Part shown: in pieces, positions 1 to 54,695 of the stretch | Numbering within the stretch: the stretch's first letter is position 1 | Layout: each line of letters opens with the position of its first letter | Origin: Chitinophagales bacterium | Lineage (GTDB): Bacteria > Bacteroidota > Bacteroidia > Chitinophagales > UBA2359 | Reading direction: 5' to 3' | Assembly: GCA_020629005.1 (NCBI GenBank) | Contig: JAHDEE010000005.1 | Location: forward strand, 23,418 to 78,112 | DNA: 54,695 nt | Notes under the pieces: generated by a model | The model's database searches: none | What the model saw: the letters and a program-made list of their open reading frames with translations, nothing else | Told to the model about the DNA's origin: nothing | Position numbers and translations under genes: made by a program

Positions 1-231
1 CTGTACAAACTGGAACGCAGCTTCTTGTCCTTTCTGCGCAAGTTGTTATCCAGGACTAAATCGGAGCGCAGTGAATTGTTTGCAAAGATGAAGTCGCAAT
101 TCATTGAATTGAAAAAAGACCGCAAAGAATCCCGCCCATTTAACAATTTCGACTTCATTGCCTGGATTGACACGCACCTGCAATCTCAGACATTCGCTGA
201 AGCTTACAAAAAAAGCAGGTCACAGAGCTAA
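1..231 (+). CDS. C-terminal fragment of an unknown protein (5' end outside window)
   Basis: Reading frame 1 is open from the first base to a TAA at 229-231, giving about 76 residues rich in Lys, Arg, Ser and Phe. The only in-frame start near the edge is a TTG, so the gene most likely begins upstream of the window. The tail is basic and amphipathic, with no signal peptide, membrane segment or recognised motif. It is followed directly by a degenerate copy of an intergenic repeat. No function can be assigned. Confidence 0.55.
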   Translation: MYKLERSFLSFLRKLLSRTKSERSELFAKMKSQFIELKKDRKESRPFNNFDFIAWIDTHLQSQTFAEAYKKSRSQS

Positions 232-240
232 TGCCCAGGG

Positions 241-362
241 CTCGTGCCTTCGTTGCTTGTAGCTGATTTAGCGAGGCAATACTCGCTCCTCGCGCCTTGA
301 CTGAGAAAAAGATAAGCTTATTCAAACCGTCCATTACTTTGTGCCCAAGGCACTGGTCCTGC
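241..362 (+). repeat. Degenerate copy of inverted-arm intergenic repeat (family 2)
   Basis: This stretch shares the core TCCTCGCGCCT and the following CTGA-AAAAAGATAAGCT block with the better copy at 43966-44131, in the same orientation. Its right end (around 342-357) contains a small GTGCC/GGCAC hairpin rather than the long terminal arm. The left arm is not recognisable. It fills most of the gap between the first gene fragment and the next gene. Confidence 0.5.
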
Positions 363-438
363 ATCTTTGATTATTGGACAGTTTGTCCTATCTTTCCGAG
401 GCAATTACAAAGAGAACAAAAGAACAAAAGAGCAAAAG

Positions 439-777
439 ATGTTTAATTACCACAATAAATTTTTTCGATCCTCAAGCAGTTCTTCGAACGCGGAAACCTC
501 TTCGGACACGATCTTTAAGTATGAGCAACGTGGCAATATTATCAGTTCCAGCTACTCAGGTGGTAGCGTTTTGAAAGGACACTTGATTGGTCTGGTATCT
601 GATGACGGAAAAATTGAAATGCGTTATCATCAGGTGAATACAAAGGGAGAATTGCGAACCGGTATCTGTAGAAGCACTCCTGAACTGTTAGAGAGCGGCA
701 AGATCCGATTGCATGAAGAATGGGAATGGACTAGTGAAGGAGGCGGCAGTGGTACCTCTACTTTGGACGAGATGTAA
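439..777 (+). CDS. Small conserved Bacteroidota protein (database name 'n-acetylglutamate synthase')
   Basis: The protein has 112 residues. I chose the ATG at 439 because the upstream in-frame TTG at 367 would add an implausible Lys-rich leader, and family members start with a Met-x-Asn-Tyr-His-Asn type sequence as this one does. The pattern is a run of short beta-strands: an SGG-x-x-x-KGHLIG strand, an EMRYHQVN strand and a C-terminal LHEEWEWTSE segment. Homologues of this size in Flavobacteria and Cytophagia are often labelled n-acetylglutamate synthase, but no acetyltransferase fold or acetyl-CoA motif is visible, so that label looks like a propagated name. The biochemical function is unknown. 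The protein is cytoplasmic, with no signal peptide. Confidence 0.8.
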   Translation: MFNYHNKFFRSSSSSSNAETSSDTIFKYEQRGNIISSSYSGGSVLKGHLIGLVSDDGKIEMRYHQVNTKGELRTGICRSTPELLESGKIRLHEEWEWTSEGGGSGTSTLDEM

Positions 778-834
778 CATCTCCGGGGTGTTTTCGCTTC
801 AAGCATCGAGAAGCAGTGAGTAATTCGGCAGCTA

Positions 835-1503
835 CTACGGATACTCAAATCCAATGTGATACTCGACCAGTTTACCTGCGTGAAAATAGTATGTTGCAGC
901 ATATTTTGGCAAGTTGTACTTCTGCAGAAAAGCGGAGGAGGCCAGGTCCGTGATTTCGTAGGTTAGCGTGGTGAGTATATCCGTTTCTTCTACATCTGGC
1001 GATCCCATCAATTCAATGAGTTCATCTTTGCTCATGCCCAGGGCGATTCCTGACTCAGTCTGGAATTGCTGATGCTGGGAGACCGGCAGCTTTTCGATCT
1101 CGTTGGGAACTGCCTGTTGTACCTTGAATGTGGAGAATTCCAGATCGACACTACCAGGGTGAAATTCAATGACAAACTCTTGCTGTTTGTCGCTGGACAA
1201 AATACTGGTATTGTATGGAGGCGCTTCGCCAAGTTTTTCCATTACGTCCTTGCCAAATAGCTCTGCAACTCCGTCAGAATTAAGCAAGGAGATGCCGGCC
1301 ACATTTATGTCGGGGCTAAAGCAGCTATTGCCTGTTTTTTCCTGTTCATTTACTGACTCACTTTTATGGTCAAACTTTTCTAGTTGGTCCATTATCGAAA
1401 TCGGTGTTTTGTCCTCTTCATCTGTTTGCGCGAAGAGCCCAAATGAATGAAGTAAAAGCAAGAAAGAGCCGCCAAGGATGATGAATGTTCTACATTTGTT
1501 CAT
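835..1503 (-). CDS. Secreted hypothetical protein with a BamE/SmpA-like C-terminal segment
   Basis: The protein has 222 residues. An N-terminal hydrophobic segment (about residues 7-25, ending L-F-A-Q) is a good Sec signal peptide. A variable linker follows. The last 80 residues start with G-x-S-K-D-E-L-I-E-L-M-G-S-P-D, the beta-alpha signature of SmpA/OmlA (BamE) and related inhibitor-like small domains, and end in two predicted beta-strands. There is no lipobox Cys, so it is probably periplasmic or secreted rather than a lipoprotein. It is convergent with the preceding small gene (57 bp between stops). The specific role is unknown; the BamE-like assignment rests only on the short motif. Confidence 0.75.
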   Translation of the reverse strand: MNKCRTFIILGGSFLLLLHSFGLFAQTDEEDKTPISIMDQLEKFDHKSESVNEQEKTGNSCFSPDINVAGISLLNSDGVAELFGKDVMEKLGEAPPYNTSILSSDKQQEFVIEFHPGSVDLEFSTFKVQQAVPNEIEKLPVSQHQQFQTESGIALGMSKDELIELMGSPDVEETDILTTLTYEITDLASSAFLQKYNLPKYAATYYFHAGKLVEYHIGFEYP

Positions 1504-1533
1504 AAGCGCTTTTTGAGACCACAGCGTGAACTG

Positions 1534-1764
1534 CTACTTGTTTGATTTTTCATTTCCCCGCTTAAAGTTTCCAGTGATCCGGGCGAGGTGCAATTGGATA
1601 CGAAATTGATCTCGCGTGGCTAAGACCGTTTCTAGTTTGCAGAGTTCTGCTCCTACTATAGTCTTGATATGTTTTTTATGGAAGTAAATCAAGCCTTTGC
1701 GATTCTTAGTGATTTTCCAATCGAAAGGAGTCTGGTCCTGTAGTACTTTGTTTTGGTCGTGCAC
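1534..1764 (-). CDS. Small conserved basic protein (about 76 aa)
   Basis: The protein has 76 residues. It contains a segment reading K-x-x-K-G-L-I-Y-F-H-x-K-x-I-K-T followed by a helix and a terminal A-R-I-T-G-N-F-K-R-G-N-E. This layout matches a small Bacteroidota protein family that I recognise only as conserved and uncharacterised: a beta-hairpin, then a helix, then a T-G-N-F-K-R-G-N tail. It is probably cytoplasmic and could bind nucleic acid given its charge. Its start codon lies 60 bp from the divergent repeat copy A. A start a few residues downstream cannot be excluded. Confidence 0.65.
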   Translation of the reverse strand: MHDQNKVLQDQTPFDWKITKNRKGLIYFHKKHIKTIVGAELCKLETVLATRDQFRIQLHLARITGNFKRGNEKSNK

Positions 1765-1823
1765 GGAATGGCAAGGTAAGTGATTGTAACAATTCTAACA
1801 ACAACCGCGAGGCAGAAAGGTGC

Positions 1824-2003
1824 AAAATAGCCCCGGGCGCAACGGTATGAGGTGTGCAACCAGCGTGGTGAGTGCTTGCCAATGGCGGCTCGGAGCCTGC
1901 GGAGAGACGACAGTGGCATTGCACGAACAGCTGGGTGCATGCCGAATAATAGTGGAGCACGGGAAGGCCCTAAGCGCGTTGGAATTTGTTTCGCTCCAAA
2001 TAA
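1824..2003 (+). repeat. Structured intergenic repeat, family 1, copy A
   Basis: The element starts AAAATAGCCCCGGGCG and ends in GGAGCACGGG ... CGCTCCAAATAAA. The outer helix CCCG (1832-1835) can pair with CGGG (1960-1963). The centre contains a block shared almost exactly with copy B (GGCTCGGAGCCTGCGGAGAG). It lies between the small gene at 1534-1764 and the terminator of the PUL operon. ORFs drawn through it are not supported as genes. The general architecture resembles published Bacteroidota structured RNA motifs such as Flavo-1, but I cannot confirm that identity. Confidence 0.7.
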
Positions 2004-2007
2004 AAAA

Positions 2008-2039
2008 ATGCCGCTGCCTCAAAAAGGGCAGCGGCATCC
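2008..2039 (-). terminator. Intrinsic terminator of the PUL operon
   Basis: On the minus strand an ATGCCGCTGCC / GGCAGCGGCAT stem with a short loop is followed by a run of seven T. It lies about 33 bp past the stop codon of the last PUL gene (2072). This is the clearest factor-independent terminator in the first half of the window. Confidence 0.85.
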
Positions 2040-2071
2040 AAAAAGATATCAAATAAGTAGGGACCCCTTTT

Positions 2072-4612
2072 TTATTGCTTTAGAAGCTTTTGACTGACCA
2101 CATGGTCTGCAAAACTAATTTCCAGAACGTAGAGGCCAGGAGTCCAGTTGCTGGCATCAAGATTAACAAGGTTGAGACCAGCGTCTACTTGTAGTTGCGT
2201 TCGATATATTTCCTGGCCGGAAAGGTTGCTCAGTCGTACGAATCCGATTTCATCGCCTAAACTCATGAGCTCAATCTGTGTACTATTTGTCACTACAGTT
2301 GGCCAGACGGTAATGTTTTGGCTAGTATTTGCCCTTACTTGTGCCACCTTACTGTATTCGAAAGTACCCTCGAAGTCAACCATCTTTAGACGATAGTAGG
2401 TTGTTGCATCACCTGCCTGCAGATCCGTAAAGGCATAAGCAGTCTGCATATTCGAGTTGCCTGCTGCCGTGAGTCTTCCTATTTCCGAAAAGTCGATACC
2501 GTTGGCAGATCGCTCTACGGAGAAATAGTCGCTGTTGTGCTCACTTGCAGTATACCAATCCAGTGCTACTGCATTGCTGGTTCGCTGTGCCTGGAAGGAA
2601 AGCAGTTGCACATCGAGCGTAGTACAGTCGATGTCGCTTGAAACTGTTGCCGTGCAGCCTCCTGAGGCGATCTGCAAGTCCAAAGCTGTGCCGAGTGGAA
2701 GATCAATATTTAAAGTTTCACCGAAGGCAAGAGTGGCTTGCTCCGCACCTGAAACCGAGTATTCTGCACTGGTTGTTTCATCGCTATCTTCTGCCAGGTA
2801 TTGTGCCAGGCCTCCGAAGGCATTGACAGTGAAAGATTGTACCCCTAAATCTTCGTCGCAGACAGATGAGAAAGTAACCTCCACATTTGGTACGACCCAG
2901 GTTGGTGCCGCGGCTGTTTCCAAATCGTAGCACACCAGTGTGCCTAGAACATCAAGTGCGCTCAAGCCGATTAGAGCGTTCAAATCTGCAGGAGCTTCCG
3001 CAGGATCAAGATTGAGACTGTGTACTCGGTAGGTTCCTTGTTCCATCGCACTAAGGTTTCCGGAAGTGTTGATATCTACGATTGTAAATGCAGCATCATC
3101 GAAAGTGAGAATCGAGACATTGGCAAAATCTGAGTTTTCGCCTGATACAAGTGGTTTGATGCTGTTGCCCATGAGGCAGTAGGCTCCACTGCCATCAATG
3201 TCGAAGGAACCGGCTTCTGCAACGCAGGCTACTGCAGAGCAATTCTCGCAGCAACCATATGAATCCATGAGGTCTACGCCGCCAGCAACTGAAGTGAGTA
3301 CACGGTTAGCAAAACTGTAGTAGTCAGTGACAGGAGCACAGGATGCACCTGCAATCATATCGTCTATCAGGTCTTCTTTCATAGCCCAATCATCGACTTC
3401 GTATAGGTATTCATGCTCACCGGCAGGAAAATCATAAGTGGCTTTCCAAATACCGTCGCTGTCTTCGTCGCTAAGTGGGAAGCAATTTCCACACCAATCG
3501 GTCCAGGGGCCGGTGACATATACAATATCGAAGTCGATTCCAGAGTTGTTCATGTCGACAGAGAAGTTAACCGGGTAGCCAGCTGCTTCACCTAAGCATT
3601 GACAGTCTATATTGTATGTGTCATTCACAGTTGTGTCGTCGCCGTCATCACAAGCAGATCCAGGAACAGCAGGTCCTCCTGGCTCGCCCAGACAATCTGG
3701 TTCTTCTGTAGTAGGACAGGGCTGACAACTTCCGTAGGTATCATTTGTGCTAACACCTTCGGGAACCACCTCCACGGTTCTGTTTGCATAGGAATTGTAA
3801 TCGGTGACGGGTGCACAAGTTGCATCGTTTAGCATATCATCAACCAGATCTTCTTGAGATGTCCAGTTGTCCACTTCGTATTTGTATTCCAGGGTGCCAG
3901 ATTGAAATCCATAGCTTGCAGTCCAGATGTTATCTCCATCCTCATCGCTAAGCGGGAAGCAATCGCCACACCAGTCAGCAAATGGGCCGGTAACATATAC
4001 GGTAGTGAAGTCCACTCCTGCGCAATTCATGTCTACCGAAAAAGTGACATCACCAGGAGGAATACCTGCGCAATTGCATTCTGCATCATAGACATCTCCG
4101 GTCGTGTTTGCGTCTCCGTCATCGCATGCAGTGCCTGGCTGTGCCGGACCGTCGATCACACCTTCGCAATCGGGAAGGCCTGTGTTTGGGCAAGCATCAC
4201 ATCTGCCGTATACGTCGCTTGTGCTAGCTCCGGCAACTACATTAACTACTCTATTTGCGTATGCATAGTAATCGGTAATGGGGGCGCAAGTAGCACCACC
4301 GATCATGTCATCAACGAGGTCTTCTTGATGTACCCAATTATCGACGGCAAACTTGTATTCCTGATCACCATCTGGTAGGCTAAAGGTAGCTTCGAAAACG
4401 TTATCTCCATCATCGTCTGTCAGCTGATAGCAGTCGCCGCACCAGTCAGCCCAGGGTCCGGTCACATAAACGTTTGTGAAGCTGATACCTGCGCAGGTCA
4501 TGTCTACTTTAAATGCGACATCTTGTTGTGCCATTGCAGGAGCAACAATCAACAGGCAGAGCAAGCACAGAATTTGATGGCTTGCTTTAATTAGTAGATA
4601 CGGTGTTTTCAT
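2072..4612 (-). CDS. T9SS-secreted protein with three tandem glycan-binding-like repeats
   Basis: The protein has 846 residues. A signal peptide spans about residues 1-29. Three copies of a roughly 112-residue domain follow at 31-142, 188-300 and 348-458. Each has the order V-D-M-x-C-A-G, V-Y-V-T-G-P-W-A-D-W-C-G-D-C, D-x-D-G-D-x-x-W, an E-Y-K-Y strand and C-A-P-x-T-D-Y-x-x-Y-A-N-R. The domain looks like an AMPK/CBM48-type or SusE-type beta-sandwich with an extra CxxC disulfide. Two linkers carry an Asp-rich C-D-D-G-D-x-x-T motif that may bind calcium. A fibronectin-like domain (about 650-760) and a T9SS type A sorting domain complete the chain. It is the last gene of the PUL operon, 42 bp after the GH3 gene. 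The likely role is an extracellular or surface beta-glucan-binding protein; no catalytic residues are seen. Confidence 0.85.
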   Translation of the reverse strand: MKTPYLLIKASHQILCLLCLLIVAPAMAQQDVAFKVDMTCAGISFTNVYVTGPWADWCGDCYQLTDDDGDNVFEATFSLPDGDQEYKFAVDNWVHQEDLVDDMIGGATCAPITDYYAYANRVVNVVAGASTSDVYGRCDACPNTGLPDCEGVIDGPAQPGTACDDGDANTTGDVYDAECNCAGIPPGDVTFSVDMNCAGVDFTTVYVTGPFADWCGDCFPLSDEDGDNIWTASYGFQSGTLEYKYEVDNWTSQEDLVDDMLNDATCAPVTDYNSYANRTVEVVPEGVSTNDTYGSCQPCPTTEEPDCLGEPGGPAVPGSACDDGDDTTVNDTYNIDCQCLGEAAGYPVNFSVDMNNSGIDFDIVYVTGPWTDWCGNCFPLSDEDSDGIWKATYDFPAGEHEYLYEVDDWAMKEDLIDDMIAGASCAPVTDYYSFANRVLTSVAGGVDLMDSYGCCENCSAVACVAEAGSFDIDGSGAYCLMGNSIKPLVSGENSDFANVSILTFDDAAFTIVDINTSGNLSAMEQGTYRVHSLNLDPAEAPADLNALIGLSALDVLGTLVCYDLETAAAPTWVVPNVEVTFSSVCDEDLGVQSFTVNAFGGLAQYLAEDSDETTSAEYSVSGAEQATLAFGETLNIDLPLGTALDLQIASGGCTATVSSDIDCTTLDVQLLSFQAQRTSNAVALDWYTASEHNSDYFSVERSANGIDFSEIGRLTAAGNSNMQTAYAFTDLQAGDATTYYRLKMVDFEGTFEYSKVAQVRANTSQNITVWPTVVTNSTQIELMSLGDEIGFVRLSNLSGQEIYRTQLQVDAGLNLVNLDASNWTPGLYVLEISFADHVVSQKLLKQ

Positions 4613-4654
4613 TTGGTTTTGCGTTTTGATGAGGAATTATTTTTATGATTGCAA

Positions 4655-6931
4655 TTAAATATAAGTGAATGACTTGGAATGCTTGTCGATGTGCAAGCTA
4701 AAGTCTCCTTCCTCTACACACCATTGATTGTGCTTGTTGACGAAGGCCAAATCATCGGCTTTTATGGAGAACTTCACAAGTTTGCTTTCTCCTGCATTCA
4801 GATTGATTTTTTCGAATGCTCTTAAGCGTTTTACCGAAGGGGTGATGCTGGCGTATTCGTCTGAAACGTAGAGTTGCACTGTCTCTTTGCCAGGCATGCT
4901 GCCAACATTGGTAACTTCCACTTCTACAGTGATTTCGTTGCTTTTTGAGAGCCTATCTGAACTCAACCTGGGTTCACTGTATTGGAATTTGGTATAGCTC
5001 AATCCATGACCAAACTGCCATTGTGGATTGAAGGCGGAAAAGTCGAAGGTCCTGCTCACTCTGTCTGTGTGTTTGTGGTCGTAGGTAAGCAAGGAATTGC
5101 TGAATCTCGGGTATGTAAAGGGAAGTTTTCCACTTGGATTAACCTTCCCCAGCAAGACTTCAGTAATTGCCTGAGCGCCCTCATTACCAGGTAGATAGGC
5201 AAGAACAGCAGCTGAACACAAAGGCTCGATCGACTGCACGATTCTGGGTCGTCCTTGAATTAGCAGCAAGACAATGTTCGTTCCGGTTTCTGCAATTCTC
5301 CGAACCAGTTCCAACTGTGCTTCAGGTAGATCCAAATCATCCAGGTCTCCGGGTTTTTCTGTGTATGTTCCTTCGCCGAGACAAACCACTGTGACTTCAG
5401 CCTCATGAGCTGCTTTTACGATCTCATCGATAGATTGCAGTTCGTCCAGACTGGAACCGGGGAGAAATTTCATATTATTAAAGTCCTGTTTCATTGCCTG
5501 GGCGACTGTTAGCTTTTTGGCCTCATTATAGATTGTGTCCGTGCCTTGCCAGGTGTTGGTCCAACCTCCGTTTAGATAGTTAAGCGAATTGGCTGTAGGG
5601 CCACAAAGCAAGATCTTTTTTTGTGGATTTAAGGGTAGAATATCTTTATCGTTCTTTAGTAAAGTAATCGATTCTCTTGCTGCTTCAAGACTTTCCAGCC
5701 GGTGCTTTTCGCTAGCAAAATCAGGATAGTCCTCGTATTTGTGATGGGTGTTCTCGAAGAGTCCCAAATCAATTTTTAATTGCAGTATTCGTTGAACCGA
5801 CTCGTCAATTCTCGTTATAGGGACTACTCCTTCTTCGACCAATTGCTTGAGCAGCACTGGGAATTCTGTGTCTATGGGTACCATACTCATGTCGATACCG
5901 GCATTGATGGCCATGCCTATGGCCTCTTTGTAACTGGCCGCAACCTTATGTCTTGTATGTAGGTATTTGATGTCCTCCCAATCGCTGACTGCCACTCCTT
6001 TGAAACCCATTTGATCTCGTAGGAGTGTTTGCAGAATTTCCGGATTGCAATGAACAGGAATGCCATTTATTTCGCCGGAGTTGATCATTACGGTTGCCGC
6101 ACCCGCATCTATGCCTTCCTGAAAAACAGGCACAAAGTATTCCTCTATAAAACGGGGAGGTATCCAGGCCTGCGTTCGATCCTTTCCGGTCATAGTGACG
6201 CTGTAACCCAGAAAGTGTTTCAGGCAGGCAGCTACAGAATGCTGATCTGCAATGGACTCACCTTGATATCCTTTTACAAGCGCCTCGCCCATTTTTCGTG
6301 CTAGCAGAACGTCTTCCCCAAAGGTTTCCCAGAATCTTGGCCAACGGGGATCACGTCCGATGTCAAGCACTGGTGAGAAAGTCCAAGGTATTGCCGAAGC
6401 TCTGGTTTCATAAGCTGTTACCTTTCCTTGATTAAAGGCGAGGTCGGGATTCCAGGTTGCAGCAAGCGCGATTTGCTGTGGAAACAGGGTCGCATCCAAA
6501 GTATAGTTGGTACCATGAATAGCATCGATACCATAGAGAATCGGAATGCCTGATTCCTTTTCTGTGGTGGCAATTTCCTGCATGCGACCTATTATCTTGT
6601 GCCAGTGCTTGCGACTGTATGCATGTCCTCCGCAGTTGAGAATGGATCCGACTTTAAGGTCAACCAGGACATACTTGAGTTTTTTTTCGTCCAATTCGTG
6701 TGGCTCCTTTAGCTTAAATGGATCGCCTACAGAAATCATGTCTACCGTTAGCTGCGTCATTTCCCCAATCTTGTCTTCTAACGAAAGGGTGGACAGGATT
6801 TTCTCTGCACTACGCAGTTGGGCTTGTGATTGCTCATCTTCAGCCCGATGCCATAGAAAGGAGCATAGAAGGATTATTGCAAATAGTCCAGGGCCTAGTT
6901 TCTGAAAAAAATTGTTGGTGGAATATACCAT
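4655..6931 (-). CDS. bglX: Glycoside hydrolase family 3 beta-glucosidase
   Basis: The protein has 758 residues, the usual size for GH3 with a C-terminal fibronectin-like domain. It has an N-terminal hydrophobic signal/anchor (about 13-27), then the (beta/alpha)8 domain with K-H-F and G-Y motifs and the nucleophile Asp317 in V-S-D-W. The alpha/beta sandwich domain includes L-C-G-P-T-A-N and the D-L-D-D-L-D-L-P loop. A FnIII-like domain follows the conserved F-G-H-G-L-S-Y-T stretch. It should release glucose from beta-linked oligosaccharides produced by the adjacent GH16 enzyme, in the periplasm. Only 7 bp separate it from the GH16 stop, which fits a shared operon. beta-1,3 specificity is inferred from the neighbours. 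Confidence 0.95.
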   Translation of the reverse strand: MVYSTNNFFQKLGPGLFAIILLCSFLWHRAEDEQSQAQLRSAEKILSTLSLEDKIGEMTQLTVDMISVGDPFKLKEPHELDEKKLKYVLVDLKVGSILNCGGHAYSRKHWHKIIGRMQEIATTEKESGIPILYGIDAIHGTNYTLDATLFPQQIALAATWNPDLAFNQGKVTAYETRASAIPWTFSPVLDIGRDPRWPRFWETFGEDVLLARKMGEALVKGYQGESIADQHSVAACLKHFLGYSVTMTGKDRTQAWIPPRFIEEYFVPVFQEGIDAGAATVMINSGEINGIPVHCNPEILQTLLRDQMGFKGVAVSDWEDIKYLHTRHKVAASYKEAIGMAINAGIDMSMVPIDTEFPVLLKQLVEEGVVPITRIDESVQRILQLKIDLGLFENTHHKYEDYPDFASEKHRLESLEAARESITLLKNDKDILPLNPQKKILLCGPTANSLNYLNGGWTNTWQGTDTIYNEAKKLTVAQAMKQDFNNMKFLPGSSLDELQSIDEIVKAAHEAEVTVVCLGEGTYTEKPGDLDDLDLPEAQLELVRRIAETGTNIVLLLIQGRPRIVQSIEPLCSAAVLAYLPGNEGAQAITEVLLGKVNPSGKLPFTYPRFSNSLLTYDHKHTDRVSRTFDFSAFNPQWQFGHGLSYTKFQYSEPRLSSDRLSKSNEITVEVEVTNVGSMPGKETVQLYVSDEYASITPSVKRLRAFEKINLNAGESKLVKFSIKADDLAFVNKHNQWCVEEGDFSLHIDKHSKSFTYI

Positions 6932-6938
6932 GTTTCTT

Positions 6939-8141
6939 CTATTGGAAAACTCTTACGTAATCAACAATCATTCTTTGTGGAAAGGCTGTACTTTGATCCG
7001 GGTAGCCAGGCCAGTCTCCCCCCACAGCCACATTCAGAATTAGGAAAAAGGGTTTATTAAACGGGTTTTCCTCATCGCTGAGTTCGTGTGTGGGATAGAT
7101 ACCGTATTGCTCATCATCAACCAGAAAGCGAATTTCATCTTCTTTCCAGTCAATCGAGAAGACATGGAATTGGTCATGAAAGTTATTATCCCCTTGCAGG
7201 ATTTTGCTGGAAGTGGTGAAAGCATGCGTGTCTTCGTTCCTGTAATGGAGACTGCCATAAACTCGATTACTTTGATGACCAAGCAGCTCCATTATATCAA
7301 CTTCGCCACAAGCCGGCCATCCAGCACTTCTAAAGTTTGCTCCAAGCATCCAAATGGCTGGCCAGATGCCTTGCCCTTTAGGTAGCGCAGCTCTGACATC
7401 GATTCTTCCATATTGGAATTCCTGTTTGTCTTCAGTGATCATTCTTGAAGATGTATAACTGTTCCCAGCAAAAGGTTCTTCTCTCGCCTCAATCACCAGG
7501 AATTCTTCGTTAACGATGTAGGTGTTTTCTTCTCTGTAGTATTGTGCTTCATTGTTTCCCCATCCGCCACTACCAGTACCAGTTTCAAAGCTCCAGGAAT
7601 TTTCATCAACGTTTGCCTGTTGAAATTCATCGGACCATACCAGCTGCTTGTTTGGGTAGGAATCGGGACTTGTGAATCCGGAATCCGGAATGATCAATTC
7701 CTGATTTGAAGTATTGGAATCGTCATCTATGATCTTACACTCGGCCTCTCCATCGGCAATGGTTGCATTGCTAAGGTTGAATGCCAGCACCTGGAAAGTC
7801 TCATCTTGTTCATCAAGCTCATCGCCAAGAATAGTGATATTGATGGTCTGCTCTGTTTGACCTGCTGGTATGATAATTTGAGCTTCTTGAACACCAATGT
7901 AGTCGATTCCTTCAGCCGCAGTTCCCGCAAGTGTACTGTAAGAGAAGACAACATTGCTCTCAGATACCTGCGATAGACTGGCGATCAGAGATAGTTGTAC
8001 GTTTTCATTTTCTTCCTCTACACTGGCATCTGCCAGGCTCAGACTTATGCTTGGCATATTGTTTTCCTCTGGCTCATCTTCTGAACAGCAGGCAAACATC
8101 AGTATTGGGAGCAGAATAAGTATGCTTCTAATTGTACTCAT
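6939..8141 (-). CDS. Surface lipoprotein GH16 endo-beta-1,3-glucanase (laminarinase) with Calx-beta domain
   Basis: The protein has 400 residues from the ATG at 8141. I preferred this over the longer frame because it opens with a signal peptide and the lipobox L-M-F-A-C, and it avoids overlap with the upstream gene. A Calx-beta-like domain (about 30-140) precedes the GH16 jelly roll (about 165-400). Catalytic residues are visible in G-E-V-D-I-M-E (Glu280, Asp282, Glu285), preceded by W-P-A-I-W-M-L-G, typical of laminarinases. As a surface lipoprotein it should cleave beta-1,3- or mixed beta-glucan outside the cell and feed SusC/SusD. It lies 10 bp after the preceding gene and 7 bp before GH3. 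Confidence 0.93.
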   Translation of the reverse strand: MSTIRSILILLPILMFACCSEDEPEENNMPSISLSLADASVEEENENVQLSLIASLSQVSESNVVFSYSTLAGTAAEGIDYIGVQEAQIIIPAGQTEQTINITILGDELDEQDETFQVLAFNLSNATIADGEAECKIIDDDSNTSNQELIIPDSGFTSPDSYPNKQLVWSDEFQQANVDENSWSFETGTGSGGWGNNEAQYYREENTYIVNEEFLVIEAREEPFAGNSYTSSRMITEDKQEFQYGRIDVRAALPKGQGIWPAIWMLGANFRSAGWPACGEVDIMELLGHQSNRVYGSLHYRNEDTHAFTTSSKILQGDNNFHDQFHVFSIDWKEDEIRFLVDDEQYGIYPTHELSDEENPFNKPFFLILNVAVGGDWPGYPDQSTAFPQRMIVDYVRVFQ

Positions 8142-8151
8142 AATTATGGGC

Positions 8152-8979
8152 TTATTGGGCTGGAACCAGCGTAAGCGTAAAGTAGCCTGGTCCACCACCT
8201 GGACAGGGATTAATTTCGGAACTGAGGATCATTTCGTTTTCTGTCGCACTGACAATTTCGTAGTTGGGTCCGGAATCTTCAACTGCAAGCCAGCTACCAT
8301 CCGAAAGCTCGATGACTGGACCATCGACTGCAGCTCCTCCTGCAGGTGCTAGAAAGTACGTCGCATCTTGTGGATGATCATAGGCAATTGGAACATAACC
8401 ACTACAGGCGGAAAAAGTCTCTCCACCGTCTTCGAAAGCGAAAGTGCTGGCATTGAAGTCAAAGCAGAATCGATCGTTCATCTGTGTGAAGTCTATTCCT
8501 GTAGAGCTAAAAAAATCTGATTCCAAAGGACCAGAACCGACTTGCACCGAACCAGCCAGAGGACTCAAAGTCCAGCATTTTGTGCCACAATCACCAGTTA
8601 GCACTGCTACATCGCCATCACAAAGTAGAGGAAGGTCTTCCGCTACTGAGATCGTGGTGCTACTGCTGGAACTGCCATTTCCACCTTGGGTGCTGGCATG
8701 CAGTGTGATGTTGTATTCTCCAGCTCTGGCATAGACTACTGTGTCATTGCTAGCCGTGCTTGTCGGAGGAGTAGCCCCCGCACAGTCCCATAAAAGACTA
8801 AAGTACTGCGTTTCTTCACAGCTCAAGACATACCGATTCCCATCGCCTGGAACAGCAGTTACTTGCATACTCGGTGGGGGAGGAGACTGTCCTATATTGA
8901 GGTCCTCGTCCTCATAAGGTTCGCAGGCCATTAGCCAGCAAACTGCTGTAAACAGGAATATTATTCTATTTGTGTTCAT
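8152..8979 (-). CDS. Surface lipoprotein with PKD-like domain (probable surface glycan-binding protein)
   Basis: The protein has 275 residues. The signal peptide ends in W-L-M-A-C, a lipobox, followed by an acidic E-P-Y-E-D-E-D tail that fits a Bacteroidota surface-export signal. Residues about 35-115 form a PKD/Ig-like domain with the N-I-T-L strand and a Ser-rich end. The second half is Cys-rich and beta-stranded, without a catalytic motif that I recognise. It sits directly after susD, where PULs usually encode SusE/F-type surface glycan-binding proteins, so a beta-glucan-binding role is inferred from position. Confidence 0.85.
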   Translation of the reverse strand: MNTNRIIFLFTAVCWLMACEPYEDEDLNIGQSPPPPSMQVTAVPGDGNRYVLSCEETQYFSLLWDCAGATPPTSTASNDTVVYARAGEYNITLHASTQGGNGSSSSSTTISVAEDLPLLCDGDVAVLTGDCGTKCWTLSPLAGSVQVGSGPLESDFFSSTGIDFTQMNDRFCFDFNASTFAFEDGGETFSACSGYVPIAYDHPQDATYFLAPAGGAAVDGPVIELSDGSWLAVEDSGPNYEIVSATENEMILSSEINPCPGGGPGYFTLTLVPAQ

Positions 8980-8988
8980 GTTGTTGGC

Positions 8989-10503
8989 TTAGTATCCTGA
9001 ATTCTGTTGCATCACTCCATTGGTGGCCAATATCTGATTGAAGGGAATGGGGAAAACCTTGTGAGTGGCTTGTGAGTAGCCTAAGATTCCAAGTACACTC
9101 TCTGCTCTATCGGTCCTCACTAAGTCAAAGAATCTGTGACCTTCCATGGCTAACTCGATTCGACGCTCGCGATAGATTGCTTCTAGTAGCTCTTCGCCAC
9201 CAGAAGAAATCTCGGGAAGTATTCCCGTACTGGTACCTCTTGCTCTTGCTCGCACTCGATTTAGTGCCTGCTGAGCTTCGCCTTCGTTACCGGCATGATA
9301 ACTGCACTCCGCATACATTAACAGCACATCAGCAAATCGAATCACTCTGTCGTTTACGCCGCCATTGGGGTTGGGATCTCCAAAGGGTGCATCTTGAGAT
9401 GCACTCGAAAAGTTTTTTCGGCTGTAGTATTCATAGGGATAGCCTCCGGTTGCGTCAATGGTGAATATGCCTCTGTCGCCCATTGCTTCCCCTTGCCTGA
9501 AGACGGTGAATTTTAGCCGAGGATCTTCATAACCTTCTGCAAAAAATTCACTGACAAGACTTTGAGTAGGTATATTAAATCCGTAGCCTGCAAATTGACC
9601 GCGAGCTCTCTGGAAGACTGGTGTGAAACTGCCTTCATTTTGTGCATTTCTGCCCCAGTTACCTCCAGAGCTATTCATATAATTTATCTCGAAAACCGAT
9701 TCGATATTGTTTTCTCCGCCTTCGGTAAATATGCTTCCGAAATCCGGCACAAGATCGTATTCCAGCGAATTCACTACATCCTCGAATTGCGAGAGAGCTT
9801 GGCCATACTGTCGCTGATATAGGAATGCTTTACCGAGAAGTGCCTGAGCTGCCCCCTTTGTAATTCGGCCAAGATCAGCACCGCCATACTGACTTCTCAA
9901 TGGAAGGGCAGGGATGGCTATCTCAAGGTCTTTTTCGAGAAATTCCCAAACTTCTTCCGGACTTGACTGGGCTGTCAAATACTCGCTAGGAGTAAGGGTG
10001 TGGTCAACAATTGGAACCGAACCAAAGATTGTTACAAGATTGTAATAGTACCAGGCTCGAATGAAGCGTGCTTCGCCCAGAATTCTATTTCTGAGCATCG
10101 TATCCATTTCGATAGCTGGTACTTTTTCCAACACTATATTGCACCTGTATATACCCAGGTAGTTTGTTTCCCATTCAGCGTCTAAAAAATCCGTGTCGGT
10201 TGGGCCCAGGAAATTTTCCAGGGCAGCGAGTGAAGGGGCGTCATTATCACCCGAACCACCCTTTTCTGCATCATCTGACATAATATCTCCCCAGAACCAA
10301 CGAAAGTGAGGGGCAGGGGACATTTCAAACTGTAGCGTTGCATAGGCGGCATTGATGGCAGCAAGCGCATCTCCTTCAGTGCGATAGAAATTATTCTCCG
10401 CTGTTCCAACCAATGGCTGACGATCCAGAAAGTCCTTTTCACAGGCAATGCACAAAATTGCCACCAGGAACAAAACCGGAACAAATGTATTGCGAATATT
10501 CAT
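8989..10503 (-). CDS. susD: SusD/RagB-family outer-membrane glycan-binding lipoprotein
   Basis: The protein has 504 residues. The signal peptide ends in the lipobox L-C-I-A-C, then E-K-D-F-L-D-R, the usual SusD N-terminus. The helical TPR-like scaffold contains A-R-F-I-R-A-W-Y-Y-Y-N-L, and the C-terminal part carries R-F-A-D-V-L-L-M-Y-A-E and R-R-I-E-L-A-M-E-G-H-R-F-F-D-L-V-R, both SusD signatures. It captures oligosaccharide at the cell surface and acts as the lid of the SusC transporter. It is 10 bp downstream of susC. Confidence 0.97.
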   Translation of the reverse strand: MNIRNTFVPVLFLVAILCIACEKDFLDRQPLVGTAENNFYRTEGDALAAINAAYATLQFEMSPAPHFRWFWGDIMSDDAEKGGSGDNDAPSLAALENFLGPTDTDFLDAEWETNYLGIYRCNIVLEKVPAIEMDTMLRNRILGEARFIRAWYYYNLVTIFGSVPIVDHTLTPSEYLTAQSSPEEVWEFLEKDLEIAIPALPLRSQYGGADLGRITKGAAQALLGKAFLYQRQYGQALSQFEDVVNSLEYDLVPDFGSIFTEGGENNIESVFEINYMNSSGGNWGRNAQNEGSFTPVFQRARGQFAGYGFNIPTQSLVSEFFAEGYEDPRLKFTVFRQGEAMGDRGIFTIDATGGYPYEYYSRKNFSSASQDAPFGDPNPNGGVNDRVIRFADVLLMYAECSYHAGNEGEAQQALNRVRARARGTSTGILPEISSGGEELLEAIYRERRIELAMEGHRFFDLVRTDRAESVLGILGYSQATHKVFPIPFNQILATNGVMQQNSGY

Positions 10504-10513
10504 TTTGATGGCA

Positions 10514-13500
10514 TTAGAAAGTTACGGAAATTCCAGTCTTAAAGGTTCTGGCTTGAGGGTAGAAGCCTTTATCGATTCCCAGCTCAAGACCATTGGGTTG
10601 ACCATCTTTCCAACCAACCACCCCTATCTCCGGGTCCAGGCCAGAATAATCAGTCCAGGTCCACAAGTTCTGTGCAGAAACATAGACCTTGAATTGCTCA
10701 CAACGGATAATCGAAGTGATTCTCTTCGGTATCGTATACCCAATTTGAATCTGCTTGATCCGCAAGTAGCTTCCATCTTCGATGAAATAATCAGAGACTC
10801 TATAATTATTATTAGGATCATCCAGGTTCACTCTCGGTTCATCATTTGAAGTTCCTTCACCAGTCCAGCGATTGATCCAGGACTGTGGTCGATTGGTATA
10901 GAAGAAGTCGTGTCTAACCGTGTTGTTAAATATTTGGTTGCCGTTGGCACCTTGCATGAAGAGCATCAGGTCAAATCCTCCAAATTCTAGGCCGCCTGTG
11001 ATTCCGTAGATAAAGTCAGGACTCGGATCACCAATGAAAGTTTGGTCTGCTAAATCAATAACACCATCGTTGTTTAGATCAGCAAATCGGAAATCTCCAG
11101 GGGCAGTCAATTCCGATTGAAAGGCATGCTCATTGATCTCCTGTTGGTTTTGAAAGATGCCATCAGTGACGTACCCATAGAATGAGGCTACCGGATTCCC
11201 AACATCTGATCTTGAGGCGAATCCTCCAGGAAATATTTCGCCACTAATTTGTGGTTCAGCGTTGTCACCTAAGGCTACAATTTCTGAGTTGATAAATGAG
11301 ATATTTCCCTCCAAACTATACTTGAAATTCCTACCCTTATTGCGATAGTTCAAGGCCAATTCCAGGCCTTTATTCAACATCTCGCCGATATTGGTAAATG
11401 GTGGGTCAGCACCGACAATTGCTGGCACCGGAGGGTTATAGATCATTCCTTCAGTCTTTCTAATATAGTAGTCAGCAGTGAATCCAATTTTGCCTTCGAA
11501 GAGGTCCATATCGATTCCGACATCAGTTTGAATGTTGGTTTCCCATCGGAGGTCAGGATTACTGGCAGTAATGGTCACACTACCATTTGTGATATCTTCA
11601 TCTTCACCAAAAGTGTAGTTTTGTCCACCCAGCACCACCGATGTGAAACTGTAGTTTGGAAAACGATCATTGCCATTTTTTCCCCAACTCGCTCTAAGTT
11701 TTAGAAAGTCAATCAGACTGTTGGACCAAAAGTCTTCACGAGAAACAATCCATCCAAGGGAGAAAGCTGGGAAAGTGCCAAAGCGATTGTTGGCGCCAAA
11801 TCTCGACGAACCATCACGTCGCAAGCTTGCCGTCAACAAATACTTGTCCTGGTAGTCATAATTGATTCTCCCAAAGTAAGAGAGGAGAGCATACTCATTG
11901 GCATCATCCCCTGCTCCCTGCGAAGCCAAGGGGTCTATGGTGTTTGCCAAGTAGGCATCTTCAACTGAATTTGAAGGCAGGTTCGAGTTCGATCCGATCA
12001 GCTGGTCATAGCTTTGCTCAATGACCGTATTGCCAATTGTGATTCCCAGATTGTGATCAGGAACCGGAATGAATTCGTAGCTCAATATGTTTTCCCACTG
12101 CCAATTTCTCCAGGTCAAATCTTCTCTGCTTACGGTGTTGACGTCACTTTGCTCATTGGGAGGGGCATCTCCCAGTTCCGGATTGATACTAAGGTCAAAA
12201 ATCGGGTAGAAAATGTCTCTACGAGCATAGGAGGCATCCACACTTAGTGATGTCCTTAGGGAGAGCCCGGCGATGGGACGGGCTTCGAGATTGATGGAAC
12301 CTACGGCGCGATTAGTGATCCATTCGTCAAAAGTTCGTTCAATTGCGTTGACTGGATTCGCTATGTCTGTGTCAGTATACTGCGAATAAGCATAGGAACC
12401 ATCGGCACGCCTTACAGGTGTTACCGGGTCCATGTTTAAAGCTCTGATTAGCGGAGTACTGATGGGATTGTTTTCCGGAAGGATGTGTTTTTTGAGCCAA
12501 GTGAAGGCCAGGTTGTTCCCGATTGTCAGCCATGGTTTGATATCAGTAGCTGCATTCATGCGTATCGTCGCTCTTCTGAAATCAGATTTGTCTCCTCCTA
12601 CTATTCCTTCTTGATTAAAGAGGTTTGCAGAAAGACCATAAGTGGATTTCTCATTTCCGCCATAAAAAGCCAGATTATGGTTTGAAATTGGGGCATCTTC
12701 GAAGATGGCATCTTGCCAATCCGTGCCTTCCCCAAGTGCATCAGGATTACTAAATTCAGGCAGTGGAACCTTTCCAGCAGCAATGTGAGCTTCGTTGGAA
12801 AGTATTGCATATTCTCTCGCAGATAGGAGTTTCTTTTTTTTCCATACGGATTGGATTCCATAATACTGCTCATAGTGAACTTTTCCTTCTTGCCCCTTTT
12901 TGCCAGTTTTTGTTGTAATCAATACCACGCCATTTGCTGCTCTTGTGCCATAGATTGATGCAGCAGCAGCATCTTTCAGTACGCTGATGTTTTCGACATC
13001 TGACGGGTTCAGAAAATCCAACCCATCGACCGGATTTCCATCAATGATATACAGGGGGTCCGCGTTTTGAAGCGTCCCAATTCCCCGAATTCGTACATTT
13101 AGATTGCTGCCAGGACTACCACTGTTTTGCGATACTTGTACTCCGGCAGTTTTACCTTGCAGTGCTGTCTCAAGTCTGCTTGCTGCATTGTCGCCGATTT
13201 CCTGGGCATTGATGGTGGATACAGCTCCGCTAATCTTACTTCGCTTTTGTGTTCCGTACCCCACAACCACAATTTCTTCCAACAATTGCTGGTCTTCTTC
13301 CAAACGCACGACAATTTCTGATCCCGAAGATGCGGGAATCTCTTGGCTTCTCATGCCCAAATAGCTGACGGTCAGGATGGTCTCTTTTTCTTCGCATTCG
13401 ATGCTGAAGCGCCCATCCAAATCGGTAATCGTACCTTTGTTTGTGCCCTTAATCACAATACTAACTCCCGGTAAAGGAAAATCTGCAACCGCATCCAATA

Positions 13501-13591
13501 CAGTTCCGCTAACAATGGTCCCTTGTGCAACGAGGGCGTATTGCATGAAAAATGCAGTGGCAATTAGCGTGACTGTTATTTTGCTTCTCAT
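10514..13591 (-). CDS. susC: SusC-family TonB-dependent outer-membrane transporter
   Basis: The protein has 1025 residues from the ATG at 13591. A longer frame would overlap the upstream gene, and this Met begins a good signal peptide ending A-L-V-A-Q. A carboxypeptidase-regulatory-like domain follows (about 25-110). Then come the TonB-box region L-E-E-I-V-V-V-G-Y-G-T-Q, the plug domain with Y-I-I-D-G and G-T-R-A-A-N-G-V-V-L-I-T-T-K, and a beta-barrel ending in aromatic F. It imports glucan oligosaccharides with SusD. One base separates its start from the stop of the upstream gene, so translational coupling is likely. Confidence 0.97.
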   Translation of the reverse strand: MRSKITVTLIATAFFMQYALVAQGTIVSGTVLDAVADFPLPGVSIVIKGTNKGTITDLDGRFSIECEEKETILTVSYLGMRSQEIPASSGSEIVVRLEEDQQLLEEIVVVGYGTQKRSKISGAVSTINAQEIGDNAASRLETALQGKTAGVQVSQNSGSPGSNLNVRIRGIGTLQNADPLYIIDGNPVDGLDFLNPSDVENISVLKDAAAASIYGTRAANGVVLITTKTGKKGQEGKVHYEQYYGIQSVWKKKKLLSAREYAILSNEAHIAAGKVPLPEFSNPDALGEGTDWQDAIFEDAPISNHNLAFYGGNEKSTYGLSANLFNQEGIVGGDKSDFRRATIRMNAATDIKPWLTIGNNLAFTWLKKHILPENNPISTPLIRALNMDPVTPVRRADGSYAYSQYTDTDIANPVNAIERTFDEWITNRAVGSINLEARPIAGLSLRTSLSVDASYARRDIFYPIFDLSINPELGDAPPNEQSDVNTVSREDLTWRNWQWENILSYEFIPVPDHNLGITIGNTVIEQSYDQLIGSNSNLPSNSVEDAYLANTIDPLASQGAGDDANEYALLSYFGRINYDYQDKYLLTASLRRDGSSRFGANNRFGTFPAFSLGWIVSREDFWSNSLIDFLKLRASWGKNGNDRFPNYSFTSVVLGGQNYTFGEDEDITNGSVTITASNPDLRWETNIQTDVGIDMDLFEGKIGFTADYYIRKTEGMIYNPPVPAIVGADPPFTNIGEMLNKGLELALNYRNKGRNFKYSLEGNISFINSEIVALGDNAEPQISGEIFPGGFASRSDVGNPVASFYGYVTDGIFQNQQEINEHAFQSELTAPGDFRFADLNNDGVIDLADQTFIGDPSPDFIYGITGGLEFGGFDLMLFMQGANGNQIFNNTVRHDFFYTNRPQSWINRWTGEGTSNDEPRVNLDDPNNNYRVSDYFIEDGSYLRIKQIQIGYTIPKRITSIIRCEQFKVYVSAQNLWTWTDYSGLDPEIGVVGWKDGQPNGLELGIDKGFYPQARTFKTGISVTF

Positions 13592-13592
13592 A

Positions 13593-15161
13593 CTATCGCT
13601 TGTAAATCTGTTCGATGAATAGCTGTTGGCCATTGTCTGAAATCACACGAACCATATAGATTCCGGCTGGCAAATTAGTAATGTTAAAGTCTTGCTGCCC
13701 ATTCTTAAGCCTGCCACTGAGCGGTATTTTGGCATCCATAGCAACAAGATCGAAGCTTAAGTTTTGGATTGTTGACGAAACATCGACACGCAGCGTAGTA
13801 TTTCTAATCTGCTGGATGCCGATGGATGTTGCTTCCTGTTCGTCTGCAGATAAAAGACCTACGGCTTGCCCTCCGCATTGAGCTATGTCTCCACAAAGTC
13901 CAAAGCAAGTGCTGATCACAGTGTCTCCTGAAATCTCATCCATGTAGCGGTCATTGAAATTCAATACATCGGCACAATCCTGACCTTCGAGATCTTCCTT
14001 GCAGCTCCAGTCCGGACAAAATCCATTAGCAAATGAGTAATGTCCAGCAAATCCGGGCAGTCGGGTATAGCTGATGCGATAGATACCGTCACCATCTTCG
14101 TCGGTAAGTTTGAAGCTTCCTCCTGGTCCTCCATATTCCGTACCTCCGACCAGATAAATATTGCCTTCAGGATCAGGAGCGACGCCATCGGGAAAGCCGA
14201 GATTGATAGTTATTTCTACTCCTTCGCCACAAGCATAGCAGGAATTCCAGCATACAGCTGGTAAGGTGGTGTCTTCGGTAAGCAGGATTTGTCGATTTAC
14301 GAACTCACCGTCTGGGCTGGCAAGTACACAGCCTGATTGCTCAGTTCCGGTAAATGCTTCGATGATATCTGGGCCTTTAAGCCAAAACTTGTATTCGTAA
14401 AGGCCCACAGGTAGTTCAATTGAAGTTTGATACACGCCATTTCCGTTGTTAAACATTTCATTGGATTCAGTCCATTCATTAAATGTGCCCATCACAAAAA
14501 CCTGGTCAAATGGCTCAGCCACATCATTCAGGTCAAGGGCCAGATCCAACATGACGTTTTCTGTGGATGTACCTGTAGCTGTCCCAATGTTATCAAAGTA
14601 AAACGTCTGCAGATCACCAGTTCCGGCGGTCCCAAAGTCGAAGAAAATGACAAGTTGCTGGAACATTCCTGATGCAGGTTGGAATGGGGCTTCAATTGAA
14701 GGTAAGGTGGTGTTAAAGCAAATCTCCTCCCATTCGTTGACTAGCGTGTTTGGTACAGTAAAAATCCAGTTGGCTTGCTCACTGGTTCCTTGCTCCAGCT
14801 TGATGCCTACATTCCCAATGTGATCAGAGTGTACTTGAATACAGATTTGGGTGCCGTCGCTAACATCCACCGGCTCTGTCAAGCCATCTACTGCAAATGC
14901 CCCAGCCCAGGGTTGAGCGATCTCACTTTTGAAGAAAACAGCAACGGAGTCGCTGACATTTATACCAGAGGCGTCGGGGTTTGCAATTACTTCTGTGAAC
15001 TGCCCTTCAAATGCACCGTTGGCAAAATACTGGAATGGGCTGGAGGTTTCGGGAGTTTCAAAATCATAAATCACTGATTGGGCAACAACGGCATTAGCGA
15101 CGATTGATACTAATGCCAAAATCCAGCAAAATAAGAGCAGAATACTACTTTTCCTTTTCAT
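13593..15161 (-). CDS. T9SS-secreted glycan-binding protein, first gene of the PUL operon
   Basis: The protein has 522 residues from the ATG at 15161, where a signal peptide begins and ends A-V-V-A-Q. Residues about 28-200 look like a jelly-roll carbohydrate-binding domain (Y-D-F-E-T-P opening, Y-F-D-N-I close). A CBM48/AMPK-like module follows (V-F-V-M-G-T-F-N-E-W ... Y-E-Y-K-F-W), then a related module with D-E-D-G-D-G-I-Y and a Cys-rich end. The last 80 residues are a T9SS type A sorting domain with G-I-Y-M-V-R-V. No hydrolase motif is visible. It is probably an extracellular glucan-binding protein. It is the most promoter-proximal gene of the operon and has the same domain style as the last gene. 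Confidence 0.85.
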   Translation of the reverse strand: MKRKSSILLLFCWILALVSIVANAVVAQSVIYDFETPETSSPFQYFANGAFEGQFTEVIANPDASGINVSDSVAVFFKSEIAQPWAGAFAVDGLTEPVDVSDGTQICIQVHSDHIGNVGIKLEQGTSEQANWIFTVPNTLVNEWEEICFNTTLPSIEAPFQPASGMFQQLVIFFDFGTAGTGDLQTFYFDNIGTATGTSTENVMLDLALDLNDVAEPFDQVFVMGTFNEWTESNEMFNNGNGVYQTSIELPVGLYEYKFWLKGPDIIEAFTGTEQSGCVLASPDGEFVNRQILLTEDTTLPAVCWNSCYACGEGVEITINLGFPDGVAPDPEGNIYLVGGTEYGGPGGSFKLTDEDGDGIYRISYTRLPGFAGHYSFANGFCPDWSCKEDLEGQDCADVLNFNDRYMDEISGDTVISTCFGLCGDIAQCGGQAVGLLSADEQEATSIGIQQIRNTTLRVDVSSTIQNLSFDLVAMDAKIPLSGRLKNGQQDFNITNLPAGIYMVRVISDNGQQLFIEQIYKR

Positions 15162-15407
15162 ACTTTTTCGGTTTTCACTACTCGCAGACAGTCCGGTCAC
15201 TACGTCACTCAATTGCAACTGCTCCACGTATTGATGTTCAACTACTTGATAACGAGGGAAATTTAACTCAAATAGAAGCTAATTCGCCTTTTTAGACTAC
15301 TTGATCACTACGACATTATGCGAAAATGCACTACTTTACTACTACAGTCTAAGAATTGACTGATTCGGCTTGCCAGCTGTGCAGCAAGCTCAGGAAATGT
15401 TTAACAG
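15162..15407. promoter_or_regulatory. Divergent control region of the beta-glucan PUL, with repeated CACTAC-type motifs
   Basis: This gap lies between the PUL operon and its divergent regulator. CACTAC occurs at 15176-15181, 15198-15203, 15306-15311 and 15329-15334. ACTACTTGAT occurs twice, at 15241-15250 and 15296-15305, and TTTACTACTAC at 15335-15345. These are candidate operator sites for the LuxR-type regulator. I do not see a clean TAnnTTTG box in either direction. Confidence 0.45.
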
Positions 15408-18236
15408 ATGCGCTCTTTTTTATGTTTCAGTTGCGCTTTTTGCGTTGTTTTCTTTTGCACCCGCTACACACGGGGATCTAACCTTGGCGTGCCTCCGATA
15501 CACTCTTTTGCAAAGAATTCTTACAATGCTGGAACGCAGAATTGGGATATAAAACAAGACTCGAGAGGCAGACTCTTATTTGCAAATAATGAAGGTCTAC
15601 TGATTTTTAACGGAAGCTCCTGGAGTCTTTTCCGTCTGCCAAATGGAACTATAATGCGTTCGCTGGAACTGGATCAGGAGAGAATTTTCGTGGGAGGACA
15701 AGGGGAACTTGGATTCTTTGCTCCTGATGAATTTGGTCGTTTGCATTACAATGACCTCACTACAAAGTTTGAAGGAGCAATGCCTAGTTTCGCAGACGTC
15801 TGGGACATCGAGATTGCTGACTCAAAGGTTTTCTTTAGAACCAGTAATCACGTCTTTGTCTTGCAAAACGACGCCATTAGGATTGTACACCGCGGTGGGA
15901 ATCTCTTTCTGGGCAAGTGCAGAGAAGCGGTGTTTCTGCAGAATCGAAGTGGAAAACTATTCCAATGGGTGAATTCCGGTTTTCAACCTTATTCGAAGGG
16001 CAAATTCCCAGGGGATATCAGAAGTCTTCTGCCTCTGGATTCTGGAGCCATTATGGCCTTCACACGTCTGCATGGAGTTTTTGCCATAGACAATCTATCC
16101 ATCCAGTCTGTCGAAACCCAGTCTCACAATAGATTGGTTTCGAGCAGAGTGTACGATGCTAGAAAATTGAAAAGTGGAAAATATGCAGTAGGTACCACCC
16201 TTGAAGGTCTGCTATTGCTTGACGACAGCCTGGAAGTGATTGCCAAATATGGGAAAGGACAAGGTCTACGAAACAACAATGTACTATGCATAGAAGAAGA
16301 TGTGAGCAACAATATTTGGATTGGGTTGGACAATGGAATATCGATGATAGAGATCGCATCTCCGTATCGAAACGTCGTTCCATCGAAAGAACTCGAAGGG
16401 GCTGCTTACGCTGGACGCCTGCATAAGCAGAAGCTTTACCTTGGCACTAGTAATGCCTTGTATTGCCAATCGGAATATGCACATTCCGAAGATCAGTTTA
16501 GTGCGATCAAAGGCACAATTGGACAAGTGTGGGGGCTTAACGAAGTTGGAGGGCAGCTATGGTTGGGTCATCATGAAGGCGCATTTATTGTGGAAGAAGG
16601 AAAGGCCAATAAGATTAGCGACTATAGCACCTGGCGCTTTTTGGAGCTGAGCGACACAGCTGTACTTGCTGGTGAGTATGAGGGATTGTCCATTTACTAC
16701 CGAAATCCGCAGGGATGGAAACGGGAGAAGATTTTGCCCGAATTCAAGGAGTCCTGCCGCATACTTCGAAAGGCGGCAGATGGTTCGATTTGGATGTCTC
16801 ATCCTTATAAGGGACTGTTTCGATTTGAACTGAGTGAACCACGATCCTGGAATTTCTACGGCAAAGAACGAGGACTACCTTCTAACCTCAACAATCAGTT
16901 GTTGCAGATCGAGGATCAAGTTCTTGTGGGTACTCCGAAGGGAGTTTTTAGCTACAATAGTGAGCAGGACAATTTTGAGCCAGCCTCTGACTACTTCAAA
17001 TTCTTGCCAAAGAATGAACGGATCAGTAATCTCGTTCAGCGAGACTCCACTCATTTTTATTTTGTTAGCGAATCCAAGGCAGGAAAGCTTGTGCACGAAA
17101 ACGGGGCTTGGAAAACAACGATATTGGAGGGACTAAAACCCCAATTGGTAGGAGGCTTCGAGTTTATTCACTGCCTTAGTGATAGTCTGACATTATTTGG
17201 AGTTGAAAATGGCTTCCTATTATACGATGATTTCGCAAATACAGCTTCCTCGACAAGATTTGAACCCTTGATTTCCCGATTTGCGCTCAAGCTACCAAAA
17301 GATAGTTTGCTTTGCGGTAGTTTTGGAGAAAGTACAGATTTATCTATTGGTCTCAAGACCGAGCAAAATAGCCTGAGCTTTGAGCTGGCCTATCCTTCGA
17401 TGGATAAATCAATTCGATTTCAGTCCCGACTTGTCGGTTTAGAGGAAGATTGGGGAATTGCTGATCACAGTCCACTACGGATATTCAATCATCTGGCCCC
17501 AGGTAACTATGATTTCCAGGCAAGAGTTTTGTTTGCCGACTCTTCAGTAAGTGAAACTGTATCACAGTCTTTTGAGATTGCCGCCCCCTGGTATTCCAAC
17601 AAGCTTGCAAGACTACTTTATCTGATTTTGGGCTTCTTGATGCTTATTTGGCTGATCAGAAAACAAAAGCAACGCTTCGAACAAGAGAAGCAGGAGCTGC
17701 TGCTTAGCCATCAAAGTGAAGTCCTGGCCCAGAGCGACCAAATGGCGAAGACACAAAGAGAGATCGACAAGCTGAAGAGAGAACGACTAGAAGTAGAGGT
17801 GGAACACAAAAACAGAGAACTGGCATCTGCCACCCTGCATCTTGTGCAAAAGAATGAACTGATTCAGAAGGTGCAGAACAAATTATCTCGTCTTCTAAAG
17901 GAAGACCTTAGTGCAGAAGAAAAGCAAAATGAGGTCAAACAGACCCTGGGCTTGATGAGCGCAGCAGCCAATTCCGAAGAGCACTGGCACCAATTCTCCC
18001 AACACTTCGATCAGGTACACAGCGATTTTCTCAGAAAGCTAAGGATGCGTTATCCTGTTTTGACGAATAACGACCTCAAACTTTGCGCTTACTTGAGACT
18101 TAACCTAAGCACAAAGGAAATCGCAACCTTAATCAATATCTCAATTCGAGGCGTCGAAGGCAGTAGATATCGCCTTCGCAAGAAACTGGGTTTAAACAAA
18201 GAGCAAAAGCTTTCAGAGTTTCTCCTGCAGGTCTAA
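15408..18236 (+). CDS. Membrane-bound sensor-regulator: beta-propeller, Y_Y_Y domain, coiled coil and LuxR-type HTH
   Basis: The protein has 942 residues. A signal/anchor (about 1-22) is followed by repeated two-component-regulator propeller blades (for example N-N-I-W-I-G-L-D-N-G-I-S). A Y_Y_Y-type beta-sandwich comes next (about 630-725, with G-N-Y-D-F-Q-A-R-V), then one membrane helix near 737-755, a long coiled coil (about 756-830) and a C-terminal GerE/LuxR helix-turn-helix (about 880-942, L-S-T-K-E-I-A-T-L ... V-E-G-S-R-Y-R-L-R-K-K-L). There is no histidine kinase or receiver domain, so it is a one-component regulator that senses periplasmic sugar and binds DNA while membrane-tethered. 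It is divergent from the PUL, which it probably controls. Confidence 0.9.
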   Translation: MRSFLCFSCAFCVVFFCTRYTRGSNLGVPPIHSFAKNSYNAGTQNWDIKQDSRGRLLFANNEGLLIFNGSSWSLFRLPNGTIMRSLELDQERIFVGGQGELGFFAPDEFGRLHYNDLTTKFEGAMPSFADVWDIEIADSKVFFRTSNHVFVLQNDAIRIVHRGGNLFLGKCREAVFLQNRSGKLFQWVNSGFQPYSKGKFPGDIRSLLPLDSGAIMAFTRLHGVFAIDNLSIQSVETQSHNRLVSSRVYDARKLKSGKYAVGTTLEGLLLLDDSLEVIAKYGKGQGLRNNNVLCIEEDVSNNIWIGLDNGISMIEIASPYRNVVPSKELEGAAYAGRLHKQKLYLGTSNALYCQSEYAHSEDQFSAIKGTIGQVWGLNEVGGQLWLGHHEGAFIVEEGKANKISDYSTWRFLELSDTAVLAGEYEGLSIYYRNPQGWKREKILPEFKESCRILRKAADGSIWMSHPYKGLFRFELSEPRSWNFYGKERGLPSNLNNQLLQIEDQVLVGTPKGVFSYNSEQDNFEPASDYFKFLPKNERISNLVQRDSTHFYFVSESKAGKLVHENGAWKTTILEGLKPQLVGGFEFIHCLSDSLTLFGVENGFLLYDDFANTASSTRFEPLISRFALKLPKDSLLCGSFGESTDLSIGLKTEQNSLSFELAYPSMDKSIRFQSRLVGLEEDWGIADHSPLRIFNHLAPGNYDFQARVLFADSSVSETVSQSFEIAAPWYSNKLARLLYLILGFLMLIWLIRKQKQRFEQEKQELLLSHQSEVLAQSDQMAKTQREIDKLKRERLEVEVEHKNRELASATLHLVQKNELIQKVQNKLSRLLKEDLSAEEKQNEVKQTLGLMSAAANSEEHWHQFSQHFDQVHSDFLRKLRMRYPVLTNNDLKLCAYLRLNLSTKEIATLINISIRGVEGSRYRLRKKLGLNKEQKLSEFLLQV

Positions 18237-18451
18237 ATAGACACCAAACCGCTATGATAAAGCGCTGATTATCAGTTGCTCAAGCCTTGTGTCACGCAAT
18301 ATGACATAACTGTGACAAACAAAAGCGGCTGAAATCTCGTCTTTAGTGTACACAGCTTACTGTAAATCAAGTTATTAGACGCCAAAGAGGAAGCCAAAGG
18401 CTCTATTTCAGCTGCTGGCCGCCAAATGACATTTATTAACTGCACATGCAG

Positions 18452-18459
18452 TAGCTTTG
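18452..18459 (+). promoter_or_regulatory. -7 box of the heme-uptake operon
   Basis: TAGCTTTG matches the Bacteroidota -7 consensus TAnnTTTG exactly and lies 22 bp before the HmuY-like start codon, implying a short leader. No clear TTG -33 element is present at the usual distance. No Fur-like operator can be pointed to with confidence. Confidence 0.5.
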
Positions 18460-18481
18460 TACCGATAAATAAAAAAGCTTC

Positions 18482-19729
18482 ATGAAAAGATTATTACAAC
18501 TAGCGGTGCTGATATTATGCGCCCAGTATGCTAGTGCTCAGGAAATACACCAACTTGGTGTCGGACCTGCCTACAGCATGCAAACTTACTACAACATTGA
18601 AACGGGCGATTCCCACACAAATGAGCTAGTGGCTTGGGATCTCTCCTTCTCTACACACCCCATGGATGCAGGGATTCACTATAATGAAGGCGTTGCTCTG
18701 GGAGGAGAAGCCCTGCGTGTTTACCTTACCAATTCGACGGATTATGCCGATGTTGACACAAACGGAATGCAGAAAATTGTCAGCGACGAGAAGCGTTGGT
18801 CTTCCGGAGCCTTCAATGATATTGCCAATCCTGCAGATCCATTTGATATGGGTTGGGGAACATACGATGTTGTAACTCACTCCACCAACGGCAGTAAGGT
18901 TTTTGTCGTTGAGACGAGATCTCAGGATTACCTCAAGCTGATGATCGAATCACTTGTTGACGGAGTTTACACAATCAAGTATGCAAATCTGGATGGTTCC
19001 AACGAACAAACAAAGACTATTGCTAAGTCTGACTATCAAGGAAAAACTCGAGTTTTTCTGTCCCTGAGCTCCAATGAAATTCTCGATCTTGAACCTGATT
19101 CATGGGACCTTCTTTTCACGAGATACTTTTCCTGGGTCGAAGACCCTGGTGGAGGACCCGATCTTGATTACGGTGTAACAGGCGTACTCTGCAACAATGA
19201 CATGCTTGTAGCAGAAGCAAGAGGAGTAGATGTAGAATCAGCGGATTACAACGACTTTACTTTCAGTAGCGACATTGATGCAATTGGGCACGATTGGAAA
19301 ATGTACATAGCCCCTTCCTGGGTTGTGCACGAAGATATAGTCTTTTGGGTGAAGACTCAGGCTGACATATTATACAAACTGCGTTTTTACGATTTCGAAG
19401 GCTCGCCCACAGGTATCTCAACATTTGAAACCACCAACTTGGGCTCCTTCACTAGCTCCGATGATATTCATACAGCGGATACTTCGTTTGAAGTGTATCC
19501 AAATCCAGCTTCCAATCAAATCAATATTGCAATTGAATACAAATCTGAGTTAAAGGAATCTCAGGCTTTGATTTACAATCCACTTGGCCAACTGATTGCA
19601 GAGTACCCTCTAAATCTTACTAATGGCCTCAATGTGCAAAGCATCGATTTGGACTTCCCTGCCGGGCTGTACACTTTAGTCTTGCAATCAGAAAGTGATC
19701 GCATTGCTAAGCCTTTTATTCTTAAGTAA
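18482..19729 (+). CDS. hmuY: HmuY-family heme-binding protein with T9SS sorting domain
   Basis: The protein has 415 residues. A signal peptide (about 1-19, ending A-S-A-Q) is followed by a HmuY-like beta-rich domain (about 25-320). This shows the W-D-L-S-F segment after Y-N-I-E-T-G, the W-G-x-Y-x-x-x-T-H segment in the middle, and W-D-L-L-F-T-R-Y followed by Y-x-V-T-G-V-L, as in HmuY. The last 80 residues form a T9SS type A sorting domain (F-E-V-Y-P-N-P-A-S, G-L-Y-T-L-V-L). Classical HmuY is a lipoprotein; this one is instead routed through T9SS. It probably captures heme outside the cell and hands it to the receptor encoded next. Iron repression is expected from the family but not shown here. 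Confidence 0.88.
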   Translation: MKRLLQLAVLILCAQYASAQEIHQLGVGPAYSMQTYYNIETGDSHTNELVAWDLSFSTHPMDAGIHYNEGVALGGEALRVYLTNSTDYADVDTNGMQKIVSDEKRWSSGAFNDIANPADPFDMGWGTYDVVTHSTNGSKVFVVETRSQDYLKLMIESLVDGVYTIKYANLDGSNEQTKTIAKSDYQGKTRVFLSLSSNEILDLEPDSWDLLFTRYFSWVEDPGGGPDLDYGVTGVLCNNDMLVAEARGVDVESADYNDFTFSSDIDAIGHDWKMYIAPSWVVHEDIVFWVKTQADILYKLRFYDFEGSPTGISTFETTNLGSFTSSDDIHTADTSFEVYPNPASNQINIAIEYKSELKESQALIYNPLGQLIAEYPLNLTNGLNVQSIDLDFPAGLYTLVLQSESDRIAKPFILK

Positions 19730-19789
19730 AATTTCTTGTCTGTTATTATCACGCCATGATCAACTAACAGATTTTTCACGATAAATAGC

Positions 19790-19813
19790 GGGTACTGGCA
19801 TTTGCCAGTACCC
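19790..19813 (+). terminator. Intercistronic hairpin between hmuY and its TonB receptor
   Basis: GGGTACTGGC and GCCAGTACCC form a perfect 10-bp stem with an ATTT loop, followed by a pyrimidine-rich TCTTTCACTTT. It lies 17 bp before the receptor ATG. It could be a leaky terminator or a processing/stability element that gives more HmuY than receptor. It could also mask the receptor ribosome-binding site. Confidence 0.6.
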
Positions 19814-19830
19814 TCTTTCACTTTGTGCCT

Positions 19831-21918
19831 ATGACTTTTCAGCGCCTTTTTCTAGCTTGCACATTGCTGTTTTCATCTTTGAGCCTGTATGCACAACAAT
19901 CTCTGGAGGAGATGCAAATAGACACTTCGATGTTTTCCAATATAGATTTAAGCGAGATCGTCGTCACCGCTCAATATGCACCTACCGATACCCGAAATGC
20001 AGTGCATGAAGTAAAGGTGATCAAATCAAAAGACATTGAGGAGCAGGGCTTTGTCAATCTGGCAGAAGTACTGAATCGCCAACTGAATTTCCGGGTTTCT
20101 TCTGACCCACTAATTGGAAATGGTCTGAGCATTCAAGGGGTAGGTGGAGAAAACGTGCAGGTAATGATCGACGGTGTAGCCGTGATCGGTCGGGTTAATG
20201 GTGTTGTTGATCTTTCGCAGATCAACCTCAATAATGTTGCGCGTATTGAAGTCATTGAAGGGGCCATGTCAGCGCAGTTTGGCAGCAATGCTTCTGGGGG
20301 AGTAGTTAATATTATTACAAAGAAATCACAAGCAGAAAAGTTTCGAATTGAACTCAAGAATCAATATGAAGATATCGGAATCCTAACTAATGGGATTTCA
20401 GCGGGAATTCAGCACAAACACTTCTTTGCAAGTGTGAATGCCGGCCGTTACGACAGCCAATTTGCGCCTACGGATAGCCTTCGTCTCTACGAAGAGTTCA
20501 TCTTGAGCACAGGAGAAGTTGTAAAGACGAAAAAGAACCCCTGGAATCCTAAAACTCAGTTGTCGCTCGATGGAATGCTTCGCTATCGATTTAGCGACTC
20601 TATAGACGTTCGATATCAGTATCGATACTTCGATGAAGTGCTCAAGAATTTTGGGGAATTACGGAGACCACAGTTCAAGCCTTATGCTTTCGACGAATAT
20701 TATCATACCACCAGGCAAGATCACAGTATAGCTGGTGACATATATTTGTCACCACATTACTATTTAACCACTGTCTTTGGCTTCAACGAATTCGACAGAA
20801 TAATCGAGACCAAGCGCTACGACTTCGAGAATGACTCGACCTCGATTGTCGAAGCTGAGCTTGATACTTCTACCTTTAAGGCATTTTTACATCGCTCAGT
20901 CTTCAGCTCCCTATACAAAGGAATATGGGATGCTCAATTGGGCTTAGAACTTGCCTCAGAAACTGCTACCGGAAAGAGAATAGCAGACAGCACTTCCACT
21001 CCAATAAACGAGACCTCCCTTGCCAATTATGCCGCCTGGATTGGCCTTCGCCTCAAGCCAACAAAGAAGCTGACGATCCAGGCAAATCTGCGTTATGGCC
21101 ACAATTCCAAATACAACCATCCTTTTATTCCTTCATTGCATCTGAGCTGGAATCCCTACAAGGAGCTGAAATTTAGAGCCTCTTATGCGCATGGTTTTCG
21201 GGCTCCTTCACTCAAGGAGCTGCATTTTAGCTTCATCGATGTCAACCATTTTATCGTCGGTAGTACAAACCTCGAAGCGGAATACTCGAAGAACTTGACC
21301 GCAGGACTAAGCTACGATTGGAAGCTGAACAAAAGGCAGAATGTTGAGTTCGGGGGGAAGGTGTTCTACACCAAGATTCGAAATCGCATTGTCTTGAGTG
21401 AGTTTGCCCCGGTACAGTACACCTATGACAACCTTGACTCCTATGAAACCCACGGTTTCAATCTTTCCGCCAGCTACCAATTAGATAACCAGCTGAGTCT
21501 CAATAGCGGACTATCCTACACCAGATTATTCAATGAGTGGTCAAAAGATCACGACGCGCCAAAGTTTAATGGAATAACGGAATTGCAGAATGAGCTTCAA
21601 TACACGATTAAACCTATTAAAACAAGAGTTAACGTGAACCATCGCTTCTTTGGCAAACAAGCACGTTATTCTGTTTCCTCGGATGATGGGGTAAAGCAAA
21701 CTTTTCTGGCAAATTACCATCTGTTAAATCTCAGCCTTAGTCGTTCTTTCTGGAAAAAACGGATCTTCCTTTCGACAGGGGTAAAGAATATTACCGACGT
21801 GCAATCGCTACCTATTCTCGGCCAAGACGAAGATCAACACAGTGCTGGAGGTACTTCCCAACTTATAGATTTTGGTCGTACCTATTTCGTGAAGTTGAAT
21901 TTGAAATTTGCACATTAG
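19831..21918 (+). CDS. TonB-dependent outer-membrane receptor, probably for heme (HmuR-like)
   Basis: The protein has 695 residues from the ATG at 19831; an in-frame GTG two codons earlier is less likely. The signal peptide ends L-Y-A-Q. The TonB box region reads D-L-S-E-I-V-V-T-A-Q, then a plug domain (V-M-I-D-G-V, F-G-S-N-A-S-G-G-V-V-N-I-I-T) and a 22-strand barrel. The Y-A-H-G-F-R-A-P-S-L-K-E-L stretch is typical of heme and siderophore receptors, and the barrel ends with an aromatic-rich strand. It lacks the SusC N-terminal regulatory-like domain. Heme as substrate is inferred from the adjacent HmuY-like gene. Downstream iron-transport genes such as hmuSTUV are not present. Confidence 0.9.
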   Translation: MTFQRLFLACTLLFSSLSLYAQQSLEEMQIDTSMFSNIDLSEIVVTAQYAPTDTRNAVHEVKVIKSKDIEEQGFVNLAEVLNRQLNFRVSSDPLIGNGLSIQGVGGENVQVMIDGVAVIGRVNGVVDLSQINLNNVARIEVIEGAMSAQFGSNASGGVVNIITKKSQAEKFRIELKNQYEDIGILTNGISAGIQHKHFFASVNAGRYDSQFAPTDSLRLYEEFILSTGEVVKTKKNPWNPKTQLSLDGMLRYRFSDSIDVRYQYRYFDEVLKNFGELRRPQFKPYAFDEYYHTTRQDHSIAGDIYLSPHYYLTTVFGFNEFDRIIETKRYDFENDSTSIVEAELDTSTFKAFLHRSVFSSLYKGIWDAQLGLELASETATGKRIADSTSTPINETSLANYAAWIGLRLKPTKKLTIQANLRYGHNSKYNHPFIPSLHLSWNPYKELKFRASYAHGFRAPSLKELHFSFIDVNHFIVGSTNLEAEYSKNLTAGLSYDWKLNKRQNVEFGGKVFYTKIRNRIVLSEFAPVQYTYDNLDSYETHGFNLSASYQLDNQLSLNSGLSYTRLFNEWSKDHDAPKFNGITELQNELQYTIKPIKTRVNVNHRFFGKQARYSVSSDDGVKQTFLANYHLLNLSLSRSFWKKRIFLSTGVKNITDVQSLPILGQDEDQHSAGGTSQLIDFGRTYFVKLNLKFAH

Positions 21919-21931
21919 CTTCTGAAGGATT

Positions 21932-22112
21932 TTATTTTGGAGCGAAACTGATTCACTCAGGAAACGGCCTTCCCGTGCTCCACTAATACTCACTACCCAT
22001 CCAGCTTGTTCCTGCTCTGCCACTGCCGTCTCTCCGCAGGCTCCGAGCCACCATTGGCCGGCAGTCACTAAGCTGCCTGGGCAGTTCGTTCCGTTTCGCC
22101 CGGGGCTATTTT
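21932..22112 (-). repeat. Structured intergenic repeat, family 1, copy B
   Basis: Read on the minus strand, it starts AAAATAGCCCCGGGCG and ends in GGAGCACGGG ... CGCTCCAAAATAAA. The CCCG at its 5' end pairs with a CGGG whose plus-strand complement is at 21972-21975. The inner part has an ACTGCCG/CGGCAGT helix around a block shared with copy A. It begins 44 bp after the P450 stop codon in the same direction, so it could be the 3' untranslated region of the P450 transcript. Confidence 0.72.
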
Positions 22113-22156
22113 GCCACGAATGCCCCTCAGGCTACAAGGCCAATGGAGCTTCGTTG

Positions 22157-23518
22157 CTACTTTCGCTCGTGGAAGCGAAGCAGGATGCCGTTTTTGGGTA
22201 CCAGGGTTACGAGTGGTTGCATTTCTATCTGCTGATCCTTTACCATTTCAATTCGATATCGTTGCACAATGCAGGCCAATGTGCAGAGCATTTCCAACAA
22301 TGCAAAATTATTTCCTATGCACAGTCTTGGTCCTCCTCCAAAGGGCATGTAAGCGTACTTTGCTCGTTCCGCGATTTTCGATTTGTCAAATCGATTAGGA
22401 TCGAATATTTCCGGGTCCCTCCAATGATCAGGGTGACGATGAATTCCGTAAATGAAGTTCTCCACCACCGAGCCTTTAGGAATTTCATAACCATTACAAA
22501 CAACATCTTCTGTTGGTGTTCTACTCAGTATCCATGCAGGGGGATAGAGGCGCATGGCTTCATCAATGACTTTTCTTGAGTATTCCAGGCTAGCAAAATG
22601 TTTGAATGACACGGTGGCCCCCCGTAATTGCTCTCGCACTTCATCATACATGTTGTTCTGCACTTGCTCGTTCTGTGCTAGCAGCAAACAACACCAACTG
22701 ATGGCGACGGCAGTGGTTTCATGACCTGCCACAAAGAGAGTGAGCAGTTCATCCTTTAACTGTTGATTGTTCATGCCTTCACCTGTATCCTCGTCTCGGG
22801 CATCAAGCAGCATTTGAAGCAGATCTTCTCCATGCGTATTACCACTGCGCCGATCTTCGATGAGTCCAATGATTACCTGATCAACTGAATCCTTGTGCGC
22901 CCGATAATTCCTTACAACCTCATTTGGGAAAAATCTGGCAAACGGGAATGGGTGCTGTACTCGCCAGTTCATATAGGTATTTCCAGCTTTCATCGCCTTG
23001 CTGATCTGCCTGTTGTCTGTCGAATCAGGCTTGCTGAATAAGGCGCGCATGACAATTTCCATGGTCACCTTCATTGCCCAGGAATGTATGTCAATTGGCG
23101 CGGCATCGTTGTCTCCCAGATCTGCAATGGATTCCGTAATGACAGAATTCATTGCCTCAGTCATTCCCGCCAAGCGCTGTCTATGGAATGCAGGTTGAGA
23201 CAGCCTCCTTTGACTAAGCCAAAAATCACCTTCGCTCACGAGCAGACCGTTTCCCAATACTTCCTTAAGTGGCTTGTAATTCCTGGACTTAACCCAAAGC
23301 TTGTTCTGCGAGACCAACATGCATTTGGAAATCTCTGTGTCAGTATTGACTGTCAGCGTGAGTGGAAAGTTGATCTTTAACTGGTAGATGTCTCCAACTA
23401 ACCGCATGTTCTTCATAAAGAATCCAATAATGTCTTCCTGAAGTTTGCGTGCTTGGCCTAACAATAGACCTCCGCCGGCCAGTTTTGGTATTTTCTTGTT
23501 TATGCTATCTGTGCTCAT
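22157..23518 (-). CDS. Cytochrome P450
   Basis: The protein has 453 residues, the full length of a soluble class P450. Visible signatures are W-L-S-Q-R-R in helix C, A-G-H-E-T-T in helix I (oxygen activation), E-A-M-R in helix K, and F-G-G-G-P-R-L-C-I-G with the heme thiolate Cys400. The sequence style (C-C-L-L-L-A after the I helix, Y-G-I-H-R-H-P-D-H-W) resembles the CYP102/CYP4-like fatty-acid hydroxylase branch common in Flavobacteria. There is no reductase domain and no ferredoxin gene beside it, so electrons must come from elsewhere. The substrate is unknown. It is apparently monocistronic and followed by repeat copy B. Confidence 0.96.
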   Translation of the reverse strand: MSTDSINKKIPKLAGGGLLLGQARKLQEDIIGFFMKNMRLVGDIYQLKINFPLTLTVNTDTEISKCMLVSQNKLWVKSRNYKPLKEVLGNGLLVSEGDFWLSQRRLSQPAFHRQRLAGMTEAMNSVITESIADLGDNDAAPIDIHSWAMKVTMEIVMRALFSKPDSTDNRQISKAMKAGNTYMNWRVQHPFPFARFFPNEVVRNYRAHKDSVDQVIIGLIEDRRSGNTHGEDLLQMLLDARDEDTGEGMNNQQLKDELLTLFVAGHETTAVAISWCCLLLAQNEQVQNNMYDEVREQLRGATVSFKHFASLEYSRKVIDEAMRLYPPAWILSRTPTEDVVCNGYEIPKGSVVENFIYGIHRHPDHWRDPEIFDPNRFDKSKIAERAKYAYMPFGGGPRLCIGNNFALLEMLCTLACIVQRYRIEMVKDQQIEMQPLVTLVPKNGILLRFHERK

Positions 23519-23638
23519 ATTTTTTGGTTGCGCGATTCATCACGATAAACAGCACAACTAAGTTAAGCAATTACTGGACTTGTATTCGTAAGTGTCTCTG
23601 AGTAGCCTGGAATGGAGTTAGCTCAATCTGTAGGTGGT

Positions 23639-24775
23639 TTAGCGATAGTGTAACGCCAGCTGTCCCAGTTGACCAATTATCTTTATGGAGTCTTTCATAG
23701 ACAAGTGAGAACCGTCCTCATGCACCCAACGCTTTAAGGGTTGCTCACAGATTTGTGCAGTCGCTTGACGATCACCATAAAACTTTTTCATTCGAAGGAA
23801 TATTTCTACATCAAACAACCAACTTGTTAGAAATGGTTTATTGAACATGTTTTCTGCCACCTCTCTGGTCATCACCTTTGCGCCGCATTGAGTGTCATTA
23901 AACTCCATCCCCAAGATTCGTCTGATGATAAGATTAACCGATTTGCTGATAATCGCACGAGAATCCTCCTTTGTAATATTTGCCCCCATTCTAGCCATCC
24001 TCGATCCGCCTACAATCTGGTAAGGACCACCTGAGATCGTTGAAACCAGGTCTTCAAAATCTCTGAAATCTGTAGAAAGATCTGCGTCAAGGTAACCAAA
24101 ATAATCCAACTGAGTGTCTTTCACTAGAGAGAGTATTCCCTGTCTGACTGCTTCGGCTTTGCCTCCATTCTTTGCACAGGTATATACAGTGATTTTTCCC
24201 TCACTTGCAGCAGCTAAGCGCTCGAGCACCTGAAGGGTATTGTCTGAGCTTCCATCATCCACAAAACATAGATGGTACCCATGCCTGTGATTTACAAACT
24301 GTAGGAATTCGTCTGTCCTCAAGCGTTTTTCCTCATTGTAGCAGGGAATGACAACGCCGACCAAATCCTTCTGTATCGTTTGCGTCGCCTGTGCCGCGAC
24401 TTCGGTTAGTTGCAATGGCTGTTTGAGCAGCTTTTGAACTCGGATTAACAGCTCATTTAAGCCCACTGGCTTCTGGATATAATCGTCTGCCCCAGCTTTG
24501 AAAGCCTGTACGATTGACTCCTCTGCCTTTTCTCCCGACATCACAATAATGGGCACTTCACTTCGTCGCTCCTGCCTGATACTGTCGAGCACCTCAAAGC
24601 CGGACTTATACGGCATCTTCAAGTCCAATATCATCATGTCTGGAGCTACCTGATCGAACATGGAAATAGCTTCCTCCCCATTTGCTGCAAAGTGCAGCTC
24701 AAATCCTTCATTGCCCAGCTTCTGATTGATTGATCTCAAGATCATCGGCTGATCATCTGCGGCTAATATCTTCAT
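23639..24775 (-). CDS. Response-regulator receiver domain fused to a GT2 glycosyltransferase
   Basis: The protein has 378 residues from the ATG at 24775, chosen because M-K-I-L-A-A-D-D is the natural start of a receiver domain. REC spans about 1-118, with the acidic pair Asp7/Asp8, phosphoacceptor Asp51 (D-L-K-M-P), Ser80 and Lys102. After a Gln/Thr-rich linker, residues about 138-378 are a GT-A fold family 2 transferase (V-V-I-P-C-Y-N-E-E, V-D-D-G-S-S, D-A-D-L-S-T-D, D-T-Q-C-G-A-K). It is of the dolichyl- or polyprenyl-phosphate glucosyltransferase type, but without membrane helices. All catalytic and phosphorylation residues appear intact. It is divergent from the operon starting at 24966, and I infer that it supplies lipid-linked sugar or a nascent glycan to that system under phosphorelay control. 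Confidence 0.92.
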   Translation of the reverse strand: MKILAADDQPMILRSINQKLGNEGFELHFAANGEEAISMFDQVAPDMMILDLKMPYKSGFEVLDSIRQERRSEVPIIVMSGEKAEESIVQAFKAGADDYIQKPVGLNELLIRVQKLLKQPLQLTEVAAQATQTIQKDLVGVVIPCYNEEKRLRTDEFLQFVNHRHGYHLCFVDDGSSDNTLQVLERLAAASEGKITVYTCAKNGGKAEAVRQGILSLVKDTQLDYFGYLDADLSTDFRDFEDLVSTISGGPYQIVGGSRMARMGANITKEDSRAIISKSVNLIIRRILGMEFNDTQCGAKVMTREVAENMFNKPFLTSWLFDVEIFLRMKKFYGDRQATAQICEQPLKRWVHEDGSHLSMKDSIKIIGQLGQLALHYR

Positions 24776-24965
24776 GTAATTATTTTTTTGGTTCTGGTTT
24801 AAGCAACCCGGGTGTGAATCGAGAAGCAACTTTGCCCACTAAAAGCTGCAAAAGCATGCCAATACGCATAATTTTTCAGATTTGCAGGTCCCTGCGAGTT
24901 CCGAGGCATGCTTTTGGTATGATTTTGAGCGCAATAGAGACAAATGAATACCCTGGAATTTTATA
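24776..24965. promoter_or_regulatory. Divergent intergenic region with a 12-bp perfect inverted repeat
   Basis: CAAAAGCATGCC at 24849-24860 and its exact reverse complement GGCATGCTTTTG at 24905-24916 flank 44 bp that contain a smaller GCAGG/CCTGC palindrome. Sites of this kind between divergent genes often bind a shared regulator, or form an RNA hairpin in the leader. No good TAnnTTTG box is seen. Confidence 0.45.
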
Positions 24966-27900
24966 GTGGTGAAGGAGCAGGACAGATATTACTATTTGGC
25001 ACTTTTGGTAGGTTTTGCCTTTCATTCGGCAGTCTTATTTGCCACTTTTACCCAGACATATGATGCCTATGTGCACATGTTTTTCGCTGATCATTATGCA
25101 AATAATTGGTTTGGTTCCTGGAGTTACAAGTGGTACACGGGATTTACAGTTACAAGTTATCCGCCGCTTATACACCAATTGGTGGCTATTTGCTCCAAAG
25201 TTCTAGGCATAAAGCTTGCCTTTTTGCTCGTTGCTAACTGTGTCGTCTTGCTTTATCTACGCGGCGTTTACACTTTTGCCAAAATTTGGGTCTCCGACTC
25301 TGCCGCCGCTTTCGCTGCTCTGGTGGCGGTATTTTATCCCCCATTTGTCGAGGCACTTCACTTGTTTGGGCAGCTGCCTAGCATCACCGGAGTATCATTC
25401 TTGCTCAATGCCTGCCCTTACGTTTATCATTGGGTCAGGTTTAACAAGTTCCAGTATTTGTTTGCTGGACTTAGCCTCTTGGCTGCAACCACCTCAGCAC
25501 ATCATGTTTCTACGATATTTGGAATGGTGTTCTTTGTTTTGCCGGTTATGGGTACTGCCGTCATTGATCGAGCAGCGGATCAAAGTCAAGATGGATCTGT
25601 AGGAATGAAGAATTTCATGGCGGCAGTGATTCGCGTACTGCCAAGAGCCATATCATTCGGAGTGGTGGTAATTCTGATCGTTTTGACTGTGGTTTTTCCA
25701 TATTGGTACTGGTCTAAATCAGATCCAATAGCGCAGGTCTCCATTCCACACGGTTCTCGAGATTCTTTTCTCGAAGTATTGTCATCCGGTCTTGTATTTT
25801 TTCTAATCCCTTGGTCCTACCTGTTGCTAATTCTTCCATACATTTTTAGACGAGCATTTCAGAAGCGCTTTATTTTTCTCGGCCTATCATTGACTTTGGC
25901 TTTCGTACTGGGAACTGGGGGTACAACACCCATTCCCAGAAAGCTCTTGGGGGATACAGCATTTGAGATCTTGACATTGGATCGCTTTACCTTTTGGGCC
26001 ACCATGTTGAGCCTACCGTTTGTAGGTGAGTTTTTTTACAGACTTTTATACGGAGATTTGGGCAGCCTTATTTCTTCTAGATTGAGCACAAGTGTTCACA
26101 GATTCCTGTCCGGTTGCCTGATTGCTACCGCTTTGTTGACCGCTGTGATGATTATCAATCTAGGTTACTTTCGACCGCTACAGCCGAAAGAGATTGATAT
26201 CAAACCAATCGTAAACTTTCTTGGTAAGGATATGCATGATCATTGGCGATATCTGACTTTAGGATTTGGAGACCAAATGGCCTGGCTTTCGGCCAATACC
26301 TCAGCACTAACGGTCGATGGAAATTATCACTCAGTTCGTCGTTTGCCAGAATTCACAACTAGAGCAGTAGAACGGCTGGAAAATGCAAAATATCTGGGCA
26401 GCAGTGGCCTCTCTGCACTGCGTCAATTTCTGACAGTGCCAGAAAAGTATCATCTGAAATATGTATTCAACAATGACAAGTTCTACGAGCCATTGTTGCA
26501 TTTCAGTGGCTGGCTTCGTACTGGTCAATTGGAGAACGGCATAGTTGTTTGGGAAAGACCAGACGTTGCGCCCTTGCCAGCAATACTTCCTTCCAAGCAC
26601 ATTCCGCGATATCAATCATTGATGTGGGGACTGCTTCCTTTGTGCAGCATATTGCTGGTAATTGTTATTCAGTTGCGATACCGCTTTTATCCTGAACTTC
26701 GCAAGAGTTTAAACGCTACACCAGTCCGTTCGATAAACTCTGCGCAAGATATAAAACTACTTTTGCATGGCGTATTCGCACTCGGGATGTTGACTTTTCT
26801 TTGTTGCTTTTTTGCAAGGATGTATTGGATCTCAAAACCACATTACAGTCCGGAAAATCTAGTGCAGAGTTACTTTGATGCACTAGACTTCAAGTTTTTT
26901 GAAGCCGCATATCAACACTTCGATCCTGAACTGCGTCCGGATTTCGAACAATATATGCTCGAGCTTTCTCTTGAAGATGGAATTTTGGCCTCCTATGCTA
27001 AACTAAACAATCTACACATTGATAGATTACCCAAGGAAAAGCAAGACCGATTAACCTTGAAAGTGAAAGCAGACTGGATGACTGCTCTCATGAGCTATAC
27101 AACAACACATTATATCGACTGTGCCCAGCGCGAGGGTGATTGGTTCATTGTTCCACAGTCGGCAGAAAAGAAGACTCCCCCAGAACAATTCTTTCGCGTT
27201 GCAGAACTTGACTTTCACAAGCAGGGTAGGAGGCAAGCGATCACCGGAAAGACTTTTAGAGAAGACGAACTGGACCGTCCAGACATGTACATTCCCCAAG
27301 CAAGTTTGATCAAATGCGATAGTAGCTTTGCGATTGTAGGAGAAATCATAAATACGGATACTCATCCCGCATACGTTGGACTGCAAGGTATTCTATATGA
27401 TCAGGATGGCATAGAATTATTACGCTACAACACAAGAGACCTGATCAAGCATAATCTGTTACCAAAGGAATCAAGCCTGTTCCGGATTGATTTTTCTGAT
27501 ATTCAAAAACAGACCCGGAAGGCAGATCAGCAGCAGATGGTACTTGACAGAGAGCCAGCCAACTTTGTACTATTTGCCAAAGGTATGGTTAACACAAGCG
27601 CTTTCTATAAACACTCTGGTAGTCATCAATTCGAACTTGATTCTACCCTAAATGTACTAATCTACAATTATGGATCAAGGGAAATTAGTGTCCCGCAGGT
27701 CTTGAGCGGCCTGTACCAGCATGAAAGATTGTGCTGGGTGCAAGGACAGTACTTGCCAATGGGTATTCGGCCGCAAAGAAGCAAGCAGGTAAAGATTCCC
27801 CTTGACGCACTGAAAAGGCTTGAGGTTTTGGCAATCGGTGATGATAGTAACTTATTCGTAAATGGAAGCAGCCGAAGATTATATGAAAGCACCTATAGCC

Positions 27901-27986
27901 ATCATGAAACACTTGGGCATTATCCAATTTCAGACTCCACTTCCGTACAATTTGCAGTCAATTCCTTTACAAATTTTGCCAAATGA
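24966..27986 (+). CDS. Large polytopic membrane protein with GT-C-like N-terminus and extracytoplasmic C-terminal domains
   Basis: The protein has 1006 residues, starting at GTG 24966 (a second GTG follows directly). Residues 1 to about 400 hold roughly ten membrane helices. The first external loop reads T-Y-D-A-Y-V-H-M-F-F-A-D, an acidic-His pattern like that of GT-C glycosyltransferases and of the family annotated as 6-pyruvoyl-tetrahydropterin synthase-related membrane proteins. Two further helices lie near 550-570 and 600-620. After them come an NTF2-like domain (about 635-720) and beta-rich domains to the end. It probably transfers or polymerises lipid-linked sugar on the outer face of the inner membrane. 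Its stop overlaps the next start by four bases, so the genes are translationally coupled. The GT-C reading is inference from topology. Confidence 0.8.
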   Translation: MVKEQDRYYYLALLVGFAFHSAVLFATFTQTYDAYVHMFFADHYANNWFGSWSYKWYTGFTVTSYPPLIHQLVAICSKVLGIKLAFLLVANCVVLLYLRGVYTFAKIWVSDSAAAFAALVAVFYPPFVEALHLFGQLPSITGVSFLLNACPYVYHWVRFNKFQYLFAGLSLLAATTSAHHVSTIFGMVFFVLPVMGTAVIDRAADQSQDGSVGMKNFMAAVIRVLPRAISFGVVVILIVLTVVFPYWYWSKSDPIAQVSIPHGSRDSFLEVLSSGLVFFLIPWSYLLLILPYIFRRAFQKRFIFLGLSLTLAFVLGTGGTTPIPRKLLGDTAFEILTLDRFTFWATMLSLPFVGEFFYRLLYGDLGSLISSRLSTSVHRFLSGCLIATALLTAVMIINLGYFRPLQPKEIDIKPIVNFLGKDMHDHWRYLTLGFGDQMAWLSANTSALTVDGNYHSVRRLPEFTTRAVERLENAKYLGSSGLSALRQFLTVPEKYHLKYVFNNDKFYEPLLHFSGWLRTGQLENGIVVWERPDVAPLPAILPSKHIPRYQSLMWGLLPLCSILLVIVIQLRYRFYPELRKSLNATPVRSINSAQDIKLLLHGVFALGMLTFLCCFFARMYWISKPHYSPENLVQSYFDALDFKFFEAAYQHFDPELRPDFEQYMLELSLEDGILASYAKLNNLHIDRLPKEKQDRLTLKVKADWMTALMSYTTTHYIDCAQREGDWFIVPQSAEKKTPPEQFFRVAELDFHKQGRRQAITGKTFREDELDRPDMYIPQASLIKCDSSFAIVGEIINTDTHPAYVGLQGILYDQDGIELLRYNTRDLIKHNLLPKESSLFRIDFSDIQKQTRKADQQQMVLDREPANFVLFAKGMVNTSAFYKHSGSHQFELDSTLNVLIYNYGSREISVPQVLSGLYQHERLCWVQGQYLPMGIRPQRSKQVKIPLDALKRLEVLAIGDDSNLFVNGSSRRLYESTYSHHETLGHYPISDSTSVQFAVNSFTNFAK

Positions 27987-29224
27987 ATGAGTCACCATTT
28001 GCATTCGCGCTTGCTGCATTCTTGGTGATGATCTGTTCCTGCGCAGGAGCAGATGCTCCATTTGTTGATGAATGGGAGACTGACTCAGAGATAACAGCAA
28101 CTTTTTCTAAATCAGAATACCACATTTATGCAGGACAAGCAGTGAGAATAGAAATTGACACAGAACAATCCATTGCATGCGTACTACATTGCTCCAATGC
28201 TATGGAAGAGTTTGTTGTGCTTCCAGCTGAATCTTCGATTCCTATGGTGTTTCAATTGGATTCTTCTCGGACAACAAGAACCGGTATGGTGCTGCTGAGT
28301 CTGTTTTCTTTTGGTCATTTGCTCGCTCAATCCAGTCTCTTGATTTCTGCTCTTCCTGCCGATGGATTAATCCCACTATATACTGGTCCAAATACTGTTG
28401 AGGCTGGTAGTGATCAGCAAGTTATGACAATCGCAATTCCAAAAGATCCGTTTGGAAATCCTGTCTCCAAAGAAAGCGAAGTAGTGTTTTGGCAGGCCTA
28501 CGGTGGAGAAACTCTGCAAAGCGTTGATCTTATGCGCAATTTGCATTCGTATCAATTATTTCGACCGGGTACCGTGGCGGATAAGAGCTACCTTGCCGTG
28601 TCTTGCAATCAAGCGCATGCCAAGGAACAGGAGTTTCGCATAGAAGCATCCTGGCCAGCAGAACTACAGATCAATGTTGAAGAAATTTTTCCCTTCTCGG
28701 ATTCTCGGCAGAATGTCTTGCTATCAACTGAGCTCACGAGAGATCGTTTTGGGAATCTCGTTGCGGATGGGACAGCAATTTGGTTTATACTTGAGCGTAA
28801 TTCTCATTTCTATGGAAAATTCCTTGCTTACACAGTGAATGGAATTGCGAAGGTTCGATTGCAAAACCCAAGGGTACCCTGCTCTTTGCAAGTTTTTGCC
28901 GTGGCAGAAAATGCTATTCGTAGTAACAGCTTGGACCTACATTTTGAAGCAGCAGTGTCTGACATTCCTACATTATATTATGCTGATTCATCAAAGCTTC
29001 AAATTGGTCCTGTGTCGGCCCCTCTGGGCCAAATACTGCCTGATGGTTATCCAGTATTTCTCGAATTCTCGGGAGTCGATTTTAGTTATGAAAAAGAAGG
29101 GGAACTATTTGGAGGCTATTATGCCTTCTACTTGCCGGAGTTTGTCTTTACAAGAAGTGGATTATACAGTTGCTCAATCACCATAGGTGGTAAAGTGGAG
29201 CAGATAAAGATTGATGTAGATTAA
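27983..29224 (+). CDS. Putative lipoprotein with Ig-like domains, unknown function
   Basis: The protein has 413 residues. The N-terminal hydrophobic segment runs into I-C-S-C, a plausible lipobox with Cys20 as the lipidated residue. The rest is beta-rich, with repeated Ig/Big-like strands; D-P-F-G-N-P-V-S-K and D-R-F-G-N-L-V-A-D are two related turns spaced about 100 residues apart, suggesting two tandem invasin-type domains. No catalytic motif is visible. It overlaps the upstream gene by ATGA and the downstream gene by TAATG, so it must be made with them. It may be a periplasmic or outer-membrane scaffold of the polysaccharide machine. Confidence 0.8.
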   Translation: MNESPFAFALAAFLVMICSCAGADAPFVDEWETDSEITATFSKSEYHIYAGQAVRIEIDTEQSIACVLHCSNAMEEFVVLPAESSIPMVFQLDSSRTTRTGMVLLSLFSFGHLLAQSSLLISALPADGLIPLYTGPNTVEAGSDQQVMTIAIPKDPFGNPVSKESEVVFWQAYGGETLQSVDLMRNLHSYQLFRPGTVADKSYLAVSCNQAHAKEQEFRIEASWPAELQINVEEIFPFSDSRQNVLLSTELTRDRFGNLVADGTAIWFILERNSHFYGKFLAYTVNGIAKVRLQNPRVPCSLQVFAVAENAIRSNSLDLHFEAAVSDIPTLYYADSSKLQIGPVSAPLGQILPDGYPVFLEFSGVDFSYEKEGELFGGYYAFYLPEFVFTRSGLYSCSITIGGKVEQIKIDVD

Positions 29225-30777
29225 TGATATGGTCTACCCGAATATTCCGTCGCTGCCTGGCTGCTGCCTTTTGCATCTTGTTCATGTTACTTACGGTGAC
29301 CTTGCTAATGCGAATGGAGGCCTATTTCAAGACTGCCTCTGATGAAGAGCCGGAACTTAGGCTAAGCAAAGAGTCGCTTTCAAACCACTTTCCACATATA
29401 AAATGGTTACAAGATGATGCCCAAATTGAAGGAGATATAAATCCCTATCTACGGAAACAAATCGAACAAGCATATATCGATAGTTGGCACATTGCCAATA
29501 TTTCCTTAAAGAGTCAAAATGATATCGGTTTGCGTGATTATTTTAGCGACCGTCTCGCAAGTAGACTTAGCGAAGCAAATGAATCTGCTGACCTCACTTT
29601 TCAAAGAGTCGACTTGGTACACCACCTAAAGTTACACCTTTTGAGTCTGGACAAAAGGGTAGTTGCCTTTTCTGATTCGTCTGCAAGAGTCGTGCAGACT
29701 TGTCATAACAAGATGGGAGAGCTTGTCCTACATCAAGAATATTCGCCTTCTTTTGATGTAATCATGGCTTTGGATGATGGTCGCTGGAGAATTGTCGAGA
29801 TGGAGCAGACAAAGGTGTCCATAAATGAAAAAGAAAAGAAACTTTCAAGTGGGACTGTGCCAGCATTCAAAGGAATCAATTATTATCCGGCTGAAATTCC
29901 CTGGAAGCGCTTTTGGGAGGATTTCGACAGAAAGTTCATAGCCAGGGACTTTCCGATCATTGATTCTCTCGGCTATGACTTGGTTAGAATCTTTATTCCA
30001 TTTGAATCGTTCGGAGGAGCGAATGTAGCTCAAAGAGAGTTGGCAAACCTCAATTCATTATTGGATATGGCTCACGGCAATAATCTTTCCGTAATCATTA
30101 CGCTATTCGATTTTCCGATCGGTTTTGGTTTAGAAACTTACACGGCCTACGATCGACACCTCATTTCCGTTGTGCAGGAAGTTAAGAACCATCCTGCCTT
30201 GCTTTTATGGGATCTGAAGAATGAACCGGATATCGACTTCAAATTTCATGACAGAGAGGAGGTTAGAAGATGGCTGGAATTTTTCCTCGCTCGTCTTCGA
30301 CAGCTTGACAGTCAAACTCCTATTACAATCGGATGGGCAGATATTGCCTACGCCGGAATCCTTGCTGAGCAGCTCGACTTAATTTCCTTTCACTATTACG
30401 ATGAAGTTTCAGAGATTGGCCCGAAGATAGATGTCTTAAGGGAGCAAGTTGGAGATAAGCCGATCTCCCTTGAGGAATACGGTCGTAGTTCATTCAGTTC
30501 CTGGTGGTATCCATTCGGTTACTCAGAGGCAGAGCAACAGCAGTATATAGAGTTGATGGACAGTGTGCTATTGCATAAGGGCATACGAAGAAGTGTTCTT
30601 TGGTGTTACAGCGATTACGAGGCTGTGCCTTCCTATGTGGCGGGATCACGCCCTTGGATCAAAGCAACCCAGAGACATTTTGGCCTTGTGGATCCGGATG
30701 GGCGGCTAAAGCGACCAAACGGGGATGTGCGAGAGATTGAGAGACAGGAAACCCCTTTCAAAGGAATCTTCAACTAA
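29224..30777 (+). CDS. Membrane-anchored clan-A (GH5-like) glycoside hydrolase with N-terminal NTF2-like domain
   Basis: The protein has 517 residues. One membrane helix near 11-30 anchors it. Residues about 70-195 form an NTF2/Tim44-like alpha-beta domain resembling the one in the neighbouring membrane protein. Residues about 213-500 form a TIM barrel opening with G-I-N-Y-Y-P. The acid/base Glu334 is in L-K-N-E-P and the likely nucleophile Glu418 in L-E-E-Y-G, the clan GH-A pair. Exopolysaccharide operons often carry a hydrolase that trims or releases the polymer (BcsZ in cellulose, PelA in Pel), and this gene fits that slot. It starts one base inside the previous stop codon. The substrate is unknown. 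Confidence 0.88.
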   Translation: MIWSTRIFRRCLAAAFCILFMLLTVTLLMRMEAYFKTASDEEPELRLSKESLSNHFPHIKWLQDDAQIEGDINPYLRKQIEQAYIDSWHIANISLKSQNDIGLRDYFSDRLASRLSEANESADLTFQRVDLVHHLKLHLLSLDKRVVAFSDSSARVVQTCHNKMGELVLHQEYSPSFDVIMALDDGRWRIVEMEQTKVSINEKEKKLSSGTVPAFKGINYYPAEIPWKRFWEDFDRKFIARDFPIIDSLGYDLVRIFIPFESFGGANVAQRELANLNSLLDMAHGNNLSVIITLFDFPIGFGLETYTAYDRHLISVVQEVKNHPALLLWDLKNEPDIDFKFHDREEVRRWLEFFLARLRQLDSQTPITIGWADIAYAGILAEQLDLISFHYYDEVSEIGPKIDVLREQVGDKPISLEEYGRSSFSSWWYPFGYSEAEQQQYIELMDSVLLHKGIRRSVLWCYSDYEAVPSYVAGSRPWIKATQRHFGLVDPDGRLKRPNGDVREIERQETPFKGIFN

Positions 30778-30832
30778 TCTCGCCATACTTCGACCCTTGC
30801 CGTTACTGCAGCCAAAACTTGAAGCAAATGAT

Positions 30833-32848
30833 ATGAAAATCAGAATCATCATCTTAGTGCTATTTTTTAGCTTGCCGGCGGATAGTTTGGGGCAGACTTC
30901 CTTATCTCAAGGTTTTCAAATGTTGGAAGATGGGAAACTGGCAGCAGCAGAAAGGTTTTTTGACGAGGCTGCTAAGCTAAACCCTGCAGGCAAGACTGAA
31001 ATGCTGTGCTATGCCAGGGCGATTGGATTACAAGATAGACCAGAAGAAGCGCTCAGTATATTTCAAGAGTTATTGTTACAATATCCGGGAGATTATGAAT
31101 TGGGCTTAAACGAAGCAGAAGCCTACATGTGGCTAAAGCGATATGATGCTGCCTTGGGGGCGTATCAAGAATTGTTAAGCAGAGATTCGAGCAACTTTGT
31201 TGCAAATTTGGGATGCGCAAATGCCCACTCTGCGCTTAAACAGCATGAACTTTCCCTAAAATATATCCGAACCAGCTTGGCATTGGAACCAGACAATAAG
31301 TCTGCAACTATATCAAAGAAGTACATTCTTCTTGCCAACTCAGAATTGCAGCGAAATCTGCATCGTTTTCAAGAGGCAGAAGACTACCTGCAGGAAATCC
31401 TTAGAGACTTTCCAAAGGACAAGGAAGCGCTGATAAATCTGGCAATTTTAGACTTAATGCGACAGAAGCCGGGCAAGGCTGCAAATCATTATGAGCAGTT
31501 GCGCGAGCAAGAACCCTATGAAGCACTATTAGGAACATCTTACACAAGCTTGCTTTTGGGACGAAAGGGAAGATCGATGAGGCTGGCCCGGCAAGCGATG
31601 CAATTGCCGGATCGTCCTGACGATCTGAGAGCGGAGATCAGCTATATCAATTCCTTGGGAGCGAGACAGCAATTTACAAAGGCGAGAGAGATTGTTGATG
31701 AGCTATTGTTGAAGCATCCTGATCAAGAACAGCTGATTCTGGCTAAGGGACGTTTGAAAGTATGGGGCGAGGAATTCCGAGAAGGAATAGCGACCTACGC
31801 CCTTCTTGATACAGTTTCAAATTTTCCGGTTTTGATGAGCCTTGCCGAAGCAGATCGGGCGATGGGGGATCGAACAGCTGCTATAGAGCGAATCGATCAG
31901 GCATTAAGAGTGCAACCAATGAGTCTTGATGCTGCCAGACTAAAGGCTGAGATCCAGAGAGAAAGAGCTACGATGATGGATATGGCTTACAGTGTTTCTA
32001 CCGATGTATCGGGAATTACTGCTAGAATTTCCCGAGCAACTATTTCTGTCCCGGTATTGAAAAAGCACCGGCTAATTGCAGGTGCCTATCTCAGAAAGCT
32101 CAATGAAGAAGGACAGGAGCAAACTGTCAGACAAACAATTTTTGAACTTGGAGACGTATGGGAGATATCACCAAAGACCAAAATCAGAGGGACCGTTGGA
32201 GCCGCTGTTGCTAGCAATACGGACAAAGATCCCAAGCTATTGTACGGCCTCAAGTTGGATCAAAAGCTTCGAAAATATCATCATTTGGGACTAGGTTTCA
32301 ACCAGGAATTGCACAACTATACTCCTGCTTTGGTCTCCAGTTGCATTACGATGTCGCATTACAGCTTTACTTATTCCTTTGCGAGAGAAAGGCTGCCGGG
32401 AATCTATAGTCAGATCATGCACAGTAAACAAACAGATAACAACTCCAGAAACCTGCAGTTTCTTTCGCTCTATTACAGCTTATTTCCTTCTCCAGTACTA
32501 AAAACCGGGATTAACCTATTGCATTTTAGTTTCGAAAAATCCAGGCCTGAGCTATATTTTAGTCCTCAAGAATTTTCTTCCTATGAGATTTTTGTTCAAT
32601 CAGATAATTTGTACGTGAACAGACATCGCTTGAAATACGCGGGAATGCTGGGACTGGGGCAGCAGAAAATTGATCAACTGAATCCACAATTTACAGTGAG
32701 AACCGAACTCAAGCTGGGTTATCAGCTCCTGCCACAAATTATGCTTTACGGGTTCCATCAATACAGTTCGGCTGCACAAACGACAGCAGTCGGTTACTCA
32801 TCAACTATCGTGGGTCTGAGCTTAGAAGCAAGATTGTTCAAACAGTGA
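30833..32848 (+). CDS. TPR protein with C-terminal outer-membrane beta-barrel (polysaccharide export porin candidate)
   Basis: The protein has 671 residues from the ATG at 30833, where a signal peptide begins (ends D-S-L-G-Q); a longer frame would overlap the GH gene. Residues about 25-380 contain some ten TPR units (L-N-E-A-E-A-Y-M-W-L-K-R-Y-D-A-A type). Residues about 400-671 alternate in short amphipathic strands with aromatic girdle residues and end L-E-A-R-L-F, like YaiO or the barrels of BcsC, PgaA and AlgK/AlgE. This TPR-plus-barrel layout is the hallmark of synthase-dependent polysaccharide secretion. It starts 55 bp after the GH stop, and its stop codon abuts that of the convergent gene with no spacing. 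Confidence 0.87.
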   Translation: MKIRIIILVLFFSLPADSLGQTSLSQGFQMLEDGKLAAAERFFDEAAKLNPAGKTEMLCYARAIGLQDRPEEALSIFQELLLQYPGDYELGLNEAEAYMWLKRYDAALGAYQELLSRDSSNFVANLGCANAHSALKQHELSLKYIRTSLALEPDNKSATISKKYILLANSELQRNLHRFQEAEDYLQEILRDFPKDKEALINLAILDLMRQKPGKAANHYEQLREQEPYEALLGTSYTSLLLGRKGRSMRLARQAMQLPDRPDDLRAEISYINSLGARQQFTKAREIVDELLLKHPDQEQLILAKGRLKVWGEEFREGIATYALLDTVSNFPVLMSLAEADRAMGDRTAAIERIDQALRVQPMSLDAARLKAEIQRERATMMDMAYSVSTDVSGITARISRATISVPVLKKHRLIAGAYLRKLNEEGQEQTVRQTIFELGDVWEISPKTKIRGTVGAAVASNTDKDPKLLYGLKLDQKLRKYHHLGLGFNQELHNYTPALVSSCITMSHYSFTYSFARERLPGIYSQIMHSKQTDNNSRNLQFLSLYYSLFPSPVLKTGINLLHFSFEKSRPELYFSPQEFSSYEIFVQSDNLYVNRHRLKYAGMLGLGQQKIDQLNPQFTVRTELKLGYQLLPQIMLYGFHQYSSAAQTTAVGYSSTIVGLSLEARLFKQ

Positions 32849-33517
32849 TTACAGGCGCGGCACTGCGGGCTGAGTTGTTGGCAGTTTTAGCCTTGGTACG
32901 CACAGTATTGCCCAAATTACAAAGGCAAACAAGAGTGAAAAGCCCATATATTGTATGATATTGTCGATTCTCCGAACAACAGATACTGCCGCAGGAGAAC
33001 TGAAGCCCGCCTGCAAATCCTCATAATACCGTGCGAACTTTGTGCCTACCGAAACCCAGGTCTGCAATGCAACGAGGAAAGTCAACGAAATGAAACCAAG
33101 CAGTAGCGCAATGATTTTATGCCTTGTAGACATGGGTGTTACCAAAGTGAGCGCGAAGAAGAAGGAGAAAAACAGTCCAAGTTTGACCCAACTGTTCACA
33201 GGATAAGTCAAAGGACTTATCTGAGCGCTATTTTTGCCCTGTTGTTTTGCTTTGGCAATTGCAATCTCTTGCTGTCGCTCGCTTGTCATTTGCACAAGCA
33301 GATCATAGTTTGGAAAGCTGGCCTGTTCCGCTGGTTTGATCACACGATGCTTCACTTGACCACCACCAACATATTGGCCAACAACGATGTTCCCCACAAA
33401 GCAATGAAAGTGAGCAATCGCACTTTTTACTGGCCTGGTTTGGGCAAGGAGTAGCATTGCAAAATATAAGAGCAAAAACAGTAAAATTCGTTTGGCCAGA
33501 AAACTCACTGATTCCAT
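32849..33517 (-). CDS. Integral membrane protein with about four helices, unknown function
   Basis: The protein has 222 residues. Predicted membrane helices lie near 9-25, 111-131, 135-152 and 191-210. The loop between helices 1 and 2 is long (about 85 residues), and includes G-N-I-V-V-G-Q-Y-V-G-G-G and a Lys/Gln-rich stretch. No catalytic or transport motif is recognisable. It converges on the TPR-barrel gene with directly adjacent stop codons. It could be an accessory protein of that system, but orientation gives no support for that. Confidence 0.75.
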   Translation of the reverse strand: MESVSFLAKRILLFLLLYFAMLLLAQTRPVKSAIAHFHCFVGNIVVGQYVGGGQVKHRVIKPAEQASFPNYDLLVQMTSERQQEIAIAKAKQQGKNSAQISPLTYPVNSWVKLGLFFSFFFALTLVTPMSTRHKIIALLLGFISLTFLVALQTWVSVGTKFARYYEDLQAGFSSPAAVSVVRRIDNIIQYMGFSLLFAFVIWAILCVPRLKLPTTQPAVPRL

Positions 33518-33677
33518 GCTATCTTTTTGTCCAGTTTTTGTGAGATATAATTTGCGGATTGCTAATGCACCAGCATTACATTCAGCTTAAATCTGACACA
33601 AAATAAGAAAAGCAATTCAGATTCTCTTTCTGACTCATGAGTGCAAATAAACGGGCTGAAAGGTGATATCAACAGAA

Positions 33678-35378
33678 TCAAAATTCGGCTGGAACCTGGA
33701 ATGTTTTTTCCTGATCAGTAGCCGGGTGAACGAAACTCAATCGCTCGGCATGTAAATGCAGGCGATCGGCCTTTTGACCATAGAGCACATCACCATAGAT
33801 TGGGATGTTCAAGCCTTTACTGTGAGCAGCATGTACTCGAAGCTGATGTGTCCTGCCTGTAACAGGATAAAAGTACACACGGGTTTTTCCTTCTTCTTCG
33901 CAAATTTTTTCCCAATGCGTGATAGCTGCTTTCCCTAGCTGATGGCAAACTAGCTGTCTCGGTCGATTATCGAAATCTGTTCGAAGAGGTAAACTAACCT
34001 GACCTTCATTTTCATTCAGAGTGCCATTTAGCAAAGCAACATATCGCTTCTTCACTGATCGGTTGCCAAACTGTGCTTGCAATTGCTTGTGGCAGTTCTT
34101 GGATTTTGCCAGTAACATCAAGCCCGAAGTGGACATGTCCAGTCGGTGCACAATCAATGGTCCTGTAGCATTTGTGTATCGTTTTCGAATTCTTAAATAC
34201 ACGGAGTCTTTAATCTGCTTTCCGGGTACGGAAAGCAAGCCAGCAGGCTTGTTGACCACCAATAAATGCTCATCTTCATAAATTGTATCCAGTAATTTTC
34301 CAGCACCGGGATTGATTAACCCTGGATCTGAATCCATCTCAACCCCTGCCAGCATATGAGCAAGAATGGGCTTGCATTTGCCTCTACATGCTGGGTAATA
34401 TTGACCGTGATGTCTTATCTCCGATTGCGGTGATTTTCCCCACCAAAACTCGGCCATTGCGACTGGCCGAAGGCCATTCTCAAAAGCAAACTGCAGGAGT
34501 TTCGGAGCGGCACAATCACCTGCGCCAGCTGGAGGGCGCTCCATATAACTATCTGCAAAGATAGTTTTCACATTTTCATACTCCCCCTTTATATTACGAA
34601 AATTGTATTGAGCAAAGAGCTGCTCTTGCAAGTCGGAGGATTTTGTTTTTCTGGCCAATTTCAGTTCATCGATAGCTCGTGCATCTGCGGTGAGTTTTGT
34701 AGTCGCATCTTGAACTCGATGTTTCCAATAACGTCGTAAGTCTTTATAGTAATATTGATGAGTGGCGCTGTGGTAATCAAGTCCTGCAAGTACACGCTCA
34801 AGTTCACGTCCACTCTTTGTCGACACGGCAATTTGGCGTTCCGTTTTTCGTCTTGCTCTTGCCTCTTTGATCAGTTCGCGGATCAATTGCTGGTGTTGGT
34901 TCGCTCTATCTTTTAAAGCAGCCAGCTCCCTTTTGTTTCTGGAGTAGTTATCGCTATCCTGAAGAAGTTTTACCTTCTCGTTGATTTCATTAAGTTCTCG
35001 CATGCCCTCCAGGAAGAAGCCCTCCTTGTGCAACATATCAAAAATAGGTGGAACAAATCCTGGTTGCAGATTGCTCTCCCCCAATTTACCAGAGAAGGCC
35101 TTTAAGTAACGGATTTCCTTGTTGGGTAATTCCACCACCAGTACACCAAACATTTTTCCTACTGCGCCGGGATCTGCGTGAGCATTAATGCCAAAGTTGT
35201 GTGCTATATCATTGGCCCCCTGTAAATTGCTTTTCAGATCTTCGGCAGCTTCCAATGCCAAAGCATGAGGTTCATAGTCAAAGGGATAGGTGAATCGCCT
35301 GGGTAATTCTCCCTTGCCGATTGGCCGTTTAAAGGACCAAAGCAGCGCATCTAAACTTTTTTCTTTCTCGCTCACCAC
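33678..35378 (-). CDS. RluA-family pseudouridine synthase with long N-terminal extension
   Basis: The protein has 566 residues, about 250 longer than RluC/RluD. The C-terminal catalytic part (about 340-566) carries L-V-V-N-K-P-A-G-L-L-S-V-P-G and H-R-L-D-M-S-T-S-G, with the catalytic Asp near residue 411. It also has the K-R-Y-V-A-L-L-N-G and R-T-H-Q-L-R-V-H-A-A motifs. The N-terminal 330 residues include a coiled coil (about 130-190) and a segment with P-A-G-A-G-D-C-A-A-P-K and C-R-G-K-C. The target uridine, in rRNA or tRNA, cannot be deduced. The long form is a known architecture in Bacteroidota and some Proteobacteria. Confidence 0.93.
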   Translation of the reverse strand: MVSEKEKSLDALLWSFKRPIGKGELPRRFTYPFDYEPHALALEAAEDLKSNLQGANDIAHNFGINAHADPGAVGKMFGVLVVELPNKEIRYLKAFSGKLGESNLQPGFVPPIFDMLHKEGFFLEGMRELNEINEKVKLLQDSDNYSRNKRELAALKDRANQHQQLIRELIKEARARRKTERQIAVSTKSGRELERVLAGLDYHSATHQYYYKDLRRYWKHRVQDATTKLTADARAIDELKLARKTKSSDLQEQLFAQYNFRNIKGEYENVKTIFADSYMERPPAGAGDCAAPKLLQFAFENGLRPVAMAEFWWGKSPQSEIRHHGQYYPACRGKCKPILAHMLAGVEMDSDPGLINPGAGKLLDTIYEDEHLLVVNKPAGLLSVPGKQIKDSVYLRIRKRYTNATGPLIVHRLDMSTSGLMLLAKSKNCHKQLQAQFGNRSVKKRYVALLNGTLNENEGQVSLPLRTDFDNRPRQLVCHQLGKAAITHWEKICEEEGKTRVYFYPVTGRTHQLRVHAAHSKGLNIPIYGDVLYGQKADRLHLHAERLSFVHPATDQEKTFQVPAEF

Positions 35379-35430
35379 AAAGCAGCTTTATTTGTTCTGC
35401 AATTTAGCACGCAGGAATGAATAATAGCTA

Positions 35431-36555
35431 TTAGAAGCCAGCTTTCCACTTTTGGCTGATTTGGTAGGCCGTTTCAATCATACAGTCCTCCCACTGCTCG
35501 ATTCTCCAGTCAGAATCGGCAAGACTAGAGTATTGCAGTCTCGTTCTGACCTCTTCAAGCGAACGAGACTCTTCTAGAATCTTTGATAAAAGAGACTGTT
35601 GTTTGGCCAATAAAAGATCTTCATAAGGCGCTGCCAGGGGAGTAGTTATTTTTGGCGTAAAGTCTCTTTTTACGGAATGTTCACGTTTGCTTTGAGAAAC
35701 AATTTCTTTCATGTGCATAAAGTCACGACGAAACTGGTTCTTTTCTTCCGGTTTCTTAAGTGCAAAACCCATGTGCTCCAGCATTACAAATTGCACATTC
35801 GGAATCCGCGGTAAGACTGCTTCAAGATATTCGAAAACTTCTTTGGGTACGGCTTCATCATGAGTATCTCTTCGTATCTTCTTGCTGTTATCAGTCATAC
35901 TTGGTTCCCATGATCCACCTGAAATGTGGACTTCCCTAACCAAATCCAAAGGATAGAGCTCAATTATCTTCTCAAACGGAACCTCGAAATTTTTTACTTG
36001 ACAGTAGAGATTGTGCAGGTCCAGAATTATGAAACCATTAACTGCAGATACAAGCGTTTCCAGAAAATCACCATGAAACCTAATGTCTTCCAGGCTATAA
36101 GCAAAAGCCAGATTTTCCAGGCCGACGGGACATGCTGCTGCATCTGCAAGTCGACATAATCGATCGTGAGCAAGCCGGATTGTAGATTGGTTGAAAGGAA
36201 CACTAAGTGGAGCGCCCTTATGAAAGTCCTCGCCAGTCATGAATCCAAAGTGTTCACTAATATGTGCGAAGTCGAAAGATTTTCGTGTTTCCTTCAACTG
36301 GTCAAGCCACTCTTCCTGAGCAGGCTTCCAGGCACCAGAAAACAAAGAGTAATATACTCCATGCCCAACAAGTCGGCCTTCTTTTCCGTACAGGGCGATC
36401 AAATCTATAAACCATTGAGGGATACTTCGATGACTAAACAAGGCATCGAAGGACCACTCAATGGCTTCCACGCTACCCTCTTGAAAAAGAGGTAAAGCGG
36501 TGGCTAGTATATTCCTATCTAAATTGCAGGAAATACCGCTAAAAACATCGTTCAT
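35431..36555 (-). CDS. DUF692/MNIO (multinuclear non-heme iron-dependent oxidative) peptide-modifying enzyme
   Basis: The protein has 374 residues; the family TIM barrel is usually 270-300. The metal-ligand set is complete: His65 (H-G-V-Y-Y-S), His98/Glu101 (H-I-S-E-H), Glu147-Asn148, Asp179/His181/Asn182 (D-L-H-N-L-Y), His210, Asp230/His232 (D-T-H-D-E) and Glu260 (L-E-H-M-G-F). Relatives MbnB, TglH and ChrH oxidise cysteines of ribosomal peptides. It starts 12 bp after a Cys-bearing lipoprotein peptide gene, its likely substrate. The extra C-terminal 75 residues, mostly helical, may do the job of the separate partner protein (DUF2063 or MbnC type) that is absent here. Confidence 0.9.
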   Translation of the reverse strand: MNDVFSGISCNLDRNILATALPLFQEGSVEAIEWSFDALFSHRSIPQWFIDLIALYGKEGRLVGHGVYYSLFSGAWKPAQEEWLDQLKETRKSFDFAHISEHFGFMTGEDFHKGAPLSVPFNQSTIRLAHDRLCRLADAAACPVGLENLAFAYSLEDIRFHGDFLETLVSAVNGFIILDLHNLYCQVKNFEVPFEKIIELYPLDLVREVHISGGSWEPSMTDNSKKIRRDTHDEAVPKEVFEYLEAVLPRIPNVQFVMLEHMGFALKKPEEKNQFRRDFMHMKEIVSQSKREHSVKRDFTPKITTPLAAPYEDLLLAKQQSLLSKILEESRSLEEVRTRLQYSSLADSDWRIEQWEDCMIETAYQISQKWKAGF

Positions 36556-36567
36556 TAAAGAAAAGGA

Positions 36568-36765
36568 TTAGCCCATACCGCAGGCAGGGCAATTTTCCCA
36601 ATTGTGCTCCTCTTCAGGATCACCTTTGTGCTCGGAGTCACAGTCACTGGGACAATTAATGTCGTGTACAACAGCCGCATCTTCAACTTTTTCGCAAGAA
36701 CTGATGCCAGCTCCAAGGGCGAGACCCAAGGCTACGGTTGCTAAAAGATTACCAGGAATTTTCAT
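36568..36765 (-). CDS. Cysteine-bearing lipoprotein peptide, probable MNIO substrate (RiPP precursor)
   Basis: The product has 65 residues from the ATG at 36765; a TTG two codons earlier is less likely. A signal peptide (about 5-23) ends in G-I-S-S-C, a lipobox with Cys24. The mature part is only about 40 residues, acidic, with Cys38-P-S-D-Cys42 and a C-terminal Cys59-P-A-Cys62-G-M-G. It lies 12 bp upstream of the DUF692 enzyme in the same direction. By analogy with bufferins and other MNIO substrates the paired cysteines are likely modification sites, giving a membrane-tethered metal-binding peptide. That is inference; the residues and arrangement are seen directly. Confidence 0.78.
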   Translation of the reverse strand: MKIPGNLLATVALGLALGAGISSCEKVEDAAVVHDINCPSDCDSEHKGDPEEEHNWENCPACGMG

Positions 36766-36819
36766 GGTCAATAATAGTTAGGGTAAAAAAATAACGCGGG
36801 CAGCGGTATTTTCTGTAAG

Positions 36820-36849
36820 CAAGATAGGCTAACTAGAGGAAAATAGCAA
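36820..36849 (-). promoter_or_regulatory. Promoter of the peptide/MNIO operon
   Basis: On the minus strand a TTG (36849-36847) is separated by 20 bp from TATCTTG (36826-36820). This is close to the Bacteroidota TTTG-N19-TAnnTTTG layout and lies about 55 bp upstream of the peptide ATG. I see no obvious metal-regulator operator. Confidence 0.45.
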
Positions 36850-36914
36850 CATGGATTTTCCTTTTCTTGATAGAATGTGTCATTGTAACTAGCACGGTCG
36901 GCCAAAAATTACTA

Positions 36915-39900
36915 CTATTGGTCCTTAGCTGCACGAATAATGATACACTCGTCTGAGCCTATGCTTATCTGCACCAGGGCTTCCATTAAGCAGCCATTTT
37001 GGTCACTGAAAAGTAAGAAGTATTCTCCTTCATTGGCACTACCAAGATTGCTTATTGAGAGTGTTGGACCTGATGAGAAATAGCCATCTGGCCCGGTCCA
37101 ATTATAGTCTCCAGAAACTGTGCTGCTGGCGGTAACACTCAAATCTTCACCATAGCAACCAGAAGCAAAGGGATCTACAGCAAGTGTGATTTCGGTTCCC
37201 ACATCCAGAAACAAACTATCTGTCCTACTGCATTGGCCATTTTGTGCGCTGACATAATAATATCCTTCGTTCTCGGCCAGGACTGGCGAAATTGTGTTGG
37301 TGCTGCTAGTTGAGCTGAAGTTACCAGGACCTGTCCAACTAATGCTTGCTGCATTGCTGGTTGTTTCTATGATTGCTTCATCTCCATGGCAAACTTCGAG
37401 ATTTTCATCCAATGACAATTCAGGATAGGCCTGCACGTAAATGTCTGCCGATTGTACAGCTTCGCAGCCATTGACATGGGTTACCGTCACGTAATAATCA
37501 CCGCCATCCAGGGGGCTTGCATTTTGTATCTGTACTTCAGCTGTGTTTGCTGTAAAATTGTTTGGGCCCGACCAGGCGAAGCTGTGGTCTTGAGGGTTTT
37601 GAATTATTACACCAATCGTAAAATCATCACCCTCGCACTGCCCATGACTATAGCTTAGCTGAGGGTCTGGTTGATTGCTGACCGTTACCATCATTACATC
37701 AGATCCCTCACAGCCATTTGGCAGGCTAACATTGAGGGTGTATTCTGTGTCAACAATCGGTGAAAATGTAGGGTTGGGAATGCTGGGGTCACTCACCCCG
37801 GTGGTGGGCGTCCAGCTATAAGTTGCTCCAGGTACTTCCTCAAGTTGAAACGCAGGGTCGATTCCCACTTCTGTATCTGAATAGCAATCTCTGTTTAGGT
37901 CTGGCCCCAGCTTTAAAATGTAATCATAATTGTTTGGTGCGCTTGTGACCTGAATATCGTCGGTCAAGTAGCAGGTGTTTTGAGTCGTTTCTCCAAATGA
38001 GATTGTGAGTTCGTATGTAATTGGCCCTTCTGGACAAACCATTGGATTGAGTATAGTAGGATCGCTCATCCAGGTGGTGGGGTTCCATTGAAATCCTGTT
38101 ACATAGGACATGAGCTCTTCGCTTCCGTCTCCCACCGTTGCATCCAACTGATAGCAAAGGAAATTTGAAAAGCAGTTGGGTCCAATCTCCTCTAGAGCAA
38201 GTGTGAAATTGAGATTGGGGCTTATTCTCACAATTGGAATTATATCTGTAAATGAACCACAACCACTGTCCAGATCAATAAGGACCTCGAAGACTGCGAA
38301 ATTGACTGTGGTATTTTGATCAAGAAGCAAAACATAAGTATCCCCTTGTTGCACAAGAGTCGTTGCAACTGGATCTCCGGCGGTTTGCACTACCTGAATA
38401 TCATCTGGGAAAGTGAAATTGTAATTCGAGAGCAAACACTGATCAAACAGATCTATCACATATTCATCGCTGTTGGTATTGCAAGCAGCATCTGCTTCGG
38501 TAATTTCTTCTGGTAGCGAAAATTCGAGATCATTGATAGGATGTATCAGTTGTTGACAGGCGCATTGGTCGGTAGAAACGTCGAGTAGAAGATTGCAAAA
38601 ACCGCCAGATGGCATGTCAAACTCTGAATCAATCGAAATGGTTGACATGGCTGGAATGTCGTTAGTGTAGAGTGCCAAATGTAACATAAGGTCGATATTG
38701 CTCTCAATGCTTCCATTCTCATTGACATCATACCAATAGCGGATTTCTGTATCACCGGTTACAGGTACTTCAGTGGCATTCTGCAGTATGGTATTGATTT
38801 GAACTTGTTCCCCATCACAACTCACAGCTGGGCTCACCTCACCGCTAATCGAGATCACTTCATAAAAGGAAGGAATCTGTACTTGCTGCTCACTTCCATA
38901 TGTTGTGATTACATCAAGTTCGCAGGGATTGCCCGAGCAATCCACCTCAGTAATCTGATGGGTTTCCACAATGAAAACACCTTCGCAGGCATTGGTTTCA
39001 GTTTCAAATTGTAACTGCATGAATCCTGAATGCCCTTCTGGTAGATTTATGCAAACGCGCGTAAAGCCGGCACCGGCACCAACGACATCGGTTGTAAGGC
39101 TGGACAGATCCCAGCTGGCCGGAGCCACGGCTTGCATGCTTCCATCGACGAAATCCAGGCCAGTCGGAAAAGTAAAACAAACTTCCTCACCTGGCTGAAC
39201 TGCCAAATCCGTTGTTAAGTCAAAAATGTTGATTGTAAAGGAATGGGTATCTCCGCAGTCGTATGGTGCTATGTCGATCGTCGATATGTACTCATTGAAT
39301 TGAGAAGGGTCCGTACCTGCAACATAATATGGGTCACTTGCGGCGACTTTACTATTGATTGGTTCGCCACATCCGTTGGTGCCTTGAGAAAATAGTTTCA
39401 CGAATCCTCCCGATTCGTAATTGCAATCGGCCACTACGTCAAAAGCTATATATAGTCTGTTGTTGGGACTGTCAATAACTCCTGTCAAGCCGTCAACATT
39501 GTTGATGGTTATCTGATATTCTTCCCCGTTGATATTGCTAACTCCTGTTGGTGCAATGGTAATACCTGCGGAAGTATAGCTGAATAAGGCAGCATAAGAG
39601 CCATCACCAGGATACTTATAACGTTCCGATCCAGCAACAAGATCTACACCTCCATTGAGCGGCAGATAGAGGAAAGTCTCCAGGTTTGCAACAGGACCAT
39701 CTCTCACAGATTTTACTTCAACTATATATGTTTCAATCTGGCAGTTTGGGCCAAGATAGGGTGGCTCTTGCAAGATGTTAACCTGAAGTTCAGTTGGCAA
39801 GACTGTTATCAGTTGGATTCGATAATCAGTGAAGCAGGAGTAGGTGAGTACAGTTGGTGATTCGTAGTCGGTTGTCCACCGATCATCCGGAAGTGCATCG

Positions 39901-42900
39901 CCGAATACTTCTTCGCGAAGACGACTAGGAATCACGTTTCCGTAAATCAATGCTGCCTCTTCTCCTTGAAAGTCACGAATGATTTTTGTTGTTCCCTCGC
40001 GCGGATCTGTTGGATAATCTCCATTGCACTGCTCTCCTGCCCAAAATTCGATAGGGGTAGGGTCACAATTTCTAATACGTACTGTAATATCCAGCTCAAG
40101 GCAGGTACCGTAGGCCATGTCGCCCAGCTCGATGATTCCCAGATGAGAATTGCCGTCCAAATGAGAAACATCTGTGAAACCGATACTAGTGTTTCCAAGC
40201 TGAACATCAAGGATATCGTAAGAAAGCAAATCCGCTTGAAAGCCCAGCCAGGTATTTGAGGCTGCAATCGTATGCTGGCCATTATGACATACCTGCGTGG
40301 TGAAGGTTACGATGTCGTCTGAGGCCACGAAGTTTGGCGCCAAATGATTTATAGTGATTCTTGGGTCGACATGACTGTTTCCATAGTCATCCCAAATATG
40401 GTCGATTTGACGACGCGTAAAGACTTTCTCAGAATTGCAGATTTCGGGACAGTAGGCCTCTGAATAACTATTAACCTTTGCAAATGCCTCATAGTCGTGT
40501 GTCAGAAAGGTGAAATTGTCAGCACATCTGTCGGGAAGGTCATATTCTAGCAATATTGAAACACCAAATGGATCTTCAATGTCAGCTCTATAAAGCGACT
40601 TCAATAAATTGGTATCGACTCGATAGCTCTTCAGAATTAATTCCCTGGCCACGTTTCCAGCATCGGTCGCATAGCTGTTACCATGCAGAGAGACTTGTTT
40701 CTGGATTGTGAGCGTTAAGGGAACATCTGAGTGCAATGTTCCGTCTGCAGTTCGTAGGCTTACAGTCGGATTGAAGTCAAAGTCTAGATCCACAGTGGCA
40801 AATCCGATAATTAGCGAATCCAGATCAAATAGTGGTCGATACTCATCATCCCAGGGGCCAGGACCAAAAAACTGGTTTGCGTAGACGTTCTCAATGTAAA
40901 ATGAATCAGTGGCTGTACAACCCTGCACGCGAACCAGATTGTCCTCGAATTCCTTGAAGGAGGTGGAGTATAGATCAATGTTGTCTGCTCTAGGGCCAGG
41001 GCTAGGGCAGTAAGTATAGCCAGCCAGCTCTCCTGCGTCATTGTATAGCTGCCGAGTGCCAAACAAGGAGTACATTCCTAAATTCTCGACTGGCGCTCCG
41101 TATGTACTTTGATAAGCTTCGTAGAAGTACGGTTCTGTTCTGGGGAGCTTGTATTCCAGGCTAAGCTCAACTCTATATCCCACATGTGCTGGTACGCTAA
41201 AACAACTGAGGTCTAGGGCCATGTCGGCAAAAAAGGTGTTTTGCACCAGCTGGTTTTCAAGGCCTGTAGAAAGGTGTATCGGAGGCCCTATTTGAACACT
41301 ATCGCAGCTGGCCACCTGATTTCCGTTCTGATCCAATAATCTAGCACTTACAGCCCGATAATTGGCAAGTTCAGAAGGCAGGTCATTGGTAAATATCGGA
41401 TCACCAAGAAATAGAACAATATCATCAACATCATTTGCGGTAATTTCTCCGACTGTAATCAAGGAGGCCCAATCACAAGGATAGAGATATTGTTCCATGT
41501 CTTGTTCATTTATTAGATTGCTCATGCTGCTGTCGGTGTAACCCCGGGTTTCAGGTGATCTTGTCACATCGAGTGCAATAGTCCTAATATCACAAGTTCC
41601 TGGAGCACAACCTGCATTCGAAAAATTGTTTGTACGGCAAAGATCAAAATCAAGCGAGCAACTTCCATCGAGGCTTTCACAATGATAAATAAGTCTCGAA
41701 GTAGCTGATAATGCAAAGTCTTCGGGGAGTGTTGCAGGAGGTGCAGAGAAGTTTACTTCAAAGCAAAACCCATTGTAAGGGTACGGGTCGTCGTAATTAA
41801 CTGTATCGTTGTTTGGTGTCAAAGTAAGGATGCCAGTCGTTGCATTCCAGTTCATTTCGGATTGGCTGAGGCTGATCCCCTTAAATCTGATATTGGGGAA
41901 GATGGTAGGGTTGTTAATAGTGGTAGGTAAGGTCAATTCCAGGGATACGCTGTTGTCTCCAGCGCACTCATTTATGTGATTGGTCTCGCTACTTCTGAAG
42001 CAGGACCTTAGAAAGTACGAACTTCCGCAGTCGACACTCTGAGTTAAAGTTGTGTATTGGTCGATGCTTAGATATGGTCGCTCAATATTTTGGCTGGTGT
42101 CATAAGTCTGTCCACAAGCACTGTAAGATACGCTGCCGGAACCGAGCGAACAATAGTTAGTTCGCCGCAAGTAGGGGCAGTCTTCATCGACAAAGCCGCC
42201 GGGGAAATCAAGTAATTCTCCTTCAAAGACCAATTCGAAAGTTTCACCAAATGCCAAGTCGTCGGAATAGCCATCACCATCCAGATCCTCTAGGATTCCT
42301 GAGCCGACAAACGGATCCGACTGAGCGTCACTAAGGTTGATAGAATAAAACTCTTCCCATTTTTGAGCTGATCCTAGACTATAGACTAGTAAACTATCTA
42401 TGGATACTGGAACCTGAACGATGGTGCCTCCTGCCGAAAAAGTGGCCAAGCTATCTGGAAAGAGATTACATGCTCTATTCCTATTGATTTTGAAAACAAA
42501 ATTGGATACATATGCAAACGGAATTTGACTGTCGTCCGACACACTTGAGGCGTTGTCAACAGTCAGCGAAAATGGAAGATCATCGTCTTCCGGGCACAAT
42601 CTCATTTCTCCATAGTTCACTCCAAATTTTATATAGGGATTGATCCCGGATTGAAATTGGTCCAGTGCTATATCGTAATCTTCCAGGCAAGGCTCTAGTC
42701 CAGGCTCGCATTCATAACTTAGTGTATAGTCATGGATAAAGACGCCACCTTCACAACTTGGAAAAACATTGAATTCTTCCTGTATCGTGATAGACTCGTC
42801 TTCGTTTAGAGCGGGGAATCCCAACAAGGCTTGAAAGTCCAGGTCGAGCGTATATTCGTCGCCGGTATCCGTAAGCATTGAAGGCGGAACTGGAATTCCG

Positions 42901-43625
42901 TTTACATAAACATTGTGCAGAGTTACTTCCTGGGCATCGTAGTCGTTCGTGAAAATAAGATTGTCCACATGTGCGCCAATTCCATTTTGACTGATCACAA
43001 TTTCCCGCACAATTCGTCCACCTATAAGGTCTGCAGGAATGTTTGCTGCAGGAAAAGAATTACTTAGAATGTTTAGCACGGGAATGAAGAATGATGTGTT
43101 GTAGGGCGTAATTGGTGTGTAGTTGTCATAGCCGTTCTCACCATTTACGTCCTGAAAGTTAGCAGTGTAGGTAATATTGATTGGTTGCTGAGCCTGTAGG
43201 GCCGTCTTGAGTTCACAGTTCGCTTTTATCGTCAGGTATAGTTTAAGGTAATCGCTTTCTGAGAGATCTGGTAAATCGAATATAGGGGAACTGGTGTCAG
43301 GGTCTAATACTCCTATGCTCAATGGATTTCCAAGCTGGTCCAAACCATAAACCTGCCCATCCCAGGACACATTTTCTGGAAGGCCGACTGTGAAAGTCAG
43401 GTTGCTAATGTCGTCGATTGTTGCTACAATTAGCGAAAGTGTATCTGCTTCGGCGCAAAGCACTATATGATCCGTCTGTGGCTCACCGATGACAGCCCTG
43501 AGGTCAACAATTGCCACTGTCCCGCTTTCCTGTGCCCAAAGCTCCAGCAAACCGGTCGTTGAAAAAAGCATTAGCAAACACAACAAAAGGTGGCGAACTG
43601 AGTTTGGTATTGACATATGAGGCAT
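36915..43625 (-). CDS. Giant secreted surface protein (2236 aa) with C-terminal Ig/PKD-like repeats
   Basis: The protein has 2236 residues with a signal peptide (about 12-31, ending L-W-A-Q); the Met at residue 4 is an alternative start. Most of the chain is beta-rich, with many Asp/Asn/Cys residues and no enzyme motif that I recognise. Roughly the last 245 residues hold three Ig/PKD-like repeats, each built around W-T/S-G-P-x-x-F/Y ... G-x-Y-Y/F-V/L. It ends C-I-I-I-R-A-A-K-D-Q and has neither a type A sorting domain nor the gliding-type C-terminal domain (which begins P-N-A-F-S-P-N-G-D-G). It is probably an adhesin or matrix protein, but its export route is unclear. It stands alone, with about 150 bp to the next gene. 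Confidence 0.85.
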   Translation of the reverse strand: MPHMSIPNSVRHLLLCLLMLFSTTGLLELWAQESGTVAIVDLRAVIGEPQTDHIVLCAEADTLSLIVATIDDISNLTFTVGLPENVSWDGQVYGLDQLGNPLSIGVLDPDTSSPIFDLPDLSESDYLKLYLTIKANCELKTALQAQQPINITYTANFQDVNGENGYDNYTPITPYNTSFFIPVLNILSNSFPAANIPADLIGGRIVREIVISQNGIGAHVDNLIFTNDYDAQEVTLHNVYVNGIPVPPSMLTDTGDEYTLDLDFQALLGFPALNEDESITIQEEFNVFPSCEGGVFIHDYTLSYECEPGLEPCLEDYDIALDQFQSGINPYIKFGVNYGEMRLCPEDDDLPFSLTVDNASSVSDDSQIPFAYVSNFVFKINRNRACNLFPDSLATFSAGGTIVQVPVSIDSLLVYSLGSAQKWEEFYSINLSDAQSDPFVGSGILEDLDGDGYSDDLAFGETFELVFEGELLDFPGGFVDEDCPYLRRTNYCSLGSGSVSYSACGQTYDTSQNIERPYLSIDQYTTLTQSVDCGSSYFLRSCFRSSETNHINECAGDNSVSLELTLPTTINNPTIFPNIRFKGISLSQSEMNWNATTGILTLTPNNDTVNYDDPYPYNGFCFEVNFSAPPATLPEDFALSATSRLIYHCESLDGSCSLDFDLCRTNNFSNAGCAPGTCDIRTIALDVTRSPETRGYTDSSMSNLINEQDMEQYLYPCDWASLITVGEITANDVDDIVLFLGDPIFTNDLPSELANYRAVSARLLDQNGNQVASCDSVQIGPPIHLSTGLENQLVQNTFFADMALDLSCFSVPAHVGYRVELSLEYKLPRTEPYFYEAYQSTYGAPVENLGMYSLFGTRQLYNDAGELAGYTYCPSPGPRADNIDLYSTSFKEFEDNLVRVQGCTATDSFYIENVYANQFFGPGPWDDEYRPLFDLDSLIIGFATVDLDFDFNPTVSLRTADGTLHSDVPLTLTIQKQVSLHGNSYATDAGNVARELILKSYRVDTNLLKSLYRADIEDPFGVSILLEYDLPDRCADNFTFLTHDYEAFAKVNSYSEAYCPEICNSEKVFTRRQIDHIWDDYGNSHVDPRITINHLAPNFVASDDIVTFTTQVCHNGQHTIAASNTWLGFQADLLSYDILDVQLGNTSIGFTDVSHLDGNSHLGIIELGDMAYGTCLELDITVRIRNCDPTPIEFWAGEQCNGDYPTDPREGTTKIIRDFQGEEAALIYGNVIPSRLREEVFGDALPDDRWTTDYESPTVLTYSCFTDYRIQLITVLPTELQVNILQEPPYLGPNCQIETYIVEVKSVRDGPVANLETFLYLPLNGGVDLVAGSERYKYPGDGSYAALFSYTSAGITIAPTGVSNINGEEYQITINNVDGLTGVIDSPNNRLYIAFDVVADCNYESGGFVKLFSQGTNGCGEPINSKVAASDPYYVAGTDPSQFNEYISTIDIAPYDCGDTHSFTINIFDLTTDLAVQPGEEVCFTFPTGLDFVDGSMQAVAPASWDLSSLTTDVVGAGAGFTRVCINLPEGHSGFMQLQFETETNACEGVFIVETHQITEVDCSGNPCELDVITTYGSEQQVQIPSFYEVISISGEVSPAVSCDGEQVQINTILQNATEVPVTGDTEIRYWYDVNENGSIESNIDLMLHLALYTNDIPAMSTISIDSEFDMPSGGFCNLLLDVSTDQCACQQLIHPINDLEFSLPEEITEADAACNTNSDEYVIDLFDQCLLSNYNFTFPDDIQVVQTAGDPVATTLVQQGDTYVLLLDQNTTVNFAVFEVLIDLDSGCGSFTDIIPIVRISPNLNFTLALEEIGPNCFSNFLCYQLDATVGDGSEELMSYVTGFQWNPTTWMSDPTILNPMVCPEGPITYELTISFGETTQNTCYLTDDIQVTSAPNNYDYILKLGPDLNRDCYSDTEVGIDPAFQLEEVPGATYSWTPTTGVSDPSIPNPTFSPIVDTEYTLNVSLPNGCEGSDVMMVTVSNQPDPQLSYSHGQCEGDDFTIGVIIQNPQDHSFAWSGPNNFTANTAEVQIQNASPLDGGDYYVTVTHVNGCEAVQSADIYVQAYPELSLDENLEVCHGDEAIIETTSNAASISWTGPGNFSSTSSTNTISPVLAENEGYYYVSAQNGQCSRTDSLFLDVGTEITLAVDPFASGCYGEDLSVTASSTVSGDYNWTGPDGYFSSGPTLSISNLGSANEGEYFLLFSDQNGCLMEALVQISIGSDECIIIRAAKDQ

Positions 43626-43965
43626 TGGTTGATACCTGGTTAAACTGCGGTACTGAGGTAGAGAATTCTAATAGATAGGTAAATGTTTAATCAAATGAGT
43701 TGCCAGAACGATTGAGGCCGGAAACAAAGTTTTATGATTTAGGCTGGCGAGCTTTTTCGATGCAGACAGAGGGTATTGAAAGCATATGATGCAGTTTGCT
43801 ATTCAACACATTGGCGCGAATGTATATTGTTATGTTGACTATCCGTTGCTTTCTTTTTTTTACCTGATTGGCTACAATTGGCAATTAGGGTAAGGGATTA
43901 GGGAATTCGGCAGCGGTCTTACTGTACTACAAAAGACACAAAAGGGGGCAAAATTGGGACAATAA

Positions 43966-44131
43966 GCTAGTACCACGTAAACGAAGTCGGCAAAACCTTT
44001 CAGGGCTTCTATTTCTGCGATCTATCGTTGTTCGTCTGTCACGCAGCTATGGCTATGCTCCATCCTCGCGCCTCGGCTGAAAAAGATAAGCTCCTTAAAG
44101 GTGTCACCTACCTTGTTTACGCAGCACTAGT
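43966..44131 (+). repeat. Inverted-arm intergenic repeat (family 2), full copy
   Basis: The left arm begins GCTAGTACCACGTAAAC and continues ACCTTT-CAGGGCTTCTATTTCTG. The right arm mirrors both blocks (CTGAAAAAGATAAGCTCCTTAAAGGT, then GTTTACGCAGCACTAGT), so the element can fold into one long imperfect hairpin of about 166 nt. The right end supplies the TAG stop codon of the following minus-strand gene. Related sequence lies at 241-362 and 54642-54695. No transposase is present, so it is MITE-like or an RNA element. The rest of the gap (43626-43965) shows nothing I recognise. Confidence 0.7.
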
Positions 44132-45422
44132 GTCCGAGGTGGAAACAAGACAAGGCAATAAAGGTGGTAGCAGACAGAACAAATCCTACCAGAAAAATCA
44201 GCAAAGAGGTTCTGATCATTTTGGATTTGCGATTTAGCACCTGACCCAGGTAGTAGATGTCTCGTATCATGGTCGTATAGAGATATTCTCCGTCATTAAG
44301 CATTTCCATTATTCCCCACTGATAGTCACGAAAACTCATATTGTGAAAGTTTCCATAATAAAGCAGGTTGCCTTCCTTATTTCTAATTTGTTCTTCGGTG
44401 AACTCACCCTGATATTGGTTAGGGATAATGGAAATGATTGCGAAAAGTATCGATATCGTACAAGAAATCAGCAGAATCAGTATGGGAAAATTTTGAATGG
44501 CAATTGGACTATCTTGACCCATAATTCTTCCAAGAATCAGGGAAAGGATTACGGCATTTACTGATATCATGATGTTCGCTTTTCGATCCACCATGGTGTT
44601 GAGGGTATAGTGATTTCTCGAAGTCGTACGAAACATTGTCTGGATGCCCTTGTCATCTCTGCCCTTCACCGATAAGAGCTTCTTTTGCAGGCTCTTCAGT
44701 TCCCCTTCTTGTATGCTTAACTCTTTTTTGAGGCTATCCTGTTTATTCTTTGCTATTTGTTTCTTTTGCTTTTCCAGCTTCTCGATAAGCGCAAGCTTCT
44801 TTGGTCCGTATTTTTCGTTCGCATAATTCGTGTAGAATTTGTGCGACTTTAAGTAGCCTCCTGCTTGTGTGAGCCAATCTTCTCTGGAGAATCCTTCATC
44901 ACTTAATAAGAGCAGCTGTTGATAGAGTTTTTTTACCTGCGCAGATCCACGTTTACGCGCTAGCTGAGACCCAATTGCATCGGTAAGTACTTTGTTGGCA
45001 TAACTTTTCTGTTCAGCACCTATTCCTGAGTGACTCAGTATTGCGACCACATTTTGGGTTCCTATATATCCTTCGTTACTAAGGAACTTCTCTGCGTGGT
45101 GAATCGATCTCTGTTTTACGAGGTCAAAGAGTTCTGGTCTGGAGTCGAACTCCATCTGCTCTGCATTATCGAAACCGGTATGTACAAACCAAGCGGCAAT
45201 CGTGATATGCTCCCGCAAGGTTTCATCCACACTTTCGGCTTCGCATATTTCGCCTACAGCTTGCACTACTCCTCTGATGTGCTCCAAATCGTGGTAGACA
45301 ATTCTATCTGAAAAATCATTTGCCACAATGTTGGTTACAAAGACTTCTACATGTTCGAGGATCTCATTTTTTGCGGGTCTGACATTCGGGGTTGTATTCT
45401 CCATATGCTTCAAGGTATTCAT
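44127..45422 (-). CDS. HD-domain / PycTM (Pycsar effector-family) membrane protein with altered HD dyad
   Basis: The protein has 431 residues. Residues about 20-190 follow the HD phosphohydrolase layout, with His44 and His48 in Y-H-D-L-E-H, but the position of the catalytic His-Asp (A-A-W-F-H-D-T-G-F in relatives) reads Val80-His81. A coiled coil (about 205-255) leads into the PycTM-type domain (R-N-H-Y-T-L-N-T-M-V-D-R-K-A-N-I-M) and three membrane helices near 285-303, 309-335 and 405-425. PycTM proteins act as membrane-disrupting effectors in Pycsar anti-phage defence, but HD-PycTM fusions also occur alone. There is no nucleotide cyclase beside it. The stop codon lies in a repeat end. Confidence 0.87.
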   Translation of the reverse strand: MNTLKHMENTTPNVRPAKNEILEHVEVFVTNIVANDFSDRIVYHDLEHIRGVVQAVGEICEAESVDETLREHITIAAWFVHTGFDNAEQMEFDSRPELFDLVKQRSIHHAEKFLSNEGYIGTQNVVAILSHSGIGAEQKSYANKVLTDAIGSQLARKRGSAQVKKLYQQLLLLSDEGFSREDWLTQAGGYLKSHKFYTNYANEKYGPKKLALIEKLEKQKKQIAKNKQDSLKKELSIQEGELKSLQKKLLSVKGRDDKGIQTMFRTTSRNHYTLNTMVDRKANIMISVNAVILSLILGRIMGQDSPIAIQNFPILILLISCTISILFAIISIIPNQYQGEFTEEQIRNKEGNLLYYGNFHNMSFRDYQWGIMEMLNDGEYLYTTMIRDIYYLGQVLNRKSKMIRTSLLIFLVGFVLSATTFIALSCFHLGH

Positions 45423-45597
45423 GTTTTACAACAAGCGTTCACCACAAAAGGTACAGCAGCCATAGATTGAGCGTGCAATCTTCCAGATATGCTCGCTGCA
45501 GCGCAAAGAGGATAGGCACCTTTGCTAAAATAGTGAATTTGTATTCTCTGGACAATTGAGGAGAGGGTAAGGGCATGGTAGCGCGACAAAGGCAGTG

Positions 45598-45780
45598 GCA
45601 AAATAGCCCTGGGCGCAGCGGTAATGAGTGCAGTGGATGCCGTGGCGAACAATGGCCCAGGGAGGCTCGACGATAGGAGAGACTGCCTGGGCCAATTTGT
45701 GAGCAGGCAGACACTGTGCGAATTTTAGCGGAGCACAGGACTGAAGTTGGCGCGAAGGATTGTCTTTTTGCTCCTTAAAA
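45598..45780 (+). repeat. Structured intergenic repeat, family 1, copy C
   Basis: It starts AAAATAGCCCTGGGCG and ends GCGGAGCACAGGA ... TTTGCTCCTTAAAA. The outer helix here is CCTG (45608-45611) with CAGG (45736-45739), a T-A for C-G exchange relative to copies A and B. It lies in the long gap between the HD-PycTM gene and a TPR gene. The stretch between 45423 and 45597 shows nothing recognisable. Confidence 0.7.
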
Positions 45781-45823
45781 TCAACTGTTACCTCAGAGCA
45801 AGGGTCTGCAAGAAAATCAGGTA

Positions 45824-45946
45824 CAAAAAAATGGGTGGATTAATCCACCCATTCAGCAGTTATAAACGAATTTGGGAACAACTCACACTACTTGAGTTAT
45901 CGTTTGTGCTACTAATGTAATTGCCTATTCAGGCCATACAAAACGT
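45824..45946 (-). ncRNA. Candidate small RNA with own promoter and terminator
   Basis: The minus strand carries TTG-N18-TAACTTTTG (-7 box at 45962-45954) and a terminator about 120 nt downstream, so a transcript of about 115-125 nt is expected. Predicted helices, in plus-strand coordinates, are a GCCT/AGGC hairpin near the 5' end and a long arm pairing 45909-45913 with 45855-45859 and 45899-45904 with 45864-45869. The long arm encloses an AACTCA/TGAGTT hairpin. No ORF of note is present. A 6S-like or regulatory role is possible, but no family can be assigned by eye. Confidence 0.55.
45825..45853 (-). terminator. Intrinsic terminator of the candidate small RNA
   Basis: A perfect 24-nt palindrome (45830-45853, stem TGGGTGGA/TCCACCCA with TTAA loop) is followed on the minus strand by seven T residues (45831-45825). 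No protein gene lies upstream on this strand within 1 kb, so it must end a non-coding transcript. Confidence 0.75.
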
Positions 45947-46215
45947 AAGGTCACAAAAGTTATCGTTCTGGATTCGTGTTCAAGAGCCGTTTTCATGCAA
46001 AAAGCGAACATAGTTGTTATACTCAGATGTTCAATTGAGTGATTTTGAAATGACTGCCGGATTCAATAAAAATTTGTGCCAGTTTGCTATAAAGATTAGG
46101 TTAATGCCGAAAAACTAATTTTATGTAAATTTAATTGCGCATTTTGGCCTTTGTTAAGCGCTCCTTTTCAGCGGTGAAAAGTTACTATACGGCCAGCATT
46201 TAGTCTCAATACAAC

Positions 46216-46746
46216 ATGAGTCAATTGTTAAGTACAGAGGAGTATATGCGAGAGTCATTTAGGAGCTTGTTAGTGGATGGTATAACTAATTATGACATGT
46301 TCATTTCTGATCTCAAAGACCTGGTGGAAAAGCAGGATTCATCTCATGGATGCAACAATCTGGCACTTGCCTATTTGCATACAGGACAAAAAGATTTGGC
46401 AATGAGTTATTTCTCAAAAGCTATAGAACTTGATGCCACAAATGATATTGCCTTGCATAACCGGGCTGATGCCTATTTGACTTCGGATCAAACAGATTTG
46501 GCGCTTGCCGATTACAACGATGCAGTGGCTGCCGCTCCGCACGATGCTACCAGAATCCGAGCAAGAGCGTACTTTCATAAGCATCAAGCGAACTATGAGC
46601 AAGCTATTGCGGATTTTGAGGTAGCTGACCGTTTACAGCCTGGTTTTCCTGGTTGTGGAAATGAGGTCAATGCCATCCGGGAAATAATGGACAAGCCGAT
46701 TAGATCTTATATTAAGAAGTTTATTCAGGATCGGCTTGCCAAATAA
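46216..46746 (+). CDS. Small TPR protein
   Basis: The protein has 176 residues. Three to four tetratricopeptide units run from about residue 45 to 150 (N-N-L-A-L-A-Y-L-H-T-G-Q-K-D-L-A-M-S-Y-F and related), with no signal peptide, so it is a cytoplasmic protein-interaction scaffold. It converges on the E1 dehydrogenase gene with 8 bp between stops. The partner is unknown. The 360-bp region upstream holds the candidate small RNA on the other strand. Confidence 0.85.
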   Translation: MSQLLSTEEYMRESFRSLLVDGITNYDMFISDLKDLVEKQDSSHGCNNLALAYLHTGQKDLAMSYFSKAIELDATNDIALHNRADAYLTSDQTDLALADYNDAVAAAPHDATRIRARAYFHKHQANYEQAIADFEVADRLQPGFPGCGNEVNAIREIMDKPIRSYIKKFIQDRLAK

Positions 46747-46754
46747 AGGACTGC

Positions 46755-49169
46755 TTAGAAGATTGCCGGGAATTTCTCTGGTTCTGCTTCGTTCAAAAGT
46801 TGATAAGCGGCTTTAAAGACATCCATTGCATTTGGCTTGCAGATGTAATCGCCATCCGAACCATAGGCAGGACGATTTTCCAGCGCGGTCACTGTTCTTG
46901 GTCTTGAATCCAGAAAGCGATATCCGTTTTGCACCTCCAGAACTTGCTGCATCATATAGGAGCTAGCGCCGCCCGGAACATCTTCGTCCAGAAATACTAC
47001 ACGGTTGGTTTTTTTCAGCGAATCGAGGATTTTGTGATGTAGGTCGAAAGGGATAAGACTTTGAACGTCTATGACTTCCGCGTTGACACCAGCTCTAGCA
47101 AGCTTTACTTCTGCTTCCATCGCGATACGTACACAAGATCCGTAGGTAACGATAGTGATGTCTGTACCTTCCGACAAGACTTCCGGGACGCCAAGAGGCA
47201 GTTTGAATTCGGCAATGTTTGCGGGCATCTTTTCTTTGATTCGATAGCCGTTGAGGCATTCTACTATGACTGCGGGATCATCGGATTCGAGCAGGGTGTT
47301 ATAGAATCCGGCAGCTTGTGTCATATTCCGTGGGACGAGAAAATGCATGCCTCTAATGGAATGCAAGATCATGCCCATTGGTGAACCGCTGTGCCAGATT
47401 CCCTCTAATCGGTGCCCTCTCGTTCTGACAATTGCCGGAATGACCATCTTTCCAACTGTTCTCCAGTGTGTGGTTGCGATATCATCGGACATCACCTGCA
47501 GTCCCCATAGGAAATAGTCTACGTACTGTATTTCTGCAATTGGTCGAAGCCCACGCATCGCCATTCCTAGTGCTTGTCCAATTATGGTTGCTTCCCTAAT
47601 TCCTGTATCGAAGACTCTTAGTTCCGAGTGTTTTTGTTGGAGACCTGCAAGTCCTTGATTTACGTCTCCTATTTTACCTACGTCTTCGCCGAAGGCGGAG
47701 ACCCTTGCGTCCCTGCTTATCATAGCGTCAAAGCATGCATTGAGGATTTCGGAGCCATTCACCATTTTTGAATCGCTGGAATAAGTAACAGGAACGGGCG
47801 GAACCTTTAAGGCAGACCTTGGTCCTTCATTGTAAAGATGTGTGGAATACAATTCTGTGGAGGTTTCCATTTGTTGCTTATACCACTGCCTCAGTGCCAA
47901 TACAGAAGAATTTTGCTCCAATGATCGCAGTTCGATAAGGGCGTCCGCAACAGACTTGAATATGTCGCGCATCAATGGATCAAGGGTCTTTTGGAGTGAG
48001 TCCTTTATCTCCTGTATGTTATAAGTTGGCCCTGCATCTTTTATGACCGAATCATATAGGGCTAAAACCTCGTTAAGAACTTTTTTGATTGGTTGATTGA
48101 AATCTTGCCAGGCTGCTCTCGACTCGGCCTTTACAAAGGCGGCGGCTTCTTTTTCGATTTGCAAGAGGGTTTGCTCTTCAACTTCATGATCGAGCAAGAG
48201 TTGTCTGAAGCGGAGGTTACAGTCAAAATCTCTTTCCCATTGCAATCGTTCTTTGTCTTTGTAGCGCTCGTGGCTGCCGGATGTTGAGTGCCCTAATTGC
48301 TGCGTGCAATTTTCAACATGTACCAAGCAAGGAATATGCTCTGTTCTAGCCAGTCTTGTTGCCTCTTGGTATGTGCGCAGTAGGGCATCATAATCGAAGG
48401 CATCCACCTTGTAGATTTTGACACCGTTTTGAGTTTCAGTCATTTCAAGCCCTGCAATAGCATCTGAAATGCTCTCTTTGGTGGTTTGGTAGCGCTTGGG
48501 CACTGAGATACCATAGCCATCATCCCAAACTGAGACGACGACAGGGATCTGGAGTACTCCCATTGCATTCATCGCCTCCCAAAAGAGCCCTTCCGAGGTG
48601 GCTGCATCACCAATGTTAGCAAAAACGATCTCGTTTCCCTTATTGGAAAAGTTTTTCAGGTGATGAAGATCCTTGTTATTGCGGAATTGTTTAGAGGCGA
48701 ATCCCAGGCCAATAGCTCTGGCCATTTGAGAGGAAGTACAGGATACATCGGGAGCAGTATTTTTATTTTGCATCAAGTTTCTCCATTCACCAAGTTTTGG
48801 ATCGTAGGAGTCATTAGAGAAATGGGCATTCATCTGTCTGCCTGCCGAGTGTGGCTCCCGAATATGGTCCGGATCACCATATAGCTGTGCGAATAGGTTT
48901 CTAGGTTGCACTTGCCCTATTGCGAGCATGATCGTTTGGTCTCGGTAGTACCCGGTACGAAAATCACCGTTCTGGAAGAATTTGCTGAGTACAATTTGTG
49001 GTAGTTCTTTGCCATCTCCGAGTATACCAAACTTGGCTTTACCTGTAAGTACTAGCTTGCGCGAAAGTATACTGATTTCTCTGCTTATTAGGGCGAGTTT
49101 GTAGTCCGCCAGCAATTCTTCTACTTCATGTTTAAACAATGCAACAGTTTTTTCGCTTCGTCTACTCAT
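46755..49169 (-). CDS. Fused alpha-beta E1 component of a branched-chain 2-oxoacid-type dehydrogenase
   Basis: The protein has 804 residues from the ATG at 49169, where homologues start; an upstream Met would add 18 unlike residues. The N-terminal half is E1-alpha, with the thiamine-diphosphate motif G-D-A-A-T-S-E-G ... W-D-D-G-Y-G-I-S-V-P and the S-x-S-x-x-x-H phosphorylation-loop-like region. The C-terminal half, from about residue 460, is E1-beta (F-G-E-D-V-G, D-T-G-I-R-E-A, Y-V-D-Y-F, G-S-P). It decarboxylates 2-oxoisovalerate-type acids and reduces the lipoyl group of E2. E2 and E3 are not nearby. The single-chain form is common in Bacteroidota and supplies branched-chain acyl-CoA for iso-fatty acids. 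Confidence 0.94.
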   Translation of the reverse strand: MSRRSEKTVALFKHEVEELLADYKLALISREISILSRKLVLTGKAKFGILGDGKELPQIVLSKFFQNGDFRTGYYRDQTIMLAIGQVQPRNLFAQLYGDPDHIREPHSAGRQMNAHFSNDSYDPKLGEWRNLMQNKNTAPDVSCTSSQMARAIGLGFASKQFRNNKDLHHLKNFSNKGNEIVFANIGDAATSEGLFWEAMNAMGVLQIPVVVSVWDDGYGISVPKRYQTTKESISDAIAGLEMTETQNGVKIYKVDAFDYDALLRTYQEATRLARTEHIPCLVHVENCTQQLGHSTSGSHERYKDKERLQWERDFDCNLRFRQLLLDHEVEEQTLLQIEKEAAAFVKAESRAAWQDFNQPIKKVLNEVLALYDSVIKDAGPTYNIQEIKDSLQKTLDPLMRDIFKSVADALIELRSLEQNSSVLALRQWYKQQMETSTELYSTHLYNEGPRSALKVPPVPVTYSSDSKMVNGSEILNACFDAMISRDARVSAFGEDVGKIGDVNQGLAGLQQKHSELRVFDTGIREATIIGQALGMAMRGLRPIAEIQYVDYFLWGLQVMSDDIATTHWRTVGKMVIPAIVRTRGHRLEGIWHSGSPMGMILHSIRGMHFLVPRNMTQAAGFYNTLLESDDPAVIVECLNGYRIKEKMPANIAEFKLPLGVPEVLSEGTDITIVTYGSCVRIAMEAEVKLARAGVNAEVIDVQSLIPFDLHHKILDSLKKTNRVVFLDEDVPGGASSYMMQQVLEVQNGYRFLDSRPRTVTALENRPAYGSDGDYICKPNAMDVFKAAYQLLNEAEPEKFPAIF

Positions 49170-49472
49170 ACAGGGTGTTTTCTTTTCGAGTTTCCTGATG
49201 CGGGATAGAACCAGGAGTGGCAAAGGGGATTTTGGGGTTCAACACAGCTTCAAATCAGATCGAAAGATATATTGATGAAATGTTCTTGCCACAAGTGACT
49301 GAGAATTAGTGATAAAGTCTCGGTTTAGCCCGGTTTTTACGGGCCACTAAATGACTTATTGCGGCACAAAAGTAAGCAAAATTTCTGTGATTGTCAGTTC
49401 GAACTATGGCCTGGTCAGTGCAAATTCTAAACCAGACTCTTGAGCACTGGTACTAAGCTATAGGGAAAAAAA

Positions 49473-49502
49473 GGCGCAAATCACCCTATTGCGATTTGCG
49501 CC
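49473..49502 (-). terminator. Intrinsic terminator downstream of the DUF1573 gene
   Basis: GGCGCAAATC and GATTTGCGCC form a perfect 10-bp stem around a 10-nt loop. On the minus strand it is followed by a run of T. It is 46 bp past the DUF1573 stop codon. The rest of the 49170-49547 gap shows nothing further. Confidence 0.82.
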
Positions 49503-49547
49503 TTCTTCCTCTGAAGTTGTAACAGAGATAGAAACCAGAATTGTTGC

Positions 49548-50057
49548 CTACTCGTTAACGATTGACTTTGTTTTCTCTGGTCCCTCTTCCATGCTGAAAG
49601 GACTAGTTACTTTTCCCTTGATGAAAAGTCGCTTTGTAGGCTTATAGGCATTCGAGGTAATCGTGATTGATTTGTTGAATGGACCAGGACGCCCTTTGCT
49701 GTTGTATACAGCTGTGATCGCACTAGTCTCTCCAGGCATAATAGGCTCTTTTGGCCATTCAGGAGTTGTACAGCCACAAGATGCCTTAACATTGCTAATG
49801 ATCAACGGCTCTTTGCCATTGTTGGTAAAAGTAAATTCGTGCGTATATTTTTCGCCTTCCGGTACCTCTCCAAAGTCATGAGACTCACTTGGGAAAGCCA
49901 TCACCGGCTTGGTGGTTTCTATCACATTGTTGTTCTCATCAACGATAAATGCAGGAGCAGTAGACGAAGGCTGCATCGCTTTGTCCGTCACATTTTCCTG
50001 GGCAGAAGCAAAACTGAAAACCAGCATTGCGATAAGCAGCGTGAAAAAATGTTTCAT
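49548..50057 (-). CDS. DUF1573-domain secreted protein
   Basis: The protein has 169 residues. The signal peptide ends F-A-S-A-Q. The DUF1573 Ig-like domain (about 50-155) shows H-D-F-G-E-V-P-E-G-E-K, F-T-F-T-N-N-G-K-E-P-L, the S-C-G-C-T-T-P motif and P-G-P-F-N-K-S-I-T-I-T-S-N-A. It is typical of small periplasmic or outer-membrane-associated proteins abundant in Bacteroidota. The precise role is not established. It is monocistronic, with its own promoter and terminator. Confidence 0.93.
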   Translation of the reverse strand: MKHFFTLLIAMLVFSFASAQENVTDKAMQPSSTAPAFIVDENNNVIETTKPVMAFPSESHDFGEVPEGEKYTHEFTFTNNGKEPLIISNVKASCGCTTPEWPKEPIMPGETSAITAVYNSKGRPGPFNKSITITSNAYKPTKRLFIKGKVTSPFSMEEGPEKTKSIVNE

Positions 50058-50094
50058 AAGTTTATATTTTGAGTTGATTCTTTATCCTAAATAG

Positions 50095-50102
50095 CAAAGT
50101 TA
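50095..50102 (-). promoter_or_regulatory. -7 box of the DUF1573 gene
   Basis: TAACTTTG on the minus strand is an exact TAnnTTTG match, 38 bp upstream of the start codon. No TTG is found at the expected -33 distance, so the upstream element is weak or absent. Confidence 0.5.
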
Positions 50103-50335
50103 ACAAATCCCGAGCAGACCTTGTATTATTATTGACGCTCGCATTATCACTAAAAAATATTGTCCCTAATGGCTTAGCTGAGCGGATCTAGTCAATATAT
50201 TTCAGAACATTGCCGCTTCTGCTTCGTAAAATTCCGGGACCAGCATTTGACCAGTTTTGCCTAAAGTAGTTTAACTTGCGGCATTGATTTTTTGTTTGTC
50301 AATAAGACAGCTGAAAACAGTGTAAAGTCACAGAA

Positions 50336-51562
50336 ATGCCCAAGATATCAGAAAAAGGAGCGGCCATGCCCTCCAGCCCAATTCGAAAGTTGGTCCCTTT
50401 TGCAGAATCAGCAAAGAAAAAGGGAACCAGGATTTATCATCTAAACATTGGTCAACCCGACATTGAGACACCGGAGGTGATGCTCCAGGCGGTGAGAGCG
50501 TATGCTGAGAAAGTGGTGGCATATTCGCATTCTGCTGGAAAGGAAACGTATAGGGAAAAGATTGTACGCTATTACGAGGGGCTCGGCCTGAAGATCAAAA
50601 CTGATGATATCATTGTGACGGCAGGAGCATCGGAAGCAATTTCCTTCACAATGAATAGCTGCCTCGATGCCGGAGATGAGTTAATTGTTCCTGAGCCATT
50701 TTACGCCAACTATAATGGATTCTCGGTAGCCGCTGGGGTGCAGGTGATTCCCGTTACTTCCCATATTGAAGATGGTTTTGCACTGCCGGCAATCAAGGAT
50801 TTCGAGTTGTTGATCAACGAGCGTACCAAAGGTATCATGATTTGCAATCCCAGCAATCCGACGGGCTATGTTTATTCCAGGCAGGAGTTGCAAACACTTA
50901 GAGAGATCGTTCTCAAGCATGACCTATTTCTATTTGTTGATGAAGTGTATCGCGAATTCTGCTACGATGGTCGTGAGCATGTCAGCGTTTTGTCTTTATC
51001 TGATCTGGAGCAGCATGTTGTGGTTTTTGATTCTATATCTAAGCGGTACAGTGCCTGTGGAGCAAGAATCGGCTATATGATCAGTAGAAATGCAGAATTG
51101 ATCGAGACTGCGATGAAATTTGCCCAGGCGCGCTTGAGTCCTCCAGGTTTTGGGCAAGTGGCGGCTGAAGCTTGTCTTGAGGTGCCCAAGGAATACCTTC
51201 AAGATGTACTAAGTGAGTATAACGATCGAAGACAAACCCTGGTCGAAGAATTGCGAAAGATTCCGGGAGTGATCTGTCCTGAGCCTGGTGGTGCTTTCTA
51301 TGCATTTGCCCAGCTTCCGGTGGAGGATTCTGAGCATTTCTGCCGCTGGTTACTTGAGGAGTTCAGTTTCGAGGGGGCTACTGTGATGCTCGCTCCTGGT
51401 TCTGGCTTCTATGCCAGTCAGGGATTGGGTAAAAACCAAGTTAGGATAGCCTATGTGCTTAACTCCGAAGACCTTAGGGCGGCCATGAGATGTCTTAAGC
51501 AGGCGCTTGAGGTGTATGCCAGTAGTGTTGAGGAAAAGGGAATCGAAAAAACAAGCGGCTGA
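50336..51562 (+). CDS. Class I/II pyridoxal-phosphate aminotransferase
   Basis: The protein has 408 residues. Fold-type I signatures are present: the N-terminal G-Q-P-D-I-E-T-P, the V-T-A-G-A-S-E-A-I phosphate-binding loop, N-P-S-N-P-T-G-Y, D-E-V-Y-R-E, and S-K-R-Y-S-A-C-G-A-R with the cofactor lysine at residue 236. The C-terminal arginine in V-R-I-A-Y-V binds substrate carboxylate. It belongs to the aspartate/aromatic aminotransferase group; the exact amino donor cannot be read. Repeat copy D follows 28 bp after the stop. Confidence 0.93.
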   Translation: MPKISEKGAAMPSSPIRKLVPFAESAKKKGTRIYHLNIGQPDIETPEVMLQAVRAYAEKVVAYSHSAGKETYREKIVRYYEGLGLKIKTDDIIVTAGASEAISFTMNSCLDAGDELIVPEPFYANYNGFSVAAGVQVIPVTSHIEDGFALPAIKDFELLINERTKGIMICNPSNPTGYVYSRQELQTLREIVLKHDLFLFVDEVYREFCYDGREHVSVLSLSDLEQHVVVFDSISKRYSACGARIGYMISRNAELIETAMKFAQARLSPPGFGQVAAEACLEVPKEYLQDVLSEYNDRRQTLVEELRKIPGVICPEPGGAFYAFAQLPVEDSEHFCRWLLEEFSFEGATVMLAPGSGFYASQGLGKNQVRIAYVLNSEDLRAAMRCLKQALEVYASSVEEKGIEKTSG

Positions 51563-51589
51563 AAAATAGCTTCCGCGTGGTCGGGGAAT

Positions 51590-51770
51590 TAAAAAATAGC
51601 CCTGATTGAAGTGGAAATGAGGGTGCCCTGCGCTGACTGGATGCGCCTGCCGGCAGGGCTCCCTTAAGGAGACCTGCCGGCAGGATGCAGGCAGCAGCAA
51701 AGGGTGCCTGAATTGTAGCGGAAAGCAGGTAGAACAGAACGCGTACAAATTTGTGTCGCTCCAAATAAAT
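51590..51770 (+). repeat. Structured intergenic repeat, family 1, copy D
   Basis: It starts AAAATAGCCCTGATTGAAG and ends GTAGCGGAAAGCAGG ... CGCTCCAAATAAATAA. The outer helix is CCTG (51601-51604) with CAGG (51726-51729). The centre carries two copies of the palindrome CCTGCCGGCAGG (51646-51657 and 51673-51684) flanking a CTCCCTTAAGGAG palindrome. It is co-directional with, and just after, the aminotransferase gene. Confidence 0.72.
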
Positions 51771-51799
51771 AATCTGTTTAGGCTTTGAAGTCAACTGAA

Positions 51800-53062
51800 T
51801 TAGAAGCCGATATAGAATCCATTGTTTTCCCTGGCCAGTTTTTTCATGAACTTGACTTTTGGGCTAATGGAGGCGCGGTCTCTGAATTCAGAGCCGACTC
51901 CGATTGTGTTGATGGTTTTGTCTTTGTTTAGACCCTTGATGAAGGCTAGCACATCTTCCACGCTCTCGTCTTTACAATTGCTGCCCTGCACGAGAGTTGG
52001 AAGCCCATCTGAAAGGTACATGATGGTTTCTGCGCTCTTGTAACTTGGGTGATTGAGTACAAATTCCATCGCGTCTCTTGTGGGTGTGCATCCTCGCGCT
52101 TTTAGCTTGTTGATATAGCGATAGATTTCGTATTTGCTGCTTTGGGTCACTTTTGTCAATTTGGTGTAGAAGGCTTTGAAGTTTTCTGTGGCTGAATAGG
52201 GGAACACTACAATGTCAACGTTGTATGAGTTTTCCGGCAAGGTTGCTATGAGCATTTTGAGGCCCGCCTTGACTTCGTCCAGCTTTTGCGGTTCCGGGTT
52301 GTCATCCATACTTCCCGAAATGTCTACTACGAAGACTACATTTTTTCCCATACGGACACCTACGTCAGCGCTTCCTTTCTCGTTAGTTTGTTTTTCCTGT
52401 TTTTCCAGTTCAGCTTTCAGTTCCAGGTTTTCGGCTTCGAGCTGTTGCACCTGGGCCTGGATATCTTCGACATTGACATCAGGAATTTGTGATTGTGCTC
52501 CTTGTAGTTGGGATTTTAGAGCTGATGCTTGTGTTTGTACTTTTTTCTTCTCGTCTTCACATTTAACAATCTTGGCTTTGAGGTCCTCGATCTCCTTTTT
52601 CATTTTCTGGGAGTCTTTGGTAATTTCTTCCAGTTCTTTGACTTTGGATTTGAGCGTTTTGACTTCTTGCGTTAGTTCCTTTCTACGGCCATCGCATTTG
52701 GCCAGTTTCTCCTGAACTTCTTTTATCTCTGCTTCCAACGAGCTAATGACGCTTTCCACTTTCTTGAGTTCAGAGGTGACATTGGCATACTGTTCCTTGA
52801 ATTTTTGGTATTGCTGTTTGTACTCTGAAGACATCTTATCGAAGTCAGCCTGAGGGATAGAGCTTTCCAGATTGCTCATCAAAGATTGTATGCCTTTGAC
52901 GTCCATCTTTAATGACTTGAAAGATTCCAGCTCCTGCAGCTGGGCTTCCACATTTTGGTCCATTTTTGGAACGATGATAAACAGAATAAGGACTGCTCCC
53001 AAAGCTCCTGAAAGGAGATCCAGAAACGATACATTAAACACATTAATCTCCTTTCTTGCCAT
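51800..53062 (-). CDS. Membrane-anchored vWA protein with coiled coil
   Basis: The protein has 420 residues from the ATG at 53062; the long frame upstream has no signal and is rejected. A single helix (about 10-30, F-L-D-L-L-S-G-A-L-G-A-V-L-I-L-F) resembles the N-terminus of MotB/ExbD-type proteins. A coiled coil of about 180 residues follows. The vWA domain (about 240-420) has an intact MIDAS: D-I-S-G-S-M, a Thr in G-C-T-P-T-R-D and S-D-G-L-P-T. It binds a divalent metal and probably a partner protein. It is divergent from a PP2C phosphatase gene, suggesting a phosphorylation-controlled surface or envelope complex. Confidence 0.88.
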   Translation of the reverse strand: MARKEINVFNVSFLDLLSGALGAVLILFIIVPKMDQNVEAQLQELESFKSLKMDVKGIQSLMSNLESSIPQADFDKMSSEYKQQYQKFKEQYANVTSELKKVESVISSLEAEIKEVQEKLAKCDGRRKELTQEVKTLKSKVKELEEITKDSQKMKKEIEDLKAKIVKCEDEKKKVQTQASALKSQLQGAQSQIPDVNVEDIQAQVQQLEAENLELKAELEKQEKQTNEKGSADVGVRMGKNVVFVVDISGSMDDNPEPQKLDEVKAGLKMLIATLPENSYNVDIVVFPYSATENFKAFYTKLTKVTQSSKYEIYRYINKLKARGCTPTRDAMEFVLNHPSYKSAETIMYLSDGLPTLVQGSNCKDESVEDVLAFIKGLNKDKTINTIGVGSEFRDRASISPKVKFMKKLARENNGFYIGF

Positions 53063-53169
53063 GGATGCGTATTTGGTGGGACTCTGCCCGGTAAAGATTC
53101 TAATCGAGCGTAAGTCTGGCTGGAAAATTGCTTGATGGAAGTGGTGCCAGCGGGCACCAAAAAGCATTC

Positions 53170-53177
53170 AAACTTAC
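53170..53177 (-). promoter_or_regulatory. -7 box of the vWA gene
   Basis: TAAGTTTG on the minus strand matches TAnnTTTG exactly and would give a leader of about 100 nt before the ATG at 53062. This also supports the shorter vWA start. The -33 element is not clear. Confidence 0.45.
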
Positions 53178-53324
53178 GATAAATAGACTGATAATAAAAT
53201 CATCAAAGTCAAGAAAGCAGGAAAGGTCTTTTTTTGTGTGTTTGGTCTAAAATGCTTCGTTTCTTTTTTTCTTATATTGCAAGAAAGGCCTTGCCGGAGA
53301 TGAAAAATTTTAATTACGGATAAT

Positions 53325-54638
53325 ATGTTGGTCAGCATTAAATCACCGCTTTATCTTTATGAGGTGGGCAGACGCAATAACAATGAGGACAGTATATATC
53401 CGCTGGCGGATAGAGCTTCTGCTGATGACCGATTGTTTCTGGTTTGTGATGGAGTAGGGGGTTCTGAAAAGGGGGAAGTAGCCTCTGCTTTGGTTTGTCG
53501 CCATGTACCAGAATATCTGGCCATGTATCCTATAGAACGCTTTGATCGAAATTATTTGGATCAAATGCTGACCTATGTAGAAGCCAAGTTGAGCGAGCAC
53601 ATTGCTGAAAATCCGCAATGCAAGGGCATGGCCACCACTTTGACCTTGCTTTATTTCACAGAAAGTGGGGCAAATGTTGCCTGGTGTGGTGATAGCAGGG
53701 TTTATCAGTTTCGAGGTGGTCAGATTAAGTATGAAACAGAGGATCACAGTTTGGTAGCTGAGATGATCCGTAGAGGAGAGCTTAGCGAGCAGGAAGCCGA
53801 AACCCATCCGCAAAAGAATGTGATATTGAGGGCCATTTCTGGCTCCGATAAACCAAGCAAGCTTGACTTCATTACACTGGAAGACATTTCAGCTGGCGAC
53901 AGATTTCTGCTTTGCTCTGATGGAATTCTGGAAGCCTTCAATAGCCAGGATCTTTGTACACTGAACAACCATGGGATGATGGACATCTTCGATATGCGAG
54001 ATGCCATTGCCATTAGATGTGCCGAAAGGTCGAGAGATAACCATGCGATGTACCTGCTGGAGATAGAAGCCGTACAAGGTGCTGCTACGGCTGAACCTCA
54101 GAAGGATGCAGCCGACGTTTCCAAAGTAAGTGGAGCAACGCAGGAGCCGGGCAGAGTTGGTACAAAGACCAAAGAGTTGGCGCAGGCACAAACAGCTGCC
54201 TCGCGTGCTGCCGCAGCCGACAAGTCAAACTCAAGTCGGGCGATATTGGGATTAATAGGAGCTGCCTTAATCTTGACATTTACGATCGGAGGTCTAAAAA
54301 TGGCCGAATTGAGCACTGATAGCGAATATAACAAGTACCTGGCGGAAGGCACGGAAGAAATGCTCAATCAAGATTGGCCAGCAGCTAAGATCAGCTTTCA
54401 AAATGCCATTGAGCTAAAGCCAGATGATAACCGAGCTTTCGAGCAATTGGAGAAGATAAGAAAACGGGAGCGACAGATATTTGTAACTGACAGCATTGAT
54501 AAGGCACGTGAAAAGATGGAACGAGACAGTTTGTTGTTTGGCAGTTCTGACTCGCTTGGACGAGGTGATGTTGATAGTCTTAGCGTTGACTCAGTTGCGA
54601 TAGAAATGCAGAATTCTTTGGAGTCAGCCAAGGAATGA
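53325..54638 (+). CDS. PP2C-family Ser/Thr phosphatase with membrane anchor and C-terminal TPR-like tail
   Basis: The protein has 437 residues. The PP2C domain (about 1-245) has N-N-N-E-D-S, V-C-D-G-V-G-G-S-E-K-G-E, M-A-T-T-L-T, W-C-G-D-S-R-V-Y, D-H-S-L-V and L-L-C-S-D-G-I-L-E, so all metal ligands are present. An Ala/Thr-rich linker leads to one membrane helix near 307-322. A short TPR-like pair (about 330-370) and a charged tail follow. The phosphatase faces the cytoplasm and the tail the periplasm. It dephosphorylates Ser/Thr targets, possibly linked to the divergent vWA protein; a cognate kinase would be expected downstream, outside the window. Confidence 0.9.
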   Translation: MLVSIKSPLYLYEVGRRNNNEDSIYPLADRASADDRLFLVCDGVGGSEKGEVASALVCRHVPEYLAMYPIERFDRNYLDQMLTYVEAKLSEHIAENPQCKGMATTLTLLYFTESGANVAWCGDSRVYQFRGGQIKYETEDHSLVAEMIRRGELSEQEAETHPQKNVILRAISGSDKPSKLDFITLEDISAGDRFLLCSDGILEAFNSQDLCTLNNHGMMDIFDMRDAIAIRCAERSRDNHAMYLLEIEAVQGAATAEPQKDAADVSKVSGATQEPGRVGTKTKELAQAQTAASRAAAADKSNSSRAILGLIGAALILTFTIGGLKMAELSTDSEYNKYLAEGTEEMLNQDWPAAKISFQNAIELKPDDNRAFEQLEKIRKRERQIFVTDSIDKAREKMERDSLLFGSSDSLGRGDVDSLSVDSVAIEMQNSLESAKE

Positions 54639-54641
54639 GCT

Positions 54642-54695
54642 GGCTAGTGCTACGCAAACGAAATTCGCACCACCTTTAAGGGCTTCTATTTCTGT
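54642..54695 (+). repeat. Left arm of a family 2 inverted-arm repeat, cut by the window end
   Basis: GCTAGTGCTACGCAAACG and the later ACCTTTAAGGGCTTCTATTTCTGT match the left arm of the copy at 43966. It begins within a few bases of the PP2C stop codon, as the full copy does at the HD-PycTM stop. The remainder lies outside the window. Confidence 0.65.

Follow-up and report, generated by a model that had tools for sequence, protein, structure and literature searches.

The closest described counterpart of the locus reported here is DybA/DybH, a two-gene 'DAG-RiPP' system (Chen et al., bioRxiv, 1 November 2025; PMC12636315). DybH is active without a partner protein and recognizes only the C-terminal motif CPxCGMG, and these seven residues are sufficient for modification, even on GFP. 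From CPxCGxG, the enzyme produces a macrocycle and a hydantoin with one free thiol, corresponding to a mass change of -4 Da. The same change has been reported for ChsH and HymH, that is, for all tested Bacteroidota outside Chryseobacterium, and the ArlA/ArlH system gives a mixture of products. DybA is tri-acylated on its lipobox cysteine, and the lipidated two-gene form has been purified and characterized. A C-terminal helical domain is a trait of the DybH subfamily; in cyanobacterial relatives this domain is encoded separately, as the required protein MelHc (PMC12636315). The chryseobasin chemistry of Chryseobacterium leads to an S-methylated product with a mass change of +10 Da (PMC10214503).

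A gene pair of this type is located on the minus strand of the window, which is the whole analysed stretch of 54,695 nucleotides from a Chitinophagales bacterium. The precursor gene (36568-36765, stop codon within the coordinates) encodes 65 amino acids and lies upstream of the gene for a ChrH/DybH-type MNIO (DUF692) enzyme of 374 amino acids (35431-36555), from which it is separated by 12 bp. Coordinates and translation agree with a sequence-only reading of this DNA, which had described a 65-residue lipoprotein precursor with C38, C42, C59 and C62 at this distance upstream of a DUF692 enzyme. With a probability of roughly 0.88, the locus is a DybA/DybH-type DAG-RiPP two-gene system with respect to its chemistry and its lipidated tail, extended by a box in the precursor that is found in part of the family. 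The base system has already been published as a kind, while the sub-branch with a second peptide module is apparently undescribed. The earlier statement that a lipid-anchored MNIO product with a one-gene tailoring set is little described has been outdated since the publication of PMC12636315 in November 2025.

The enzyme is the only DUF692 protein encoded in its own genome, and the C-terminal pattern CPxCG[ILMF]G finds only the precursor there, with no further substrates unlinked to the enzyme. A DUF2063 (PF09836) gene was not found in the assembly, which is 96.7% complete. The earlier view of an MNIO that has a lipoprotein-type substrate and constitutes a single tailoring gene without a separate partner is correct. 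The Bacteroidota promoter pattern TTTG-N17-23-TANNTTTG had 0 matches in the window. Upstream of the precursor, an apparently secreted protein of 2236 amino acids with repeated immunoglobulin-like stretches is encoded (36915-43625, minus strand), which is probably unrelated because no counterpart was seen near related loci.

A match to PF05114 with 97.1 bits (cut-off 25) confirms the enzyme as a DUF692/MNIO protein. Its full metal-ligand set, which had been noticed from the sequence before, lines up with the His/Glu/Asp ligands of the solved proteins TglH and HS_1138, and the residues H65, H102, E147, D179, H210, D230, H232 and E260 are invariant in an alignment of 50 homologues. Subfamily membership is apparent from the ChrH model NF050165, which matches over its full length (positions 4-361 of 363) with 384.8 bits and thus below the curated cut-off of 600. 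DybH of Dyadobacter crusticola reaches 385.0 bits and also stays below this value, so the cut-off delimits the enzymes of Chryseobacterium rather than the subfamily as a whole. The other NCBIfam models gave 81.4 bits for the bufferin (BufB-type) MNIOs with a cut-off of 310, 63.7 bits for HvfB and 36.8 bits for ApyH. The enzyme shares 54% identity with D. crusticola DybH over the full length (377 columns). The homologous locus L018 is that of D. crusticola DSM 16708; at the tag position of PMC12636315, its precursor reads Met26-Asp27.

An AlphaFold2 model of the enzyme (pLDDT 90.9) predicts a TIM barrel, which (residues 2-291) superimposes on TglH (8hi7) with a Z score of 25.0 and an rmsd of 3.0 over 268 residues, and on MbnB with a Z score of about 24. 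The range matched to TglH and MbnB excludes a C-terminal helical domain at about residues 296-374 (35434..35670, minus strand), which is predicted to form three helices and is conserved in 27 homologues. A Foldseek search of the PDB with this domain gave no match with E under 2; a resemblance to MbnC, TglI or an RRE, though it may exist, did not emerge from this search. The sequence-only reading had treated the last 75 residues as an extra part of the enzyme that may replace the missing partner. Such a partner role is plausible and fits the MelH/MelHc arrangement. The domain is shared across the family and is no addition of this enzyme. Its proposed helical nature is in line with the three-helix prediction; a likeness to a known partner was not recovered by Foldseek at the E value given above.

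Variation in this domain was observed in two further loci. A Melainabacteria MAG encodes the C-terminal enzyme domain in its own frame of 100 codons directly after the enzyme (L076:6791, frame start; E 4e-5), and the substrates upstream exceed 340 codons, an arrangement that equals the published MelH/MelHc. In an actinobacterial MAG of the Acidimicrobiales, a ChrH-type enzyme lacks the C-terminal helical domain (L077:6001-6831); it follows after 14 bp on a long precursor that has no lipobox and ends in CPACGMG. Near this enzyme, no separate ORF for the C-terminal domain was found.

The precursor, with the sequence MKIPGNLLATVALGLALGAGISSCEKVEDAAVVHDINCPSDCDSEHKGDPEEEHNWENCPACGMG, contains five cysteines, which are located in the lipobox ISSC (C24), in the linker (C38 and C42) and in the C-terminal CPACGMG (C59 and C62). 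The signal peptide (residues 1-23; 36697..36765, minus strand) has its hydrophobic stretch at residues 7-21 and ends at the lipobox ISS/C. Cys24 (36694..36696, minus strand) is the predicted lipidation site and mature N-terminus, and the equivalent cysteine of DybA is lipidated (PMC12636315). A simple pattern recognizes a lipobox-type cysteine in 131 of the 135 unique family precursors. The motif CPACGMG (residues 59-65; 36571..36591, minus strand) is the predicted site of MNIO modification; it corresponds to the invariant core of the family, is the commonest form of this core (73/97) and is modified in DybA and ChrA. The model NF050125, 'chryseobasin-related MNIO class RiPP peptide', covers the precursor in full with 36.6 bits, slightly below its curated cut-off of 40, plausibly because of the extra H-x3-C-x3-C-x3-H box described below. 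DybA reaches 61.1 bits, and all 18 aligned relatives match this model. The chryseobasin precursor model NF050124 gave 11.8 bits (cut-off 50), and no credible relative with a solved structure was found (best E 0.22).

A lipobox peptide ending in CPxCG(M/L)G is encoded directly upstream of the enzyme in nearly all of 80 homologous loci. In an order-level sample of 398 genomes, ORFs with this ending occur in 35, and in 34 of these the enzyme adjoins on the same strand. The Saprospiraceae-like family f18 (398 genomes) gave 50 matches, all of them with the enzyme alongside. The pair therefore passes the test of conservation in related genomes that had been named in the sequence-only reading. In a class-level sample of 295 genomes, the Met form of the motif was found in only 3 genomes, each with a strong ChrH-type match, and it was absent from the genomes of this sample with only other MNIOs. 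The pairing of enzyme and precursor is not due to chance. Beyond these two genes, no conserved neighbours were found in the 80 loci; an ECF-sigma-like family occurs near 13 of them and SusC/D-like families near 9-12.

Several relatives deviate from the simple pair. A fourth strong ChrH-type match in the class sample (G101:C41:410-1282, L099) is partial, lies near a contig edge and contains one in-frame TGA, and its genome has no matching precursor C-terminus; this copy is either a decayed gene or an assembly error. Two or three precursor genes in tandem are found at L035, L050, L056, L057, L055, L072, L066, L024 and L081. The second copies at L035 and L050 lack the lipobox cysteine, so one enzyme may yield both lipidated and non-lipidated products. 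The pair at L081 (CP034120.1, labelled as the chromosome of the gammaproteobacterium Glaciecola amylolytica) is placed by the enzyme tree within the Fluviicola clade, which points either to horizontal transfer or to an assembly that is mislabelled or contaminated.

The -4 Da chemistry, lipidation and partner independence have been demonstrated by others in relatives (PMC12636315), and by analogy the same chemistry with an unmethylated product would be expected in this organism. In the cytoplasm, the iron enzyme would act without a partner and carry out a four-electron oxidation of the C-terminal heptapeptide CPACGMG. Cys59 would be joined to the former side chain of Cys62 to give a small ring, and the carbonyl of Cys62 would be rearranged into a hydantoin, with one free thiol left (-4 Da). 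The peptide would then be exported, lipidated on Cys24 and cleaved by signal peptidase II, and the modified tail would therefore hang from the membrane, tethered through a flexible acidic linker.

Two other outcomes of the enzyme reaction have to be weighed against this scheme. According to the sequence-only reading, the product would be a bufferin-like metallophore with thiooxazoles on CPSDC and CPAC, and indeed the enzyme is matched by the bufferin maturase model, and about 16% of the Buf2 bufferins carry lipoprotein signals (PMC12452194). However, the ChrH model scores 384.8 bits compared with only 81.4 bits for the bufferin model, a value far from the cut-off of the latter, and the chemistry of the ChrH/DybH subfamily leads to a macrocycle and a hydantoin and not to thiooxazoles. 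Together with the lack of a DUF2063 partner in the genome, the absence of GMG-ending motifs from those genomes of the class sample in which only other MNIOs are present, and the restriction of DybH to CPxCGMG (PMC12636315), this makes a bufferin-like product highly improbable. The two proposed modification sites also have to be separated. CPAC lies within the CPACGMG core and is a predicted site, but CPSDC is very unlikely to be modified because enzymes of this subfamily read only the C-terminal CPxCGxG; its cysteines C38 and C42 form the middle of the conserved linker box.

Within the chryseobasin-related chemistry, the enzyme could alternatively produce an S-methylated, ChrH-like product (+10 Da). 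An identical core motif yields this product in Chryseobacterium, and a mixture is formed by ArlA/ArlH. Against this stands that DybH, ChsH and HymH all give -4 Da, and that the enzyme described here groups with these enzymes and is considerably closer to DybH than DybH is to ChrH (40% identity). Methylation is thus improbable, and the unmethylated DybH-type product is the preferred reading.

The linker of the precursor contains a box, H34-x3-C38-x3-C42-x3-H46 (36628..36666, minus strand), which is conserved in relatives and is a candidate metal site. Of 135 unique precursors, 22 contain the general form [HC]-x3-C-x3-C-x3-[HC]; by a stricter definition of the linker, 20 boxes were seen, 17 of them non-redundant, compared with a mean of 0.01 and a maximum of 1 in shuffled linkers, a control that ignores shared descent. 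The box lies 7-13 residues after the lipobox cysteine and 7-20 residues before the core. Its four positions are constant while flanking residues vary, with the consensus H-x-x-[TNS]-C-x-x-[DNG]-C-[DEQ]-[IVS]-[DEN]-H. With the spacing kept, the first His is replaced by Cys at L150 (CCCH), and both outer positions are Cys at L163 and L164 (CCCC); related sets of His and Cys with other spacings occur, for example, at L178, L186, L191, L058 and L166. Box-bearing precursors belong mostly to the Saprospiraceae-like part of the family, one of them to the culturable species Flavilitoribacter nigricans (L004), and the box is absent from DybA, which is the best-characterized member, and from the precursors of Chitinophaga and Hymenobacteraceae. 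On the enzyme tree, the box is clustered but not confined to one clade. A single origin was not borne out: parsimony requires at least 11 changes (shuffled mean 19.6), but well-supported branches force only 2, so either gain or loss may account for the pattern. Inspection of the neighbours of six box-bearing loci revealed no common theme and no conserved metal-related neighbour.

The exchange of His and Cys at the outer positions would be the behaviour of metal ligands, and the most likely role of the box is to bind a metal, copper or zinc, or else to act as a redox-active thiol pair. The segment C-x3-C-x3-H presumably resembles Sco proteins or the cytochrome oxidase CuA loop. As disulfides between C-x3-C cysteines can arise in the periplasm and outside the cell and the product is exported, it is quite possible, though short of probable, that the box is disulfide-bonded or purely structural and binds no metal. 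A simple disulfide, however, requires neither the swap of outer His and Cys nor the preserved x3 spacing. If the box binds metal, Saprospiraceae-like bacteria would produce a bipartite peptide in which a macrocycle and a four-ligand metal site are combined, and a metal role of this DAG-RiPP branch would follow, namely capture or delivery of copper or zinc at the envelope. This proposal is tentative, with odds clearly below even. A second peptide module, placed between the lipid anchor and the core, appears to be undescribed so far, and in the main text of PMC12636315 neither Saprospiraceae nor zinc nor a motif of the H-x3-C-x3-C-x3-H type is mentioned. The box with its ligand-type swaps in part of the family is thus a concrete lead to the function of the product, which is unassigned in PMC12636315.

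The residues following the lipobox cysteine bear on the destination of the product. The lipoprotein export signal of Bacteroidota, which flips lipoproteins to the cell surface, is C-X-K-(D/E)2-X (PMC5080379). Among 103 distinct stretches covering positions +2 to +7, position +3 is Lys in 41% and position +5 is acidic in 59%, and x-K-[DE] is present in 21 of the 103, such as C-GKDDQ in Chitinophaga. This C-x-K-[DE] pattern suggests that the modified tail of many Bacteroidota precursors may face outwards. Since the linkers of the family are generally rich in K, D and E, the surface-export reading is no more than suggestive, and the precursor described here fits the signal loosely with CEKVEDA. 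Surface exposure is, through these LES-like residues, a second idea open to testing. The product is likely a modified peptide that has a lipid anchor and a second site of the metal type; it is possibly exposed on the surface and would act at the cell envelope.

Compared with known systems, the locus is most similar to DybA/DybH, with which it shares the two-gene unit, the lipobox precursor, the CPACGMG core, the lack of a partner and a TIM barrel with a fused helical domain at its C-terminal end. It differs in the length of the precursor, with 65 instead of 50 amino acids, and in the acidic linker with the H-x3-C-x3-C-x3-H box, which DybA lacks. ChrA/ChrH of Chryseobacterium (PMC10214503) has an enzyme of the same NF050165 subfamily over the full length and the same C-terminal CPACGMG, but ChrA carries a signal peptidase I signal and gives the S-methylated product, and the chryseobasin cluster also encodes ChrI, ChrE and ChrP. 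The Melainabacteria system MelA1/MelH/MelHc (PMC12636315) shares core motif and chemistry; its substrate MelA1 exceeds 30 kDa, and its C-terminal enzyme domain is a separate small protein, unlike the fused domain found here. The bufferins (BufA/BufB/BufC) are likewise exported, MNIO-modified cysteine peptides, some of them with a lipobox, but they differ in their thiooxazole chemistry, their DUF2063 partner, other precursor motifs and an enzyme model that fits the enzyme described here far worse.
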